A stretch of 64,000 bases of DNA. It comes from an uncultured Scytonema sp. GTDB taxonomy: Bacteria; Cyanobacteriota; Cyanobacteriia; Cyanobacteriales; Nostocaceae. Positions within the stretch are counted from its first letter, which is position 1; every line of letters starts with the position of its first letter. The DNA lies in the NCBI GenBank assembly GCA_937873135.1, contig CALMVQ010000069.1, positions 2,910-66,909 of the forward strand, in the 5' to 3' direction. The notes beneath the pieces were generated by a model, which had not been told where the DNA came from, made no database searches, and worked only from the letters and a program-made list of their open reading frames with translations. The position numbers were made by a program, and so were the translations under genes. Shown in pieces: positions 1 through 64,000 of the stretch.

Positions 1-195
1 ACATGCTGTTGTGTTGTCGCCGATATTTTGTCGATGAAAACCCGCCCCTACTGTTTAATGGGCGGGTTTCACATGCTGTTGTGTTTTAGGCGATATTTTG
101 TCGATGAAAACCCGCCCCTACTGTTTAATGGGCGGGTTTCACATGCTGTTGTGTTGTCGCTGATGTTTTGTCGATGAAAACCCGCCCCTACTGTT
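1..195. repeat. 70-bp tandem repeat, about 2.8 copies, each with a GC-rich hairpin
   Basis: Units run 1-70, 71-140 and 141-about 195. The last is cut short where the adjacent gene's stop codon begins. Each unit holds an inverted repeat, AAACCCGCCC ... GGGCGGGTTT around a 12-nt loop, though the third unit lacks the right arm. Units differ at a few positions only (for example TTGTCGCCG against TTTTAGGCG). The array lies just 3' of the minus-strand permease gene, so the hairpins could end its transcript. It is cut by the left window edge, so the total copy number is unknown. Confidence 0.85.
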
Positions 196-198
196 GTC

Positions 199-1224
199 TT
201 AATAGCGAATACGTGGATCTATGTATGCATTCAAGACATCAATCACAATGCTGGCACTGACAACAATTACCCCAAAAAATACCATAATTCCTTGTACTGT
301 TGGATAATCCCGCTCACTAATTCCTTGATACAGTCGAAACGCCAATCCAGGCCAAGAAAATGTGACTTCGGTTAAAATCGCCCCACCAAGCAGAGAAGCA
401 AAGGTTAATCCCAAGACTGTAATGACTGGAATTAAAGCATTTTTTAAGGCGTGGGAAATTAAAATCTTTCTTTCAGGAATGCCTCTGGCTCTCGCTGCGT
501 CTACATAATCGGCTTGCAGGGTTTGCTTTAAATTGACTCGCGCAATCCGCTCAAAAATACCGCTGAGCAAAATTCCTAAAGTGCAACTAGGAAGAATGAG
601 ATATCGCACAGCACTAAAGAACTGGGTGAAGTTGCCCCTCAACAAACTATCTATTGTATAGAGACCAGTGATAGTATTTGGGGCAGGAATAGTTGCAGGA
701 AAGCGCGTTCCTAATGGCAACCAATCAAGCTGAACGGCGAAAATCAATTGCAGAAGCATTCCCGCCCAAAATATGGGGAGTGAGTAAGTGATAATGCCAA
801 ACAACCGTCCCCCGACATCAAGAGCTGTGTTAGGACGTGTTGCAGAAATAGTGCCAATTGTAATCCCCACAATAAGTGCGATCGCAATGCTAAATATGGC
901 TAATTCTGCCGTTGCTGGAAAGTGTTGCCAAATTATGTCCCAAACTTTTTGTCCTCGGCTGGTTATAGAATTTCCAAAATCAAAGCGTAGCAGGGAGCCG
1001 ATGTAATTTATATACTGTAGCAACGGAGGTAAGTTTAAACCCAATTGTTTTCGCAATTCCTCTTTGGCACTTGCTGGCGCACGCCCACCCAAAATTGCAT
1101 CAACTGGATCTCCAGGTGTTGCCCGTAGCAGCAGAAACACAATAGTGACGATTGTTAACAACTGTAGTGGAGCTAGAAGTAGACGGGCGGTAATGTAGTA
1201 CGTTATAGCTTTAGAGCGAGACAT
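199..1224 (-). CDS. ABC transporter permease, dipeptide/oligopeptide (DppB/OppB) family
   Basis: This 341-residue inner-membrane protein has the usual length of a DppB/OppB-type permease. An N-terminal membrane segment is followed by the family's TPGDP motif (about residues 36-40) and a periplasmic stretch. The BPD_transp_1 core comes next, with the EAA-type loop near residues 240-265 (DAARARGIPERKILISHALK), where the ATPase docks. The last residues, DPRIRY, are typical of the family. The gene lies 68 bases downstream of the substrate-binding lipoprotein gene on the same strand, so the two probably form one transport unit for peptides, nickel or a similar solute. The second permease and the ATPases are not in the window. 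The ATG start is preceded by the binding-protein gene. Substrate cannot be deduced. Confidence 0.9.
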   Translation of the reverse strand: MSRSKAITYYITARLLLAPLQLLTIVTIVFLLLRATPGDPVDAILGGRAPASAKEELRKQLGLNLPPLLQYINYIGSLLRFDFGNSITSRGQKVWDIIWQHFPATAELAIFSIAIALIVGITIGTISATRPNTALDVGGRLFGIITYSLPIFWAGMLLQLIFAVQLDWLPLGTRFPATIPAPNTITGLYTIDSLLRGNFTQFFSAVRYLILPSCTLGILLSGIFERIARVNLKQTLQADYVDAARARGIPERKILISHALKNALIPVITVLGLTFASLLGGAILTEVTFSWPGLAFRLYQGISERDYPTVQGIMVFFGVIVVSASIVIDVLNAYIDPRIRY

Positions 1225-1292
1225 AATATCTGTTAGTTGTTGGTTGTTAGTTGTTAATTGTTAACTACTAACAAGTAATAATTACCTATTGA

Positions 1293-2915
1293 CTATTTTT
1301 TTATTGTCTTGTATATCAGAATCTCTGTGGGATCTAATTGAATACCGCTAATTCCTTTTTGGGCAAATACATAGTCCTTGTTTTGCCATAAAGGAACATA
1401 TGGCACGTCGGCTGCCAATTGTGTTTGAATTTCCGCAAAAATGTTCTTACGAGCTTCGGGATTTTGCTCCTGGCGCTCTTGATCAATCAGCTTGTTCATG
1501 CGATCGCTGTAGTAAAACGAACCTTGAGACTGACTTCCCCCATCCTCACATCCAGTTGCTGCTGATCCTTTATCACAAGACAGAAAGGGCTGAACATAAT
1601 TGTCTGGATCTAAAAAGTCGGGATACCAATCTAGTAAAAATATGGGATATAAGCCTTTGGCAATGTTTTTAAAAGCAGTGGTAGATTCCACAGTGTTCAG
1701 TTCAAATTGCAGCAACCCATCCATTGTTTTTTGAGCCAGAGCTTTGAGTATTGATGCTGTTAAACTGCGAGTGGGAGAACCTGAGGGATACCAAATTTCA
1801 ACACGTGCCGGATTGGTTTTTGTGAAACCTGCAGTTTTTAGCAGTTCTTGAGCCTTTTGAGCGTTGCCATCACCGTACTGAGCTTTAAACACTGGTTCGT
1901 AAACATTAAATGTTGTCGGCACCATACTATATACGGCTTCTGCTTGACCGTACAAAACTCGCTCGTTGATGAGCGGACGGTTTATCATTGCGGCGATCGC
2001 TTGTCTCACTGCTAGGTTATCCAAAGGCTTTTGATTCCGATTTATAGCTACATAACTCACCACGCTGCTTTTATTTGGAATTGCTTGCCAAGAACCATCT
2101 TTTGCCAGATCCGTCAAGCTGCGAATTTGATCTGGGTCCATAGTTAAGTAAGCTACATCTACAGCTTTTTTACGGAAGTTGTTATATAAATTTACGCCGT
2201 TGCTAAAGATTTGGACATTAATACCATTATTTGCTGGCTTTTCTCCCCAATATTTGTCAAACACATCAAATTGCACCGAATCTGTGCCAAATCTTGCTAA
2301 TTTGTAAGGACCAGTGCCGATAAAAGTATTCGGATTAAATTTCCCCGCTCCAAGTTCGTAGGCTTGAGGTGAAACAGCACAGACACCCGAAAAAGCCAGC
2401 AACGAAGGAAACGCAGCAAAGGGCTTTTTCAGCTTGATGGTTAACTCATACTCAGACGAAGCTGTGACTGATGCCACGGCATCGCCAAGTAAGAAAGATG
2501 GCTTGCCTTTATTTTCAATAAAACGCCGAATGCTAAACTCCATTGCCTTAGCGTTGAAAGGAGTCCCATCGTGAAACATAACTTTCTGACGCAGGGGAAT
2601 GGTATACGTTAAACCATCACGACTAATGAGCGGTAATGCTGTCGCCAACTGAGGTTTAATTTCCGTGCTGCCCGGTTCGTAAGTGTAGAGGCGATCGCTC
2701 ATGTTATACACTAACCAAAGCGACTGTAGTTCATAGGCATCAGCTGGGTCAAGGGTTCGCGGCTTTAGCGTCGTACCCACAATAATTCGATTATCTGTTG
2801 TCGTTGTCTGTTGAGTCGTACCACAACTAACAATCAACAATAAACATAGAAAAAACAAAGAAAGGAATTGTGTTATCTGATTCCTCTGTTTCACAAGTAA
2901 GGAAAACCCGGTCAT
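1293..2915 (-). CDS. ABC transporter substrate-binding lipoprotein, family 5 (peptide/nickel type)
   Basis: This is a periplasmic solute-binding protein of the SBP_bac_5 family (DppA/OppA/NikA type), which captures a ligand and passes it to the permease. A longer frame begins at TTG 2969, but the ATG at 2915 puts a basic stretch, a hydrophobic core and a lipobox-like IVSC (Cys31) at the start, so I chose it (540 residues). Family hallmarks are visible: TLDPADAYE after the lipobox, the KVMFHDGTPFNAK segment characteristic of family 5, the FIGTGPYKL motif, and the C-terminal DVPYVPLWQ region. It is co-directional with and just upstream of the permease gene. The ligand cannot be told from sequence. 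Confidence 0.9.
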   Translation of the reverse strand: MTGFSLLVKQRNQITQFLSLFFLCLLLIVSCGTTQQTTTTDNRIIVGTTLKPRTLDPADAYELQSLWLVYNMSDRLYTYEPGSTEIKPQLATALPLISRDGLTYTIPLRQKVMFHDGTPFNAKAMEFSIRRFIENKGKPSFLLGDAVASVTASSEYELTIKLKKPFAAFPSLLAFSGVCAVSPQAYELGAGKFNPNTFIGTGPYKLARFGTDSVQFDVFDKYWGEKPANNGINVQIFSNGVNLYNNFRKKAVDVAYLTMDPDQIRSLTDLAKDGSWQAIPNKSSVVSYVAINRNQKPLDNLAVRQAIAAMINRPLINERVLYGQAEAVYSMVPTTFNVYEPVFKAQYGDGNAQKAQELLKTAGFTKTNPARVEIWYPSGSPTRSLTASILKALAQKTMDGLLQFELNTVESTTAFKNIAKGLYPIFLLDWYPDFLDPDNYVQPFLSCDKGSAATGCEDGGSQSQGSFYYSDRMNKLIDQERQEQNPEARKNIFAEIQTQLAADVPYVPLWQNKDYVFAQKGISGIQLDPTEILIYKTIKK

Positions 2916-2969
2916 ACTATTAAAATTTTTTATTTTAGAGGTCAGAAATTTTACTATAAAATGTAGCAA

Positions 2970-3451
2970 AGTTACTTATTTTTAACCATTTGTCACTAAG
3001 AGTTTTGGAGTAGGAACGATATTCATGAGTCCTAACCATTCAGCCCACCTTGTGGCGATTGTATCAAGGGAGATACCGCTTGTAGATAGCCCCTTTCCGA
3101 GAGAAAGGGTTCTTTTCTTTAGGAATGAACTCACGATCCGCTTTCAGTAGTCAGCAATCATTCAGAAATCTTATCGAAAAAGGTAACATAACTGAAGTTT
3201 TTACAAGTTATGTAGGTTGACTACTGATAGCTGAATGCTGGTCGTAAGTAAGTGAGTAATTGTCGCATGCGTCGTACATGACTTACAGATATCTCAAAAG
3301 GTTTCACTTAATTAAAAAAATAAATATTAACTGAATTTGTTTTAAATTCGTAACAGGGATGGGGGAAATCGAGAAAATTATTTTCCCTCTCCTGACTCCT
3401 CACTAAGATTGTTGATAGCAGATTGACAGTTTAAGTAGTGAGACTAAGAGC
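2970..3451. other. Intergenic region with one weak terminator-like hairpin
   Basis: No convincing gene is seen. At 3091-3109 CCCTTTC and GAAAGGG form a 7-bp stem with a 5-nt loop, followed by a T-rich run (TTCTTTTCTTT), which looks like a plus-strand terminator without an obvious upstream plus-strand gene. The rest should hold the promoters of the two divergent flanking genes. Confidence 0.4.
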
Positions 3452-3781
3452 GTGAAATATTTCTTTCTATCTGAAGATTGGACAGTTGGTAGAGTGTGGG
3501 CATCCGATGGACTATGGCAGGTTGCCGCATGGCGACGCCAACCAGACATAGAGCAAATTAATCTTTGCCTTGTAGAAAAAAACGAATTGCTTTGGCTTTA
3601 TCGAGTTGAAGATGCCATTTTAACTGTAGAAGTAAAGCCCAAAACACTCATAGATACGACCACTCAAGTCATTGGTCAAGTCGTCCTCAAGCGTTTAATG
3701 AGTGCCGAACAAGTTATCGAGCGTTTGGGGAGTGCTGAAGCGAGGTGTCAGCTGCAAAACATTCACTCAGTCGTGCATTAG
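3452..3781 (+). CDS. Small conserved-type hypothetical protein
   Basis: This is a 109-residue soluble protein with a GTG start (MKYFFLSEDWTVGRVWASDG). It is rich in Trp in its first third and has no signal peptide or membrane segment. I do not recognise a named domain. The reading frame is clean and coding-like, lies alone between the divergent binding-protein gene and psbB, and its sense-strand codon use resembles the neighbours. The start is uncertain because no good ribosome-binding site precedes GTG 3452. No function is proposed. Confidence 0.6.
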   Translation: MKYFFLSEDWTVGRVWASDGLWQVAAWRRQPDIEQINLCLVEKNELLWLYRVEDAILTVEVKPKTLIDTTTQVIGQVVLKRLMSAEQVIERLGSAEARCQLQNIHSVVH

Positions 3782-4291
3782 AGAGTGTTGAGTCCCTGTG
3801 GAGGCGTATGCAGTACCTCCCCACAGGAACTCACAATTATATGTAGCTTATACCAACGAGAACTGCTAAAACTCTGAATTCAGCATAGTTTTACAAAACC
3901 TCCGCACGCTCCGGCTACGCAAGTACGTTTGTTGACACGCTTGCAAACAGCTCAATCAATAGTTACACTTTTTAAAATATTCTCATTTTTGTCTGGCGAT
4001 CGCTACACTAAAGAGTAAACCTCCGGAAATACGTAGTGATAACTAAACGGTCAGTAGTATCGCTCTCAACCCTCCAACTCATTTGTGGTGGGACGAACGG
4101 TCCCTAATGCCGTTAATCGCTGACAAAAAAATAGTCAACCGTCAATGCACTTACCCCCTAAATAGGGGGAAAGAGCTTAACCGCAATAATGTCTGACTCA
4201 TAAGACAAAGCTGTGGAAAACCTCAAGTGGCAATAACAAAAACTGAAAAATTGCTTTGTAAACATTAAGTTATCTAGGAGGAGCGTAGTCG
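3782..4291. other. Intergenic/upstream region of psbB
   Basis: About 510 bases with no supported gene. It contains a HIP1-like site near 3996 and must carry the psbB promoter and 5' leader. A strong Shine-Dalgarno sequence, AGGAGGAG, lies at 4276-4283, just before the psbB ATG. No clear -35/-10 pair can be asserted by eye. Confidence 0.4.
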
Positions 4292-5851
4292 ATGGGACTA
4301 CCCTGGTACCGAGTACATACAGTTGTTCTGAATGATCCAGGCCGACTGATTTCTGTGCATTTGATGCACACAGCCCTAGTGGCAGGCTGGGCTGGTTCAA
4401 TGGCTTTGTACGAACTGGCAATCTTTGACCCCAGCGACCCAGTCCTTAACCCGATGTGGCGTCAAGGAATGTACGTAATACCCTTCATGTCACGCTTGGG
4501 TGTCACCCAATCATGGGGTGGTTGGAATGTAACTGGCGGTCCGACAACCGATCCAGGTTTTTGGTCATTTGAAGGCGTAGCTGCCGCTCACATTGTTCTC
4601 TCCGGGCTGTTGTTTCTTGCAGCAGTTTGGCATTGGGTTTATTGGGATTTGGAACTATTCCAAGACCCCCGCACCGGTGAACCCGCTCTTGACTTGCCAA
4701 AAATGTTTGGCATCCACCTGTTCTTATCTGGTCTACTTTGCTTTGGCTTTGGTGCTTTCCACCTTACCGGACTTTTTGGACCGGGAATGTGGATTTCTGA
4801 CCCTTACGGTTTAACTGGTCACGTTGCACCAGTTGCGCCAGAGTGGGGACCAGATGGTTTTAACCCGTTTAACCCTGGTGGTGTCGTAGCTCACCACATA
4901 GCAGCTGGTATTGTTGGTATTATTGCTGGATTGTTTCACCTAACAGTTAGACCTCCAGAAAGGCTATACAAAGCTCTGCGGATGGGGAACATTGAAACCG
5001 TACTTTCTAGCAGTATTGCTGCTGTATTCTTCGCCGCTTTCGTGGTTGCAGGTACTATGTGGTACGGGAGCGCTACGACTCCAATTGAATTGTACGGACC
5101 GACTCGCTATCAGTGGGATCAAAACTACTTCAAGCAGGAAATGGAGCGCCGGGTGCAAAACGACGTTGCTGATGGTGCAAGTCTATCCCAAGCTTGGTCA
5201 GAAATTCCGGAAAAATTGGCGTTCTACGACTACGTGGGGAATAGCCCTGCTAAGGGTGGTTTGTTCCGCGTAGGACCGATGAACAAGACCAATGGTATTG
5301 CCTTATCATGGTTGGGTCATCCATCCTTTAAAGACAGCGAAGGTCGGGAACTGAGCGTGCGTCGTCTCCCTAACTTCTTTGAAACCTTCCCGGTGGTCTT
5401 GACCGACAAGGATGGAGTAATCCGTGCTGATATTCCCTTCCGTCGGGCTGAGTCTAGGTATAGCTTTGAGCAAGCTGGCGTCACAGTGAGTTTTGCTGGT
5501 GGCGATTTGAATGGTCAAACATTCACAAATCCAGCCGAGGTTAAGAAGTATGCTCGTCAAGCACAACTGGGTGAACCATTTTTGTTTGATGGCGATCAAA
5601 GCACCAGGTTTGGTGATTTAGCAATTGCAAAACCTGATGGGGTTTTCCGTACCAGTCCTAGAGGTTGGTTTACCTTCGCCCATGCTGTGTTTGCCCTACT
5701 ATTCTTCTTTGGTCACATTTGGCACGGTGCTCGGACAATCTTCCGCGATGTGTTTGCTGGTATTGACCCTGATTTGGAGGAACAAGTCGAATTTGGTCTC
5801 TTCCAGAAAGTGGGTGACTTCTCAACCCGTCGTCAGAAAGAAACCGTCTAG
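4292..5851 (+). CDS. psbB: Photosystem II CP47 chlorophyll-binding core antenna protein
   Basis: CP47 is the inner antenna of photosystem II: it binds chlorophyll a and beta-carotene and passes excitation energy to the D1/D2 reaction centre in the thylakoid membrane. The N-terminus [19 protein letters not shown] and the block [15 protein letters not shown] are diagnostic. Six transmembrane helices with paired histidines (for example AAVWHWVYW and VVAHHIAAG) and the large lumenal loop E between helices 5 and 6 are present. At 519 residues it is about ten longer than the common 508-510. The extra residues lie mainly in loop E near residues 430-450 ([20 protein letters not shown]) and at the C-terminus. 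The start has a strong AGGAGGAG ribosome-binding site. psbT and rps1 follow, the order known from Nostoc-type genomes, so this is the housekeeping copy. Confidence 0.98.
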
Positions 5852-5862
5852 AATTGGGAGAA

Positions 5863-5901
5863 GCATGAAGTTCAATTGATTTAATTTCTTGAACTTCATG
5901 C
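5863..5901 (+). terminator. Hairpin after psbB
   Basis: GCATGAAGTTCAA (5863-5875) and TTGAACTTCATGC (5889-5901) form a perfect 13-bp stem with a 13-nt loop, eleven bases after the psbB stop codon, followed by TTTATTT. It may terminate psbB transcripts or stabilise their 3' end before psbT. Confidence 0.75.
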
Positions 5902-6099
5902 TTTATTTAGAGCGGAGGATGCTACTTACTACTAAGGGGTAAACCCTCCAAAGTTCTGATCTGCCTCTTCCGCAGCTCAGACTTCTCTCCAACAGCGCGG
6001 TGGCTCTCGAAAGATGATATGATCCGTTTTTACTACCGTGTGTTACATTGCGGTATGGCTCAATAATACTGACAGGCAGGTTAAGCAGGAACTTTTAAT

Positions 6100-6207
6100 A
6101 TGGAAAGCCTTGCGTACATTTTGATTTTGGCTCTAGCAATAGGAACTCTTTTCTTTGCGATCGCATTTCGCGAACCTCCCCGGATTCAGGGTAAAGATGA
6201 AAAGTAA
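6100..6207 (+). CDS. psbT: Photosystem II reaction centre protein T (PsbT)
   Basis: This 35-residue single-helix protein starts [20 protein letters not shown], followed by [15 protein letters not shown]. It matches PsbT, a small subunit at the photosystem II dimer interface next to CP47. One N-terminal transmembrane helix is followed by a short charged stromal/cytoplasmic tail with the family's FREPPR motif. The ATG is preceded by GCAGGAAC at a suitable distance. It lies 248 bases downstream of psbB, as usual in cyanobacteria and plastids, and is followed directly by a strong hairpin. Confidence 0.95.
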
Positions 6208-6247
6208 GTCAAGACTGCTAAAATTTGAATAGAGTTTAAACTCTAAG

Positions 6248-6277
6248 ACCGCTATTACTACATGTAGTAATAGCGGT
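6248..6277 (+). terminator. Perfect 30-bp palindrome after psbT
   Basis: ACCGCTATTACTA and TAGTAATAGCGGT pair perfectly around CATG, 40 bases after the psbT stop. No long T run follows (TATTGCCC), so it could end the psbBT transcript or protect its 3' end. Confidence 0.7.
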
Positions 6278-6689
6278 TATTGCCCAATATATTTTCTTTG
6301 AGAAGAACATAGAACGCAGGAATAGGCTTGGGATACTAAAGATAAATAAGGGAAGATTCAGCTAAATTCGAGTTTTTTTCTTTGAGGCAGAGCTAAGAGA
6401 ATCGGCTCAAGAGTTACCTGACTCGCTACTAAATTATCCAAAAATATTCCAGTTCTGAGTCCTGAATCATCAGTTCTTACTCTGTCATTTATGATTAATC
6501 ATCTGTCTGCTACAAATGATTCTTAATATCTGATATAATCTACGATCTGGAAGTGGATGCCTGTCCAGATCTGCTTTTGTGCGCTAGCATGGTAAAAAGT
6601 GTCGTGTAGATTGCCAACAAAGCAGTCTGCACAAAGTTAATGCGCTTGAGCAAAACCTTTACGGAGAACAAACCCAGGAAACAATCAGC
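6278..6689. other. rps1 upstream region and 5' leader
   Basis: There is no gene here. A hairpin lies at 6544-6571 (GATCTGG / CCAGATC, 14-nt loop) and is followed by TGCTTTTG, about 120 bases before the rps1 start. It could be a leader attenuator or simply part of the 5' UTR; S1 genes are often autoregulated through their leader. GGAGAAC (6662-6668) lies upstream of the ATG. Promoter boxes cannot be fixed by eye. Confidence 0.45.
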
Positions 6690-7883
6690 ATGGTCAATCA
6701 GAAATTAACCGCTACTGAAATTGGATTTACTCACGAAGATTTCGCTGCTCTACTCGACAAGTACGACTATCACTTTAGCCCTGGTGATGTGGTCCCAGGT
6801 ACTGTCTTCAGTATAGAGCCTCGCGGAGCTCTGATTGACATTGGTGCAAAAACAGCAGCATATATACCTATACAAGAAATGTCTATAAACCGGGTAGATA
6901 CCCCGGAAGAAGTTCTCCAATCAAATGAAACGCGAGAATTTTTTATACTAACAGATGAAAACGAAGATGGTCAGTTAACGCTTTCCATTCGCCGTATTGA
7001 GTATATGCGTGCTTGGGAACGAGTACGGCAATTGCAAGCAGAAGATGCTACAGTTCGTTCTGGTGTTTTTGCGACTAATCGCGGTGGAGCGTTGGTACGA
7101 ATTGAGGGATTGCGGGGCTTTATTCCCGGTTCTCACATTAGTACCCGCAAACCTAAAGAAGAATTGGTAGGTGAAGATCTGCCATTAAAGTTTTTAGAAG
7201 TAGATGAAGAACGCAATCGCTTAGTGCTATCCCATCGTCGAGCGCTGGTTGAGCGTAAGATGAACCGCTTAGAAGTCGGTGAGGTGGTCATTGGTACGGT
7301 ACGTGGTATCAAACCATATGGTGCATTCATAGACATCGGTGGTGTCAGTGGTTTACTTCACATTTCAGAGATTTCGCACGAGCATATTGATACACCTCAC
7401 AGTGTGTTTAATGTTAATGACGAAGTGAAAGTCATGATCATTGATTTGGATGCAGAACGCGGAAGAATCTCCTTGTCTACTAAACAGCTCGAACCAGAAC
7501 CGGGCGACATGATCAAGAACCGTCAACTGGTATATGATCAGGCAGAGGAAATGGCTGTTAAGTATAGAGAGCAGTTGCTTGCCAAACAGCAAGGTGTTGC
7601 TGCTGCTCCTGCTGAAGTTATTGATGAAGAAATACCTGCGGCTGTTGAAGATGATGATATACCTGCAGCTATGGAAGAAGAAATACCTGCAGCTGTTGAA
7701 GATGATGATATACCTGCAGCTATGGAAGAAGAAATACCTGCAGCTGTTGAAGATGACGATATACCCGCAGCTATGGAAGAAGAAATACCACAAGCTGTTG
7801 AAGACGACGATATACCAGAAGTTGTTGAACAAGATGTACGTGCGGCTGTTGAAGAAGAAATACCCGTGGCTGTTAAAGAATAA
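6690..7883 (+). CDS. rps1: 30S ribosomal protein S1, cyanobacterial type, with acidic repeat tail
   Basis: S1 binds mRNA and helps load it on the 30S subunit. Three S1 (OB-fold) domains are visible at about residues 30-100, 115-185 and 197-267. The third has the classic VIGTVRGIKPYGAFIDIGG and GLLHISEISHEHI segments. Cyanobacterial S1 proteins usually have three domains and 300-350 residues. This one has 397 because of a C-terminal tail of four near-perfect 17-residue units (EEEIPAAVEDDDIPAAM) encoded by a 51-bp DNA tandem repeat at about 7624-7830. The tail is strongly acidic, and some cyanobacterial S1 tails are similarly repetitive and variable. The gene follows psbB-psbT on the same strand and ends in a clear terminator. 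Confidence 0.96.
   Translation: MVNQKLTATEIGFTHEDFAALLDKYDYHFSPGDVVPGTVFSIEPRGALIDIGAKTAAYIPIQEMSINRVDTPEEVLQSNETREFFILTDENEDGQLTLSIRRIEYMRAWERVRQLQAEDATVRSGVFATNRGGALVRIEGLRGFIPGSHISTRKPKEELVGEDLPLKFLEVDEERNRLVLSHRRALVERKMNRLEVGEVVIGTVRGIKPYGAFIDIGGVSGLLHISEISHEHIDTPHSVFNVNDEVKVMIIDLDAERGRISLSTKQLEPEPGDMIKNRQLVYDQAEEMAVKYREQLLAKQQGVAAAPAEVIDEEIPAAVEDDDIPAAMEEEIPAAVEDDDIPAAMEEEIPAAVEDDDIPAAMEEEIPQAVEDDDIPEVVEQDVRAAVEEEIPVAVKE
7624..7830 (+). repeat. 51-bp coding tandem repeat in the rps1 3' end
   Basis: The codon ATA of each EEIP block begins at 7632, 7683, 7734 and 7785, an exact 51-base period. The units are nearly identical in DNA, the last ones drifting (CCACAAGCT, GACGAC), which indicates recent slippage expansion in frame. 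Confidence 0.9.
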
Positions 7884-7934
7884 TCAATCTGTCGTTGTCA
7901 ACTTTAGTATAAAGTATCAAAAAATATCTTTATT

Positions 7935-7958
7935 AAGAGGGAACGGCCCTCTTTTTTT
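7935..7958 (+). terminator. Rho-independent terminator of rps1
   Basis: AAGAGGG (7935-7941), loop AACGG, and CCCTCTT (7947-7953) run into a T tract. It starts 52 bases after the rps1 stop codon. A textbook intrinsic terminator. Confidence 0.9.
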
Positions 7959-8180
7959 ATGAAAATTTTTTTATGAGAAAATAACAACGTTCCCCTCATA
8001 TTGTCTTACAGCAGTTTTCACATTGATAGACTACATAGCTTGTGTAGGGGCTTTCTTTGATATTATATCGGATGTACCCAGATATTATCTATATAAAACC
8101 CTTACCCACTCCGAAACGAACTGCCTCAACTGTGGTCTATACATCTGAAAATTGCTGTAATTTAAGAATAAGTTACTGCT

Positions 8181-8471
8181 TTGAAACTGGCTGACATGAT
8201 GGTGAACACGCAAGCTGCACGGCTGATGGTATGGGATGCTGCCCACGCTGCAGACACCACTCCACAACTTGCGGCGATTAAAGCACCCGCAGCTAAAACG
8301 TTTGCGGTAGATGTGGCAATTAAGAACGCGCAAACAGCAGTCGAGATTCTTGGTGGCTATGGAGTTACGAAAGAGTCTCAAGCAGGCAAGTTTCTTGCAG
8401 ACGCTTGGATCGGATATTCCTGTGACTTCTCAGGAGATATATTACGTCTTGGTCTCGTCAACTTTATGTAA
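8181..8471 (+). pseudogene. C-terminal relic of an acyl-CoA dehydrogenase
   Basis: The 96 codons match the C-terminal helical domain of acyl-CoA dehydrogenases, FAD flavoenzymes that oxidise acyl-CoA thioesters. The segments KLADMMVNTQAARLMVWDAA, VEILGGYGVTKE (the flavin-contacting GGYG motif) and the tail ILRLGLVNFM are typical. The FAD-binding N-terminal two thirds are missing. An in-frame stop lies at 8169-8171 and the only start is a TTG without a ribosome-binding site, so the gene is a remnant. No other parts of the enzyme are recognisable upstream. Confidence 0.75.
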
Positions 8472-8676
8472 CAGTGCCTCAGAGCAACTTTGATATCCGT
8501 GCGAATTTACTAGGACATCGTCCACCTTACTCCTAAAACATAGATCAACTTCTACCCAAATGCAGAAAATACTTGGAGATCTCTCCGTAAGTGGATTGAG
8601 GTTAACAAGTTGGACTGTAGCTAGGATTAAGAAGTAGAGTATAAGGATATTTTATCGGGGCAGTATTACGCAAGCT
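8472..8676. other. Spacer upstream of the Rieske oxygenase gene
   Basis: 205 bases with no gene. AAGGATATTT lies about 30 bases before the ATG at 8677. A short GGAGATCTCTCC palindrome at about 8575-8586 resembles the ends of the small interspersed element found at 19999 and 55842. Confidence 0.35.
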
Positions 8677-10170
8677 ATGAAGACAAATGCGACGACTATT
8701 CAGAATGCTCCGTCAAACCAAATGCAGGAGAGTTTAGCAGAGCAGAAACTGGAGAAAGCAGTTAGTAAAAATCATATTGAACTCGGCGAAATTCCCGCAG
8801 GTGGTAGCGACCCAAATCACTTTGACTCGAAAGAGGCGTGGTATCCTATCTATTATATTGAAGATCTTGACAAGTCGAAGCTAACACCTTTTACGTTACT
8901 GGAAACAAACCTCGTTATCTGGTGGGATAGGAGTGCATCCTCTTGGCGTGTATTTGAAGACAAATGCCCTCACCGCCTTGCACCTCTATCGGAAGGCAGA
9001 ATTGCTGAAGATGGTTTGTTGGAGTGTCCCTACCACGGTTGGGCTTTTTCCGGAGTAGGTAAGTGCGATCGCATTCCCCAACAGAATGAGGGTGGAATGG
9101 CAGAACTTTCCCAAAGAGCCTGTGTAAAGTCACTACCCACGACAACCCGACAAGGACTGTTGTTCGCTTATCCCGGTAAACCGGAGAATGCAGAAAAAAC
9201 AAGGGTTCCGCTCATCGATGCTATAGAAGAATCCCCAGATGAATGGGTTTGCGTCAATACTTTTAGAGATCTTCCTTACGATGCGCTGACGCTTTTAGAG
9301 AACGTGCTAGATGCCAGCCACGTTCCGTACACGCACCACCGCACTGTAGGAAACCGAGCAAATGCTACACCTGTAGAGCTTGAGGTGCTGGAGTCGGGAA
9401 AACAGGGTTTTAGAGGAACATGGAAGGAGGGGCCGCGTCGAGGGACACTAGGACGACAGGATACGACTTTTATCGCACCAGGATTGATGTGGCACGACCT
9501 AACCTCTAAGCAGTTTGGCAGAACGTTAACAGTTGTCTACGCTACCCCAATCCGTAAAGGTTTCTGCCGACTCTTTGCCCGTTTCCCCTTCAAGTTTTCC
9601 TCGAAAACACCAGGCTTGTTCATCAAGCTGACACCTCGTTGGTACTCTCATATTGGACAGAACGGTGTCCTTGAAGATGACCAAATTTTCTTGCACCATC
9701 AAGAGCGTTACTTTGAGAAAGTTGGTGGTATTGATAACTTTGCCAAGGCGTTCTACCTACCAACTAAGGCCGATAGCTTTGTATTAGAATTGCGTCAATG
9801 GGTGAAGCAGTACACTGCTGATCCTTTTTCTGGAGCAACCTTACCTCCAGCTTTGCCGAGAGAACAGTTGCTGGATAGGTATCACTCGCATACCAAACAC
9901 TGCGCTAGTTGTTCTACAGCAAGAGCGAATATTCATAGGCTCAGGATGGGAGTGGCAGTGACTAGTGCGATCGCTTGGGCATCCACGCCTTTTGTCCTCA
10001 CCCTTACCCACCGTGACAACATAGTGTTGGCAGCATTTATGACGATGGCATTCCTATTTCTTGGTGCTACGTGGTTTGGACTCGGTAAGTTAAAGGAGCG
10101 ATTTGACTTTGGCCGAAATGTACCTCCGCGAAACCTTGCTGAGAAAAAGGAAATGGGGAATAGGTCATAG
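8677..10170 (+). CDS. Rieske [2Fe-2S] oxygenase, pheophorbide a oxygenase (PaO/TIC55-like) family
   Basis: A 497-residue ring-hydroxylating-type oxygenase. The Rieske centre is intact: C97-x-H99 (CPHRLAPLSEG) and C117-x2-H120 (CPYHGW). The mononuclear iron site follows as ENVLDASHVPYTHH near residues 208-222. The C-terminal PaO domain carries the conserved HCASC (C-x2-C) redox motif, and two hydrophobic segments near residues 425-470 anchor the protein to a membrane. This family includes PaO, chlorophyllide a oxygenase, PTC52 and TIC55; in cyanobacteria several paralogues exist whose substrates are tetrapyrroles or unknown. A HIP1-type site lies inside the gene. It stands alone. Substrate is inferred only from family membership. 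Confidence 0.92.
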   Translation: MKTNATTIQNAPSNQMQESLAEQKLEKAVSKNHIELGEIPAGGSDPNHFDSKEAWYPIYYIEDLDKSKLTPFTLLETNLVIWWDRSASSWRVFEDKCPHRLAPLSEGRIAEDGLLECPYHGWAFSGVGKCDRIPQQNEGGMAELSQRACVKSLPTTTRQGLLFAYPGKPENAEKTRVPLIDAIEESPDEWVCVNTFRDLPYDALTLLENVLDASHVPYTHHRTVGNRANATPVELEVLESGKQGFRGTWKEGPRRGTLGRQDTTFIAPGLMWHDLTSKQFGRTLTVVYATPIRKGFCRLFARFPFKFSSKTPGLFIKLTPRWYSHIGQNGVLEDDQIFLHHQERYFEKVGGIDNFAKAFYLPTKADSFVLELRQWVKQYTADPFSGATLPPALPREQLLDRYHSHTKHCASCSTARANIHRLRMGVAVTSAIAWASTPFVLTLTHRDNIVLAAFMTMAFLFLGATWFGLGKLKERFDFGRNVPPRNLAEKKEMGNRS

Positions 10171-10307
10171 TTAGAAAGAATCATTCCTAATTCCTAATAG
10201 ACTCAGTTCGTGAAAATTAATTATGCGGTTGTTGAAATCCGTGGGTTTGGGCGAGGAAAGCCGTACCCTACACAGAACGCCCTTACATCATTGATGATAA
10301 TGTCTCA

Positions 10308-10598
10308 TTAGTACTCACTTAACCCACCGCATCGTCTCAACACAGTTGTCCTCTGCTGAGATACCACTCTAGTTTGTTTGAGTTGAGGCAAGGGAAAATC
10401 TTTTGATATTGGTTTTGGTTTTTCGCTTGCCGTCTGTATACCGGGTTGTTTTTCTAAACGCTGTCTGATGTCTAAGTTAGGTTCGGGAAATCTCGAACCG
10501 TTATGATTTATAAGGTTCTCCGGTTGAGTATCCGATAGCTCTGAAAAGAGGCTTGGTACAGAGACTGATAAGAATTGCTCATCATCAATTTTTGCCAT
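10308..10598 (-). CDS. Small hypothetical protein
   Basis: The ATG at 10598 begins a 96-residue soluble, low-complexity protein (MAKIDDEQFLSVSVPSLFSE) ending RRCGGLSEY. An AGGAG sequence lies 11 bases upstream of this ATG, which makes it preferable to GTG 10610. The protein is rich in Pro, Gln, Ser and Lys and has no recognised domain. The next gene upstream on the same strand encodes a tiny zinc-ribbon protein, so the two may be co-transcribed. A regulatory or peptide-precursor role is possible, but nothing in the sequence proves one. Confidence 0.5.
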   Translation of the reverse strand: MAKIDDEQFLSVSVPSLFSELSDTQPENLINHNGSRFPEPNLDIRQRLEKQPGIQTASEKPKPISKDFPLPQLKQTRVVSQQRTTVLRRCGGLSEY

Positions 10599-10707
10599 TT
10601 GTGAATACACTCCTAAGTATTGCTTAACTTAATTCAGTAGTCTGCTTCTAGTAAGTCAGGATAAAAAATCACTTCGACATGCTTATGCTCTTTGTAGATT
10701 TCGATAT

Positions 10708-10875
10708 TTAAGCATCAAGTAATTTTCCGTATACACCCTCTTGGCTGTATACTGCTGGCAAGAAATGCCCATTAAATACGGGCATTTCTTGCCAGCAGTG
10801 TCGGCAAAACCAATAAACTTCAGCTCCACGTATATGTCGTAGAAGTCGGCTAGAACAGCTTGAACAATTATTCAT
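10708..10875 (-). CDS. Tiny zinc-ribbon protein (CSSC...CRHC)
   Basis: From ATG 10875 the product has 55 residues: MNNCSSCSSRLLRHIRG, then VYWFCRHCWQEMPVF. Two C-x2-C knuckles about 20 residues apart form a minimal zinc ribbon. The WFCRHCWQEMP block is one I associate with a family of small cyanobacterial proteins of unknown role, recalled and not searched. A GTG at 10941 would add 22 residues (MISSLTQARQLF...); the AGGA 12 bases before ATG 10875 is weak, so the start is open. It may be co-transcribed with the gene ending at 10308. Confidence 0.55.
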   Translation of the reverse strand: MNNCSSCSSRLLRHIRGAEVYWFCRHCWQEMPVFNGHFLPAVYSQEGVYGKLLDA

Positions 10876-10941
10876 TTTTCGTCGAAATCCTAATGGGGCG
10901 ATTACAAAAAGTTGTCTAGCTTGTGTCAAAGAAGAAATCAC

Positions 10942-11423
10942 AAAACCTGTTTAATCATCGTAATTTTTCTCACAAAAATCTTCCGAAAAAATACACAAAA
11001 TTAGTCGGGGATCAAATTAAAGTTATAGTAAACTTTGCTTCTTTACAAGAAAATACTTAAGTGAATATACTAGTCTTACATTTAAATGATCACTAGTTCG
11101 GAAATAAGTTATCGCTTTCTATCTTAGATAAGATTTACTTATTTTCTGTAGACTACATAGATGCTCCCTGCCGTAACAGATGGAAATTAAGACACGCAGC
11201 GTCAGCGCCAATGAACGCATCTGTTCAGAACTTTTCAATGTAAATTATTTGTGCAGAATTCAATTGGAAGCAATACTAAAGCTCTGTGTGATGGTAACAA
11301 CCGCAGTCTGAACAAATTTACATAAACATTCTACTATATCATCCTATTAGATGATGTCACTCATAAATTCATAACGATATGTTAAAGGTACCAGAAGTTT
11401 AGTGAACTCTGGAGACTAGATTT
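10942..11423. other. Intergenic region upstream of the Gly/Tyr-rich protein gene
   Basis: AT-rich DNA of about 480 bases with no supported coding region. It separates divergent genes and should contain promoters for both. GGAG at 11411-11414 is the ribosome-binding site of the next gene. Confidence 0.35.
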
Positions 11424-11966
11424 ATGAAAAAGATTATTCCGGCTAGTATTCTAGCCTTGGCTGTTGCCACTGGATTTTTATTTAACAATAAGCCTGCTCA
11501 AGCTGATGGCTCCAACCATGGCGGCTCTGCTCGTGGCTCTAACCATGGCGGCTCTGCTCGTGGCTCTAACCATGGAGGCTATGCTCGCGGCTATCATCAT
11601 GGAGGCTATGCTCGCGGCTATTACCATGGTGGCTATGCTCGCGGCTACTACCATGGTGGCTATGGTGGTTTTGGTGGCTCTTTCTATGGCGGCTATTCGC
11701 CTTTCTACGACGGTGGATTCGGTCCATACCCATTAGCCTCTTGCTATCCGGATGTACGCGAAAACTCTGCCTATCACCCTCAAGCTTACGCCGACGGTTA
11801 CACCCAAGGACAGAGAAGTTCTGCAGATGGTGACAAGTACGAACGGAGAACTGCTGGTGGTGAATTTGCTCGTGGCTTTAAGGACGGTTATTACGGTAAG
11901 GAATTTGTCGGCCAGAAAATCGTCGTTCCTGACAGATATGTATCGGGTGGCTGCGGTTTTTATTGA
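11424..11966 (+). CDS. Exported Gly/His/Tyr-rich repeat protein
   Basis: A 180-residue protein with a clear Sec signal peptide (MKKIIPASILALAVATGFLF, cleavage after PAQA, residue 27). About six 8-residue repeats of the form HGGxARGx follow (residues 32-80), encoded by a 24-base tandem repeat, and then a Gly/Tyr-rich stretch. The C-terminal half (YPDVRENSAYHPQAYADGYT to the end) is non-repetitive and may be the folded part. The His- and Tyr-rich repeats suggest a cell-wall or metal-binding extracellular role, which is inference only. GGAG lies 9 bases upstream of the ATG. It stands alone. Confidence 0.75.
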   Translation: MKKIIPASILALAVATGFLFNNKPAQADGSNHGGSARGSNHGGSARGSNHGGYARGYHHGGYARGYYHGGYARGYYHGGYGGFGGSFYGGYSPFYDGGFGPYPLASCYPDVRENSAYHPQAYADGYTQGQRSSADGDKYERRTAGGEFARGFKDGYYGKEFVGQKIVVPDRYVSGGCGFY

Positions 11967-12086
11967 TTTTAAATAAGACTTTAGGAACTGTAAGGCGATT
12001 TTTGTCAGTCTTGACATATGACTCTATCATAGTTTGAGCCATTCTCACTATGTTCCAAAGTTCAGATAACAAATCTGTACAGTCAT

Positions 12087-13613
12087 ATGCCAAATAAAGT
12101 CCGTTTAATCTGGGTCTTGACTGCGCTATCAGTGATTGGTATCAGTGGGTGTCATGGAGGCGATCGCACAAAGCCGCTTTCCACCTTGACTCCTACTAAT
12201 ACACCTATTGCCCACAATAATACCAACACAAGCAGTGTTCCTGAACCTGAGGCAGCCGAGGAGCGTCCGGTGGTTGTGACTACCAACAATATTGTTTGTG
12301 GCTTAACTCAAAAAATTGCAGCTAATACTATTGATCTTAAGTGCCTGAATGCTTCAAGCGTAGCTTCCCACATCTACCAATCAACACCAGAGGATGTTAG
12401 AGCGATTGAGCAGGCTAAGTTAATTCTTTACAGTAATTATAATTATCAACCAAGCTTGAGCAAGCTGATTCAAACTAGCTCTTATCCTGCATTAAAAGTT
12501 GCCGTAGATGAAGCTGTTGCCAATCCGCCACAGTTAGTAGCAGATAGCAAGATAGGCGAACCGCAGGCTTCTCAAACTATACAGAATGGCATCAGTATGG
12601 CAGAAGTGATCGCTCAAACTTTGTCGCAATTAGAACCCAACCAAGCGGCACTTTACACGGCAAATAAGCAAAGACTGACTCATGAACTGACTCAGATCAA
12701 TACTTGGAATCAATCGGAGACGACTCATCTTCCAAACACTCAACAGCAGTTAACCTCTGCACAAGAGCTTTCTGCCTACTTGAATCCTAGCGCTTGGCCA
12801 GATATTAACGAACAGGCAAGATTGGCTAAAGTCCCAGTCATAATGTATCACGATATTCTGCCTGAAAAACAAGTGTTCTTTGATGTGACTCCCAAGGAGC
12901 TTGAACAGCATCTACAAATGCTTCACGACGAAGGTGTCACTCCCATCAGTCTCGATCAGTTAGTGATGCATCTAAGAACTGGATTACCACTACCCGAAAA
13001 GCCAATTTTGCTAACCTTTGATGATGGCTATGGCGGTCATTACGAGTATGTTTATCCTTTATTGAAAAAATACGGTTATCCAGGTGTTTTTTCAGTTTAT
13101 ACATCTAATGTTGGTAAAAACACTGGAAGAACTCATGTAACGTGGGAGCAACTGCGACAAATGGCAGCTGATCCATTAGTCACAATTGCATCTCATAGCG
13201 TCACCCATCCTTTAGATATGAGAATATTATCAGAAGGTCAGATTCAGGTAGAGGTAACGGAATCCAAACGCGAACTAGAAGCACAGCTACGTATTCCCAT
13301 GCGCTACTTTACCTATCCCTCAGGTAAATATGATGAGCGGGTGACAAATTGGGTTCGACAGGCAGGGTATGAGGCGGCACTGACTATGAACGATCTCGAA
13401 GATCGCTTTGCTGGTGAGTCGAAAGATTTGCTAGCAATTGATCGCATCGGACAGGGAAATTTACAATCTGCGATCGCTCAAGCTCGGGGTGGAACTCAAC
13501 AAAGTGGAAATCAAGAGTTGGATCGTCGGCAACTCCACTCAAAAAGGGTCAAGTTGCGATCATATTTAACGAATCGCAACAACACAAAGAGTTCTCAGAA
13601 AGAAAACAAGTAA
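12087..13613 (+). CDS. Lipoprotein: metal-binding-protein (ZnuA/TroA-like) domain fused to polysaccharide deacetylase
   Basis: A 508-residue protein with a lipoprotein signal and lipobox ISGC (Cys22). Residues about 65-210 resemble the cluster A-I (ZnuA/TroA) solute-binding fold: VVTTNNIVCGLTQKIA, SHIYQSTPEDVRAIEQAKLI and a central helix with AEVIAQTLSQLEPNQAALY. Residues about 245-470 are a NodB-type deacetylase with TFDDG (310-314), SHSVTHP (the metal-binding H-x3-H motif) and YPSGKYD. All three are intact, so metal-dependent removal of acetyl groups from a cell-wall or exopolysaccharide is likely, at the outer face of the inner membrane or the outer membrane. The ligand histidines of true ZnuA proteins are only partly evident. 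A small antitoxin-like gene follows 33 bases later. Confidence 0.85.
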   Translation: MPNKVRLIWVLTALSVIGISGCHGGDRTKPLSTLTPTNTPIAHNNTNTSSVPEPEAAEERPVVVTTNNIVCGLTQKIAANTIDLKCLNASSVASHIYQSTPEDVRAIEQAKLILYSNYNYQPSLSKLIQTSSYPALKVAVDEAVANPPQLVADSKIGEPQASQTIQNGISMAEVIAQTLSQLEPNQAALYTANKQRLTHELTQINTWNQSETTHLPNTQQQLTSAQELSAYLNPSAWPDINEQARLAKVPVIMYHDILPEKQVFFDVTPKELEQHLQMLHDEGVTPISLDQLVMHLRTGLPLPEKPILLTFDDGYGGHYEYVYPLLKKYGYPGVFSVYTSNVGKNTGRTHVTWEQLRQMAADPLVTIASHSVTHPLDMRILSEGQIQVEVTESKRELEAQLRIPMRYFTYPSGKYDERVTNWVRQAGYEAALTMNDLEDRFAGESKDLLAIDRIGQGNLQSAIAQARGGTQQSGNQELDRRQLHSKRVKLRSYLTNRNNTKSSQKENK

Positions 13614-13646
13614 AAGACTGGTCAGGTTGTGAAGGGAAATACTATT

Positions 13647-13922
13647 ATGTCATCTGAGGCAATTAGCTATGTCGTGAAGATGATAGATTCTTTACCTGAA
13701 GACTTACAAGATAAAGTTGTAGAGCATATAAAAGAATATCTTGATGATTTGTTTGACGAACTTCAATGGGACGAGTCATTTAAGAAAACGCAACAACAAT
13801 TAATAGCAGCAGCCAGACGTGCTAGGCAAGACATTGCCTCTGGACTTGCTATTATAGATATCGCCACCATAGAAGCTTGTAATAGCACTAATGGTACTGT
13901 TGCTTACTCTTATATGCCTTAA
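13647..13922 (+). CDS. Antitoxin-like protein with an altered C-terminus, partner toxin missing
   Basis: From ATG 13647 (GAAGGG upstream) the product is 91 residues: MSSEAISYVVKMIDSLPEDL, then LQDKVVEHIKEYLDDLFDEL and a basic helix QLIAAARRARQDIASG. This resembles the short antitoxin-type proteins common in cyanobacteria, usually followed by a RelE/ParE- or PIN-type toxin gene. Here no toxin follows. The last 20 residues (IDIATIEACNSTNGTVAYSY) do not look like the family, and the stop overlaps the stop of the convergent photoreceptor gene. The locus looks like a rearrangement junction. Function as an antitoxin is inferred. Confidence 0.6.
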   Translation: MSSEAISYVVKMIDSLPEDLQDKVVEHIKEYLDDLFDELQWDESFKKTQQQLIAAARRARQDIASGLAIIDIATIEACNSTNGTVAYSYMP

Positions 13923-15871
13923 CCCGTCACGAATGGCCCCACCTTGGTAAGAATTTCCAATAAGATTTGCTTTTCTGCTGCCACTACTTGCAAATCAACT
14001 TCCTGCGCTTGTACTTGAGCCAATAAGTCAGTTTTTTGGACTGCCAAGCTCAGCAGAGTTCCTAATAGTGTTGCAAATTGAATTTCAGCGATTTTCCAGT
14101 TGCGAGTTTGGGCACACTGGTGAATGCATAGCAAGCCCCACATATCTTTATCTTTGACTAGCGGTACAACCAAGTTTGCTTTCACCTGAAGTTGAGAGAG
14201 CATTTGAACATAGCAATCTTTTAACCCTGCATTGTGGATATCAGTGATCGCTCGAATGCGTCCCTGACGATATTGAGTAGCATATATTTCCTTAAAGCAG
14301 ATATCTTGAATTTTCACGGAAAAAGCCGAAATAAAGTCTGGTGACACATCCTCTGAAACAATCTCACCTTCAGCAAATTCTAAATTAGGGTTAAAGCGGT
14401 AAATCACAACCCGATCAGCATCAAGGGCACGACGGAGTTTTCCAATTGTTGTCTTGAAAATCGAATTGAAGTCAAGGGATTGCTGGATACTAGCAATTAC
14501 TTCAAATAAAATTAGCTGTCTGTTTGTTTCCTGTTGCGATAAATCAATAGACTCTTGGGGTTGAAGAACCAAGTTGGTATTGAGCGTATGCACCTGTTGG
14601 TTGAGCTTATACTCGTGAATTGCTGAGGCGAATTGTTTACCTAGTTGTTGAACTAATTCAATCTCGTCAGTAGTCCACTCGCGAGTTTGTGCCTTTTTAG
14701 ATTCTTGCCAAATCTCAAATGATTGACGAGGGTACAATTGACGTTGATCTGGATCGAACTGCCCTGCCCATAAAGTATCTGTCTCAATTTCGTTCCCAAA
14801 AACACTTAGGTACCCCACTAATTGTTGACGATGTTGGAGTGGCACGATCAATATACTGCGAATACTGGTTGGTCGGAAAGCGACTTGCAGATTTCTTAAC
14901 TCTGTAATTTTATATATGTCTGAAATTGCCCATACCTCATACTTATCAGACTTATAGTGTTCCTGCCAGACGCAATATTGCTCCATCAGAGGATATCTTG
15001 CAGTCTCTGGCATCACAGGTTGAGTTCCACAAGTATAAACATTGAAATAATTGCCAGAGTTTTCTCGGCTATTTACTGAGTTTGTAATACTATTACTGTT
15101 GTGGATATTAGAGACTTTATCTCTTATGTAGAGTCTGCCACCACAACCATTCAATACTGCGACAGTTTCTTCTAAAGCTGATTGTAACTCGATGGTCGGC
15201 AGTGAATGTAGTAAAGTGTTAATTTTATTGATGATGTCTTCCCTTATGGCTTTTTCACGCCCTTGGGTGATGAAAGCATAGCGAGCGATCGCCATCGAAA
15301 GCTCATTGGCTACCATCTGCATCACTTCCAATTCCTTGTCCAGAATCGAACGTGGTGTACTGTTATGAGATACCAGCAACCCCCAGAGACTTTCGTGATG
15401 GAAAATAGGTACTACTATGGAAGATTTTACACCCATTGCCATCAGATATTCAATGTGACAGGGATCTACTGCCCGGTAACGAACCTCATCAGATCTCACG
15501 TCACCATTTTCCAACTCATATAAGGAACTCTGACCAATTTGTTGAGTATCAACATTGACAACAGAACGTACTCGTGACTTGATAAACAGTTCACGGGCAT
15601 GAGGTGGAATGTCATCTGCGGGAAAATTTAGTCTTAATAGTGATGGCAACCGATTATCTTTTATCGATTCAGCAACAACCTGACCACTGCCATCCGGATA
15701 AAATTTGTAAATCTTAACTCTATCAGTGTTGAGAAACGAATGTAACTCAGTTACTGTTGTGGTTAAAATTTCTGGTAACTCTGGTTTTTGACGAATATAA
15801 TTTCTAATGCGATGCCCCAGATTTTCTGGCTCCACACTTAAATGCACTTCTGGTTTTCTGCTAGGATTCAT
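13919..15871 (-). CDS. Multi-GAF phytochrome-like photoreceptor fragment without output domain
   Basis: A 650-residue protein with three GAF-type modules. The first (about 30-205) has the phytochrome/cyanobacteriochrome features: FPADDIPPHAREL, the bilin-attachment pair Cys138-His139 in VDPCHIEYLMAMGV, and LWGLLVSHNS. It may therefore carry a linear tetrapyrrole. The middle part (about 215-435) is a degenerate GAF/PHY-like module. The third (about 460-620) has DCYVQMLSQLQVKANLVVPL, where the His after Cys is Tyr. A coiled coil follows, and the protein stops at LLEILTKVGPFVTG, where relatives continue into further sensor and kinase or cyclase domains. The stop overlaps the convergent antitoxin gene's stop, so the 3' end was probably lost. 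Confidence 0.8.
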   Translation of the reverse strand: MNPSRKPEVHLSVEPENLGHRIRNYIRQKPELPEILTTTVTELHSFLNTDRVKIYKFYPDGSGQVVAESIKDNRLPSLLRLNFPADDIPPHARELFIKSRVRSVVNVDTQQIGQSSLYELENGDVRSDEVRYRAVDPCHIEYLMAMGVKSSIVVPIFHHESLWGLLVSHNSTPRSILDKELEVMQMVANELSMAIARYAFITQGREKAIREDIINKINTLLHSLPTIELQSALEETVAVLNGCGGRLYIRDKVSNIHNSNSITNSVNSRENSGNYFNVYTCGTQPVMPETARYPLMEQYCVWQEHYKSDKYEVWAISDIYKITELRNLQVAFRPTSIRSILIVPLQHRQQLVGYLSVFGNEIETDTLWAGQFDPDQRQLYPRQSFEIWQESKKAQTREWTTDEIELVQQLGKQFASAIHEYKLNQQVHTLNTNLVLQPQESIDLSQQETNRQLILFEVIASIQQSLDFNSIFKTTIGKLRRALDADRVVIYRFNPNLEFAEGEIVSEDVSPDFISAFSVKIQDICFKEIYATQYRQGRIRAITDIHNAGLKDCYVQMLSQLQVKANLVVPLVKDKDMWGLLCIHQCAQTRNWKIAEIQFATLLGTLLSLAVQKTDLLAQVQAQEVDLQVVAAEKQILLEILTKVGPFVTG

Positions 15872-16205
15872 TAAAAATCAATGAGAAAAATTAGTAATCA
15901 TTGTTATTATATTTAGGTAATTTGTGTGTCTCAAAGAGAATTACGCATTTTTGTTTACAATATTTTACATTGTTTTCCTGTTAGTCAGTAAATATACTAT
16001 TTTCCGGGCGGAATGCTAGTGGTAGCAAGTTCATGCCTCTTTGACTCCCAATTCTTCGGTGAGACGGCTCAAAGCTTGGAGGTGAACGACCGAAACTAGG
16101 ATAGATACGGGTGCCCTTACAGAAACATTGACACTATTGTAAAGCAGCTGCGCGTCCAATATTACTCCTTATACTTAAATGTTAATACTTAGAATTAGTG
16201 CAGCT
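15872..16205. other. Intergenic region, possible coding relic on the minus strand
   Basis: 334 bases. On the minus strand at about 16140-16034 a short frame reads VNVSVRAPVSILVSVVHLQA and LSRLTEELGVKEA before a stop. It looks protein-like, but I cannot assign it and it has no start. The rest shows nothing recognisable. Confidence 0.3.
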
Positions 16206-17510
16206 TTATTTAAAATTGTCACGTATGCTTTTGCTAGATCGCTTAGATTTAGGATTTGTTGATTTCTTTGGAGAAATCGGTTGAAACTGTGAAACAAATT
16301 TCTCTGGAGAATCGAGAGGTAGCTGAGTTATTCCAAGTCGTGTAAAATTAGCCCAAGCTTCATCGTTGAGTAAGTTGATCGCCGCATTAGAATCAACGGA
16401 TGCGATGATTTCCATCAGAGATTGCCATCCCGAACGCAATAACTCAATATTTGAATCTTCTACAGAAATCTCACCTAAGAATGAAATTGCAATTCCTAAA
16501 CTTTCTGAATACACGGGTACCTTGTTTAACTTTAACCCCTGAGATACTACCTTCAACCACAGGGGATATTCTTGCCAGTTATTCTTATGCAACTGTTTTA
16601 ATCCATAGTCTTCCATCTCCAGTAAATCCCAGCAAAGAAAGGCGTCTGCTGTTAATTGGCACAACTCATTTAAGGAGACTTGTTGTTGGGCTTCTAGATC
16701 TGCTAACCAGTTTGATGCTTTTTCGAGAATTTGCTTACCCTGTCTAACTTGGATAGTATATTTATTTTCGATAACATCAAATAAAATAAAAATTGAGATA
16801 GCTTGCCAGTAAGTTTGAGATTCACGCGCTATATAACAATTAGTTACAATTTTGCCATTATCAGGTACATGAATTCCTAATCCTGAAGCTTGAATAAGTG
16901 ACTGAGCTTCCGTAATTGTCAAACTACTAATATCGGAAATTAGATTTTCTATAGATACAACTTCTGATAAATCTGGTAAATCTACCACTTTTTCTGATAG
17001 AGACTCAAACTGAAATTTAATATTTTGCTGAAAGGGATCGGCGATCGCATAGATTTGTTTCATTTGTGGTGGTAGCGAAACAGTCCCTTGCTTGTAAAAT
17101 TCACGTCCTTGAGGTGTGATGACAAGCGCTCCTGTTTCAGAAACTTCCAAACTCTGTAAGCCTTTAAGATTTACTGTCGTACTTTGAACAAAGACAATAT
17201 CTAACCCAAGTATTTCTGCCAACTCCTTTACCGTCGGGGGAGGTACAAACTCAATACTTGCACGCAAAATAAATTCCTCAAGTACGTTAAACTTCCGTGG
17301 TTCGCTAACAGTAACCTCAACTGGAGTTTGCAACACCTTATAGCGAAACTGATGTGCAGCTAAAACTACTAAACTCGGACTTGGATTTTCAATTTGCTCT
17401 ACTAACGAACTCAATTTATCATCAATAAATTTCGATTTATGTATCGGATGTCTTGGATTTGCTGGAGAATTATTGGGAATGTTAGATTTCTTCTGTTTGG
17501 GAGAGATCAT
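16206..17510 (-). CDS. Hypothetical protein with a possible winged-helix segment
   Basis: A 434-residue protein with an ATG start. The N-terminal 30 residues are polar and Pro/Asn/Lys-rich, and so is the tail (SPKKSTNPKSKRSSKSIRDN); both are probably disordered. Residues about 75-145 (EEFILRASIEFVPPPTVKEL ... GALVITPQGREFYKQGTVSL) have the helix-helix-wing rhythm of a winged-helix DNA-binding domain. The remainder is alpha/beta and acidic, with no catalytic motif I recognise. No signal peptide or membrane segment is present. It is flanked by long non-coding stretches, so context gives no clue. A DNA-associated regulatory role would be inference. Confidence 0.7.
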   Translation of the reverse strand: MISPKQKKSNIPNNSPANPRHPIHKSKFIDDKLSSLVEQIENPSPSLVVLAAHQFRYKVLQTPVEVTVSEPRKFNVLEEFILRASIEFVPPPTVKELAEILGLDIVFVQSTTVNLKGLQSLEVSETGALVITPQGREFYKQGTVSLPPQMKQIYAIADPFQQNIKFQFESLSEKVVDLPDLSEVVSIENLISDISSLTITEAQSLIQASGLGIHVPDNGKIVTNCYIARESQTYWQAISIFILFDVIENKYTIQVRQGKQILEKASNWLADLEAQQQVSLNELCQLTADAFLCWDLLEMEDYGLKQLHKNNWQEYPLWLKVVSQGLKLNKVPVYSESLGIAISFLGEISVEDSNIELLRSGWQSLMEIIASVDSNAAINLLNDEAWANFTRLGITQLPLDSPEKFVSQFQPISPKKSTNPKSKRSSKSIRDNFK

Positions 17511-18221
17511 AAAATAACTTCAAAATCTTAAATTACAATATTCGTCATATAGCCATCCTGAATCAAACGGTCAAAAATCATAATTCGATAACAGCTTTCA
17601 AGGAAATCAGGATTCTGATACTTTCATTTTTATCAACTTAAAGAGGATTCGTTAGTAGAACACAAATATCTAATCCCTCTATAAGTAGATTGACGCAAAA
17701 AACATAAATATGCAAACAAATGTTAATAGCCATCATATCTGATTAACAACTGTAAGAGCGGGTTTAACAAGATTGTCCGTTTTTATTGACAAGTTGTTCG
17801 ATTAAACCCGCCTCTACATGCCCAGAACACCTCGCTAATGTAGAGTTGCGTTGATTTACGCAGAATTGAAGTTGTAGTTAGAGTGCCGACATTGCCACTG
17901 TACGGTTGTTGGCCGCAATTATTTTGATAGCAGCAGTGATCGCAGCACGTAATTACTGTTGATGACATTTGGACTATTCATGATGACGAGTGAGCAAAAC
18001 GCATTCTACCTACCTTGGTAAAAAAAAGTGCTCATAAGCAGATTTGATGATTTCCTAAAGCTCAACGTTAGAATGCGGGTTGTAGCTGGACTTACGTATA
18101 AGTTTTGATTAATCGCTGCCCTACTCTCATTCCTCCAGAACGGAATGACAATACTTTTCGCCGCCTAATCCACCTTAATTTAATTTCGTGTAAGCTACTA
18201 ATATGAGATAGATTAACCCAC
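17511..18221. other. Long intergenic region with a structured inverted repeat
   Basis: 711 bases. An inverted repeat at about 17755-17815 pairs AGAGCGGGTTTAA with TTAAACCCGCCTCT, and inside it ACAAGATTGTC can pair with GACAAGTTGT, giving a long two-part hairpin. Its GCGGGTTT arm recalls the hairpin in the 1-195 tandem array. Otherwise no coding region is supported. Confidence 0.4.
17755..17815. repeat. Long imperfect hairpin
   Basis: Outer arms are AGAGCGGGTTTAA (from 17755) and TTAAACCCGCCTCT (to 17815), with a second complementary pair in the loop. There is no T run on either side. It may be a miniature mobile repeat or an RNA structure. It lies between genes in intergenic DNA. Confidence 0.55.
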
Positions 18222-18773
18222 ATGAAGGTACAAGGCAACGGGCAAGGCAAGATTTTAACCACAGAGGAACTGCGGTTACTATTTACCGATGGATTAATCA
18301 CGTCACGCGATCGAGCTCTGTTTGGCATCTGCCTCTACACTGGTTGCCGTGTTAGTGAAGCGTTGGCACTCCAGACCACTGACCTGAAGTCCGGAACCAT
18401 CACCTTCAGGAAGTCTACCACCAAAGGAAAGCTAAAAACCCGCGTTGTAGATATTCAATCAGGACTAGCAGATATCTTGGCAGAATATCAACAAAAGCCT
18501 GGAGCATTGTTTCCTGGTTTGCGCGGTGTGACTGAGCGGATGACACGGTTTACTGCTGACAAAGTTCTTAGGAATGCTTGCCAGCGTGTTGGCTTAGTTG
18601 GTGTCAGTACACACTCTTTTAGGAGAACAGCACTAACAATGATGTCTAGTGCTGGCGTTCCCTTGCGGCACATTCAGGAAATCAGTGGACACAATGACTT
18701 GGGGACATTGCAGCGCTACTTGGAAGTGACACCAGAGCAACGCTTGAAGGCTGTTTCTGTGATTGGGTTTTGA
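18222..18773 (+). CDS. Tyrosine recombinase/integrase, catalytic-domain-only
   Basis: A 183-residue site-specific recombinase. The full catalytic set is visible: Arg in TGCRVSEAL, Lys in TTKGKLKTR, H-x2-R in HSFRRT, His in SGHND and the nucleophile Tyr in LQRYLEV. The N-terminal core-binding domain of XerC/XerD is absent, and the protein starts only about 15 residues before the catalytic fold, as in a group of compact cyanobacterial integrases. It could act on plasmid or genomic-island ends, though no att repeat is obvious beside it. It lies between two non-coding stretches, upstream of exported-protein genes. The ATG start is chosen because the preceding DNA is not coding-like. Confidence 0.85.
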   Translation: MKVQGNGQGKILTTEELRLLFTDGLITSRDRALFGICLYTGCRVSEALALQTTDLKSGTITFRKSTTKGKLKTRVVDIQSGLADILAEYQQKPGALFPGLRGVTERMTRFTADKVLRNACQRVGLVGVSTHSFRRTALTMMSSAGVPLRHIQEISGHNDLGTLQRYLEVTPEQRLKAVSVIGF

Positions 18774-19127
18774 GGGAGATCACTTGGATTGGATTTTTTT
18801 AGACCGGAATAGTGTAGAATACCGTTTTACCAACTTTCGGTGATTGGGCATCGGGTAGGGTATGAGCGTGCAGAAATATGACAAAACTCGACGCAACTTT
18901 AGTTAGCGTTACCGCCAGGGCAATCTGATTCTTATCGTTTTACCAACAATCGGTTAAAAGTTGGTATTTACAAGTCGATGGGTGGTAGTATCCACCTTAG
19001 TGTCAGCCGTTTGCTCTTCCCTGGGTCCTAAGTTTAACCAAACATTCACAAAAATTTATCAAGAATATGTCTCTTTTCTCTATATGTTTCTAAGTAGAGT
19101 TCCATAAATTCTCTACTATTGTTCATC
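18774..19127. other. Intergenic region
   Basis: 354 bases. I see no gene, no tRNA and no convincing hairpin. It presumably carries the promoter of the exported protein gene at 19128. Confidence 0.35.
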
Positions 19128-19664
19128 ATGAAAATTTATAAAGCTTTGCTTGGATTGACAATTGGTGTACTTTCCACAGTCAGCATTTTGAATATCTGGA
19201 ACATTCATGAGGTAAAGGCTGAATCTGAAATTAATACCAATAAAGAACAAGCAGGTTGCAGCAACTTTGTCACTGGTACATATCTTGCAACAATTAAAGA
19301 TGCCAATGGAAACTTTGCTTCACGTGCGCTGATTACTCTTACGAAAGAAGGCAACTTGATTGTTGACGACTCAAACCAAGGTGGTATTTCGGGTCAGTTT
19401 GATGCTTTTACCACTTCTCAGGGCATTTGGGTATGTAATGGAAGGAGGGCGATTACAGCGAGGGCACTCAACTTTAGTATCTCAAGCTCTGGCAGTACCG
19501 GGATTGCAAGAAATGATTATAGCGCTACCTTTAATCCGAAAACTCAAACGGTAGAAGGGACAATTGATCTGAGTTTTTTTGGGCTACGAGATAATCCACT
19601 ACAGGGGAATGGACAAAATGGAGGGTCATTCTCCTTTACAGGTCAATTTGTCACCGCGAGATAG
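19128..19664 (+). CDS. Exported hypothetical beta-rich protein
   Basis: From ATG 19128 the product is 178 residues with a Sec signal peptide (MKIYKALLGLTIGVLSTVSI, probable cleavage near VKA, about residue 31). The mature part contains GCSNFVTGTYLATIKDANGN and alternating beta-strand-like stretches rich in Ser, Thr, Gly and Asn. Two Cys residues (CSNF and WVCNG) could form a disulphide. The TTG three codons upstream is an unlikely start. I recognise the general type of small secreted cyanobacterial proteins but no named domain. The gene stands alone. Confidence 0.65.
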   Translation: MKIYKALLGLTIGVLSTVSILNIWNIHEVKAESEINTNKEQAGCSNFVTGTYLATIKDANGNFASRALITLTKEGNLIVDDSNQGGISGQFDAFTTSQGIWVCNGRRAITARALNFSISSSGSTGIARNDYSATFNPKTQTVEGTIDLSFFGLRDNPLQGNGQNGGSFSFTGQFVTAR

Positions 19665-20130
19665 GATGAGAGTTAACTCGCAGCTTTTTTATTACTGTTA
19701 ATTTGTACGAGCGCACCTTTTTGATAGCGGCGCTCGCTGGGTAGGTCGGGGAGGCGAAATGCTCCTAAAACAAAACTCAGGTCACTGACAAAGCGGTAGA
19801 GATGTGTATTAGGTAATGAGCATACTGAGTGCTCAAAGTTGTGATGATGGAGCAACCAGCAGGAGAAGACGCGAACGGCAACAGTCTGTGTGTTTCCGGT
19901 TAGGTGCGCTCGCCTACGGGGCAGAGTCCATTGCATGACAGGGCCTTCTCACGTCAGTACAAATTATGTATAGATATCTTTGGTGTTAAACTGCCATTAG
20001 ATCTCTCCGGAAAACAATGTAGAGACGTTACATGTAACGCATAATTAATTTCTGGAGATGTCTATTGGTTTTGGGTTGGGCTGTAGCTTAACTCCACCAA
20101 CAACTTCCGTGATAACACACTCCGACCTTG
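19665..20130. other. Intergenic region containing a 65-bp MITE-like element
   Basis: 466 bases. The only structure I can support is the small inverted-repeat element at 19999-20063. A minus-strand open frame across 19673-19936 has no start signal and unusual composition, so it is not called as a gene. Confidence 0.4.
19999..20063. mobile_element. MITE-like element with 15-bp imperfect terminal inverted repeats
   Basis: The ends are AGATCTCTCCGGAAA (19999-20013) and TTTCTGGAGATGTCT (20049-20063). The right end reverse-complemented is AGACATCTCCAGAAA, which matches 12 of 15. The interior holds GTTACATGTAAC and TTAATTAT-type sequence. The same ends bound a longer copy at 55842-56053, and a degenerate copy is likely at about 10201-10305, so this is a dispersed family with no coding capacity. 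Confidence 0.65.
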
Positions 20131-20715
20131 ATGAAAAATCTAGCTCTATTATCTGTCACAGTCCTTGCTGCCACATTTGGAGCGATGTTCGGGACAATGC
20201 AAGTAGCTTCTGCTTTAAATTGGAACTGGAATTATTCTGGTACTGGCATAACGGCGAGTGGCACTTTCACCACTAATGACACCCCTAATGATTTGGATTT
20301 TTACCAGATTTTTGAGATTACTGGTACACGAAATGGTGAAAAAATTACTGGTCTGCAACCTGCGGGGACTTCAATACTGGGAAACGAACCTTTTAATGTT
20401 GATAATTTAATTAGTCTTAATACTCAGCAGTTAACGGGTGATGGTTTTGGGTATTCCACCGAGCGGGGAAACTATTCTAGTCCGTTTTTCGCTAGTTTTT
20501 TGCCAACACCGGGTTATTTAGAGGTTTTTTCTGCCCAGCCAATTGTACCTGGTTTTGAAAATTTGGGACTGGAAGATAGTGAGTTACCTATTAGTTTTTC
20601 TGCAACCATAATCACTGTTCCTGAATCTACCTCCATCCTTAGCTTACTCATCCTTGGCACTATCGGCGCACCTTTGGCACTCAAGCGTAAGAAGCGGTCG
20701 CCGGATTATTTTTAG
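20131..20715 (+). CDS. PEP-CTERM sorting domain protein
   Basis: From ATG 20131 the product is 194 residues. A signal peptide (MKNLALLSVTVLAATFGAMF, cleavage near ASA) precedes a beta-rich body (LNWNWNYSGTGITASGTFTT). It ends with the tripartite PEP-CTERM signal: VPEST, a hydrophobic helix (SILSLLILGTIGAPLALK) and the basic tail KRKKR. The canonical P-E-P is P-E-S here, a frequent variant. Exosortase would cleave and anchor or release the protein during passage to the cell surface or exopolysaccharide. No exosortase gene is nearby, which is normal for cyanobacteria. A strong hairpin follows. Confidence 0.85.
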   Translation: MKNLALLSVTVLAATFGAMFGTMQVASALNWNWNYSGTGITASGTFTTNDTPNDLDFYQIFEITGTRNGEKITGLQPAGTSILGNEPFNVDNLISLNTQQLTGDGFGYSTERGNYSSPFFASFLPTPGYLEVFSAQPIVPGFENLGLEDSELPISFSATIITVPESTSILSLLILGTIGAPLALKRKKRSPDYF

Positions 20716-20745
20716 TCAAAAGTAGTTTCGGTCTACTGACTTTCG

Positions 20746-20786
20746 GGGGTGTAGGGTGGCGAGCGTCGAGAGCCACCCTACACCCC
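20746..20786 (+). terminator. 15-bp perfect hairpin after the PEP-CTERM gene
   Basis: GGGGTGTAGGGTGGC (20746-20760) and GCCACCCTACACCCC (20772-20786) pair perfectly around an 11-nt loop, 31 bases after the stop. No T tract follows, so it may be a 3'-end stabiliser or a dispersed repeat as well as a terminator. Confidence 0.65.
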
Positions 20787-21003
20787 TCAAAATGATTATC
20801 ATTTTGATTAATTGTATTTGGAAGTCCCTTAGCAAGGAATCGCACAATTTCTCGTGGTTGTGAACGGCGTCACCACATAAGCGTGTTTTGGTAGAGTCGA
20901 GAGGCGGTATTATCCGCCGTCCCTCTCTGTTAGATCCGAGCGTGCCGTAGGGTAGGTAGCCAGCGAGTTACCAATATTGGCACTTTTCCAACCACCCCCC
21001 TCC

Positions 21004-21038
21004 AAACTACGCATGACCGTTTCCGTATCACGTAGCTT
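21004..21038 (-). ncRNA. Domain V of the inner group II intron
   Basis: On the minus strand the 35 nt read AAGCTACGTGA, then TACGGAAACGG, then TCATGCGTAGTTT. AAGCTACG pairs with CGTAGTTT (with the G-U third pair and AGC triad typical of domain V), TG is the 3' bulge, and GAAA is the tetraloop, with one bulged A in the upper stem. It lies at the end of the maturase frame, as expected for the catalytic core. Confidence 0.75.
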
Positions 21039-21064
21039 TCCGGTAATCTTTACGTTTGAGAGCA

Positions 21065-22870
21065 TCACCGTCGTAGCGTCCATACTGAATTTTCTCGTGG
21101 CACTGACGGCAAACCAAAGCGTGTTTTACGTTTGCGTGCTGACATTTTAACCATCCATTCTGGGCGTTCAGAGCATCCCTTTTGCTTAAGGTCTGCTAAC
21201 TTGCGGATATGATGGACTTCAATATTGTCCGTTACGCCGCAAATTTCACATTCTTGGGCTAAGAGGCGTTGAACAACTTCGCTACGTCCGTTCCAGATTT
21301 TCGATATCTGGTGATCATCAATTTTGACCCACTTATTCCATCGCAAAGAAACACCACCAAAATAAGTTATGAGAGGTTTCTTTAAGTCACGTTCCACTGT
21401 TACAAGTAGTACTTTATAAGTCCCATCTTTTGTATCAATGGTGGTGCGATATCGCTTGTAAATTTTCTGACAAGTAGTTTTGAACTTCTTAGCCAAGGTT
21501 TTTACAAGGGAAAGCTCCATAACTCGTTTGAGTGAAGATAGCGTATGGAGGTTGTAAGCCATGCGGTAGTATTGGACTACTCCTCGATACTCCGCTTGAT
21601 ACTGGCTAACTATGCTGTAGGCATCGTCATTGACTCTTTGCATTAGATGTATGGGCTTTCCCTTGCGCATATATTTGACGCAACGGTCTTTAATTACGCT
21701 TTTGGGAACCCTCAGCCCCACACTACCATTGATACATCTTTGACCACGATGGTCATGTTTATCATCGGCATGTAGTATATGGATTTCGTAACCCAGGAAT
21801 TTAGCAGCTTCGTCACGCGCATGGGTAACGAGCGTCTTTTCATCACTGAGTTCCAGTTTTAATTCGTCACGTAAAAACGTGGCGATTTTCTGTTTGATAT
21901 CCAACGCTTCGGATTTTGAACCTATTACCCCTAACAGGAAATCATCGGCGTACCTTGTGTACCAGAGGCGACGAAAGTTTGGGTCATTGGGGTCGCGGGA
22001 TGGAATAGACTGTGCCTGTTGGTTCAGTTTCCCTGCTTCTGCCAGTTTTCCCGCTTTTCGTGCTTTTGATGCAGCTAAAGTTAATTCCCTATACGGTGGG
22101 TAAACACTCCGTCGTTGACCGCGTGTGAAGGCTTGTATTAATTCTTGTTCGACATATTTATCCAGTTTGTCTAGTACCAAATTGGAAAGAATTGGACTTA
22201 CAACTGCACCCTGCGGTACTCCACTGTAGGTGGAATTGTATTTCCAGTTTTCCAGGTATCCTGCATCCAGCAATCCCTTGATTAGTCGAATAAAGCGATT
22301 ATCATGGATTTTATCAAGCAATATGTTTAACAGGATAGTATGGTCTATTCTGTCAAAGCACGCGCTGATATCTCCCTCGATAAACCACTTTGTAGCTCGA
22401 CCTTTTTGGGTAATTTCCTTCAGGGCAGTATGGCATCCGCGTTGTGGTCGGAAACCGTGAGAATGTTGGCTAAATTGTGGCTCGTAATAAGCTTCTAGTA
22501 TGGAGTGAATAACTTCTTGAAGTAATTTATCCGTCCAAGAAGGCATACCGAGAGGTCGCAATTTGCCGTTCTTCTTTGGTATGTAGGTACGTCGTACTGG
22601 TGTCCATTTATAACGCTCGTATCTGAGAGCCTTAATGATGGCATTAATTTTCTCCAGGGACATCCCGTCCACTGTTTCCGGCGTAGAGCCCGGTGTCATT
22701 GCACCTGCGTTGCTGTTTAGCTTAGCATAGGCGCGTAAGTACAAGTCTGGGTTGTATAGAAGTCGATACACATTTTCTACTGGCAACCCACGTTGCCCAC
22801 GTTCCCGTATGATGTTCAGTATCGTTTCGGCTGTTCGCATCTCGCGTACCTCTTTCGATTTCTGTTCCAT
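21065..22870 (-). CDS. ltrA: Group II intron reverse transcriptase/maturase, frameshifted in its HNH domain
   Basis: This intron-encoded protein (601 residues as read) helps the intron RNA fold and splice, and copies it during retrohoming. It contains the RT fingers/palm with IPKKNGKLRPLGMPSW, the EGDISACFDRIDH block and the catalytic YADD near residue 306 (RYADDFLLG). The X/maturase domain follows (AEYRGVVQYYRMAYNLHTLS), and then an HNH endonuclease start with CEICG and HHIRKL. One extra base at about 21119-21124 shifts the frame after SARKRKT. In the next frame the protein continues ALVCRQCHEKIQYGRYDG and ends at 21028, so the second Cys pair of the HNH zinc site is lost. RT and maturase regions are intact. 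Confidence 0.9.
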   Translation of the reverse strand: MEQKSKEVREMRTAETILNIIRERGQRGLPVENVYRLLYNPDLYLRAYAKLNSNAGAMTPGSTPETVDGMSLEKINAIIKALRYERYKWTPVRRTYIPKKNGKLRPLGMPSWTDKLLQEVIHSILEAYYEPQFSQHSHGFRPQRGCHTALKEITQKGRATKWFIEGDISACFDRIDHTILLNILLDKIHDNRFIRLIKGLLDAGYLENWKYNSTYSGVPQGAVVSPILSNLVLDKLDKYVEQELIQAFTRGQRRSVYPPYRELTLAASKARKAGKLAEAGKLNQQAQSIPSRDPNDPNFRRLWYTRYADDFLLGVIGSKSEALDIKQKIATFLRDELKLELSDEKTLVTHARDEAAKFLGYEIHILHADDKHDHRGQRCINGSVGLRVPKSVIKDRCVKYMRKGKPIHLMQRVNDDAYSIVSQYQAEYRGVVQYYRMAYNLHTLSSLKRVMELSLVKTLAKKFKTTCQKIYKRYRTTIDTKDGTYKVLLVTVERDLKKPLITYFGGVSLRWNKWVKIDDHQISKIWNGRSEVVQRLLAQECEICGVTDNIEVHHIRKLADLKQKGCSERPEWMVKMSARKRKTRFGLPSVPRENSVWTLRR

Positions 22871-23404
22871 CCAATTACCTGTGACACTTCGCCATGTAAA
22901 CGGCTCTCCCGTTCTCCCTGGTGGGGCGTTATTCCCACGACTACTATTGTCACTCCGTCACCATAGGACTCGCGTCCCGTAGGTAATCCCATGTTCCGTC
23001 ACTGATGAACGTATCAAGAACGACTTAGGCTCCTACTCATATCCTTAAATGAGTTCATTACTCATCGCTCCAAGGTCAGGGTGTACCATTAACGAAAGTT
23101 GATTTAATGGTTACCTCGGACATCGGTGTACAGACGTGATACCGAAGGATGTGCGCTTCCACCTCTGGATATTAGGGTTTAAGCAGTCTAGCTTTTAGCC
23201 ATATCGTTCAGGCGTTGCGGGACTGTAATGTACACGTCTTCTATTACTTCCCGCTTTACGAACATGCTCTTGTCCCCTCGCCCTTTCGGGTCTAGGTTAG
23301 TTGTTCGCCTTGGAGTCATTACCCTGAACTCCAGCCAACTGTGTTGGCAATTCAATCAGTGCGTACCACGGCGCACCATTTCTGTGCACTCGGCTCCCGA
23401 TATT

Positions 23405-23945
23405 CTAGGGTTTCCCCTTGCTCATGTGGATGTAGTCATGACAACTCTCATGTATAGCTAGAAGGTTTTTCGTCTTCCAGTTATTATGGTTGCCATCTAT
23501 GTGGTGTAAATGTACACGTTCTTCACTGAACATCCTAAGACCGCAGTGTCCACAGGTATGATTTTGCCGTTTTAGGGCTTTAGAGGTTTCACCATCGTAG
23601 AGCTTGCTGTTACGCTCGCTCCAATAGGTTGTATCTCCATCAAAGGGTGATTTATTTCCTCTGACGTTGACATGTTTGTTTTCGGAGTAGGGAATCGCTG
23701 GGAATGCCTTGTCTAGTAATTGCTTGCTAGAGTATCGGGTATTCTTTGCTTCCTTATTGAACACCTCAAACGCTCGTTTTTGGATGAAGTGCAGCGAGTT
23801 TCGCGTCCCATCCATCTTGCAGAACTTGTGGTAATTCCTCCATCCTCTAACCAAAGGGGCTAATTTCTCGGCTTTAACCTTGGAGCCATAATTCGAGTTG
23901 TTGACGATGACTTTTACTTTCTGGCGAAAAGCTGGAACTTTAACC
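23405..23945 (-). pseudogene. C-terminal part of a second group II intron maturase (outer intron)
   Basis: The frame contains KVIVNNSNYGSKVKAEKLAP and LVRGWRNYHKFCKMDGTRNS, the end of the maturase (X) domain, followed by a complete HNH endonuclease: TCGHCGLRMF, then VHLHHIDGNHNNWKTKNLL and ESCHDYIHMSKGKP. It is clearly a different protein from the inner intron's maturase. The reverse transcriptase domains upstream are missing; the frame runs on to 24019, but beyond about 23945 it is antisense to a TMEM43-like gene and no longer maturase. The stop at 23405 lies 8 bases before the outer intron's domain V. Confidence 0.85.
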
Positions 23946-24401
23946 GTTCCAAACATTGGTGATTTACGAATGAGATATGCAACATTAAATACGAATACTA
24001 ATGTCACAATTATTGGCATGCTAGGAAGTAATAATAGTATTGTTCCATATGTTCATAAAAATAATCATCGTTTATATCGAATATTTCCAGGTACTCAATC
24101 ACAAGCATTAGAAAGAATTAAAAAAGATGAGCATTGGACTTGGGGAGTAAGATTTCTTGCTTTAATAGGAATGTGGTATGGCTTTAGAGTTATAGCCGAA
24201 CCAATTAATATAGTTTTAGATTTTATTCCTATTTTTGGGTCAATTGGTAGGCTAACTACTGGCTTCTCAACATTAATAATTTCTTTGACTTTAACAATAT
24301 CGACAATCATTATATATCACTTAACAAGCAATCTGCTTTATATTGCGATCGCCATCCCGATAGCATTTATAATCGTTGGTATTCTTTTCCGTAAAAGATA
24401 G
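23945..24401 (+). pseudogene. N-terminally truncated TMEM43-family membrane protein
   Basis: The recognisable part starts about 23945 with VPNIGDLRMRYATLNTNTNV and continues to SIVPYVHKNNHRLYRIFPGT, WGVRFLALIGMWYGFRVIAE, DFIPIFGSIGRLTTGF and two further hydrophobic segments. This is the C-terminal part of the TMEM43 family, with the typical W-x-LR...F-x-x-MW-G helix and the ADFIPF-like motif. Its N-terminal half is gone; the DNA before it is the antisense end of an intron maturase. An open frame from 23898 exists only by chance. Function of bacterial TMEM43 proteins is unknown. The truncated product would lack any proper start. Confidence 0.7.
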
Positions 24402-24432
24402 CAATTAATTATAGGTCAATACCGTTCGTAGC

Positions 24433-25323
24433 GTGCGAATTTATTCCTCTTTTGTCACTCTAGGCAGATTGCTAGGGACAGAGCAGAATCCTTTATCTCA
24501 AAGTGAATTTTTGAAGGATGACGCGGTTGTCTGTCAGACTAAAACAGGAAAAAAGCTGACTGTCGCTTTTTCTTCTTCTGTAATTGAGACTGAGATCAAA
24601 GGCTTACAAAATTTTGTTTATATTGGTCGGGATATCACACAGCGTCAGCGAAGCGAACAACTTCTTCTTGTCGAGCATACAACAACGCGGATCTTGGCTT
24701 CCTCGGCAACGCTTTCTGAAGCAACAACGAAGATCTTATCTGCTATCTGTTCTCAATTAGAATGGGACTTGGGAGAATTCTGGAGCGTAGATCCGCAAGC
24801 TGACGTGCTGCGACTCAGTTCCATCTGGTACAGACAGAGTTTCAATTCTCCACCTTTTGAGTTGGTTTCCGAGCAGATTCGCTATCTACCAAACCTCGGA
24901 CTGCCCGGTCGAATTTGGGCGAACGGTGAATCTGCTTGGATTGATGACGTTATCGATGATGAAGACTTCCTGCGAACCGAAAGCGCTGCTAAAGAAGGGC
25001 TACACGGAGCTTTTGGTTTTCCTATTAAATGTGGAAGCGAAGTTAAAGGCGTTATGACCTTCTTCAGCCGCAAAACTCAAGAAGTTCAGTCAGATTTGCT
25101 AGCAATGATCGCAGTTATCGGTAGCCAAATTAGTCAATTCATGTTACGCTTTCAAGCTGAGGCAGCATTGAGAGAGAGCAAAGAGCGCTTTCGCAGTGCA
25201 TTTGACTACACTCCGATTGGAATGGCCCTAGTGACATTAGATGGTCGTTGGCTATTCAGAGCAAGAATTGCTGAGCAAAACTCTTCAAGATCTCACTTAT
25301 TCAGACGACCGAGAAATCGATAA
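24433..25323 (+). pseudogene. 5' part of a broken PAS/GAF sensor cyclase-phosphodiesterase gene
   Basis: The frame opens at a GTG without a ribosome-binding site inside what reads as the second half of a PAS domain (KTGKKLTVAFSSSVIETEIK ... YIGRDITQRQRSEQ). A GAF domain follows at about residues 85-235 (SAICSQLEWDLGEFWSVDPQ, GLPGRIWANGESAWIDDV, GAFGFPIKCGSEVKGVMTFF), and then the start of another PAS (RFRSAFDYTPIGMALVTLDG). At RWL the frame jumps to nonsense and stops at 25323, while the PAS continues in the frame that opens at 25241. Both the N-terminal truncation and the internal shift make this a pseudogene. Confidence 0.8.
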
Positions 25324-27958
25324 AGGTTGTGTGCGCCAACTGTTGTTAGGTGAAATTCGTTACTATCAAACTGAGAAGCGGTACTTACACAAGCTCGGAC
25401 ATTTAGTATCGGTTCTCTTAAGCATATCGCTGGTGCATGACGTTCAGGGTCATCCACTGCATTTTATTGCTCAGATTCAGGATATTACAGAGCGCAAGCA
25501 GGCCGAGAACGCCCTTAAACAGAGTGAGCAGCGATTTCGCTCAATGGCAGACAGCGCTCCTGTCCTCATGTGGATGACCGACGCCGATGGGCTATGCACC
25601 TATGTAAACCATTGGTGGTTGGACTTTACGGGTCGGACGTTAGAGCAGGAGTTAGGTTTTGGATGGACTACAGGCATACCCACTAACGAGTTAGAACGCT
25701 ATAATACTCTCTGGCAAAGGGCTTTTGCAACGCGAGAGTCCTTGTGGATCGAACACCGACTGCGCCACTACACTGGTGCGTATCGGTGGATTTTAGTGTC
25801 AGGATCGCCACGCTACGTAGGCACAGAGTTTTTCGGATACATTGGTTTTTGTGTGGATATCACTGAGCATAAAAATGCTGAAGCTATAAGATATGAAAGT
25901 GAAGAAGGCTTCAAGAGTATTATGAACAGCAGTCCGGCTGTTGCTTTTTTAAAAGACTCACAAGGGCACATCCTTTACGTTAACAAGACATTAGAGCGCA
26001 ATTTTAATGTCGAATTGACCGATCTGCAGGGGAAGACAGATTTCGATTGGTTGCCAGAAGAAACAGCAAAACAGCTGCGTGAAAATGATATCTACGTTCT
26101 TTCTACAAGTAATACCAAACAAGTCGTTGAAATTATTCCTGCACCAGATAGATGTTTTCATTACTGGTTAGTGTTTAAGTTTCCCCTTACAGACGCTAAG
26201 GGACGACAGTTACTTGGAGGTGTGGCAATTGACATCACCGAACTCAAACTCCTGGAACAACAGCTTTTTGAAGAAAAAGAACTGGCTCAAGTCACATTAC
26301 AATCTATCGGGGATGCCGTGATTACTACTGATGCCTCTGGCAAGATAAAATATCTCAACCCAGTTGCAGAACAACTCACTGGCTGGAGTTTGCAAGATGC
26401 ACAAGCAAAGCCTTTGGCAGAAGTATTTAGGATCGTCAACGAAACCACCCATCTGACTGTAGAAAATGCTGTAGAAAAAGCCTTGCGTTCTGGATCTACT
26501 GTAGATTTTACCAAAGATAGTGTCTTAATTAGCCGCGACGGCACCGATATTGCTATTGACGAATCTGCTGCACCCATTCGTGCTAAGGACGGTCAAATTA
26601 TCGGTGCTGTCATGGTATTTCAAGACGTTTCCCAGACACGTAGCATGGCACGTCAGTTATCTTGGCAAGCTACTCACGATGCCTTAACCGGACTCTTTAA
26701 CCGCAAGGAATTAGAACAACGTTTGGAACTTGCCTTAAGCAGCGCTAAGAGAGAAAGTCAACAACACGCACTGTGTTATCTAGATTTAGATCGATTTAAA
26801 ATTGTTAATGATACCTGCGGTCATACTGCTGGCGATGAATTACTGCGCCAAGTCGCTACACTGTTTCAAGGCTCGATGCGCTCCTCTGATATTTTAGCAC
26901 GTTTGGGCGGTGATGAGTTTGGGATTCTGCTTGAAGGTTGTCCACTAGAATCAGCATTGCGAATTGCTAACACGCTTTTACAACGTATCCAAAAGTTTCG
27001 TTTTGTTTGGCAAGATAAAACTTTCACAATTGGTGTCAGTATCGGTCTAGTCATCGTTAATGCAGAAAGTTTAAATATTAATAGTATATTAAGTACTGCT
27101 GACGCAGCTTGCTACATGGCTAAAAATAAAGGGCGCAATCGCGTACATATTTATCAAACGAACGATAGTGAGTTGGCTCTAGCTAAAGGAGAAACGCAAT
27201 GGGTTATGCGAATTGCTCAAGCTCTTGAAGAAAACCGTTTTTGCCTTTATCACCAGAAAATTGTCTCCACCTCCTCAACTCAACCTCATCGAGAACATTA
27301 CGAAGTCCTCCTGCGCCTCAATGATGAAATGGGTAACGTAGTGTCGCCAATGGCGTTTATTCCAGCAGCTGAACGCTACAATTTCATGCAAGCGATCGAC
27401 CGTTGGGTTATCAATAAATTGTTTGCTCGTCTCGGCCAAAGGAAATGGAGCCGTTGCACTAGTGAGTCCGGTAATTATGGCTGTATATATGCTATTAACC
27501 TCTCTAGTGCTAGTATCAATGAAGACCAATTCATAGATTTTCTGCGCGAACAGTTGGCATTACACCAAATTCCACCACAGGTGATTTGTTTTGAAATCAC
27601 TGAAACAGTTGCTATTGCCAATCTGGGAAAAGTCGCTTCCCTGATCCATGCCCTTAAAGAACTTGGCTGTCGTTTTGCTTTGGACGATTTTGGCAGTGGC
27701 ATGTCCTCCTTTGGCTATCTTAAACACTTACCTGTGGATTATTTAAAAATCGATGGTAGTTTTGTTAAGCATATTGTAGAGGAGCAAATTGATTCGGCAA
27801 TGGTACAAGCCATCAATCAAATTGGGCATTTGATGGGTATTCAAACGATCGCTAAGTTTGTAGAAAATCAGGACATCTTTGAAAAAATTAAAGCGATTGG
27901 GGTGGATTATGCACAGGGTTTTGGTATCGCCAAACCACAGCCTTTATGTTTCACTTAG
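25241..27958 (+). CDS. PAS-PAS-PAS-PAS-GGDEF-EAL protein, 3' part of a frameshifted gene
   Basis: 905 codons. VGYSEQELLSKTLQDLTYSD completes the PAS begun in the previous frame. Further PAS domains lie at about 100-215 (APVLMWMTDADGLCTYVNHW), 225-345 (NSSPAVAFLKDSQGHILYVN) and 350-465 (SIGDAVITTDASGKIKYLNP). A GGDEF domain (about 480-640) has an intact LGGDEF catalytic loop and could make cyclic di-GMP. The EAL domain (about 655-900) has EVLLRL in place of EALLR and DDFGSGMSS, but Lys872 stands in IAKFVE where the catalytic Glu of the A-E-x-V-E loop is expected, so phosphodiesterase activity is doubtful. The ATG at 25241 is inside a PAS domain, so translation as a separate protein is uncertain. 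Cytoplasmic. Confidence 0.8.
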   Translation: MVVGYSEQELLSKTLQDLTYSDDREIDKGCVRQLLLGEIRYYQTEKRYLHKLGHLVSVLLSISLVHDVQGHPLHFIAQIQDITERKQAENALKQSEQRFRSMADSAPVLMWMTDADGLCTYVNHWWLDFTGRTLEQELGFGWTTGIPTNELERYNTLWQRAFATRESLWIEHRLRHYTGAYRWILVSGSPRYVGTEFFGYIGFCVDITEHKNAEAIRYESEEGFKSIMNSSPAVAFLKDSQGHILYVNKTLERNFNVELTDLQGKTDFDWLPEETAKQLRENDIYVLSTSNTKQVVEIIPAPDRCFHYWLVFKFPLTDAKGRQLLGGVAIDITELKLLEQQLFEEKELAQVTLQSIGDAVITTDASGKIKYLNPVAEQLTGWSLQDAQAKPLAEVFRIVNETTHLTVENAVEKALRSGSTVDFTKDSVLISRDGTDIAIDESAAPIRAKDGQIIGAVMVFQDVSQTRSMARQLSWQATHDALTGLFNRKELEQRLELALSSAKRESQQHALCYLDLDRFKIVNDTCGHTAGDELLRQVATLFQGSMRSSDILARLGGDEFGILLEGCPLESALRIANTLLQRIQKFRFVWQDKTFTIGVSIGLVIVNAESLNINSILSTADAACYMAKNKGRNRVHIYQTNDSELALAKGETQWVMRIAQALEENRFCLYHQKIVSTSSTQPHREHYEVLLRLNDEMGNVVSPMAFIPAAERYNFMQAIDRWVINKLFARLGQRKWSRCTSESGNYGCIYAINLSSASINEDQFIDFLREQLALHQIPPQVICFEITETVAIANLGKVASLIHALKELGCRFALDDFGSGMSSFGYLKHLPVDYLKIDGSFVKHIVEEQIDSAMVQAINQIGHLMGIQTIAKFVENQDIFEKIKAIGVDYAQGFGIAKPQPLCFT

Positions 27959-28003
27959 CAGGCGCAAAGCTTGGAAAGTGAGTACACTACTTTGTGGGAT
28001 CTG

Positions 28004-28702
28004 TTATGCAAGACTGTTCGCCTGGGCTACTGCATCGGTTACTAAACCGTCTTTGACGTGAATGGTGCGGTGAGTTTGGGCAGCGACATCCGGTTCGTGC
28101 GTTACGATCACAATCGTGATGCCTTGAGTGTTTAATTCAGTCAGCAAATTCATCACTTCGTGAGAGGTTTGAGTGTCTAACGCGCCAGTGGGTTCGTCTG
28201 CCAGAACAAGCGCAGGGCGGTTGACGAGGGCACGGGCGATCGCTACTCGCTGCTGCTGTCCACCAGACATCTGGTTGGGACGGTTTAACATTCTGTTTGC
28301 CAAACCAACGCGGGTTAAGGCTGCTTCAGCCCGGCGTCGGCGTTGCGATTTGGGAACACCTGCATAAACCATTGGTAGCATCACGTTTTCTAAAGCTGTG
28401 GAGCGAGCCAGCAAATTGAATTGCTGAAAAACGAAACCGATCCGCCGATTGCGAATATATGCCAATTCGTCATTATTTAGGGTCGTTAGGTTTCTGCCTT
28501 CTAGAACATAATGTCCGGATGTTGGGCGATCAAGGCAACCGATAATATTCATTAATGTAGACTTTCCCGAACCAGACATCCCCATAATCGCGACGTATTC
28601 ACCTTCTTCGATAGATAAGTCGATGCCCTTGAGTACCGGGACTTCGACTTCGCCGAGACGATATGTTTTTTGAATTCCTTCCATCCAAATCATGGTTGTC
28701 AT
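28004..28702 (-). CDS. ABC transporter ATP-binding protein, MacB/LolD-type
   Basis: A 232-residue ATPase that powers a tripartite efflux or lipoprotein-type exporter. Walker A is GMSGSGKST, the Q-loop is FVFQQFNLL, the signature is [15 protein letters not shown], and Walker B is [12 protein letters not shown], followed by the H-loop in [11 protein letters not shown]. It forms a stand-alone ATPase for the FtsX-type permease encoded 203 bases upstream and the adaptor before it. In Proteobacteria the MacB ATPase and permease are fused; here they are separate, the DevA/DevC-like arrangement usual in cyanobacteria. Confidence 0.93.
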
Positions 28703-28905
28703 ATGATACCAATTTGTATTTGAGAAAGTTAAAAGCTTAATTTATTGAACCGCAATAGACTTGGGCAGTGCGTTGGCTCGCTGTGCGCTCTCAGGGGGCT
28801 CACGCCCGAACTCACGGCGACTGGCTTTCATGCTCTGCCGACAGTCACGCACCTACCCGCGCCAAGAGCGCCAAGAATTTGTAGAGTGTCCTAATCTTTA
28901 GTGTT

Positions 28906-30207
28906 TTAATCACTTCTCAAAGCCGTAATCGGGTCAAGTGTGGCAGCATTGCGAGCGGGAATCACTCCAGCTAGCAACCCAATCACAAACGTCAAACCAA
29001 AGCCGAGCAGGATCGACCAGAGCGAAATCACCAAGGGAAATTGGAACAGGTTTGAGGCAGCGACGGCGATCGCAACTCCAAGGCATATACCAACCACCCC
29101 TCCCATTGCCGCAATCACTACTGCCTCGGCTAAAAACTGGCTCAAGATGGCAACACTGGTTGCTCCAATCGCTTTACGAATCCCGATTTCCCTAGTCCGC
29201 TCGACTACAGATACAAGCATGATATTAGCAATGCCAATGCCGCCAACAATTAAAGAAATTGCCGCAACTGCCACAACCATCACGGTAAAAAGCTTAGATG
29301 TACTGGTGAGCGTGTTGATGATATCAGCCGAATTCACAGTCCGAAAATCATCCGTATCTCCTTTTTCGGGAAAAATACCATGTCGTACCCGCAAGAGATT
29401 CGTCGTTTGATATTGGGCCGCATCTAGTTGATCTTGACTTTTAACTTTGACATAAATGGAGCGAACGGCAAGTCCCTTAACGGAGTTGTTTCCCACTAAA
29501 CGGGCAGACATATTGGTAAGCGGGATATAAATTTGTTCATCCGGGTTTTGTGGCCCTTGCGCTCCCTTCGTTTCCATAACGCCAATTACGTCGTAGGTTT
29601 GTCCTTGAATGCGGATTTGTGCGCCTTCTGCATGACTTTGAGTCCCCAGCAACTCATCTCGTGCGGTGGGACCCATAACGGCCACAGGTTTCGCCGCATC
29701 GACTTCCTCCTGAGTAAAAAATCTACCTATTCGGGGATGTGTGTTTCGCACATCTGGATAATTAACATCGGTGCCAATAATGGTCATTGAGTCGTTATTT
29801 TCGGCATAGACGACTTGAGCACTCTGTTGCAGAATAGCAGACACTCGTTCAACCCCTAAAACCTGTTGCTCGATCGCTTGAGCATCTTCCAATGTTAATG
29901 TTGTGGCACTCCCAGCGCCTTGCCGTACCCCACCACTTCTGGCTGCACCCGATTGCACTTGCAAAATGTCGGTTCCGAGTGATTGTAGTCGTTGCTCAGT
30001 TGACTTCTGGGTACCTTGACCAATAGCGGTGACAGCAATGACTGCCGTAATGCCAATGATGATACCCAACATTGTGAGCACGGTGCGGAGTTTATTACTC
30101 CAAAGTGCCTCAATCGCCATTGTCAGAATTTCAACGACTGATACCGAAGAACTCCGCTTCAGAGCAGATGCTTGTTTAAGTGGTTTGCGATCACCTAATT
30201 TTGTCAT
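28906..30207 (-). CDS. ABC transporter permease, MacB/FtsX family
   Basis: A 433-residue inner-membrane permease. An N-terminal transmembrane segment (LRTVLTMLGIIIGITAVIAV) is followed by a large periplasmic MacB core domain (about 75-290) and three C-terminal helices of the FtsX domain with the SVVERTREIGIRKAIGAT motif, where the ATPase couples. The end, PARNAATLDPITALRSD, is typical of the family. It works with the ATPase at 28004 and the adaptor at 30235, which starts 27 bases away, in exporting a substrate such as a glycolipid, peptide or macrolide. Substrate not deducible. Confidence 0.93.
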   Translation of the reverse strand: MTKLGDRKPLKQASALKRSSSVSVVEILTMAIEALWSNKLRTVLTMLGIIIGITAVIAVTAIGQGTQKSTEQRLQSLGTDILQVQSGAARSGGVRQGAGSATTLTLEDAQAIEQQVLGVERVSAILQQSAQVVYAENNDSMTIIGTDVNYPDVRNTHPRIGRFFTQEEVDAAKPVAVMGPTARDELLGTQSHAEGAQIRIQGQTYDVIGVMETKGAQGPQNPDEQIYIPLTNMSARLVGNNSVKGLAVRSIYVKVKSQDQLDAAQYQTTNLLRVRHGIFPEKGDTDDFRTVNSADIINTLTSTSKLFTVMVVAVAAISLIVGGIGIANIMLVSVVERTREIGIRKAIGATSVAILSQFLAEAVVIAAMGGVVGICLGVAIAVAASNLFQFPLVISLWSILLGFGLTFVIGLLAGVIPARNAATLDPITALRSD

Positions 30208-30234
30208 TGCTAAACCTCGCTTGTAACACCAAGT

Positions 30235-31761
30235 CTAAAAACCACCGGGAGGACCACCCATACCGCCACGAGAACCACCCCTGTTACTACGACTATCTTT
30301 ATTAGAATTGGATGGCGCACTTACCAAAACCCTTTCATTTCCTTGTAAACCTGAGCGTACTTCGGTTTTGTTACTTAGGGTTAGTCCGGTTTTAATTGGT
30401 ACAAATCGAGTGCTGCCGTTTTCCGTAAGTACCTGCACTCCAGTGCCGTTCTTCTGACGTGCGATCGCCACAGTTGGTACAACAAGCACATTGTTTAATT
30501 TGCCTGCATCGAATTTCGCATCGACATTCATGCTTGGAAGCAGGAGAGTTTCAGGATCACTGAGATCGACTTTAACTTTAAGGCTGGTGACATTAGATGT
30601 GACACTTGCCTGAGCAGCAATAGAGGCAACCTTCCCCTTAAACGTTTTGTCAGGATAGGCATCGGCTGTAATAGTGACTGACTGCCCTATCTTAATTTTG
30701 CTAATATCGGTTTCAGCAACATTTGCCGCAACCTGATAGGTTGATGCCAACGACAGAATTGAAGAAGAGGTTGAACCCGAAACCGAACTTCCTGATGTGG
30801 TGGGTGTCACGAAATCACCCGGATCGGCATACTTGGAAGTCACAATCCCACTAAATGGGGCACGAATTACTGTATCTTGAATTTGTGTTTGAATCGTCTT
30901 CAGGTTACCCTGTTGTTGAGTCACCTGAGCCCGTACGGCGTCAATATCTTCCTTGCGTGTTCCTGCTTTCAGTAGTGCTAAAGCTTGCTGTTTTTCCTGA
31001 ACCACTCCCTTTAGTTGCTCAATATCTTCAGTGCGTGATCCGGCTTTTTGCAATGCCAACGCTTGCTGTGTTTCATTGACGGTAGCTTGGGCGCTATCGC
31101 GATCAGCTCGTTTTTGGTTTACAGTCTGAAGGGAGATGGCACCTGCATTGTATAGTTGCTGATTGCGCTGGAAATCATCTTCCGCTTTTGTAAAACTTGC
31201 TTGAGCGCTTTTTAAACGTGCCTCAGCCTGAGCGATATCTTGAGCGCGGTTACCTGCTTCTGCTTTTTGTAAACTCGCTTGGGCTTGTTCTAATTGTGCT
31301 TGTGATTGAGCAATTTCTTGAGGGCGATTACCGACTATTGCCTTTTGCAAATTCGCCTGGGCAGCAGCCAAAGATCCCTGTGCCTGAATCAGTTGCCCTT
31401 GCAGGTTTGAGTCATCCATGTATGCCAGGACTTGCCCTGCTTTAACAAAGTCACCTTCTTTCACCAGCAAGCTCTTTAGCTGTCCAGAGCTTTTAGGGCT
31501 GACGTTGGTTGATTGTTTAGCTTCGACGGTACCGTTGGCTGAAATTACAATCGGTAACGTTTCTCGCTCGACTGGCACCGTCAGGATTTTGCTTCTGGCT
31601 TCCAGGCTTGTGGAAATCATCGTCTGACGGTATACGAGATATCCACCTCCTGTCATTGAACAAAGTATCAATAACCCCATCAGCCATTTTGTCAGTTTGC
31701 GTTTCACCAAGCCTTTTTCTGTAGGCTTGAATGTCATAAGTTGGGGAGAATCAAGTGTCAT
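30235..31761 (-). CDS. Periplasmic adaptor subunit (MacA/HlyD family) of an ABC exporter
   Basis: A 508-residue membrane-fusion protein. An N-terminal anchor helix (WLMGLLILCSMTGGGYLVYR) is followed by half of a lipoyl domain (TVEAKQSTNVSPKSSGQLKS), a long alpha-hairpin of about residues 125-290 made of repeated heptads (QAQLEQAQASLQKAEAGN), the second lipoyl half (IRAPFSGIVTSKYADPGDFV) and beta-barrel/membrane-proximal domains. It would link the inner-membrane MacB-type permease to an outer-membrane TolC-like channel. The tail is Gly/Arg-rich (GGSRGGMGGPPGGF) and unusual for the family. It is transcribed just before the permease and ATPase genes. Confidence 0.92.
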   Translation of the reverse strand: MTLDSPQLMTFKPTEKGLVKRKLTKWLMGLLILCSMTGGGYLVYRQTMISTSLEARSKILTVPVERETLPIVISANGTVEAKQSTNVSPKSSGQLKSLLVKEGDFVKAGQVLAYMDDSNLQGQLIQAQGSLAAAQANLQKAIVGNRPQEIAQSQAQLEQAQASLQKAEAGNRAQDIAQAEARLKSAQASFTKAEDDFQRNQQLYNAGAISLQTVNQKRADRDSAQATVNETQQALALQKAGSRTEDIEQLKGVVQEKQQALALLKAGTRKEDIDAVRAQVTQQQGNLKTIQTQIQDTVIRAPFSGIVTSKYADPGDFVTPTTSGSSVSGSTSSSILSLASTYQVAANVAETDISKIKIGQSVTITADAYPDKTFKGKVASIAAQASVTSNVTSLKVKVDLSDPETLLLPSMNVDAKFDAGKLNNVLVVPTVAIARQKNGTGVQVLTENGSTRFVPIKTGLTLSNKTEVRSGLQGNERVLVSAPSNSNKDSRSNRGGSRGGMGGPPGGF

Positions 31762-31824
31762 GTGCTTGTTTGCACCTTAGTTATAAACAACAATTGAGTC
31801 TTTGCGGTAATTGGTTTTGTATTG

Positions 31825-32379
31825 TTACGCCTTGAACGTCCGTTTCCAAGTTTTACGGAGAAACTGACGTTGCTCAACCATATGCATCGCAACCAGTGCC
31901 AGCAAGGTGTAGGACAGCCAGAAGTGAAAATTGTGAGCGATCGCCGCAATAGAACGATTCTCCTCAAACCAATTGGGCAACGTCACAAAAAAGAATGGAA
32001 CATCATGTCCACCTGTGTTTGATAATAAAATGCCACTGATTGGAACAACTAGCATCAACACATAAAGCAGTAAATGGATAGAAAAAGTCTTTATCCACTG
32101 AGGCGTTAGTCGGGGAGTTCGCTTCAGATACTTTCCCCCAAATACTTGCAGCAGGGTAAAAATCCTGAACACCAGCAGACATAACACTAAGACACCAAAA
32201 GATTTGTGGACGTTGTACAGAGAACCTCTAAAGAGAACTTCACGCGGCAAGCGAGCCATCACTATACCAACTAAGTAGATAACAAGAAAACAAGCTGCCA
32301 TCACCCAATGTAGTTTCCATAACCGCTCAAAAGCAAGAGTCCATCTAGGTCTTGAGGGAGTCGGGGTATCTGGTATCAT
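31825..32379 (-). CDS. Cytochrome b561 family protein
   Basis: A 184-residue membrane protein with four hydrophobic helices. Candidate haem-ligand histidines sit in helix 1 (KLHWVMAA, His24), helix 2 (LYNVHKSFG, His58) and the C-terminal helices (AIAHNFHFWL and LVAMHMVEQ), the pattern of bacterial CybB-type b561 proteins, which pass electrons between quinones and periplasmic acceptors. It lies 63 bases upstream of the MacA-like adaptor on the same strand and may be co-transcribed with it. Electron donor and acceptor are unknown. Confidence 0.9.
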   Translation of the reverse strand: MIPDTPTPSRPRWTLAFERLWKLHWVMAACFLVIYLVGIVMARLPREVLFRGSLYNVHKSFGVLVLCLLVFRIFTLLQVFGGKYLKRTPRLTPQWIKTFSIHLLLYVLMLVVPISGILLSNTGGHDVPFFFVTLPNWFEENRSIAAIAHNFHFWLSYTLLALVAMHMVEQRQFLRKTWKRTFKA

Positions 32380-32702
32380 AAAGATTTTATATTGAGAGTA
32401 ACTAAAAAAGGCTTGACAGTTCTAAGTTCTTAAAGTGTACAAGTAACGTTGTATTAAGTAGGTCGGCTTGAAAATTAATCGTTGACATCAGGCAGCTATG
32501 CTGAAGGCATTCATGTTTCGACTAACTTGATTTTTCGTTAATATAATTCGACTTATTTGTGCCGTTCTACTTAACTCAGATTGAGACTTTTATCAAAAAA
32601 GCGAATATTTTTTGGTGGGCACTGCCCTAAAGGAGGCGAAAACCTTTATTTCTTCTATAGACGGCAGTATTCACCCTACAGTTCCACTTCTTGTAGGAAC
32701 AA
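32380..32702. other. Intergenic region between the b561 gene and the small repeat-protein gene
   Basis: 323 bases with no convincing gene. Both flanking genes are on the minus strand, so this holds the promoter of the b561-exporter unit and the 3' end of the repeat-protein gene. No hairpin stands out. Confidence 0.35.
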
Positions 32703-33119
32703 CTACTGGTTTGCCGGAGGTGCTGGGCGATCGCCAGGGGGATGAGGCGGAACACCTAGTGCGTCAGTCAACTGTTGTTCGGATACACCTAACTTTGCAG
32801 CAGCAGCCTTAAAATCAGGTCGGGGAGGACGCTTATTTCTATCAGGTGGATTTGGAGAACTTGGAGGACTTGGAGGATTGGCTGGCACTCCCAACGCATC
32901 CTTTAACTGTGCTTCCGTGACTCCTAGCTTCGTCGCAGCCGCAGCAAAATCAATCCGGGGTGGTCGTCGCTGTCCGTTTGGTGGTTGGCTCGACGGTTCT
33001 GAAGCTTGTGCGATTTGATGGAATGACGCTTCGGCATTTGCCTGATGAGGTGCAATTAAACCAAATGTGCCAACCAAAACGGGAATCGTAATCACCACCA
33101 GCGCTTGATTCATCTTCAT
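32703..33119 (-). CDS. Exported Pro-rich protein with two copies of a KLGV/DALGVP helix motif
   Basis: A 138-residue protein with a signal peptide (cleavage near ANA, residue 29). Two near-identical modules (IDFAAAATKLGVTEAQLKDA and PDFKAAAAKLGVSEQQLTDA, each followed by LGVP) are separated by Pro/Ser/Asn-rich linkers and followed by a Pro-rich tail. Such short LGVSEQQL-type helices occur in secreted bacterial proteins of unknown role. It lies upstream of the cytochrome b561 and MacAB-like genes on the same strand, so a link with the exporter is possible but unproven. ATG at 33119, with a second ATG two codons later. Confidence 0.75.
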   Translation of the reverse strand: MKMNQALVVITIPVLVGTFGLIAPHQANAEASFHQIAQASEPSSQPPNGQRRPPRIDFAAAATKLGVTEAQLKDALGVPANPPSPPSSPNPPDRNKRPPRPDFKAAAAKLGVSEQQLTDALGVPPHPPGDRPAPPANQ

Positions 33120-33276
33120 TAGACATCTCCAAAAGAAAGATAGATTGTTTATATTTCCTATTTATTCTTCTCAAAATGACAGTCTGCCCTGGTTGTGAAT
33201 TACAGTTTTGTAATTTAAGCCAAAGAGTGGGGAATTTGGAACAAAGTTAGCGGCTCGAATTCATGTTGTTTTACAC

Positions 33277-33304
33277 CAGAGCGTGGGCGATCGCCCACGC
33301 TCTG
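33277..33304. terminator. 28-bp perfect palindrome centred on GCGATCGC
   Basis: CAGAGCGTGGGCGA and TCGCCCACGCTCTG are exact reverse complements with a HIP1 octamer at the centre. It lies 48 bases downstream of the stop of the minus-strand glycosidase gene, so it could act as its terminator. No T tract is present. Confidence 0.6.
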
Positions 33305-33351
33305 CTCTCTGTTTGTTGAGATTTGTCCAGAGTAACAATGTCAGCTACATA

Positions 33352-36003
33352 TCATGTATTATTTTCTCCGCACCGCTGAATCATTTCTGCGACTAAAGCT
33401 GTCCAACCAGTTTGATGGTTTGCACCTAAACCTGCGCCGTTGTCTCCATGAAAGTATTCGTGGAAAAGAATTAAGTCACGCCAATGTGGATCTGTTTGAA
33501 ACTCCTTAAGATTACCAAAAACTGGTCTATTTCCAGAAGAGTTTCTCTGAAAAATCTGACTCAGCCTTGTAGACAATTCCACTGCGACTTCGTGTAAAGT
33601 CATCTCCTTACCAGAACCAGTAGGACATTCCACTTTGAAATCGTCACCCATGTAGTGATGGAACCTTTGGAGTGACTCAATAATTAAGTAATTCATCGGA
33701 AACCAGATCGGCCCGCGCCAGTTAGAGTTGCCGCCAAACAAACCCGTGGTGGATTCTGCGGGTTCGTAATCCACTCGGTACTCCTCACCGTTTGCCTTGA
33801 AGATATAGGGATGTTCGTCATGATATTTAGAAACAGAACGGATACCATAAGGGCTCAAGAACTCTGCTTCATCTAACATCTTTTCGAGAAGGCGACGTAA
33901 TTTGTCTTGATGGGCAATTGCCAGTAATCGACGCTCGCCCACCCCCATTTTTTGCATACAAGCGATTCCTCCTGTGAGATCGTGGCGATTGTGGATAAAC
34001 CAATCCGTCCGTCGCTTGAAGGAATCCAGTTTCTCTAAGGTTTCTGGTTCGAGTGTTCCGACGGCAAACAGTGGCACTAACCCCACCACTGATCGCACTT
34101 TCATCGGACAATGATCACCGTTAGGAAAACGTAGTGCATCGTAGTAAAAGCCATCTGTTTCATCCCATAAAGCAATATTATCTCTGCCAATACCATCCAT
34201 TGCGGCAGTGATGCGAAGGAAATGCTCAAAGAATTTACTGGCAATATCTTCATATGCTCGATCAGATTTTGCCAGTTCTAAGGCGATTGTTAGCATATTT
34301 ATGCAGTACATTGCCATCCAACTGGTTCCATCTGCCTGTTCCAAGGTGCCACCTGTGGGCAAAGCCGCACTGCGATCAAACACTCCAATATTGTCTAAAC
34401 CCAAGAAGCCACCTTGAAAGACATTCTTACCCTCAATATCTTTGCGGTTCACCCACCAAGTGAAATTAAGTAGTAACTTTTGAAACACCCGCTCCAAAAA
34501 CCCGCGATCGCTACGTCCGTGGATTTTTTGCTCTATATTGTATACACGCCAAGCTGCCCAAGCATGAACTGGAGGGTTAACATCACCAAGTGCCCATTCG
34601 TAAGCGGGAAGTTGACCGTTGGGATGCATGTACCATTCTCGTGTGAAGCGAGTCAATTGCCGCTTAGCGAATTCTGGATCGATCATGGCAAGGGGGATGA
34701 CGTGAAATGCCAAATCCCAAGCGGCAAACCAGGGGTATTCCCATGTATCCGGCATTGAGATCACGTCATCGTTAAATACGTGGAGCCAATCAGAATTTCT
34801 CCCGTAATAACGCGATTCTGGTGGCGGTGGCCCTACCGGATCGCCTTTGAGCCAATCTTCGACAACGTAGTTGTAAAATTGTTTACCCCATAACAATCCG
34901 GCAAATGCCTGTCGCTGCACATTGCGCTCGTCCTCAGGCATGGGATAGGGATTGATGTGATGATAGAATTCATCGGCTTCAGAAATGCGATCGCCTAATA
35001 TAGAATCGAAATTAGCTCCAAATGGTTCTGCCATATCTGGAGCATCACACAATCGCAACTGCACGGTTTTGGTTTCACCCGGAGCAATTTTTAATACATA
35101 GTGGGCTGCAAACTTCGTGCCAATTTTCTCAGGATTGACCGCATCCTTTTGACCGTGAACTATGTAATTGTTAATTCCATCTTTAACGTAAGGAGAAGCA
35201 TTCTCGACATCAAACAATCTTTCAAAATTTGTTTCATTTTCTGTAAACAGCAGTCCCGTTGCTTCGTTGCAATACAGCCACCTTTTTCCCAAACTTGCTT
35301 CAGAAGCTTCGATAACACTGATATCATCGTCGGATTTCAACACCTTGATATCAGGTTTCTCTGCACTTGCAGCCCAAGACCAAGTATTGCGAAACCACAG
35401 TGTTGGTAACAGTTGCAGCGTTTTTTCTTCCAGTCCCCGGTTGACTGCACTAATTTGAATTAAAATATCTTCTGCGGTATTTTTGGCGTATTCAACGAAC
35501 ACATCAAAATAGCGATTTTCAGTAAATACACCAGTGTCTAGCAACTCAAATTCTGGTGCGAGGCGTCCTCTATGGCGATTTTCTTCTACCAATTCAGAAT
35601 AGGGAAAAGCAGCTTGAGGATATTTGTAGAGAGACTTCATGTAAGAGTGTGTCGGGGTGTTGTCCAAATAGAAGTAGTATTCTTTAACATCTTCCCCGTG
35701 ATTACCTTCATTTCCCGTTAAGCCAAAAATCCTTTCTTTGAGAATTGGATCTTCACCATTCCAAAGCGTCAGGGCAAAACACAATCTTTGATGGTTATCA
35801 GAAATACCTAGAATACCATCTTCTCCCCAACGGTAGGCACGGCTGCGGGCGTGGTCGTGGGGGAAAAATTCCCAAGCACTTCCATCAGCACTGTAGTCTT
35901 CGCGGACAGTTCCCCATTGCCGTTCGCTGAGATAAGGACCCCAACGCCGCCAATAAGCTTGACGATCATGATCTTGTTGTAATCTGACTTGTTCAGTAGT
36001 CAT
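33352..36003 (-). CDS. GH63-type (MGH1-like) glycosidase
   Basis: An 883-residue soluble protein with no signal peptide. The N-terminal third is beta-rich ([40 protein letters not shown]). The rest is an alpha/alpha-barrel with [80 protein letters not shown] and [20 protein letters not shown], the pattern of family GH63 and bacterial mannosylglycerate-hydrolase-like enzymes. The acidic residues in the WDLAF and ADGTSWM/GDNGAG regions are the expected catalytic area. Likely substrates are glucosylated or mannosylated compatible solutes or oligosaccharides; the exact one is not deducible. It stands alone, and a HIP1-centred palindrome follows its stop. Confidence 0.88.
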
Positions 36004-36374
36004 TCAATTTGGGATTATAGCAGGGTTTTAACAATACGGTTCAGCTATGCTGATCGTGAGATTGAAGCTTAGACGCTTTGGATCTCGCGCTACGCGTCTG
36101 GTAGCAGTATTTTTTGACAACAGGCTGTCTACTTACTTGTGTAGTTTTTATTGATACGAATTACATAGCTGCCATCAAGCTTCTGCCTTTCTTTGTAATA
36201 ATAAAGAAAAGTGTGATTGCTTGTTAACTTGCACTTTGCCCTTATCAGTTAGTTTAAGCGACTTGTCCGTAACGGACTATAGCTAATAGTTCACCAAAAA
36301 TGATGCCGATGTTCCTGTCATTTGTGGAGAACAAATGTATATTTGCAAGAAGTATAGTTGATTTAGAGACGATC
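36004..36374. other. Divergent intergenic region upstream of ribH
   Basis: 371 bases between the glycosidase gene (minus) and ribH (plus). It should carry both promoters. I looked for psbZ, which often precedes ribH in cyanobacteria, and for an FMN riboswitch, and see neither. Confidence 0.4.
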
Positions 36375-36950
36375 ATGGCAGTTTTCGAGGGAACTTTTAC
36401 TCAGACAGAACCTTTACGCTTTGCAGTAGTGATTGGGCGATTCAATGACCTTGTGACTACCAAGCTGTTAGAAGGCTGTCAAGATTGCTTGAAACGCCAC
36501 GGCGTCGATACCAATCCTCACGGCTCTCAGGTTGATTACATTTGGGTTCCAGGCAGTTTTGAGGTGCCAGTGGTAGCTCGCCAACTGGCACTGTCGCATC
36601 GCTACGACGCAGTCATTTGTTTGGGTGCTGTTATTCGGGGACAAACGCCTCACTTTGATTATGTATCATCTGAAGTCGCTAAGGGTATTGCCGCCGCCGC
36701 CTTTCAAACTGGAGTACCTGTCGTTTTTGGCATTTTAACAGTTGACACCATGCAGCAAGCGTTAGAGCGAGCAGGCATTAAAGCTAATCATGGTTGGGAC
36801 TATGCCATGAGCGCCTTAGAAATGGGTAGCCTGATGCGGCAATTGCGCTCTATCCAACCAGAGCCATTCTCGGGCAATTCACTCTCACCTGCCTCTCTCA
36901 AAAGTGCCAGCATCGGCAATTTAGCTTCTGAGACCCAAGAATTAACCTAA
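36375..36950 (+). CDS. ribH: 6,7-dimethyl-8-ribityllumazine synthase
   Basis: Lumazine synthase condenses 5-amino-6-ribitylaminouracil with 3,4-dihydroxybutanone phosphate in the penultimate step of riboflavin synthesis, forming icosahedral or pentameric assemblies in the cytoplasm. The ATG at 36375 gives the expected N-terminus [20 protein letters not shown]; the longer frame from 36300 has no support. Diagnostic motifs are [37 protein letters not shown] (with the catalytic His) and the substrate loop [16 protein letters not shown]. Length is 191 residues, with the Ser/Pro-rich tail (about 30 residues) common in cyanobacterial versions. It stands alone upstream of tRNA-Gly. Confidence 0.95.
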
Positions 36951-37055
36951 GAATAGTTAGTGGTTAGTTGAATTTCCTACTAACCACTAAGCAATTTTCA
37001 ATTGCCTATTGACAAACAACGATAAATCTGAGATATTAATAATAACTAAAAAGTT

Positions 37056-37127
37056 GCGGGTATAGCTCAGTGGTAGAGCGTCACCTTGCCAAGGTGAATG
37101 TCGCGCGTTCGAATCGCGTTACCCGCT
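37056..37127 (+). tRNA. trnG: tRNA-Gly (anticodon GCC)
   Basis: The cloverleaf is complete. GCGGGTA pairs with TACCCGC (7-bp acceptor), the D arm is GCTC...GAGC, and the anticodon stem TCACC/GGTGA encloses TTGCCAA, giving anticodon GCC. The T arm contains TTCGAAT, and the discriminator base is T. CCA is not encoded. Confidence 0.97.
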
Positions 37128-37321
37128 TTAATTTTAAATTCAGAGTTACTCCCTTATCGGTGTAAAATTACAGAATGGCGACTCTTAAGCCCATTCCTTC
37201 TCTATATGTGAGGATAGCGCTGAAGGCCGCTGTCAAAAGTCAAAAACAATACAAATGACGCGAAATCCCACTCCTTTTAGGGTGGGATGAGCTTAAAATT
37301 TCCTTGAGGAGAGAAACACCT

Positions 37322-37414
37322 ATGTCACGCGTTGTGAAACCAATGCGTTTTCAGTGGACTCGACGAGCCAAAGAATCTCACGGCTGTCAAGCAGCAACCT
37401 CCTCCATTTGCTGA
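37322..37414 (+). pseudogene. Orphan gene start (30 codons) cut by the adjacent EAL gene
   Basis: GAGGAGAG just upstream is a strong ribosome-binding site for ATG 37322. The frame begins MSRVVKPMRFQWTRRAKESH and then runs antisense into the end of the convergent EAL gene, stopping at 37414. It looks like the 5' end of a real gene whose remainder was lost when the EAL fragment arrived. I cannot identify it. Confidence 0.4.
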
Positions 37415-38637
37415 GAATTTTGCTTCAGTATAGCAGTGGTTCTCTCGGCAGGAGCAGGGATACCAAAGTAAAATCCCTGACCTTCTTCACAGCCACGCTT
37501 TTGTAAATATTCAAGCTGTTCAATAGTCTCCACCCCCTCTGCTGTAATCTTCAATTGAAGGCTTTTAGCTAGAGCAATAATGGCATCGGTGATGGCAGCA
37601 CTATCAGGATTGGATGTCACATCTTGCACAAACGACCGATCAATTTTGAGCATGTTTATAGGGAAGCGCTTCAAATAGTTGAGAGAAGAATAACCAGTAC
37701 CGAAGTCATCTAAAGCTATCCATACCCCTAATTCTCGTAATTGTTTGAGGATTTTAAGAGAGTGTTGAATATCACTCATCAAAAAGCTTTCAGTCACTTC
37801 TAATTCTAAGTAAGCTGCTGGCAATCCTGTCTCTTCTAAGACTTGTGTGACAACCTCTACTAAATTTGGTTCTTCAAACTGTCTAGCTGAGAGGTTAACT
37901 GACATGCGAATTGGCTTAATTCCAGCCAGATGCCAAGCACGGTTTTGGGCACAGGCAGTTCGCAATACCCATTCCCCAATGGGGACAATTAAACCATTGT
38001 TTTCTGCGATGGGAATAAATTGTGCAGGAGAAACCAAACCTCTTGTAGGATGTTGCCACCGTACCAATGCTTCTAGGGCTGTTACTTGTCTGGTGTGCAA
38101 ATCAATTAAAGGTTGATAATAAACTACCATTTCGCCTCGTTCCACCGCCCCACGTAGTTCGTTTTCCAATGATAATCGCTCCTGCAACTGAGCGTTAATT
38201 TTAGGTGAATAAAACTGGTATTGACTGCGCCCTTGCTGTTTTGCTTGAGACAATGCCATCTGAGCCTGTTGCAGTAGTTGTTCTACATTTTTGCGATCGC
38301 TGACATCATTAATTGTGATACCGATACTAACTGTAATATGAATCTGCTGCCCATTTATTGAAAAGGGTTTAGACAGTATAGACAGTACATCCACAAGTTC
38401 ACACACAAAAAGAGCAGGTTGTTTAGGATTGCCGATAAAATTACGTCCGCCCAACGCTGCATAATCAGTTATCCAATATTCGGGAATGCCCATCTCTTCA
38501 TAATCAGCAAATTTTTTGTAGTAGTCATCGCGCCAATTTGTTGAGACAACTTCAATTACTAAAGGAATTGACGCTCCTTGGGTAACAGTTGACTCTTTTT
38601 CCCACAAGGGTTCATTGGGGAGATTCTCTGAATTTAC
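37387..38637 (-). pseudogene. Chimera: Uma2 nuclease C-terminal part joined in frame to a GGDEF-end plus EAL domain
   Basis: The frame continues from the Uma2 fragment at 38638-38898 after a single TGA. The first about 85 codons are Uma2-family (DUF820, PD-(D/E)xK-fold) sequence: VNSENLPNEPLWEKESTVTQ, IPLVIEVVSTNWRDDYYKKF (with the catalytic E-V motif) and GIPEYWITDY. At VCELVD the sequence switches to the end of a GGDEF domain (LSKPFSINGQQIHITVSIGI, without the GGDEF motif). A complete EAL phosphodiesterase domain with EALVRW, DDFGTGYSSL and AEGVET follows and would be catalytically competent. The only start downstream of the stop codon is a TTG, so expression is doubtful. It ends over an orphan gene start. 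Confidence 0.8.
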
Positions 38638-38898
38638 TCACAAAATATCCGGGAAATATCCCGAATTTTTGTCAAGAGGTTTCACTAATGCAGTTTTGGG
38701 AAGTAAATAGGGCACTCCCAAACTCCTAACTTGCACAGCTAGCTCTAGCGTTAAAAAACTTGTAACCTTTTCGTGTTTCCCCGTCGGTTGCGACATTTCA
38801 ACAATCACTCCATCATGTAGCTCGTAGCGCTTACCGTCGTTGGGGAGCCACTCGATAAATTTTTCATAGGTTACGAGTTTGGGTAAGGTTCGGGTCAT
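38638..38898 (-). pseudogene. N-terminal part of a Uma2-family endonuclease gene with a nonsense codon
   Basis: From ATG 38898 the product reads MTRTLPKLVTYEKFIEWLPN, DGKRYELHDGVIVEMSQPTG and then KTALVKPLDKNSGYFPDIL before TGA at 38638-38640. The frame continues past the stop in perfect Uma2 register (VNSENLPNEPLWEKE), so one point mutation explains the break. Uma2 (DUF820) proteins are numerous, expanded restriction-endonuclease-like proteins in cyanobacteria, often decaying. It starts a 504-codon frame that ends at 37387. Confidence 0.85.
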
Positions 38899-39169
38899 AG
38901 TTAAAGCCTCTATATATATTTGACTTTACCAGATTTTCGGCAGGAGCTATTATTAGGTCATTCGCAAAGGATACGCGATCCCACGAAGTGATTGCGATTA
39001 TGCGATCACAGTTTTCTGCTGTAAGTCCAGTCATAAACATAACAGCTAAACTCTACGTTAGTGCAGACGTTAGCAATTAAAATTAAAAACCTATTTTAAT
39101 TGTTAAAGATATTTTCAAGCAGGTAAATTCCTATTATTCATATATCCTAATTTTTCTAGCTCAAATTAA

Positions 39170-39409
39170 ATGACTCGCTTTGTACATGACAAGTTTGCTA
39201 AAGACTTTCTTGAAGAATTACTAAAATCATATGGAGAGGTAAAATCATCTGAAAAAGTGTCAGGAGAGATTAAAGAAATAGATGTTTTATTTACTCCTGA
39301 GATCCAAAATAAATTGAATTTACAACTGCTAGGTTTGCTTGGGAGATTTGCTCCCGTATCCGGCTATCTTTGAGCCTTTTCGCTTAAGTAAATAAAGTGC
39401 AACCTGACA
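39170..39409 (+). pseudogene. N-terminal fragment of an Rpn/PD-(D/E)xK transposase-like nuclease
   Basis: The frame MTRFVHDKFAKDFLEELLKS, YGEVKSSEKVSGEIKEIDVL, FTPEIQ... and LLGLLGRFA is the typical start of a large cyanobacterial family (RpnC/T-like, formerly DUF4351-containing). The E-I-D-V-L-F strand carries the nuclease core Asp. The first frame stops at 39373. One frame further, PAIFEPFRLSK continues the family sequence to a stop at 39407-39409. About 60 codons plus a shifted 14 remain of some 300. The C-terminal portion of a family member lies at 52617-53133, beyond the defence island. Confidence 0.75.
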
Positions 39410-39450
39410 TATAGCAATTCTATTTGATACGTGAAAATCGCGCCTGCTAA

Positions 39451-39517
39451 GATTCCTGACTTCTTAAAGAAGTCGGGAATCTTAAATCCCGGTTTTTTGG
39501 AGAAAACGGGATTTAAG
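39451..39517. repeat. Two adjacent hairpins upstream of the topA fragment
   Basis: GATTCCTGACTTC pairs with GAAGTCGGGAATC (39451-39463 / 39469-39481, one G-T pair). Overlapping by one base, CTTAAATCCCG pairs with CGGGATTTAAG (39481-39491 / 39507-39517). They lie in the spacer before the partial topA. The matching place before the full topA (53380-53410) has a related hairpin, GATCCCCGAC / GTCGGGGATC. Confidence 0.7.
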
Positions 39518-39599
39518 ATTCTGGCGTTTGATTTAGGACTGGTATAGAATTGTTTATGAAAGCCTACTGACTGTTTGTTGCATCCAGAGGTAAGATGCT

Positions 39600-40145
39600 A
39601 TGCTCAAACGCCTTCTCGTGGTCGAATCGCCTGGTAAAGTCCAAAAGCTCAGTCAAATCCTGGGACCAGAGTGGATTGTTCGTGCGAGCTGCGGTCACAT
39701 TCGGGAACTCAGTAATGAAGGTGAGGATTCTTTGGGCTTTGTGATGGATGGCAATAGCGTGCAGTGTCGCTATGTGCCACGCGACGAGCGAGCAAAGGAT
39801 ACGATTCAGCAACTCAAGGCGGCAGTCAAGCAAGTTAATGAAGTTGTTTTGGCGACTGATCCAGATCGAGAGGGAGAAACGATCGCTTGGCATCTCAAGG
39901 AAGCTTTGGGACTGAAAGCACCGAAACGAGTCGTGTATACTGAGACTACGAAAGCGGCTGTTCAAAGTGCGATCGCCAATCCCAGAGAGCTTGACTCCAA
40001 CTTGGTAGGAGCAGGATTGTGCCGAGATTGTCTGGACAAGCTCGTAGGTTACAAAGGCAGTCCGTTGGTATGGGCACTCAACAACGGGGCGAAGAGTGTT
40101 GGGCGAGTTCAAAGTGCTACTCTACATCTGATTGGTCAAGTCTAA
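39600..40145 (+). pseudogene. topA: Partial duplicate of topA (5' 538 bp)
   Basis: The first 178 codons are almost identical to those of the complete topA at 53504: the proteins differ only at residue 2 (Leu for Pro) until residue 179, after which this copy reads GQV and stops. In DNA I count about eight substitutions in roughly 540 bases. It retains the Toprim domain (LVVESPGKVQKL; ATDPDREGE) but not the active-site Tyr domain. Similarity extends upstream into the leader (from about 39526). It marks the left edge of the defence island and forms a direct repeat with the full gene. Confidence 0.93.
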
Positions 40146-40270
40146 TTTGTTGGGTAACGATTATTTCTTTCAGGTTAAGCAAAAAATAACACAAGTATTA
40201 ATTGCGCGAAAAGGGATGGGAATACTAAACCTAGGTAGCACAGATTCTCATTTCTAGCAGCAAAAAATCT

Positions 40271-40933
40271 ATGCAAATTAACCCTAGTGACTTTTTACCA
40301 CAGAGGCGACCACTACCAGTCATTGTGCTGGCTGATGCCAGTACTAGTATGGAAGGAGAAAAAATGATTACTTTGAATGCTGCCCTGGCAGAAATGCACC
40401 AAAAGTTCCAAGCTGTGCATGATACTCGCTCTCAGATTCACACTGGAATAATTACATTCGCCAGCAATGCCCAACAAATTCTCAACTTAACCCCTGTAGA
40501 GAACGTTAAGCTGCCTACTCTGGCTGCTGGTGGCACGACTGCGATGGGAGCCGCTTTTAATATTGCCTTACAACTGTTGCAGGATGAGCAACAAATGCCA
40601 AAACGCTCTTATCTTCCCAGTATTGTTTTAGTTAGCGATGGCCAACCTAATGATGATTGGGAAAAAGCACTGCAACAGCTTTTGGACTCCGAACGAGGAA
40701 AACGTGCTGTACGTTTAGCTTTAGGCATTGGTGATGATTGTGACTTTGATGTCCTCAAGCGTTTCGTAAATCATCCCGAAATTCCAGTGGTGCGTGCGAC
40801 AGAGGTTAGCAAGCTGATAGATTTTTTCCGGTTTGTCAGTATGTCGGTGATGGCGCGTTCGACAGCTAAAAATCCGAATTCCACCAACGACTTACCACTC
40901 CATATGTTAAATGATGACGATTTGGTATTTTAA
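40271..40933 (+). CDS. TerY-like VWA domain protein, first gene of the defence operon
   Basis: A 220-residue cytoplasmic protein that is almost entirely one von Willebrand factor A domain. The MIDAS metal site is intact: D22-A-S24-T-S26 (ADASTSM), the Thr in AGGTTAMGAA and the Asp in VLVSDGQPND. TerY-type VWA proteins occur with a protein kinase and often a PP2C phosphatase as phosphorylation-controlled modules attached to stress and phage-defence systems. Here the kinase gene begins immediately after the stop codon (TAA then ATG), so the two are coupled. No PP2C gene is seen. The promoter should lie in 40146-40270. Confidence 0.88.
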   Translation: MQINPSDFLPQRRPLPVIVLADASTSMEGEKMITLNAALAEMHQKFQAVHDTRSQIHTGIITFASNAQQILNLTPVENVKLPTLAAGGTTAMGAAFNIALQLLQDEQQMPKRSYLPSIVLVSDGQPNDDWEKALQQLLDSERGKRAVRLALGIGDDCDFDVLKRFVNHPEIPVVRATEVSKLIDFFRFVSMSVMARSTAKNPNSTNDLPLHMLNDDDLVF

Positions 40934-42346
40934 ATGGAAGGGATGAAAGTGACTAAATTCTCTTTTCCAAAACCGGGTGCAGTTCTCCGAGATACCGAAG
41001 GGCGACGCTATAAGCTGGTTGCACAACTCAATCAGGGAATGCAAGGAGCCGTATATACCACAGAGGATGTAAATATCCTCGTGAAAGTTCGCAAACAGCC
41101 TTCTCATCATTCAAAGGATTTTCATAGGCATCTGCGTCTTTTGATCCGCCGAAATCTAGAGGTTGATACCTTGGTTCTGCCTCGCGCTGTTTTGGATGAG
41201 CCTTACTTAGGCTATGTGATGGAGCGGGTTAACGACAGCATTCCATTGTCAGAATTAGTGTATCCCAAAATACGTATTAATAATTGGCACGTTGCTACAG
41301 GAGGATTGCGTCGTCGCTTGAGGATTGCTGCGGAATTAGCCAAAACTATACAGCAAATCCATCGCAACGGTCTTTGTTACGTAGATTTGTCTTGGCAAAA
41401 CGTCTTAGTATCATCAGATCCTAAGCAACCGTTTATTATTAAACTTATCGATGCTGACAACTTGATTGTTCCGGGCACATCGTTTGCGGAAGTTATGGGC
41501 AGTCCTGGGTTTATTGCCCCAGAAATTTTGAAAGAGTCTCGCTTTCCTGACCATGCGTGCGATCGCTGGTCTTTGGCAGTGGCAATTTTTAATCTATTAG
41601 TGCTGAATCACCCCTTTTTTGGAGATGAAGTTCTCAACGGTAAGCCAGAACTTGAGGAAAAAGCATACCGGGGGGAACTGCCTTTTATTGATTCAAGAGA
41701 CAATGAGCAAAATCGGTCATCTATGGGTTTACCCTTAGGGCGTGTGTTAACAAGAAAACTGCGAGCACTTAGCCGACAAGCTTTTGAAGAGGGTGTAGCA
41801 GACCCTTGGGCGCGACCATCTCCAGAAGAATGGCAAAGAGCGTTACAAGAAGCCTGTGACCAAACCGCACTTTGCCCCAAATGTGGCGCTACGAGCTATT
41901 TGCCAGAAATGCGAGGTACTCCCTTCGTCTGTGACTGGTGCGGACAAACAAGTGATCGCCCGATTGAACTTGGTTTTTTCGACCCCCCAGCGATTGAGAG
42001 CTTAGACGAAAACGAGCGCAAGGAATTGATTAGACATAAAAAACACTACCGACTGGTTTTAGACAAAGAACAGAAAATGATTCCCGCCCGTTTAGTAAGC
42101 GGCTACCCGGAAGCCACTGCTGATGCTGCACAGTTTGGTTACAAGCTTAATAGTAACAAAGAGCCAATTTTTTGTATTAAAAACTTGAGTCAAGATACTT
42201 GGGCAACTAGAGATGCTGCTGGGAACACAAATACTTGCTCTCCTAGTGAATTTATCTGGTTATGTGACCAGACAGTTATACTTTTCCCGAACAAGATAAG
42301 GGCTAAGGTGCGTAATCCCTACCCCCACATGGGAGGTTACGCATGA
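40934..42346 (+). CDS. Serine/threonine-type protein kinase with C-terminal zinc ribbon (TerY-associated)
   Basis: 470 residues. The kinase domain spans about 25-295: a degenerate glycine loop (LNQGMQGAVY), the ATP-anchoring Lys in ILVKVR, the catalytic loop YVDLSWQNVL (the Asp is present, H-R-D is altered to Y-V-D), LIDADN in place of DFG, and MGSPGFIAPEIL as activation-segment end. These divergences are typical of the TerY-P kinase group. A zinc ribbon follows at about 313-338 (CPKCG ... CDWCG), and then a domain of about 110 residues of unknown type (YPEATADAAQFGYKLNSNKE). The stop overlaps the helicase start (ATGA). It probably phosphorylates or relays a signal within this operon's complex; that is inference. 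Confidence 0.88.
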   Translation: MEGMKVTKFSFPKPGAVLRDTEGRRYKLVAQLNQGMQGAVYTTEDVNILVKVRKQPSHHSKDFHRHLRLLIRRNLEVDTLVLPRAVLDEPYLGYVMERVNDSIPLSELVYPKIRINNWHVATGGLRRRLRIAAELAKTIQQIHRNGLCYVDLSWQNVLVSSDPKQPFIIKLIDADNLIVPGTSFAEVMGSPGFIAPEILKESRFPDHACDRWSLAVAIFNLLVLNHPFFGDEVLNGKPELEEKAYRGELPFIDSRDNEQNRSSMGLPLGRVLTRKLRALSRQAFEEGVADPWARPSPEEWQRALQEACDQTALCPKCGATSYLPEMRGTPFVCDWCGQTSDRPIELGFFDPPAIESLDENERKELIRHKKHYRLVLDKEQKMIPARLVSGYPEATADAAQFGYKLNSNKEPIFCIKNLSQDTWATRDAAGNTNTCSPSEFIWLCDQTVILFPNKIRAKVRNPYPHMGGYA

Positions 42347-45300
42347 AATTATTTGACTTAAAATTTGGCAAGTCCCTAAGCGGGCGTTTTTTGCTGCAGA
42401 GGAGAACAGCACAACCAGAGTGGGAAGATAAAATAGTTGAATTACAACGAATTGATGAAGGCATTCTTGGCTTTGAAACTCCCAACAGTAGCGATTCTTT
42501 GGTAGTTGAAGTTGCGCCAAACTCTGCCGATGCCAAGTTATTAATGTGGGAATTGCAATCAGGCCAGGTTTGCATATTCGGTTGCATTATGAAAGCAGCA
42601 GCCCAGGAAGTTGAAATTAAAGGACAAGCTTTTACTCTCTTAGAGGCTGAAATTCCCGTACAGTTACAAGTGGCGCTGACCGACGAATTTCTTGAGACAG
42701 TTGTGATGCTTCAATGGCCTAAGGTCAAGACATTTGAAGATGCGAAACGCTACTTGGAACGGGAGTTTTTGCTTGATGAATTAGGCTATTGGTTTGTTAC
42801 TTCCGGAGCTAATGAGCCAGGTTTGCAACGGGGATTTACTGTAGTTGGCGATTCTCGCGCTCTCGATTTGGCTTTGAGTGATGATAAGCAACAACTGGTA
42901 GCAAAACGAATTGTTAAATATCGCAAGCAAAATCTTGATAGCCGCCCAATATATTTAATGCGCCAACCGTTACAGTTCTGCGATAAAACAGCCGCCAACA
43001 CTATGCGTTCGGCAGCAATTGCAGCTCTTGACAAAGTTGTTAGAGAAAATAATAGTTGGATTGCCAGTTGGAAGCTTTACAACTTAGAAGAAGGAATAAT
43101 TTTAGAAGAGCGTTTTGGATGCTTGCCACCTTTACCCTACGAAGGCAAACCAAAACAAAAATCTGATGAAAGTAGTAAAGTTTTACTACTTTTTAACTTA
43201 GAACCATCAGCCAACCTTAAGCCTTGGGTTGAACATATTTCTGGTGATGGACTGCCAGTAATAATACAAAGCGATGGAGGTAAGCCAGAAGGATTAGCAG
43301 TCGATTGCGACCAGAGAAATAAACGCCTGACTGTTGTTTGGGAAAGCGATAACGAGCCACCTAGTAATGGTATTATTTCCGCTTCTATGGCTTTGGCGAA
43401 TTCCCGACTCAAAAAACGTGACAACGCGCTCAAAACCTTGGAGGCTGCACGTGCTAGCTTGCCTTATCTAGGCTTGATTTTTGAGGGAAAAACCTTTGAG
43501 CGGGCAATTCCTCGTCGAAAAAAGATAATTACAAAACCAGCACGCAAGATGTTTGGCGAAACCGGACCAACACCAGCTCAAGAAAAAGCGCTACGCATCG
43601 CGCTTTCTACACCAGATATTGCCGTTATTCAGGGACCGCCGGGAACGGGGAAAACAAGGGTGATTCAGGCGTTACTGACCATGCTTAATGAAGGGCGTAA
43701 TATAAATGATGTGTTGGAAACAGTTTTGGTCACGAGTTTGCAGCATGAGGCAGTGGATAATGCGATCGCAGGCATGAGCCTTTCCGGACTCCCTGTTAAT
43801 CGGCTTGGAGGCAAAAAAGGTGAAGACCGAGGAGCCGAGGTAATTCAAGCATGGGGTTATGGAGTTATTGAGGTTGTGAGATCGCATCTGAATAACGAAC
43901 CCAGAGCAACTCGCGCCCTTATCGACCAACTTAAAGGCTACCTCTCCCATTGGCGCACTTCCGCAGGAGGAAGGGAAGGAACCCGTCAAATTATTTTGGC
44001 TTTTCGCAATGCGGCAGAACAGTTTTTATCTGCCCAGCGAATAGCTGAACTAGACCGTCTCGCAGCTACTTTTCCAACTGTGTGGACTCAGCCCAAACCA
44101 GTGATTGAAGATCCAGACGATAGAGAGGAACTAGAGCGCAGACTAAATCAGCAATGTATTGCAGAAGAAAGTTTTAAAGATGATGGCAATGGGCAGGCTA
44201 GAAGACTGAGACGCTTTTTGCAGCCTTATCTTGATAATCTTTCACCCGATATTATTGAAGCTGTGGAAGTCGCTGCGGCTTGGACTTCCGAAAATACTAG
44301 CTATCGCGAACCTTGGATCTCTTTACAGAACGCCTGCATTGGTATTCGCCAACAATTGCTGGATATTTCCAATGCCTTCCTAATTGCCGAACAGGATGTC
44401 TCAGATCGAGAAATTGAGCAATGCCTCCTAGCTGCGATTAAGGAAGTTGAAGCAGCCCGCGACCAAAGCACAGAAGGGATGCAAGAGGCGCTGGAGCTAT
44501 TTGTCCGCTATTTAGAAGAAGATGCAGCCCATGTCAGAGAAGTGATTGGCAAATACTCACCTATTCAGGCTACCAGTTGCGGGCAAGCAGATTCAAAGTC
44601 TTTGGATATGGCTGACCGGACTTTTAACTTAGTTGTTGTCGATGAAGCGGCAAGAGCGAATCCCCTTGATTTATTAATACCAATGGTAAAGGGGCGACGG
44701 GTTATCCTCGTTGGCGACCACAAACAACTTCCTCACGTTTTAGAAAGGGAAATTGAGCAGAGTATAGCTAAAGAAGGAGATGAAAAGCTAAAGGATATAT
44801 ATGGTAAAAGCTTATTTGAAAGACTTTGGGAATCGCTACCCAAACAAACTGCTATAGATGGTATTGAGCGGACTGCCCAGCTAACAGATCAGTTCCGAAT
44901 GCATCCGACAATTGGGCAATTTGTCAGTGATCGCTTTTATCCTGAAAGCCCCCTTAATTCTAGTTTTGTCAAACCGGAATCACGACCTAATTACACAGGC
45001 AAGTATAATCAAAAACCCGTCGCTTGGTTAGATGTGCCTAAAAGTCTTAGGGGTGAAACTCGTGCTGGCAATCGTAGCTGGCAGCGTGCTGCGGAAGTTG
45101 ACCGGATTATGTCCGAACTGCGTGGTGTACTTCCCTCCATAGCTGAAAAATACCCTAATTTCGACCCAAGTAAACCAACGGGAATGGTTGGGGTGATTGC
45201 ATTTTACTCAGCCCAGGAAGAAGCAATCAAACAGGCGATCGCAGACCTTAGCCACGGGTTGCCGGAACATTTACAGCGTCGGGTGCGCGTGGGAACGGTC

Positions 45301-45564
45301 GATGCTTTCCAAGGACGGGAATATGATGTAGTTTATCTTTCCACCGTTCGTAGCAACCAAGAGGAATCTGTTGAGAAGCGCCTCGCTTTTACAGCACTGC
45401 CCAACCGTCTATGTGTTGCATTTAGCCGCGCTCGTTGCGTACTGATAGGAGTGGGAGACTCTGCTTGTGTTGCTGGGTTGCGTCCCGATGGCACACCTTA
45501 CTCTAACAGCTTAAAAGCTTTTGTTGATTTGTGTAGAAGTGAGCAGGGCTATGCAGATGTCTGA
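42343..45564 (+). CDS. UPF1-like superfamily 1 helicase of the defence operon
   Basis: A 1,073-residue protein. The N-terminal about 400 residues are a variable region likely to bind nucleic acid or partners. The SF1 helicase core follows: Walker A GPPGTGKT at about 431-438, motif II DEAAR at about 767, motif III VILVGDHKQLPHV, motif IV LTDQFRMHPTIG at about 849, motif V/VI VGTVDAFQGREYDVV at about 984 and CVAFSRAR. DEAA and the order are those of the UPF1/SMUBP2 (AAA_11/AAA_12) branch, which moves on RNA or DNA. UPF1-like helicases accompany CoCoNuT systems, where RNA has been proposed as the target. It overlaps the kinase gene by 4 bases and the next gene by 8. Confidence 0.92.
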   Translation: MKLFDLKFGKSLSGRFLLQRRTAQPEWEDKIVELQRIDEGILGFETPNSSDSLVVEVAPNSADAKLLMWELQSGQVCIFGCIMKAAAQEVEIKGQAFTLLEAEIPVQLQVALTDEFLETVVMLQWPKVKTFEDAKRYLEREFLLDELGYWFVTSGANEPGLQRGFTVVGDSRALDLALSDDKQQLVAKRIVKYRKQNLDSRPIYLMRQPLQFCDKTAANTMRSAAIAALDKVVRENNSWIASWKLYNLEEGIILEERFGCLPPLPYEGKPKQKSDESSKVLLLFNLEPSANLKPWVEHISGDGLPVIIQSDGGKPEGLAVDCDQRNKRLTVVWESDNEPPSNGIISASMALANSRLKKRDNALKTLEAARASLPYLGLIFEGKTFERAIPRRKKIITKPARKMFGETGPTPAQEKALRIALSTPDIAVIQGPPGTGKTRVIQALLTMLNEGRNINDVLETVLVTSLQHEAVDNAIAGMSLSGLPVNRLGGKKGEDRGAEVIQAWGYGVIEVVRSHLNNEPRATRALIDQLKGYLSHWRTSAGGREGTRQIILAFRNAAEQFLSAQRIAELDRLAATFPTVWTQPKPVIEDPDDREELERRLNQQCIAEESFKDDGNGQARRLRRFLQPYLDNLSPDIIEAVEVAAAWTSENTSYREPWISLQNACIGIRQQLLDISNAFLIAEQDVSDREIEQCLLAAIKEVEAARDQSTEGMQEALELFVRYLEEDAAHVREVIGKYSPIQATSCGQADSKSLDMADRTFNLVVVDEAARANPLDLLIPMVKGRRVILVGDHKQLPHVLEREIEQSIAKEGDEKLKDIYGKSLFERLWESLPKQTAIDGIERTAQLTDQFRMHPTIGQFVSDRFYPESPLNSSFVKPESRPNYTGKYNQKPVAWLDVPKSLRGETRAGNRSWQRAAEVDRIMSELRGVLPSIAEKYPNFDPSKPTGMVGVIAFYSAQEEAIKQAIADLSHGLPEHLQRRVRVGTVDAFQGREYDVVYLSTVRSNQEESVEKRLAFTALPNRLCVAFSRARCVLIGVGDSACVAGLRPDGTPYSNSLKAFVDLCRSEQGYADV

Positions 45565-47194
45565 TTTTGATGATGAATTGCTGTTTGATGATGAATTTTT
45601 ACCTGAAGAACCGATACTGTTGCCCAGCAATCGAGTATCAGATTCAAAACCTATCAATATTCTTTTGTTTGCCCAACAGCAGGCTCACACTCACCAACAG
45701 CAAAACATATTATGGCCTGTTTATGGTTGGAGAATCGCTGCGCCACAAGTCACAGAGCGCAAATTAGACTTTTTGCAGCTAACTTCACTACGGCTAGCCT
45801 ATGCTGGGGTAACGCGCCACCAAGATCAAGCACAAATGCTGGGACAGCACAAAGATTTTCTTTTTAATGTCATGTTACAGCTAGAAAATCAGGGCTATAT
45901 TGACAGAAAAGCTTGCTTGACTGAGAAAGGAAAGAAAATTCTTCAGAAAGACGGAAAAGACGAGGAAGAGAAAACAGAATATGGTTGGATTTTCCAGGAA
46001 GCAACAGCTGGTGAACTTTTAAGTTGGTTTCACACTGAAAGCTTATGCTATGCTGACCCTAATCGTTCAGATGTCTCCCAAGCTTTTCAACTTCCGTGGA
46101 TACGGCGAACACTACCTACACCCAACGCTGCCGATATTACACCAGCAATAAAAACTCAACGTCGCCTGTTAAAACGAATTCAGGCTGATGGCTCAAATAC
46201 AGAAGCAAATCATGCTGTTTCTGATACCTATGGTTTTACGGAAATCAGCGAAGCAGATACTTTAACGCAAGTCCCTAACAAAAAAGTGGAGCAAGGGGAA
46301 AATTTTGGTGTGCGTTTGTTAAGTAAACGACCGCAACAGTTTTATTTGCTAGTTTCTTGTATTATTGAGGGAACATACGATGGTCAGTTTTCTCTACGCT
46401 GTCCTTTTGGGCTTCCAGATGGTTTTCGTTGGGTACGCCTATTGAATTTTGCCACATCCCAGTGTGAAGAAGGCAAGAACATTGTAGAGCATTTGCAGTC
46501 CAAAAGCCGTGAAGCCTGGAAACGTAGACAACCCGCAGAAATTGACCCTGTAAGTTTAACACGGGAAGCCTGCGACAAGATAGTATTTGAAGTCGGCTCT
46601 ATGCCAGACAAAATTTGGCAGCAAGTTTGGACAGAACTGGAACGGTTGGAACAATCGCGTACCCTTCTAGAACGTGGCTTCGATGAGGTAGACACAAGTA
46701 TTGTGCGATCTCAAAGGGTTTTAGAGCAATTAATGCTAACTTTACTGCAACGAGATACAATTCCTACAAATATCTGGGAACCATATAAAAGTAGGGATAC
46801 ATTGCAACAATGTTTAAAAGACACAGTTATTGCTTGCGGTGGAAGAGAAATACCAGAGAGAATTTTATCTACAAAACTGGGAGCTATCCGTAATGTTATA
46901 GACGGTGAGAAAGACTCTTTACGCCCCTATGTTGCGACATTTTTACTGTCAGCAAGTCGGCGTAATAGCTTACATCGCAGTATTTTGGAGTATTTAATTA
47001 AAAACCATTTAGATTTTTTAAAAGACTTAGAACAAATTGCCCATATCCGCAACACATTTGGCGCTCATGCTGGTGGAAGCTATAACAACCCACGCATTTT
47101 AGTTGAGCCTTTGGTAACAAAAACATATCAGATTGTACGTTTAGTTATTCAAGCATGGCGATTAACAAATAGTCAATTATCACTGGAGGTATAA
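45557..47194 (+). CDS. Defence-operon protein of unknown class with a C-terminal HEPN-like R-x5-H motif
   Basis: From ATG 45557 (overlapping the helicase gene's end) the product is 545 residues; ATG 45551 is equally possible. The N-terminus is very acidic (MSDFDDELLFDDEFLPEEPI). A middle helical region (about 80-200) has a winged-helix look (LENQGYIDRKACLTEKGKKI). The C-terminal about 150 residues are alpha-helical and contain HIRNTFGAHAGG (about residues 496-507), which fits the R-N-x4-H signature of HEPN ribonucleases. If real, this would be an RNase effector of the system. I know no name for it. It is followed directly by the coiled-coil AAA gene (TAA then ATG). Confidence 0.75.
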   Translation: MSDFDDELLFDDEFLPEEPILLPSNRVSDSKPINILLFAQQQAHTHQQQNILWPVYGWRIAAPQVTERKLDFLQLTSLRLAYAGVTRHQDQAQMLGQHKDFLFNVMLQLENQGYIDRKACLTEKGKKILQKDGKDEEEKTEYGWIFQEATAGELLSWFHTESLCYADPNRSDVSQAFQLPWIRRTLPTPNAADITPAIKTQRRLLKRIQADGSNTEANHAVSDTYGFTEISEADTLTQVPNKKVEQGENFGVRLLSKRPQQFYLLVSCIIEGTYDGQFSLRCPFGLPDGFRWVRLLNFATSQCEEGKNIVEHLQSKSREAWKRRQPAEIDPVSLTREACDKIVFEVGSMPDKIWQQVWTELERLEQSRTLLERGFDEVDTSIVRSQRVLEQLMLTLLQRDTIPTNIWEPYKSRDTLQQCLKDTVIACGGREIPERILSTKLGAIRNVIDGEKDSLRPYVATFLLSASRRNSLHRSILEYLIKNHLDFLKDLEQIAHIRNTFGAHAGGSYNNPRILVEPLVTKTYQIVRLVIQAWRLTNSQLSLEV

Positions 47195-49585
47195 ATGGGT
47201 AGAAAAACTAGAGTTTCAAATATAAATCAGAACCGTCAGCAACCAACTAACGCTCAAGCTAATACTCAAAATATTGGTGCTGTTGCAATGACTCCTCAAA
47301 ATGGGTCAACAGTTAATGTACAGAGTCTGGATATTCAGAAACTTCAAGAAAAAATCAATGAACTGGAATTTCAGTTAGAGGAACAAAAAGAAGTAGCCAC
47401 GGCAAAAGAAACTGAGATTGCTAAAAGAGAGCAGGAATTAGCCCAACAGAAAGCGCAAGCTATTAATGGCTTTAAAGAATCGGAAGCTATAGCTCGTCAG
47501 GAATGGCTAACAGAAAAACAACAGGAAATTATAGCTGAACGTCAACAAATTATAGAAGTAGCACAAAAGGAAACTGAAAAAAATCGGAATGCCGCACAAA
47601 CTGAAGCAGAAAAAATTATCAAGGAAGCTCAAAAGTTGAAGGCTGATATACAAAATCAAGCCGATAGCATTGTTGAACAGGCAGAAACTCTAGCCAAAGA
47701 ACATAGACAACGAGCAAGAGAGCAAACAATTAAGGAAATTCAGAGGAGGGAAGAAGAATTAGAAAATTGCCGTAAGGTACTTGAAGATAAAGAAAGGTCT
47801 GTTGAAGAAGAAAATAAAAAGCTTTCAAGGCAAATTAATCAAATTAAACATCGTGAGGAAGACCTAGAAGAAGAAAATAGTTGGTTTGCTTCACAAAAGA
47901 AAAAATTGCAAGAGAAGGAACAAGAACTAGTTCGACGTGAAAGTGCGTGTTCGGAAGAGGCGATTAATAGGTTAAGAATAGAAAAGGAAAATACTGAACA
48001 GCAACTTCAAGTCATTCAAGATGAAAATAAACGGCTGAGGACAGAATTAGATAGCAATAAAAATATGCTCCAGGCTGTATCAGGTTCACCAGCAAAAATT
48101 TTACAAGATAACAAGCTGCTGGAGAATAAGCTTAGAGAATACGATCAATTATTTGAGCAATATCCATCAGAAATAGAGTTAGCAGAACTTCGCAGACGTT
48201 CTGAAGCAGCAATTGATTTTGAAGCTAAATATCTAGATTTACAAGCTAGGTTTGATGATTTAGAACGTATCCGCCGCCAGCAGCATTCGGATAGGATGGA
48301 AACAGAACAACTCCACAAAGAGAGAGATACTCTCAAATTACTAAATCAGTATTTGAGTGAACAAATAGAAGAACTTAAACAGATGCTTGGTCAATTGCAA
48401 ACAAGTCAAATGCAAGCGTTTGCAAACTTCGCATCTATGGATATAGAAAATGAAAATATTCCTAAAAAACTTAATAGTGTTGATGTTAATAATCTAAAAG
48501 TATTAGCGGCTCAAAGTCGTGCTTGGATGGGTAGTTTGCCAAGCCGTCAAGAGTTAGAAATGGGAGAGGCGAAAACCTCACATTTTGCTCATTATTATGA
48601 TAAACATACGATTCAAGCTTTTATTGCCTCAATGGCAGCTTCCAGACTAATTATTATTCAAGGTCAGAGTGGTACTGGTAAAACCAGTCTGCCAGAATAT
48701 TTTGCTTATGCTATCGGTGGCAAATTTGCCCGAATTGAAGTTCAATCTAGCTGGCGGGATAAGCTTGATTTGCTCGGTTCTTATAATTCTTTCTTCCGCG
48801 TTTTTAATGAGTCTCAGTTTTCTAGGGCAATCTATGAGGCAGGCACCAATCGTTACCGCAATCATCCTTATTTCATCGTTTTGGATGAGATGAATCTGTC
48901 ACGGGTGGAATACTATTTTGCCGATTTACTTTCAATTATGGAAGGTCGCCCAGAGGATAGAGAAATTGAACTACTAAACCACGACCCTACTGGGGGTCAA
49001 CTTCCCAAAGGAATTAGATTGAAAAATGGCGCAGTCCAGCTACCAATTCCTGATAATGTCTGGTTTGTTGGCACCGCAAATACGGACGAATCTACATATG
49101 AGATTACCCGTAAAGTTTATGATCGCGCTCAAGTTTTACAAATAGATGAACCTTTTCCGCAAGAAAGTTTGGATACAACACAACCAGCAAATCTAACAAT
49201 CCAAGATTTTCGCCAAGCTGTAAAACAGGCGATCACCAATTTCAGCCATGCTGATCAAGAAGCTGTAGAGGGTTGTCTTAAACTCATTAGCTCGGCATTG
49301 CATGAGTACTTTCAAGTAGGGTACGGACAACGCCTGCTAGACCAACTTTCTATTTTCCTTCCCACGTATACTGCTACAGGTGGAAAACTTGGGGAAGGTT
49401 TAGACCACTTTATTGCCAGAAAACTGCTTTGGCAGGTACAAAACCGAACTGACCCAAATGTCCGTTCTGGTTTACAGCAAGTACAAGACATTATTAAGCT
49501 AAGTTTTACAGATAACCAGCGATTGGGAACTGCTCCAATTTCCTTAAAACTTTTAGAAAGTGAGATTAACAAATTTAAACGGTAG
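47195..49585 (+). CDS. Long coiled-coil McrB-like AAA+ ATPase/GTPase (CoCoNuT core)
   Basis: 796 residues. A short polar head is followed by an uninterrupted coiled coil of about 350 residues (about 45-400; heptads rich in Glu, Lys, Gln). The McrB-type AAA+ domain has Walker A GQSGTGKT at about 490-497, the WRDKLDLLGSYN insert typical of McrB proteins, Walker B FIVLDEMNLSRVE at about 560, and sensor region FVGTANTDEST. The McrB nucleotide signature N-T-A-D reads N-T-D-E here. Such coiled-coil McrB homologues form hexamers with an McrC partner. The next gene (3-base gap) encodes a DUF2357 protein, the expected partner. Together they define a McrBC-derived defence complex of the coiled-coil nuclease tandem kind. 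Confidence 0.9.
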   Translation: MGRKTRVSNINQNRQQPTNAQANTQNIGAVAMTPQNGSTVNVQSLDIQKLQEKINELEFQLEEQKEVATAKETEIAKREQELAQQKAQAINGFKESEAIARQEWLTEKQQEIIAERQQIIEVAQKETEKNRNAAQTEAEKIIKEAQKLKADIQNQADSIVEQAETLAKEHRQRAREQTIKEIQRREEELENCRKVLEDKERSVEEENKKLSRQINQIKHREEDLEEENSWFASQKKKLQEKEQELVRRESACSEEAINRLRIEKENTEQQLQVIQDENKRLRTELDSNKNMLQAVSGSPAKILQDNKLLENKLREYDQLFEQYPSEIELAELRRRSEAAIDFEAKYLDLQARFDDLERIRRQQHSDRMETEQLHKERDTLKLLNQYLSEQIEELKQMLGQLQTSQMQAFANFASMDIENENIPKKLNSVDVNNLKVLAAQSRAWMGSLPSRQELEMGEAKTSHFAHYYDKHTIQAFIASMAASRLIIIQGQSGTGKTSLPEYFAYAIGGKFARIEVQSSWRDKLDLLGSYNSFFRVFNESQFSRAIYEAGTNRYRNHPYFIVLDEMNLSRVEYYFADLLSIMEGRPEDREIELLNHDPTGGQLPKGIRLKNGAVQLPIPDNVWFVGTANTDESTYEITRKVYDRAQVLQIDEPFPQESLDTTQPANLTIQDFRQAVKQAITNFSHADQEAVEGCLKLISSALHEYFQVGYGQRLLDQLSIFLPTYTATGGKLGEGLDHFIARKLLWQVQNRTDPNVRSGLQQVQDIIKLSFTDNQRLGTAPISLKLLESEINKFKR

Positions 49586-49588
49586 ATT

Positions 49589-51760
49589 ATGGCACATCTT
49601 TTTTTACTCGATCGCTGGACAGGCAAGCGAGAACAATTACAATCGGGAGAACGCCGTCGTTTAGAGAGTATAGATGACTACCGTATTGAGATTAATATCA
49701 CCCCTGCTGACGGAGAAACTGAAATTACCCTCAATGATAATAACAATAATATTTACATCTCCAGAAACAAAGAATCCTTTAATTTACCCATAACAGTTGA
49801 TGCTTTTGGGTGCTGTTCAGTACGTATCGCATGCACTGCATCTGGAAGCATTACGCGGTATAAATTTGAAGTGCTATTGCAAACACAATTGGATGAAACA
49901 ATGCGAGTGGCTTTGGCACTTTTCGCCGACCAAGCAAGAGGGCTAGAACCAACTAGATCAGCAGAGGAATTACTCAAATTGCCGTTTTTCTCTCCTGGTA
50001 CTATTCGTGATTCCCTTACCAACAAAAATGTCCTGGAACTGGATGAGGCGATCGCAGAAGTTTTACCATCTTTACTCAGGGTATGTAGCAAACCACGGCG
50101 TACTTTAATAGTAGAGCGTCGAGTTATGCCCATAGACAGAGCAAGACGTATTCCGCCTGACGCAATTGAGCATTTGGCATCTCGACCGGAATTATGGCAA
50201 TCTCGCACTGCAACGCGTATTACTCCAGCTCAAATTAGAAGCGAAGTGCCAGAAGAAACTCTTGACTTGTATGAAAATCGTGTGGTTGTTACTTTGGTAA
50301 GGCGGTTGTTGCGCTGGCTGGAACAACGACTCCGCGAAGTAGACCGCGCCTACTACCAAACACAAACGCTACATGAAAATCTGTTCACAGGATACCAATA
50401 CAATCGGTTCCGGGAAAAGCGATTGAGAGCGCTTTGGCAGAATCTAGATACTGTAGACTATTTGCAGCACTACGAACGATCGCAAGCGCTGAAGGATAAA
50501 ATTAGCAACCTATATACTGACATAAGTAGTTGTTTAGACTCAGTGCTTTACAAAAGTTTATCTGCCAAGCCAGACGCGATATCTCCTTTAAAACCAACTA
50601 ATATTTTGCAAATGGATGCAGACTATCATCGTCTGCGCCAGTTATGGGAGATGCTGGACAGATTTTTTAGCAATTCCTACCTGCCTATTGTAGAAAAAGA
50701 GCGGGATTTACTGTCAGATTACGCTAATTACGTTTATGGCTGCGTACTGTTGGCTTTGCGCTGGATTGGATTTGACAGCGCACAAGCAAAGCCGGAAAAT
50801 TTTCCTCCTGAATTAGATTTCCAAAAAGCACTTCACTGGGAAGGGTGGACTGTGTTTGTAGAGCCTCCCCAACACGGTAATTTTAACATCAATATCGAGT
50901 TCATCTGGGAGCAGGTCAACAGTGATACTTGTAAATCTTCTCACCCAATCCGCATTAGGCTGGTGCTAGTTCCATTGGTGCGGGGGCTTTTTGGCGACCA
51001 AGATGAAATCAAAAAGACTTTAGATACTCTCTACTATGCTGGCTTGAGCCAAGCTTCTTCAACTCATAAAACTTCAAAACGTCGAAATCGCAACAACCAG
51101 GTGCAGACTTTTGTCGTTTTAGTGCATCCAACAGATCCACGAGACAGACAAATAAGTGAGTATATTGCCCCAGAGTTGATTCAACGAATGCTGAACATCG
51201 GCGAGAACTTTATGAGTCCGGATGATTATAAAAACTTTGTTTTCATTTCAGATGATAATGCTCCTGTTTGTCGTGTTGGTATGATGCCAGCTAGTCCCCT
51301 CGATTTAAATACTCTTGAGCGTTTCGAGCGGTTGTTCCGCTTTCATACGTTGGGAGTAGATTTGGTTTATGGCATCCACCCTTCTTTCTGCCCGGTGTGC
51401 AACTGCGATCTCAGTGTTGCGCGATCGCAGTTTAGAGAAAATGAGGGCAACTGTCCCGATTGCCAAGCAAAGTGGAGTTGGCGAACTTGTAACAATTGTG
51501 ACGGCAAGGTAGCAAAGCTTGAACCAATGAAAATGAAGCCACCCACTAAAACAGAAAGCGAATGCTCCTACGCCGTAAAAGCTATGGCGCGAGAGCAACT
51601 GCTAGGGCGTGATCTACTTTCAGCACTGTGCGCGTCTGATGAAACACCAGAGTCCGGAAGGATTCGCGTTATCTGCCCTCACTGTGGAGCTTGTACTGGA
51701 CGGGGTGAAACGTTTTCAAAATGCAGTAGATGCCGTAACAGTAGTTTTGGAAATAGTTAG
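49589..51760 (+). CDS. DUF2357 (McrC-like) protein with C-terminal zinc ribbons (CoCoNuT core)
   Basis: 723 residues. The N-terminal beta-rich region (about 1-110) is followed by a DUF2357 module with ETLDLYENRVVVTLVRRLLR near residues 225-245, the conserved E-N-R of this family, which is the N-terminal part of McrC-type partners of McrB. Residues about 400-590 may hold a degenerate PD-(D/E)xK fold (WTVFVEPP; INIEFIWE; TFVVLVHP), but a full catalytic set is not evident by eye. The C-terminus has two Cys-rich modules: CPVCNCDL...CPDC...CNNC (about 600-637) and CPHCGACTG...CSRC (about 697-717). It ends the six-gene operon. Loss of nuclease residues, if confirmed, would shift the cutting role to another subunit. 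Confidence 0.85.
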   Translation: MAHLFLLDRWTGKREQLQSGERRRLESIDDYRIEINITPADGETEITLNDNNNNIYISRNKESFNLPITVDAFGCCSVRIACTASGSITRYKFEVLLQTQLDETMRVALALFADQARGLEPTRSAEELLKLPFFSPGTIRDSLTNKNVLELDEAIAEVLPSLLRVCSKPRRTLIVERRVMPIDRARRIPPDAIEHLASRPELWQSRTATRITPAQIRSEVPEETLDLYENRVVVTLVRRLLRWLEQRLREVDRAYYQTQTLHENLFTGYQYNRFREKRLRALWQNLDTVDYLQHYERSQALKDKISNLYTDISSCLDSVLYKSLSAKPDAISPLKPTNILQMDADYHRLRQLWEMLDRFFSNSYLPIVEKERDLLSDYANYVYGCVLLALRWIGFDSAQAKPENFPPELDFQKALHWEGWTVFVEPPQHGNFNINIEFIWEQVNSDTCKSSHPIRIRLVLVPLVRGLFGDQDEIKKTLDTLYYAGLSQASSTHKTSKRRNRNNQVQTFVVLVHPTDPRDRQISEYIAPELIQRMLNIGENFMSPDDYKNFVFISDDNAPVCRVGMMPASPLDLNTLERFERLFRFHTLGVDLVYGIHPSFCPVCNCDLSVARSQFRENEGNCPDCQAKWSWRTCNNCDGKVAKLEPMKMKPPTKTESECSYAVKAMAREQLLGRDLLSALCASDETPESGRIRVICPHCGACTGRGETFSKCSRCRNSSFGNS

Positions 51761-51818
51761 CTTATCACTGTTCAAACCTTTATTATTCGCGTAATTCACC
51801 TAGTTGCAATAAACTTAA

Positions 51819-52457
51819 CTAAAAAAAGACTGCATTGAGCGTCACTATTCCTTTAATTTTTGTAAGAATATCAACTTTATCTATTGACCTACACTCTGAA
51901 ATAAAATTTTTGTATGCCTTCGTATTCGGTAAAATGACAATCGTTTCTTCTAACTTAAAATTAAAATCATCAGGTAAACGCCATTCTCGTTCATGAGTCC
52001 AGTCAATGATGTTGCTTTCATCGCTAAGTTCTAATTTAACAATTCGCCACCACTCTTGAAGGGGTAAATAGGCTTTTGCCTCTTCTGTCTTATCATAAAT
52101 TACAGGTCTTCCTCCATTGTTATATACATATGTTTTTGTAAACATTAACCCTATTCCTACATAACGTAACTTAGCATTAGAATTTTGCTTTCGATACTCT
52201 TGTTCTGAATAGATATTTTGTGTTAATTGATAAAGCGGTGTATCTTGAAAGCAAACTGCTTTTCTATTGCCACATATAAACCCTGATTTTGTTGAACTAC
52301 CCAGTAAGCACTGCTCTAAAATAATTTTCATCAAGACTTCAAGAGAGCTAAGTTCTTTAGCATCTATATTTGCAGTTCTAGTCAAGTGTATGAGATGTCC
52401 CGTTAAATCCGAACGTGATGCAATCCGTTGTTTCCAGTTATCTAAAGAGTAAGGCAT
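51819..52457 (-). CDS. DUF2971/AbiGi-like protein beside the defence operon
   Basis: 212 residues, ATG at 52457, no signal peptide. HLIHLTR near the start, VCFQDTPLYQLTQN, GIGLMFTKTYVYNNGGRPVI and DWTHEREWRLP are the spaced motifs of a family I know as DUF2971/AbiGi-like, some members of which are linked to abortive infection. The gene is convergent with the defence operon, 58 bases away, so it may be cargo of the same island. The function is not established, and the assignment is by recalled motif pattern only. Confidence 0.6.
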   Translation of the reverse strand: MPYSLDNWKQRIASRSDLTGHLIHLTRTANIDAKELSSLEVLMKIILEQCLLGSSTKSGFICGNRKAVCFQDTPLYQLTQNIYSEQEYRKQNSNAKLRYVGIGLMFTKTYVYNNGGRPVIYDKTEEAKAYLPLQEWWRIVKLELSDESNIIDWTHEREWRLPDDFNFKLEETIVILPNTKAYKNFISECRSIDKVDILTKIKGIVTLNAVFF

Positions 52458-52616
52458 TGTCGCTACATCTTTGTAGATTCTTTGTACCTACTTTAGTATT
52501 CCCAAAAATTAAGTGTCAAGAAGCCGCATCAAAAATCTGCTGTGCGGTAAGGTTTAGTTGGGGAGTTGTGGATTCTTACTCCCACAGCATCCGAATCACT
52601 GCTATCTAGCTTTAAT

Positions 52617-53133
52617 TTTAACCAAAAAGAAGGATGGATGTCAGGAGTATACTTTCTCGGTGATGCTCTGCGGCGGCAATCGTAGTTATACATCATCTAC
52701 CACAGATCCCAGAAACCTTGTGGTTGAGAATACTGGGTAGAGGAAGCACACAAGAACAAGCAATTGTTGAGTTACAGAGATTATCATTAAATCATCCCTT
52801 TCAGAAGGTAACACTTGAACTCGTTTATAACCTACGCGAAAATTTGAAAGTAAATCAAGATTTAGATTCGGAGGATAGAGAATTAATTATGCGATTAGAA
52901 CCAATTTATCAACAAAACCGATAGCAAGCAAAACTTGAGGGAAGGCTTGAGGGAAGGCTTGAGGAACGGCGACAGACTATTGAAAACTTACTCATAGTTC
53001 GTTTTGGTTCGTTATCTAACGAACTTCAAGCAATCATCCCACCAATATTAGCTTTATCACCTGAAGAATTTACCCCTTTGCTGATGCAATTATCAAGTGA
53101 GGAATTAATCGCTAGATTTAGCAGAGCATCTTG
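52617..53133 (+). pseudogene. C-terminal relic of an Rpn-family nuclease
   Basis: Fragments in successive frames read KEGWMSGVYFLGDALR (from about 52622), then IVVIHHLPQIPETLWLRILG, RGSTQEQAIVELQRLSLNHP to MRLEPIYQQNR and a TAG at 52922-52924. Beyond the stop the frame continues QAKLEGRLEGRLEERRQTIE and LIVRFGSLSNELQAIIPPIL to a TGA at 53131-53133. This is the C-terminal half of the cyanobacterial Rpn/DUF4351 family, with one frameshift (about 52665-52685) and one nonsense codon. Its N-terminal counterpart type lies at 39170, on the other side of the island. Confidence 0.75.
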
Positions 53134-53503
53134 ATATTTGAATTACACTCACTCGCCAGTTATTAGTTAATAGTCAATGGGTAGTTAGTAAATCTCAAAG
53201 ATTGATTGGCTTTAGCTAAGTTGGTTAAGAATCTGTTTATGGGTCTAGATAGAAAGATGCTGAGGCATTAGACAATATTTGTACCGTCCAGTTGCTCTTT
53301 CAACTATTAGCTTACGGAGTTCAGTAGGAAATAAAGTGCAACTTTACATATATATAGTAGTCCGCGCCTTGAAAAACAAGATCCCCGACTTCTTTAATTC
53401 GTCGGGGATCTGTGGATTCTAGTTTCTGGCGTTTGATTTGGGACTGGTATAGAATTGGGATGAAAGTCTACTGACCATCTGTCGCATCCAGAGGTAAGAT
53501 TCT
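53134..53503. other. Spacer and leader of topA, partly duplicated at 39387-39599
   Basis: 370 bases with no gene. From AAATAAAGTGCAAC (about 53329) onward, short blocks match the DNA before the partial topA (for example GGCGTTTGATTTGGGACTGG, then TATAGAATTG). It contains the hairpin GATCCCCGAC / GTCGGGGATC at 53380-53410. Confidence 0.6.
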
Positions 53504-55669
53504 ATGCCTAAACGCCTTCTCGTCGTGGAATCGCCTGGTAAAGTCCAAAAGCTCAGTCAAATCCTGGGGCCAGAGTGGATTGTTCGTGCGAGCTGCGGTC
53601 ACATTCGGGAACTCAGTAATGAAGGTGAGGATTCTTTGGGCTTTGTGATGGATGGCAATAGCGTGCAGTGTCGCTATGTGCCACGCGACGAGCGAGCAAA
53701 GGATACGATTCAGCAACTCAAGGCGGCAGTCAAGCAAGTTAATGAAGTTGTTTTGGCGACTGATCCAGATCGAGAGGGAGAAACGATCGCTTGGCATCTC
53801 AAGGAAGCTTTGGGACTGAAAGCACCGAAACGAGTCGTGTATACTGAGACTACGAAAGCGGCTGTTCAAAGTGCGATCGCCAATCCCAGAGAGCTTGACT
53901 CCAACTTGGTAGGAGCAGGATTGTGCCGAGATTGTCTGGACAAGCTCGTAGGTTACAAAGGCAGTCCGTTGGTATGGGCACTCAACAATGGGGCGAAGAG
54001 TGTTGGACGAGTTCAAAGTGCTACTCTACACCTGATTTGTCAGAGGGAAAGGGAAATACAGTCTTTTGTCCCCCAAGATTACTGGAGTGTCTGGGTAGAT
54101 TACGTTGAGGGATTTCGTGCTTTCTACAAAGGCAAGGTGAATGCTCCAGTGGAAGATTCACAGGAAGCAGAAATCAATGATGACGCAGCAGGTACTAACA
54201 CCGAAGCGCCCGAGTCTACTCGCGTGCTTTCTCAAGCAGAAGCAACACACCTGGTTGAGGAGGCACGTCGCCACCCCCATCAAATTGTCCAGCTAGAAGG
54301 AAAGGTCGTCAACCGTCAACCACCCGCAGCCTTCACAACTTCTACCCTTCAGCAAGCTGCTGGTTCCAGGCTGCGATTTGCTCCTGAGAAGACGATGCTC
54401 TTAGCTCAAAAGCTGTATGAGGCGGGGTTGATTACTTACATGCGAACAGACTCAGTGATGCTGAGTCCAGAGTTCTGTGCCAGTGCCCGTAAGTGGTTGG
54501 AACAGAACGATCCGGAAAATGTGCCTTCTCAGGTTGCTAAACATCGCAGTAGTAAAACGGCTCAAGAAGCTCACGAAGCAATCCGTCCGACAGATGTGTT
54601 TCGCCCTTCTCTTCAACTGCGAGTGGAACTTGACGCAATGGAGTTCAACTTATATGTCCTGATTTGGAAACGAGCGATCGCATCTCAATGTCGTTCTGCC
54701 CGACTCCGAAAAACTCGGATTGTCACGCAGTCAGGGCCGATATTGTGGCAGGCAAGAGGACAAGTCGTTGAGTTCCTCGGTTACGCCCGGTATTGGTCTA
54801 ATCTAAGTAAAGACAGTGTTTTGCCGAACGTGCAACAAGGGCAAACGCTGACTTTGGAGAATGCAGGTGATGATCAGAAACAGACGCAGCCACCTCCCCG
54901 CTACAGTGAACCAAAACTTGTACAACTGATGGAACGCAAGGGAATCGGTCGTCCAAGTACCTATTCTCCTACTATTTCCACCTTAAAGAAACGAGGTTAT
55001 GTCCAGTTGACAAAAGAAAACCTACAGCCGTCAGCCTTGGGGTTGGAAGTGGATGCTTTTTTGCTCAAGGCTTTACCCGATCTGCTAGCAACAGAATTTA
55101 CTGCTAAGATGGAGGATGCGCTGGACGCAATTGCCGACGGAAAACAGCCTTGGCAGCACTACCTAACCGCTTGGAACCAGAATTACTTCGCGCCTGCGTT
55201 GGCGAAAGCAAAAACTGTCGCTTTCACATCCAATACACAATCCTCTTCTGGTGTGGTTGAGCGCAAATTTGAGACTTCTAGAACTCGTTGTCCTCAGTGC
55301 AAAAACCCTCTTGCCAAAATTAAGAGCAGTAAACTTAAAAAGAAATTCTTTCTCAAATGTGTTACTGGATGTGTTGATGTGGTCCTCTTTTGGAGCGATC
55401 GCAACAAAACTTGGGAGCAACCTCGAGCTCAAGCAGCCAACGTCGTAGGTGCAAATCCCCAAAAACAAGCTTTGCTGACGACACATCCCTGTCCGGTGTG
55501 TAAGAAGCCTCTGGAAGAGTACAGTTATATAAAAGACGGACAGAGTAAGATCTTGCTCCGGTGTTCCAATCCTCAGTCCCGGAATGACCAGAAGCATAAA
55601 GAAGTTGCCTATTTTAACACGCAGAAAGGATGGTGGAGTCCTAAGTTTGGGGAGTTAAGACCTACGTAA
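53504..55669 (+). CDS. topA: Type IA DNA topoisomerase (topoisomerase I)
   Basis: A 721-residue enzyme that relaxes negative supercoils by cutting one strand through a tyrosine. The Toprim domain comes first (LVVESPGKVQKLSQILG, ATDPDREGETIAWHLKEAL). The 5Y-CAP region with the nucleophile Tyr in LITYMRTDSV is at about residues 305-315, and RKGIGRPSTYSPTISTLKKR follows near 485. The C-terminus has zinc-ribbon-like Cys pairs (CPQCKNP, HPCPVCKKPLEEY). It is shorter than the about 870 residues of many bacterial TopA proteins, in line with a second, shorter topA type seen in cyanobacteria. Its first 538 bases are duplicated at 39600 and it borders the defence island. There is no obvious promoter partner gene. 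Confidence 0.95.
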   Translation: MPKRLLVVESPGKVQKLSQILGPEWIVRASCGHIRELSNEGEDSLGFVMDGNSVQCRYVPRDERAKDTIQQLKAAVKQVNEVVLATDPDREGETIAWHLKEALGLKAPKRVVYTETTKAAVQSAIANPRELDSNLVGAGLCRDCLDKLVGYKGSPLVWALNNGAKSVGRVQSATLHLICQREREIQSFVPQDYWSVWVDYVEGFRAFYKGKVNAPVEDSQEAEINDDAAGTNTEAPESTRVLSQAEATHLVEEARRHPHQIVQLEGKVVNRQPPAAFTTSTLQQAAGSRLRFAPEKTMLLAQKLYEAGLITYMRTDSVMLSPEFCASARKWLEQNDPENVPSQVAKHRSSKTAQEAHEAIRPTDVFRPSLQLRVELDAMEFNLYVLIWKRAIASQCRSARLRKTRIVTQSGPILWQARGQVVEFLGYARYWSNLSKDSVLPNVQQGQTLTLENAGDDQKQTQPPPRYSEPKLVQLMERKGIGRPSTYSPTISTLKKRGYVQLTKENLQPSALGLEVDAFLLKALPDLLATEFTAKMEDALDAIADGKQPWQHYLTAWNQNYFAPALAKAKTVAFTSNTQSSSGVVERKFETSRTRCPQCKNPLAKIKSSKLKKKFFLKCVTGCVDVVLFWSDRNKTWEQPRAQAANVVGANPQKQALLTTHPCPVCKKPLEEYSYIKDGQSKILLRCSNPQSRNDQKHKEVAYFNTQKGWWSPKFGELRPT

Positions 55670-56330
55670 TATGTAGTAACATTAATTACATAAATAATCT
55701 CAATACGGATGCCTTTGCTTGTAATAACTTTTGACTCTCTACGTTTTGGCTAAGCTTAGGATTGTGATACTATTGATAAAAGTAGGCATTAAATAGGATG
55801 CCCTGTAAGAGTAGCGGGACTTTTGTGCAACGCTCTTAGTCGATCTCTCCGAAAATTAATTATGCGTTCGTCTAAAACCTTGGTATGGACAAACGGTGAG
55901 ACAGCCCTGTTGGAGGGTTTCCCCGCTCTCACGGGGACTGCGATCTTCTCCCAAAGGGTGACGCTACGAACGTAGCGATCTTCGACGTTCGTAGCGTCAC
56001 CCGAAGGGCTGCATCCTACACAGAACGCCCATAGATGATTTCAGGAGATGTCTAGTTAGTCAAGAAAAATCAAATATTTAGAAAAATTTAAGTGTAGGTG
56101 GTTATTTGATGTGTGGTGCACTACCCTAAAATAAGGGTAGCTGGTGGATTCGGTGAATTGTTCAATGAACAACATTGTTTTGCCCCGGAATGAGGTCAAA
56201 ATATTACTGGGGAAAAGAAAGATGTTGATTGCTGAAAATTTAAGGAGGATAGCCAGCCTTAGGGGCATTCATTCAGGGAAAGTGTTATTAATCAAATGTC
56301 AACGAACTCGCTCAAGTTATAAGATCGCTT
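55670..56330. other. Intergenic region with a long MITE-like element
   Basis: 661 bases with no supported gene. It holds the 212-bp inverted-repeat element at 55842-56053, which itself contains a 17-bp hairpin. Small open frames on both strands near 56056-56341 lack starts and look non-coding. Confidence 0.4.
55842..56053. mobile_element. MITE-like element, long copy, with internal GTAGCGTCACCC hairpin
   Basis: The left end GATCTCTCCGAAAA and right end TTTCAGGAGATGTCT are inverted copies of each other and match the ends of the 65-bp element at 19999. Inside, GGGTGACGCTACGAACG (55956-55972) and CGTTCGTAGCGTCACCC (55986-56002) form a perfect 17-bp stem. CTACACAGAACGCCC near the right end also occurs at about 10270, pointing to a third, degenerate copy. 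Confidence 0.6.
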
Positions 56331-56735
56331 GTGCAACCTAAAAAACTCGAAAAAATAGATTTCAATCAGGAATATCCGTGTCCTTGTCGTCGGCGAGGAC
56401 AGCTAATTCCGATTGTACTGACAGAAGCATTTGGTTGCGATCGCTGTCAGCAAATATTTGTCGTTGAAGATAACGGACATGTTCTAGAGCAGCTTTCAAC
56501 CACATATCCCTACAAGCGAGCTTGGCGATGGATGGGAAATACTTGGCAAGTTGTCCGTCCTCGGTTGGGAGAAAGTTATTTACCAGTAGCGCTGGGCGTT
56601 CTTTTCGTGCTAGTGATTATATGGTTACCATTAGCGCTGAAAGCAAGTAGCTCCAATACAATCGTTTGGGCAATATTAGCAGTAATGTTGGCTATCCTGC
56701 CAGCACTAATGGTCTGGCTTACCTACAGACGTTGA
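56331..56735 (+). CDS. Small membrane protein with N-terminal zinc ribbon
   Basis: 134 residues from GTG 56331 (MQPKKLEKIDFNQEYPCPCR). Two Cys pairs, C-x-C (YPCPCRRRG) and C-x2-C (GCDRCQQIF), form a probable zinc ribbon in the first 45 residues. Two transmembrane helices follow (about 83-105 and 110-130). I recognise it as a conserved cyanobacterial protein type of unknown function. Its TGA overlaps the ATG of the ProA-like gene by one base (TGATG), so the two are translationally coupled. Confidence 0.75.
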   Translation: MQPKKLEKIDFNQEYPCPCRRRGQLIPIVLTEAFGCDRCQQIFVVEDNGHVLEQLSTTYPYKRAWRWMGNTWQVVRPRLGESYLPVALGVLFVLVIIWLPLALKASSSNTIVWAILAVMLAILPALMVWLTYRR

Positions 56736-58006
56736 TGAGGCAAATAGTGGATGTTTTTGATGATTGCCCCCAACCAATTGCCAGCGCCAAACGCGCTTAT
56801 CAGGCTTCCCTGAAGTTGGGGAATACAAAGGGTGTAGAGCGCAGTCGTGCTGTGTTGGCAATGGCACAAGCACTTCAAGATTCCTTTGATGATATTCTGG
56901 AAGCTAATACCCTGGATTTAGAAGCCAGTCGGGAAATGGCAGTTCCAGAATTAGTTTTGGATTGGTTAAAACTGACTCCACAACGCTTAGGAGCAACAGT
57001 AGATATTCTCCAAAAGTTGGCAGAATTATCAGATCCTCTACGAAGAGTTAGAAACGCTGACTATCAACTCGAAGACTCTCAAACTTACTCGCAGTTGACA
57101 CCTTTAGGAGTCATTGCATTTATTTATGAGGCGTTTCCAGATTTGGCGGCTCTGGCAGCAGGTTTATGTATTAAAACTGGCAACAGTATAATTCTGAAAG
57201 GCAGTACAGAAGCGAGCCATTCTAATGTGGCGATCGGCACCGCACTTCAAGCAGCTGTTGATCATGTGGGCTTACCGAATGGTAGTTTAGAATTGTTAAC
57301 AGCAGAACATGGAACTTCAATTCGAGATTTAGTCACGCAAGATGAGTACCTAAATTTAGTCATACCCTACGGACGTTCCAGCTTGATACAACAAGTTGTG
57401 CGTCAGGCAACTGCTCCTGTTCTGAAATCGAGTATTGGCAACTGTTACCTTTACTGGTCGCCCAATGCTAGCTTAGAGATGGTGCGCTGGATGATTATGG
57501 ATAGTCATCAGAGTGAACCAGATGCGGTGAATGCTATTGAGAAAGTACTGATTCACAGGCAGGCATTACCATCGTCTCTGTCTGTTCTATGGAATACTTT
57601 AAAGGAAAAAGGCTTTGAAATTAGAGGAGATGAAGAACTTGTCGAAGCATTTCCTCAGTTAAAACTCGTTCAGTCTAGAGAATGGGGAAGCGCCTACCTT
57701 ACCCGTACAGTCGCTTTTAAGCTGGTGGATAGTTTAGAGGCAGCGATCGCCTGGGTTAACCAACATAGTAGTGGTCATGCCGACTGCATTGTCACGGAAT
57801 CTTACCAAGAAAGTCGGCAGTTTGCCTTGGGAGTAAACAGCGCCTCAAGCTACATCAACGCTTCTCCGCGTTTTTCTCGCAATCCATCACGAGGCGACTC
57901 TGTATTTTTAGGCATGTCCAACCAAAAAGGTCTTCGACGCGGTTTGATTAGTTTAGAAAGCCTCACTACCGTTAAGCATATTGTTCAGGGAAATGGGCGA
58001 TTTTAG
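56735..58006 (+). CDS. proA: Gamma-glutamyl phosphate reductase-like protein (ProA family)
   Basis: 423 residues from ATG 56735, a start supported by stop-start overlap with the preceding gene. ProA reduces gamma-glutamyl phosphate to glutamate semialdehyde in proline synthesis. The aldehyde-dehydrogenase-type NADP fold is visible (LTPLGVIAFIYEAFPDLAAL; KTGNSIILKGSTEASHSN), as are the candidate catalytic Cys in SSIGNCYLYW, where classic ProA has DGICH, and the C-terminal HSSGHADCIVTES and RGDSVFLGMSNQKGLRRG blocks. The active-site region is divergent from E. coli ProA, so it may be the second cyanobacterial ProA-like paralogue and its activity is not certain. Cytoplasmic. Confidence 0.85.
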   Translation: MRQIVDVFDDCPQPIASAKRAYQASLKLGNTKGVERSRAVLAMAQALQDSFDDILEANTLDLEASREMAVPELVLDWLKLTPQRLGATVDILQKLAELSDPLRRVRNADYQLEDSQTYSQLTPLGVIAFIYEAFPDLAALAAGLCIKTGNSIILKGSTEASHSNVAIGTALQAAVDHVGLPNGSLELLTAEHGTSIRDLVTQDEYLNLVIPYGRSSLIQQVVRQATAPVLKSSIGNCYLYWSPNASLEMVRWMIMDSHQSEPDAVNAIEKVLIHRQALPSSLSVLWNTLKEKGFEIRGDEELVEAFPQLKLVQSREWGSAYLTRTVAFKLVDSLEAAIAWVNQHSSGHADCIVTESYQESRQFALGVNSASSYINASPRFSRNPSRGDSVFLGMSNQKGLRRGLISLESLTTVKHIVQGNGRF

Positions 58007-58244
58007 GAATAGGAAATGTTAAAAAGTATACTCTAAATCTCCATATTTGTCTAGTAAAACCACGCAAGTAGTATTTTACCTGTATGTGTATACAAGCATA
58101 CTTATTTTTCTATTGTTGATGTGGCGGATATCACCCTCATTCTTCTGTTAAAAATAGATCGAGCAATCAAGTAGAATAAGGTTTGCGTTGATAGGCTGGG
58201 ACTTGCCCAAATCAACTCATATCCTATTTGAACAAGCAGTTTTC

Positions 58245-59342
58245 ATGACACAGACACTCACAAGAGTCACTTTTGCCAAAACAGTCGGTTTTAGAAAAGA
58301 ACTGAATAAACGAGTTGACGCTTATTTTCAATCTGAGAAAATTTCTCCCCGAGATAATCTTGCAATGTATCTTAAAACTGCAACAATCTTAGGATGGGTG
58401 ATTACCGCTTGGACATTTACAATCTTTGGTCCACCGATAATATGGATGAAAGTACTTGGCTGCTTCCTTCTAGGATTAGGTCTTGCTGGCGTAGGCTTTA
58501 GTGTAGGACATGATGCGAATCATGGCGGTTACTCTAGTAAAAAATGGGTGAATTACATCCTTGGTTTGACGTATGATGTAATTGGCGTATCAAGTTATCT
58601 GTGGAGGTTCCGCCATAATTTCCTACATCATACTTACACCAATATATTAGAGCATGATGTCGAAATACATGGAGATGGATTGGTACGGATGTCTCCCTTC
58701 ATGAAACACGAATGGTATCATAAATTTCAACACATTTTCATTTGGTTTATTTATACCGTCATTCCGTTTTACTGGTCTGTTTCTGATGTCTCTCTCATAT
58801 TATTTAAGCGCAAATACCACGAGCATGTCGTTCCTGTATCCAAACAGGAAACTTTCACACTGTTAGCTGGTAAAGTAGTTTGGTTCGGACTGTTTGTCGG
58901 AGTTCCCATTGCCGCAGGATATAGTCCCTTACAATTAATTGCCGGACTTTGCATTACTTACATGACCTACGGATTTTTGATTTGTAATGTGTTCATGCTT
59001 GCCCACGTTATGGATACAGCAGAATTCATTCAACCAAATCCGGAATCAAACCAGATAGAAGATGATTGGGCAATTGTGCAAGTGAAGACAACAGTTGATT
59101 TCGCTCCAAAGAACGTCTTTTTAAACTGGTATGTTGGTGGTCTTAACTATCAAGTTGTGCATCATTTATTCCCTCATGTTTGTCATATCCACTATCCAAA
59201 AATAGCTCCTATATTGGCAGAAGTTTGTCAGGAATATGGTGTCAAGTACAATGTGTACCAAACTTTGGGAGCAGCATTAGCTTCTAATTACCGTTGGTTG
59301 AAACTCATGGGTACAGAGCCTCAGGAAAGCGCAGCACTGTAG
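58245..59342 (+). CDS. desD: Acyl-lipid front-end fatty acid desaturase, delta-6 (DesD) type
   Basis: 365 residues from ATG 58245 (MTQTLTRVTFAKTVGF); the upstream extension to 58188 is unsupported. The membrane di-iron enzyme has three histidine boxes: HDANH (HxxxH), HNFLHH (HxxxHH) and QVVHH (QxxHH). The Gln in box 3 (GLNYQVVHHLFPHVCHIHYP) marks front-end desaturases such as cyanobacterial DesD, which put a delta-6 double bond in glycerolipid-bound C18 acids to make gamma-linolenic or stearidonic acid. No cytochrome b5 domain is present, as usual in cyanobacteria, where ferredoxin is the donor. The end YNVYQTLGAALASNYRWLKL matches DesD. It is convergent with desA. Confidence 0.9.
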   Translation: MTQTLTRVTFAKTVGFRKELNKRVDAYFQSEKISPRDNLAMYLKTATILGWVITAWTFTIFGPPIIWMKVLGCFLLGLGLAGVGFSVGHDANHGGYSSKKWVNYILGLTYDVIGVSSYLWRFRHNFLHHTYTNILEHDVEIHGDGLVRMSPFMKHEWYHKFQHIFIWFIYTVIPFYWSVSDVSLILFKRKYHEHVVPVSKQETFTLLAGKVVWFGLFVGVPIAAGYSPLQLIAGLCITYMTYGFLICNVFMLAHVMDTAEFIQPNPESNQIEDDWAIVQVKTTVDFAPKNVFLNWYVGGLNYQVVHHLFPHVCHIHYPKIAPILAEVCQEYGVKYNVYQTLGAALASNYRWLKLMGTEPQESAAL

Positions 59343-59417
59343 AGGATTGGAAATAGAAAATGGGTAATAGGCAATTGGAATGGAAGAATTTCTTCCTCAT
59401 TACCTATTACCTATTAC

Positions 59418-60470
59418 CTACCGTTCAAGGTAATAATCATTAAACGACTTATAGCCACTATCTGTAACGTACAATTGACACTGATCTGTAATTCGCTTCA
59501 TTAAAGACCAAGAAAACCGACACTCGTCATGTAAATAAGTCCCCCAATTTTCTTGCAAGCTGCGATAAGCCAACCGCAAGTTGTAAGAAGGAATGGCAGT
59601 GGAAATGTGATGGGGAACGTGAACACTAATATCGTGGCAAAGGAATTCTACCCAGCGTGGGTAATCACAATGAACGGTGCCAGAAAGTTGTGCGATCGCC
59701 GCATTCCATTTGGATTCGTTTACAAACGGAACGTCTGGAGCAGTATGATGAACTATTGTAAAAGTACTCATCCAAAAATGGTACCCTAGCCAAGGGATTA
59801 GCCAAAATTTCACAAATCCCCAGATACCAGTTGTCGCGATTAAAGTAGGGAAAGCGACGAGAGCAAAAACCACAACGACAGTCACAGAGAGCTTGACGCT
59901 GGATTGATCTTTTTCGCGAAATGTTCTCCAATCAAAGTGCTTAACTGCCCAGTGCAAAATTGAACCTACCCACCACAATCGGTTTCGCATAAAACCTTCA
60001 AAACCCAAACGCTCAACTTTTCCCCAGCTTTCAAACACCTCTGTTCTAATTGGATGCCAAGCGTTGTCTTCTTCCAATTTGTTGGTGTGAGTATGATGAT
60101 AATTGTGTTGAATACGCCAACTGTGGAACGGGTAAATTAAAGGCATCATCATTACATGCCCAACCACATCGTTTACCCAACGACGTTTGGCAAACGAACG
60201 ATGTCCGCAATCATGGCCGATGACAAAAAAACCAGTCAACGCAGTACCAGTAAAAATCCAAGCTGCGGGCAAGAGAAACCAAGGAGCAAATATCAGACTT
60301 AAATAGCCCAAGCCAACCATCAAAATACTGGTTAGCACTTTTCTCCAAGCTTTGTATCGATTCTGCTGAAAACATTCTTTGGGCAGAGTTTTGATAATAT
60401 CTTTTAACTTTAGGTCTGAATGACCAAAGTCATTAACTGGCTTCTGAGTGTTTATAGTTGATGTAGTCAT
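59418..60470 (-). CDS. desA: Acyl-lipid delta-12 fatty acid desaturase
   Basis: 350 residues from ATG 60470 ([20 protein letters not shown]). The TTG seven codons earlier is not supported. The three histidine boxes are HDCGH in [19 protein letters not shown] in [15 protein letters not shown], and HVPHH in [23 protein letters not shown] after box 2 fits DesA (delta-12) better than DesB (omega-3), which has KYTN. The enzyme converts oleoyl to linoleoyl groups in thylakoid and plasma-membrane glycerolipids with ferredoxin as donor. It lies between desD (convergent) and desC (same strand, 367 bases upstream), forming a desaturase cluster. Confidence 0.93.
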
Positions 60471-60837
60471 GAATACTTGAGACAAAACCAATTCTCCTAC
60501 CTAATCACTTTGTTGTGACTTGTCGCGAAGTTCTGAAACGTTAGCGTTTCGGATTATAGCAGCCTATTCCACTTAAGCGCACCTGTAATTGATCCCTACT
60601 TGTCACAGAAGCAGTTTTCTAAGGAGATGCTAAAACTATCAAATGTCGAATTAATCAATTTAGAAGTCAGGAGACAGAATCCAGGAGAATGTTATGGAGC
60701 AAGTACAAATTAATTTTGGTAAGACAGCAGAGCGTTTATAACACAAGTGTAATGTTATAAAATTTTTCCTTTTTGAAACCCCGACTTTAAGCGTGGAGGC
60801 CCAAGCTGACTTCTCACTTCTGAATTCTGACTCCTGA
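60471..60837. other. Intergenic region between desC and desA
   Basis: 367 bases with no gene. It should contain the desA promoter, which in cyanobacteria is often cold-responsive, but no specific cold-box can be claimed by eye. An AT-rich block with ACACAAGTGTAATGTTATAA is near 60741. Confidence 0.35.
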
Positions 60838-61656
60838 TTACTGCTTTTTGTCTGCTAGCTTCACGTTTTTAGCTAGTCCAAGTGTTTGGAGCAATTGAAT
60901 TGTCATCCAAGTTAAGTCTATTTCCCACCATTCCAGTCCGTGACGGGCTGAATATTGATAAGCGTGGTGGTTATTGTGCCAGCCTTCGCCAAATACAAAT
61001 AAAGCAACCCACCAGCAGTTAGTCGAATTATCCCCAGAGTCGTAGCTGCGATAGCCAAATTTATGGGTGGCGCTGTTGACCAACCAAGTACAGTGGTAAA
61101 CAAAGACAATACGAACAAAAATGCCCCAAACGACAAATGGCCAGCCACCCAAGAGCAAAAGTAACAAACCCAATGCCACTTGGACGAAAATCATATTTTT
61201 ATCTAAAAACTGATAGACTGGATCGTCTGCAATGTCTTTAGTGAAGCGAGGAAGGTCTAATCCATTTGGTTTCTGAAAAATCAACCAACCCATGTGGCTC
61301 CACCAGAAGCCTTGATTGGAATCATGTGGATCTTCAGTTTGATCCGAGTGTAAATGATGTATGCGGTGTGTCCCTACCCACTCGATAGGGCCCCCTTGAC
61401 AAGCCAGTGTCCCGCAAAACACCAAGATATACTCCAGCCATTTGGGAGCTTGAAAACTGCGATGGGTAACAAGACGGTGAAATCCTAAAGTAATTCCTAA
61501 GCCGCCACTGATCCAATAAAGTAATAAAGCCACGCCAACTGCCTTCCAGCTAAAGTTGCTTGGAAGTAAGGCAAATAAAGCTCCGATATGCAAAAAGGCG
61601 AAAAATAAAGTATTCACCCAGTTGATTTGATGTTTGGTTGAAGTCGCAATTGTCAT
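60838..61656 (-). CDS. desC: Acyl-lipid delta-9 (stearoyl) fatty acid desaturase
   Basis: 272 residues, ATG at 61656. Histidine boxes are HRLVTH in LGFHRLVTHRSF (HxxxxH), HRIHH in GTHRIHHLHSD (HxxHH type) and HNNHH in GEGWHNNHHAYQYSARHG, the pattern of the delta-9 acyl-lipid/acyl-CoA branch. DesC makes the first double bond in stearoyl groups bound to glycerolipids, the entry step for desA and then desD. Four hydrophobic helices are visible. It is divergent from the PLP enzyme gene at 61741, with 84 bases between. Confidence 0.95.
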   Translation of the reverse strand: MTIATSTKHQINWVNTLFFAFLHIGALFALLPSNFSWKAVGVALLLYWISGGLGITLGFHRLVTHRSFQAPKWLEYILVFCGTLACQGGPIEWVGTHRIHHLHSDQTEDPHDSNQGFWWSHMGWLIFQKPNGLDLPRFTKDIADDPVYQFLDKNMIFVQVALGLLLLLLGGWPFVVWGIFVRIVFVYHCTWLVNSATHKFGYRSYDSGDNSTNCWWVALFVFGEGWHNNHHAYQYSARHGLEWWEIDLTWMTIQLLQTLGLAKNVKLADKKQ

Positions 61657-61740
61657 GCAGTAGTCCGAATAGGAATTGTTAAGCCTAAAACAGCGGGATC
61701 AAAAAATCCGCCGATCTAATTTTCTACGAATGAGGAACCA

Positions 61741-62970
61741 ATGAACAGCTCGGAACAGCTGCGAGAAGCAGAAAAGGCACTGTTACAAATTTTTTCTGGA
61801 ATTGACGCTCAGGTCAAGCAAAATCTTAAAAGAGTGCTAGAAGCCTTTCGCTATCATAAAGTGGGCGCACACCATTTTGCTGGCGTTACAGGATACGGTC
61901 ATGATGATCTAGGACGAGAAACTTTAGATAAAGTTTTCGCTCAGGTTATGGGCGCTGAAGCGGCGGTAGTGAGGGTACAGTTTGTTTCTGGAACCCACGC
62001 GATCGCATGTGCATTATTTGGCGTCCTCCGTCCTGGTGATGAAATGCTAGCAGTGGCAGGTACTCCTTACGATACCCTCGAAGAGGTGATTGGTTTGCGG
62101 GGTCAAGGTCAAGGCTCACTAAGCGAGTTTGGCATCAACTACCGACAATTGGATCTTAACGCAGAAGGCACCCTAGATTGGCAAGCTATAAGCCATGCGG
62201 TTAAGGAAAACACTCGTTTGGTATTGATTCAGCGTTCTTGTGGCTATTCTTGGCGAACTAGTTTATCTATTGCCGAAATTCAAAAAATCGTCCATTTAGT
62301 TAAACAGCAAAACCCCAACACCGTTTGCTTTGTTGATAACTGCTACGGCGAATTTATTGAAACTCAGGAACCTACGCATATTGGAGCCGATCTCATGGCA
62401 GGGTCTTTAATTAAAAACCCTGGTGGGACTGTTGTCAACGCAGGCGGTTATGTTGCCGGTCGTGCTGACTTAGTGGAAGCGGCCGCCTGTCGCCTCACAG
62501 CTCCGGGAATCGGTAGTTATGGAGGTGCGACTTTTGACCAAAATCGCCTGCTCTTCCAAGGACTGTTTCTAGCTCCACAAATGGTAGGGGAGGCGATGAA
62601 AGGCACTCACCTTACTGGTTACGTATTTGACAAGCTCGGTTATCCAGTGAATCCAGAACCATTTGCCCCCCGTCGGGATGTGATTCAGGCAATTAAACTC
62701 GGTTCTGCTGAAAAGCTGATTGCCTTCTGTCGGGCGATTCAACAGTATTCTCCTATTGGTTCCTATCTCGATCCCGAACCTGCCGAAGTGCCAGGGTATG
62801 AGAGCCGTGTAGTTATGGCTGGAGGGACGTTTATTGAGGGTAGTACTTTGGAATTTTCTGCTGATGGTCCGATGCGGGAACCGTATATCGTTTATTGCCA
62901 AGGGGGAACTCATTGGACTCATGTGGCGATCGCCCTCGAAGCCGCAATTAATGCCCTAGGACCAGCGTAA
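61741..62970 (+). CDS. PLP-dependent methionine gamma-lyase family protein (aluminium-resistance-like)
   Basis: 409 residues, ATG at 61741 (MNSSEQLREAEKALLQIFSG). It resembles the family annotated as aluminium resistance protein or YnbB-like cystathionine beta-lyase relatives. The motifs are HHFAGVTGYGHDDLGRETLD, VSGTHAIACALFGVLRPGDE, CFVDNCYGEFIETQEP (with the Asp that holds the PLP ring nitrogen), and LIKNPGGTVVNAGGYVAGRA, containing the lysine expected to form the Schiff base. It probably performs a C-S lyase or racemase-like reaction in the cytoplasm. The exact substrate is not known for most members. It is divergent from desC and shares its short promoter region. Confidence 0.88.
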   Translation: MNSSEQLREAEKALLQIFSGIDAQVKQNLKRVLEAFRYHKVGAHHFAGVTGYGHDDLGRETLDKVFAQVMGAEAAVVRVQFVSGTHAIACALFGVLRPGDEMLAVAGTPYDTLEEVIGLRGQGQGSLSEFGINYRQLDLNAEGTLDWQAISHAVKENTRLVLIQRSCGYSWRTSLSIAEIQKIVHLVKQQNPNTVCFVDNCYGEFIETQEPTHIGADLMAGSLIKNPGGTVVNAGGYVAGRADLVEAAACRLTAPGIGSYGGATFDQNRLLFQGLFLAPQMVGEAMKGTHLTGYVFDKLGYPVNPEPFAPRRDVIQAIKLGSAEKLIAFCRAIQQYSPIGSYLDPEPAEVPGYESRVVMAGGTFIEGSTLEFSADGPMREPYIVYCQGGTHWTHVAIALEAAINALGPA

Positions 62971-63218
62971 ATACACGTAGAATCAGAGTTGATGATAGCT
63001 ACTCCTTTCGGTGCCGTTTAGGGAGAGTTCGAGAAGAAATTGCATTACTTATCTTACACGAGCGCTGCGGGGAGTAATCGCTAAATGATATCCTAATGGT
63101 CGGTACATGCCAGCGTGTACTTTTTGACTCATAAGGAGTATGGAAACTCTATGTAGTAGAAAGAACAAGTCATGCTGGGAGTGAGTTAAGTTAATCGGAA
63201 AAGGAAGACTGTTGGCAA
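62971..63218. other. Intergenic region upstream of the KaiC-like gene
   Basis: 248 bases without a gene. AAAGGAAG (about 63200-63207) is a plausible ribosome-binding site for ATG 63219. Confidence 0.35.
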
Positions 63219-64000
63219 ATGTCCCAAAATCGTATGTCATCGGGAATTCCCGGCTTGGATGAAATTCTGTATGGCGGTTATATTCAGGGTCGGACTTACT
63301 TAATCCGAGGTGGAGCGGGTGTTGGTAAAACAACACTGGGAATGCATTTTTTAACAAGTGGTGCCAACAGAGGCGAACGGGTTTTGTTCATTACACTGGG
63401 AGAAACTGTCACACAACTGCGGCGAACTGCCGAAGGGCTGGGATTTGACCTCCAAAGCATCACTTTTCTTGACCTCAGCCCCACACCCGAGTTTTTCGCC
63501 CAGGTTCAGACTTACGATATTTTCTCGCCTGCCGAGGTAGAGCGTGAACCTACAACCCGCAGAATTATAGAGCAGGTAGAAGCCCTCAAGCCACAGCGCA
63601 TTTTTATTGATTCGATGACGCAGTTTCGCTACCTTGCAACCGATGCCTTTCAGTTTCGCAAGCAAGTGCTGTCGTTTCTGCGATTTTTGGTGGAGCAAGA
63701 CACAACTGTTCTATTTACCTCAGAGAGCAGTGGAGAAGCACCCGACGATGATTTACAGTTTATGAGTGATGGAGTACTTAATCTACACTTCAGCCACAAT
63801 GAGCGCAGGCTCTGTATATCCAAATTTCGGGGGAGTGGCTTTCAAGACGGCTATCATGCAATTCGCCTCACCAGCACAGGAATGCATATCTTCCCCCGGT
63901 TAATGCCACAAGCCTACGCAGAAGCTTTTACAACTGAAAGTATCTCCTCTGGCATTCCGGAAATCGACGAGTTGCTGCACGGTGGGATTGAGCGCAGCAC
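63219..64000 (+). CDS. KaiC-like RecA-superfamily ATPase, partial at the right edge
   Basis: The frame from ATG 63219 stays open to the window end, giving the first 260 residues (MSQNRMSSGIPGLDEILYGG). A complete first KaiC domain is seen: Walker A GGAGVGKTT (about 31-39), ERVLFITLGE with the catalytic Glu region, and Walker B RIFIDSMTQ. A second domain begins at SSGIPEIDELLHGGIERS. This tandem is shared by KaiC and many KaiC-like ATPases. kaiA and kaiB are not seen upstream, and the sequence is not the clock KaiC I would expect, so I call it KaiC-like. Role is likely in signalling, often with an adjacent histidine kinase outside the window. Confidence 0.85.
   Translation, partial: MSQNRMSSGIPGLDEILYGGYIQGRTYLIRGGAGVGKTTLGMHFLTSGANRGERVLFITLGETVTQLRRTAEGLGFDLQSITFLDLSPTPEFFAQVQTYDIFSPAEVEREPTTRRIIEQVEALKPQRIFIDSMTQFRYLATDAFQFRKQVLSFLRFLVEQDTTVLFTSESSGEAPDDDLQFMSDGVLNLHFSHNERRLCISKFRGSGFQDGYHAIRLTSTGMHIFPRLMPQAYAEAFTTESISSGIPEIDELLHGGIERS

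Follow-up and report, generated by a model that had tools for sequence, protein, structure and literature searches.

A group II intron inserted in domain V of another group II intron very probably belongs to a lineage that homes to this site

RESULTS

Nested group II introns in the window

The window is a 64,000-nt stretch of contig CALMVQ010000069.1 from an uncultured Scytonema sp. On its minus strand, a 2430-nt group II intron (23376-20947) lies within the 34-nt domain V (DV) of a second, 5'-truncated group II intron, dividing that domain in two. Read along this strand, GAGCCGAGTGCACAGAAATG (the 5' side of the outer DV) is followed by the start of the inner intron, GTGCGCCGTG, and the end of the inner intron, CCTACCCTAC, is followed by GGCACGCTCGGATC (the 3' side of the outer DV). 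The features of the locus are as follows.

20947..23376, minus strand: inner group II intron, GUGCG...CUAC, 2430 nt; ends kept in full-length homologues aligned over 1-2430, 3' end at the end of the RF00029 match
23377..23396, minus strand: 5' half of the outer DV, 20 nt, doubling as inner 5' exon; direct sequence, fold and covariation of the rejoined halves
20933..20946, minus strand: 3' half of the outer DV, 14 nt, doubling as inner 3' exon; same evidence
20891..20932, minus strand: outer linker and DVI to the 3' end (..CTCTAC); closely alike in the uninterrupted introns L002, L003, L004, and L009
about 23408-23902, minus strand: outer protein remnant, maturase-specific domain and C-terminal HNH-like part; GIIM 1.9e-9, 63-79% identical pieces elsewhere in the genome
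21065..22870, minus strand: inner intron-encoded protein, 601 aa, with reverse transcriptase (RT), maturase, and the start of an AI2M-like HNH endonuclease; Pfam
20947..21040, minus strand: the inner intron's own DV-DVI; RF00029, 46.4 bits, one inserted letter in DV
21038-21004, minus strand: the inner intron's own DV, 35 nt (canonical + 1); read from the alignment
23094..23099, minus strand: EBS1, inner positions 278-283, pairing with the DV tetraloop and the next 2 nt; pair counts over 28 introns
23151..23157, minus strand: EBS2, inner positions 220-226, partner of the DV stem's 5' strand; pair counts over 28 introns

The preliminary description had claimed base-precise boundaries with GUGCG and AC ends and had proposed covariance models as a check. 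Both ends proved to be as claimed. The Rfam match for the inner DV-DVI (21040-20947; 46.4 bits against a gathering score of 40) stops exactly at the proposed 3' end, the 5' end was assigned from GTGCG and from homologues that align from position 1, and GTGCG and AC are seen in the window copy and in full-length homologues. The inner 5' part gave no hit to any Rfam D1-D4 model, and Rfam models need not cover every class. The maturase gene was likewise confirmed, with Pfam matches to RVT_1 (5.7e-35), Intron_maturas2, and AI2M-like_HNH; TIGR04416 scored 268 bits, below its cut-off of 300. The protein is present once in the window's assembly, where the next best match has 43% identity. That the inner intron is complete, as first described, is true only with a reservation: frame comparison places the C-terminal HNH part of its protein in a different frame from that of its relatives.

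As had been proposed, the insert lies in the DV of a truncated intron: DV halves flank it, and the outer intron has lost its 5' portion. The outer intron of a twintron would be otherwise complete; lacking this, the window should hold no functional twintron. A search of the same genome, which had also been suggested, found uninterrupted relatives of the outer DV-DVI at the four loci listed above, adjoining protein pieces that are 63-79% identical to the remnant. With 20947-23376 removed, the 20 and 14 nt join into the predicted 34-nt DV hairpin; the AGC triad expected there is faced by GAU instead of GUU, so that the triad G stands opposite A, as it does in the uninterrupted L003 and L009.

The rejoined flanks form a DV

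In the window, the rejoined halves fold at -13.2 kcal/mol (z -2.2), an energy that 5 of 200 shuffles reach, with 12 of 14 standard pairs. Across 20 loci, the rejoined flanks fold at a mean of -17.5 kcal/mol (weakest, -8.1), compared with a mean of -12.3 kcal/mol when halves are exchanged between loci (0 of 500 exchanges as low as the true joins) and -5.7 kcal/mol at 28 other insertion sites, where L049 and L064 nevertheless reach about -15. Pairs were counted in 16 of the 21 loci with both halves, leaving out L030, L032, L035, L036, and L039, whose DVs have other lengths. In these 16 canonical-length loci, 93.8% of cells are paired, covariation is 0.507 versus 0.175 in shuffles (reached in 0 of 500), and 37 cells are doubly changed versus 12.0 in shuffles. 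L037 has an odd 5' half and 10 of 14 pairs. At the gathering score, the Rfam DV-DVI model found none of the split DVs of the window and 28 further loci.

A clade of introns at the same DV position

Relatives were taken as the best 80 of 253. Among the clade introns retrieved that have a readable site, 32 of 37 lie at the same DV position of another intron, 2 bases past the tetraloop; the evidence comprises both DV halves at 21 loci, the 5' half only at 4, and the 3' half only at 7. One of the last kind, L156, has an apparently intact DV upstream and no recognizable intron 5' end. The DV members come from Cyanobacteriota, Planctomycetota, Pseudomonadota, and Bacteroidota, and doubtfully Actinomycetota. 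Five clade members (L049, L052, L143, L089, and L110) occupy other sites.

In a tree reduced from 117 to 76 rows by dropping 41 distant ones, these introns fall in a 36-row clade (support, 99/98), and the DV label requires 5 changes versus 23.5 when shuffled, with L047 scored as "other" though its site is unreadable. Five short proteins (L077, L089, L139, L140, and L141) were dropped before the counts, and L077 and L089 were placed in the clade by similarity rather than by the tree. YADD is present in all 31 DV members of the tree, and 6 of the 31 proteins contain stops.

The intron is rare where sampled. Among 386 cyanobacterial genomes, the window's own included, the inner protein was matched in 2 and the DV-junction sequence pattern in 1, the window's own. 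Eight viral contigs that matched the junction pattern were rejected as members, all being without homology to the intron. When the Salmonella copy was used as a near-mode query against E. coli genomes, no match appeared. The plasmid records examined were 6 of 552 plus 1 from another search, and the phage records were 1 of 6.

The assembly holds a single copy, and twintrons are known from other cyanobacteria, so the locus could be taken for an ordinary twintron formed by accident, with no site preference. The recurrence of the DV position in 32 of 37 relatives from at least four phyla leaves this account with almost no credibility, and we rejected chance insertion because the site recurs and the rejoined flanks fold better than swapped halves or other sites. 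Instead, the inner element is very probably a mobile group II intron from a lineage that homes to the DV of other group II introns. The term "twintron-like," used at first, is right in that one group II intron lies within another, but it is too narrow for one instance of a lineage recurring at the DV site.

EBS1 and EBS2 covary with the DV target

In 28 introns, EBS1 makes 137 of 168 possible pairs with its target versus 115.7 ± 3.9 in shuffles, and EBS2 makes 130 of 196 versus 107.1 ± 4.5 (0 of 5,000 as high in each case); these shuffles ignore relatedness, and the EBS1 register of L075 and L111, left as computed, may be 1 base off. When the 24 DV loci were taken alone, the observed values were reached in 6 (EBS1) and 8 (EBS2) of 5,000 shuffles. 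The GAGA tetraloops are matched by TCTC in EBS1 in 3 of 4 cases (L042, L044, and L045, but not L053). The covariation scan gave two other segments (325 and 394) with similar z but just 39 to 46% pairing, and it showed no convincing partner column for EBS3-IBS3, a pairing of IIB introns. Many copies pair imperfectly at EBS1. In the window, EBS1 makes 4 of 6 pairs, both mismatches adjoining the splice site, and EBS2 makes 5 of 7; EBS1 of L036 makes 3 of 6, and EBS2 of L035 makes 1 of 7.

Attraction to DNA hairpins, like that of group IIC introns to terminator hairpins, would make DV merely a convenient hairpin. The rejoined targets do form hairpins of the energies given above, and single-stranded DNA would leave their loop exposed. 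However, both EBS covary with the letters that they target, the position in the hairpin is fixed, and the sites of sister introns fold more weakly on average (the 28 other sites above). We therefore consider hairpin attraction unlikely.

Given the covariation of both EBS with their partner letters in DV, ordinary base-paired retrohoming with repeated retargeting would explain the pattern. EBS2 would contact the stem of DV on its 5' side (-13 to -7), and EBS1 the tetraloop and the next two bases (-6 to -1). Insertion 2 bases past the tetraloop would then proceed by reverse splicing and target-primed reverse transcription, and variable stem letters would be tracked by changes in EBS2 and EBS1. 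Most DVs keep the tetraloop and the RUG ahead of it, so every family of introns in a genome would present a site.

The host introns are diverse

At 9 loci, open frames of 475 to 693 codons that match intron proteins end 33 to 118 nt before the insertion. The upstream region yielded no outer protein frame in 9 of the 24 loci scanned, so many outer introns may be remnants; the window has no long frame. Complete inner-outer pairs, with outer D1-D4, a long outer frame, and EBS1 fully paired, are seen, for example, in Rhodocytophaga aerolata (L038) and Massilia sp. Bi118 (L061). Nostoc foliaceum FACHB-393 (L033) likewise has the long frame and pairs well at EBS1 and EBS2, but its outer intron gave no Rfam D1-D4 match.

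A single ancient nesting, after which the inner-outer composite was inherited or transferred as a unit, would account for the identical site in 32 loci, and the closest cyanobacterial cases do have similar outers (the outer proteins of L030 and L033 are 69% identical, and the flanks of the window and L034 are nearly alike). However, the outer proteins are mutually 22 to 69% identical (51 of 55 pairs aligned), compared with 54 to 91% for the inner proteins, and the outer D1-D4 of 5 loci fall in two Rfam families (RF02003 and RF02012). Furthermore, in one metagenome-assembled genome (MAG), the inner introns of L035 and L036 are identical at 2427 of 2430 columns, whereas only 279 of 411 and 101 of 241 flanking positions match; that is, near-identical copies sit in the DVs of two differing introns. 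The window's genome also carries uninterrupted outer relatives. The protein identities and the L035/L036 copies contradict a composite of single origin, which we rejected as very improbable.

The invaders' own DV

Homing to DV raises the matter of the intron's own DV, where a 1-nt shift may protect from self-insertion. By reading, spacing in the own DV is 5 (one extra nucleotide) in 28 of 30 clade members, the exceptions with spacing 4 being L038 and L075; the automatic count gave 24, since it misread five clade rows (L031, L032, L038, L047, and L061), which were set from the printed sequences. In 48 further rows, belonging neither to the clade nor to the 13 RT-site rows, spacing was 4 in 17, 5 in 4 (L066 and L081 to L083), and 6 in 2 (artefacts by eye), with 25 unread. 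These readings leave the self-avoidance signal dependent on a small number of independent changes. In 21 of 23 introns, and in 18 of the 20 among them that lie in DVs, pairing is poorer with the own DV than with the real target; the exceptions are L035 and L036.

DISCUSSION

The window copy is probably a relic, because its outer intron is 5' truncated and the inner copy itself looks decayed, with a changed endonuclease frame and weak EBS1 pairing beside the splice site. In intact pairs, splicing would be sequential and inner first, because an interrupted outer intron has no usable DV until the inner one is removed. The lineage may also be mobile at present. No description of a DV-homing intron lineage was found in the open-access literature searched.

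In the Euglena psbF twintron, an internal group II intron lies within the DV of the external one. To our knowledge, this is a single chloroplast case with no homing lineage.

The preliminary description had drawn a parallel with thermophilic cyanobacteria. Intron-in-intron insertion is indeed known from Thermosynechococcus, but at another site: in the available text on T. elongatus, inner introns interrupt the RT ORF in domain IV, lodging between two start codons (PMC2882425), whereas our insertion site falls in DV, downstream of the stop codon of the outer ORF. The case of TeI3 in TeI4 (Mohr et al. 2010, PMC2882425) is alike in that a mobile intron occupies a conserved site of another in a cyanobacterium; the T. 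elongatus inner introns differ, as described there, in being ORF-less, mutually identical, and confined to related outers of one genome. The Trichodesmium twintron (Pfreundt and Hess 2015, PMC4649490) is also group II in group II in a cyanobacterium, with sequential splicing reported, but its inner intron lies in domain I, and the authors, in the text available, know of no homologue in other bacteria. Nested introns of Methanosarcina acetivorans (PMC4424553) resemble ours in homing repeatedly, and at specific sites, into other group II introns; their site is related intron ORFs rather than DV, going by the title of the original in the references of PMC4649490, and the nested arrays belong to a single archaeon. 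The plastid twintrons of Porphyridium likewise place one inner intron in two different outers, but at a domain IV site and in two closely related outers of plastids, according to the accessible text (PMC4476101). For bacterial group II introns, the available part of one source (PMC4424553) lists homing sites, terminators, and attC sites as target classes. Group IIC introns at the latter two resemble our lineage in that a recurring structured motif defines the site class, but in our lineage target pairing involves EBS1 as well as EBS2, and the intron protein has an HNH domain. Our sites are also not group IIC-type insertions after an intrinsic terminator, lying inside DV hairpins 2 bases past the loop.

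A broader reading is possible but tentative, and we hold it to be somewhat less likely than its negation: a parasite lineage that crosses phyla, homes to DV, tracks its hosts through EBS1 and EBS2 changes, and avoids itself by an extra nucleotide between the EBS2- and EBS1-binding stretches, while sister lineages chose the RT motifs DIEKC|FD and YADD of host introns. Nested pairs are probably under-annotated, because the Rfam DV-DVI model misses split DVs and one published pipeline states, in the text available, that the outer intron of twintrons is missed (PMC8919778).

The target of the lineage is the ribozyme core common to other group II introns, which would make it a parasite of parasites. 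The sites that it uses move along with other group II introns, and once spliced out, the invader would go unseen by cell and host intron alike. Retargeting at one structural site, dependence of the outer intron on the inner one, and avoidance of the own DV thereby become testable questions.

Nested introns in the window

A preliminary description had placed a complete intron with a maturase gene in domain V (DV) of a truncated one. The features that bear on this claim are as follows.

23376-20947, minus strand: inner group II intron, 2430 nt, starting with GTGCG and ending with CTAC
21040-20947, minus strand: DV-DVI of the inner intron, a match to the Rfam group II DV-DVI model

The nesting in the window is real, and it is larger than first stated. 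The inner intron is flanked by GAGCCGAGTGCACAGAAATG directly 5' and GGCACGCTCGGATC directly 3', which joined give a 34-nt DV followed by a DVI, and the Rfam DV-DVI match stops exactly on the proposed last base of the inner intron. None of the Rfam D1-D4 models searched against the window's inner intron matched. The maturase gene was also borne out, in that the inner intron encodes a 601-residue protein with reverse-transcriptase and maturase domains plus the beginning of an HNH domain; this protein occurs once in the assembly. Upstream lies the C-terminal piece of a different intron protein, carrying the maturase-specific domain of Pfam, and the outer intron is without its 5' part. Because the outer intron is truncated, a working twintron is not expected here. 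The window copy of the inner intron also looks decayed. Its protein departs from the frame of its relatives within the HNH domain (window 21065-21170), which puts the second metal-binding half in another frame; YADD is intact. Its EBS1, one of the two intron RNA stretches (EBS1 and EBS2) that pair with the target in the 5' exon, is paired at 4 of 6 positions, and both mismatches adjoin the splice site.

The proposed search of the genome for an uninterrupted outer intron turned up uninterrupted relatives of its DV-DVI (L002, L003, L004, and L009), and pieces 63 to 79% identical to the outer protein remnant lie elsewhere in the same genome. Pairs of group II intron 3' ends on one strand, about 1 kb apart on G000:C242 (L003 and L009) and about 0.35 kb apart on G000:C348 (L002 and L008), are possibly further tandem or nested introns. 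Separately, two overlapping frames of 296 and 905 aa in the ORF list (window 24433-27958) resemble, by eye, a single PAS/GGDEF-EAL-type sensor protein split between two frames.

A lineage of introns inserted in DV

Relatives of the inner protein were collected regardless of surroundings: the best 80 of 253 from the genome collection, 32 from viral contigs, 1 from 386 cyanobacterial genomes, and, chosen from plasmid and phage matches, eight records (seven plasmid, one phage). To locate the intron ends, we used alignment together with profiles of the 5' region and the 3' end. An intron of this group interrupts a DV in 32 loci, with both halves visible in 21, only the 5' half in 4 (L031, L053, L077, and L113), and only the 3' half in 7 (L043, L074, L076, L090, L146, L156, and L157). 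In 16 of the 21 two-half loci, joining the halves gives a 34-nt DV that the intron splits after position 20, two bases beyond the tetraloop; in L030, L032, L035, L036, and L039, the DV is one or two bases longer and is split at the equivalent position.

A maximum-likelihood tree built from 76 proteins groups 31 of the 32 DV loci in one 36-row clade (support, 99/98), together with L110, L049, L052, L143, and L047, the last without a readable insertion site. The DV label requires 5 changes on this tree versus 23.5 in shuffles. An earlier, quicker tree of 112 rows gave a 32-row clade holding the 28 DV rows known by then. With L077 and L089 counted, which were too short for the tree and were placed by similarity, a DV is the insertion site of 32 among the 37 clade members whose site could be read. 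Cases with both halves come from Cyanobacteriota, Planctomycetota, Pseudomonadota, and Bacteroidota, and those with the 3' half only include Salmonella plasmids and one Streptomyces plasmid (L156). We regard the Streptomyces case as doubtful, since the locus yielded no intron 5' end and a seemingly intact DV lies upstream. The lineage is rare among the 386 sampled cyanobacterial genomes, found in 2 by protein match, the window's own included, and in that one alone by DV-junction pattern.

The split halves belong together. Rejoined flanks from 20 loci folded at a mean of -17.5 kcal/mol, versus -12.3 kcal/mol (standard deviation, 0.62) when 3' halves were swapped between loci (0 of 500 swaps this low). 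The flanks of 28 other insertion sites, rejoined, gave -5.7 kcal/mol, two of them reaching about -15. In the 16 loci whose rejoined DV has the canonical length, 93.8% of cells are paired, falling to 23 to 41% when the partner is slid; 37 cells are doubly changed versus 12.0 in shuffles (0/500), and eight pairs are changed on both sides versus 5.5 (7/500). None of the split DVs was detected by the Rfam DV-DVI model, either in the window or in the 28 other DV loci searched. Upstream of the insertion, Rfam detected outer D1-D4 in five loci, with matches to two different families, one shared by L075 and L111 and the other by L038, L039, and L061.

Hosts and guest

Among 24 loci with a known 5' end, an upstream frame matches intron proteins in 15; the scan found no such frame in the other 9, including the window, whose remnant was detected through the Pfam domain. 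Nine outer frames span 475 to 693 codons, stop to stop, and end 33 to 118 nt 5' of the insertion. Eleven outer proteins are 22 to 69% identical where aligned (51 of 55 pairs), and the inner proteins of those loci are 54 to 91% identical. The hosts differ and the guest does not. The host intron at L040 is itself a cousin (51%).

Two inner introns of one MAG, L035 and L036, match at 2,427 of 2,430 columns and sit in the DVs of two differing outer introns, whose flanks agree at 279 of 411 columns upstream and 101 of 241 downstream. Such near-identical copies would be the trace expected of recent DV-to-DV movement.

In two loci, tRNA genes are predicted inside what seems to be outer-intron sequence: tRNA-Gly where the open frame begins, following D1-D4 (L061:2711-2784), and tRNA-Met at the frame end, just before DV (L144:2399-2474).

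Target recognition

We scanned the first 500 nt of 28 introns for pairing with the 5' exon. The three best windows share one diagonal, starting at inner positions 278 to 280; the next best, on another diagonal at 241, is absent from the top covariation signals. Windows 278-283 and 219-226 are among the strongest in covariation, and windows 325 and 394 have similar z values yet only 39 to 46% pairing. EBS1 is placed at 278-283, opposite the tetraloop and the next two bases, and EBS2 at 220-226, opposite -13 to -7. EBS1 pairs number 137/168 versus 115.7 shuffled (0/5,000) in the 28 introns and 118/144 versus 106.9 (6/5,000) in the 24 DV loci alone, and EBS2 pairs number 130/196 versus 107.1 (0/5,000) and 109/168 versus 96.7 (8/5,000); because the shuffles ignore relatedness, these figures are supportive, not exact. 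GAGA loops are matched by TCTC in EBS1 in L042, L044, and L045 but not in L053. The four non-DV members pair at 4 to 6 of 6 positions in EBS1 and 5 to 6 of 7 in EBS2. The covariation scan of the 5' region settled no partner for EBS3. The pairing and covariation indicate that these introns recognize their targets by base pairing in the usual way, with conserved DV letters, those of RUG and the tetraloop, keeping the site class constant. On the basis of what is established for group II introns, entry into DV would proceed by reverse splicing and target-primed reverse transcription, and the inner intron would have to leave before the outer DV could act.

A canonical DV has four bases from RUG to the tetraloop. 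The clade's own DVs have five in 28 of 30 by reading (24 by automatic count), the exceptions being L038 and L075 with four, and the extra base shifts the register of the stretch that EBS2 binds. When EBS1 and EBS2 pairs are added together, the actual target scores higher than the intron's own DV in 21 of 23 introns (18/20 in DVs and 3/3 elsewhere); in L035 and L036, the own DV pairs better. Outgroup introns L066 and L081 to L083, with no DV in their readable flanks, also have the longer spacing. The spacing may be a self-avoidance device, which we offer only as a hypothesis because these outgroups share it and the changes are few.

Relatives at other sites

Thirteen cyanobacterial introns (L054 to L059, L062, L072, L078, L085, L092, L096, and L145) interrupt the reverse-transcriptase open reading frames of other group II introns; the codons on either side of the insertion encode (D)I(E)KC and FD (DIEKC|FDRI). 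Eleven were confirmed by profile search of the flanks and two, L085 and L092, by flank reading. Identical copies occur in differing outer introns of one genome, and in Calothrix and Scytonema, outer introns that differ from each other carry identical or nearly identical copies. L110 (genome G300, reverse complement 1009) immediately follows the RYADD codons in the reverse-transcriptase gene of a different group II intron, whose frame resumes with FVVF past the insert. L069 (position 725) occupies a second DV site, in a different intron and two bases short of the DV 3' end. Judged from their flanks, the relatives appear to choose other vital spots of host introns. Further sites are an annotated HU gene (L143), an annotated SNF2 gene of a phage (L159), and, read by eye, a GYAWCA/GYAYCA frame (L049 and L052) and a transposase-like frame (L089).

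Comparison with known twintrons

A twintron within DV is known from the Euglena chloroplast. As described in the respective papers, the inner intron lies in the domain IV open reading frame in Thermosynechococcus elongatus (PMC2882425), in domain I in Trichodesmium (PMC4649490), and, for Porphyridium, in domain IV of a pair of related outer introns (PMC4476101), whereas here it lies in the outer DV. In a review (PMC4424553), the target specificities named are homing sites, terminators, and attC, and nesting in Methanosarcina is described. The authors of a genome survey state that, in a twintron, the outer intron escaped their approach (PMC8919778). No DV-homing lineage appears in the accessible portions of two euglenid twintron papers (PMC5572947 and PMC3534033) or an enterobacterial intron paper (PMC3522654), nor did a search of the open-access literature, covered mostly as titles and abstract openings, with few subscription papers, list a bacterial one. 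Given that scope, it is likely, not certain, that this bacterial lineage is new to the literature. It is an element of a familiar kind that uses a new kind of target.
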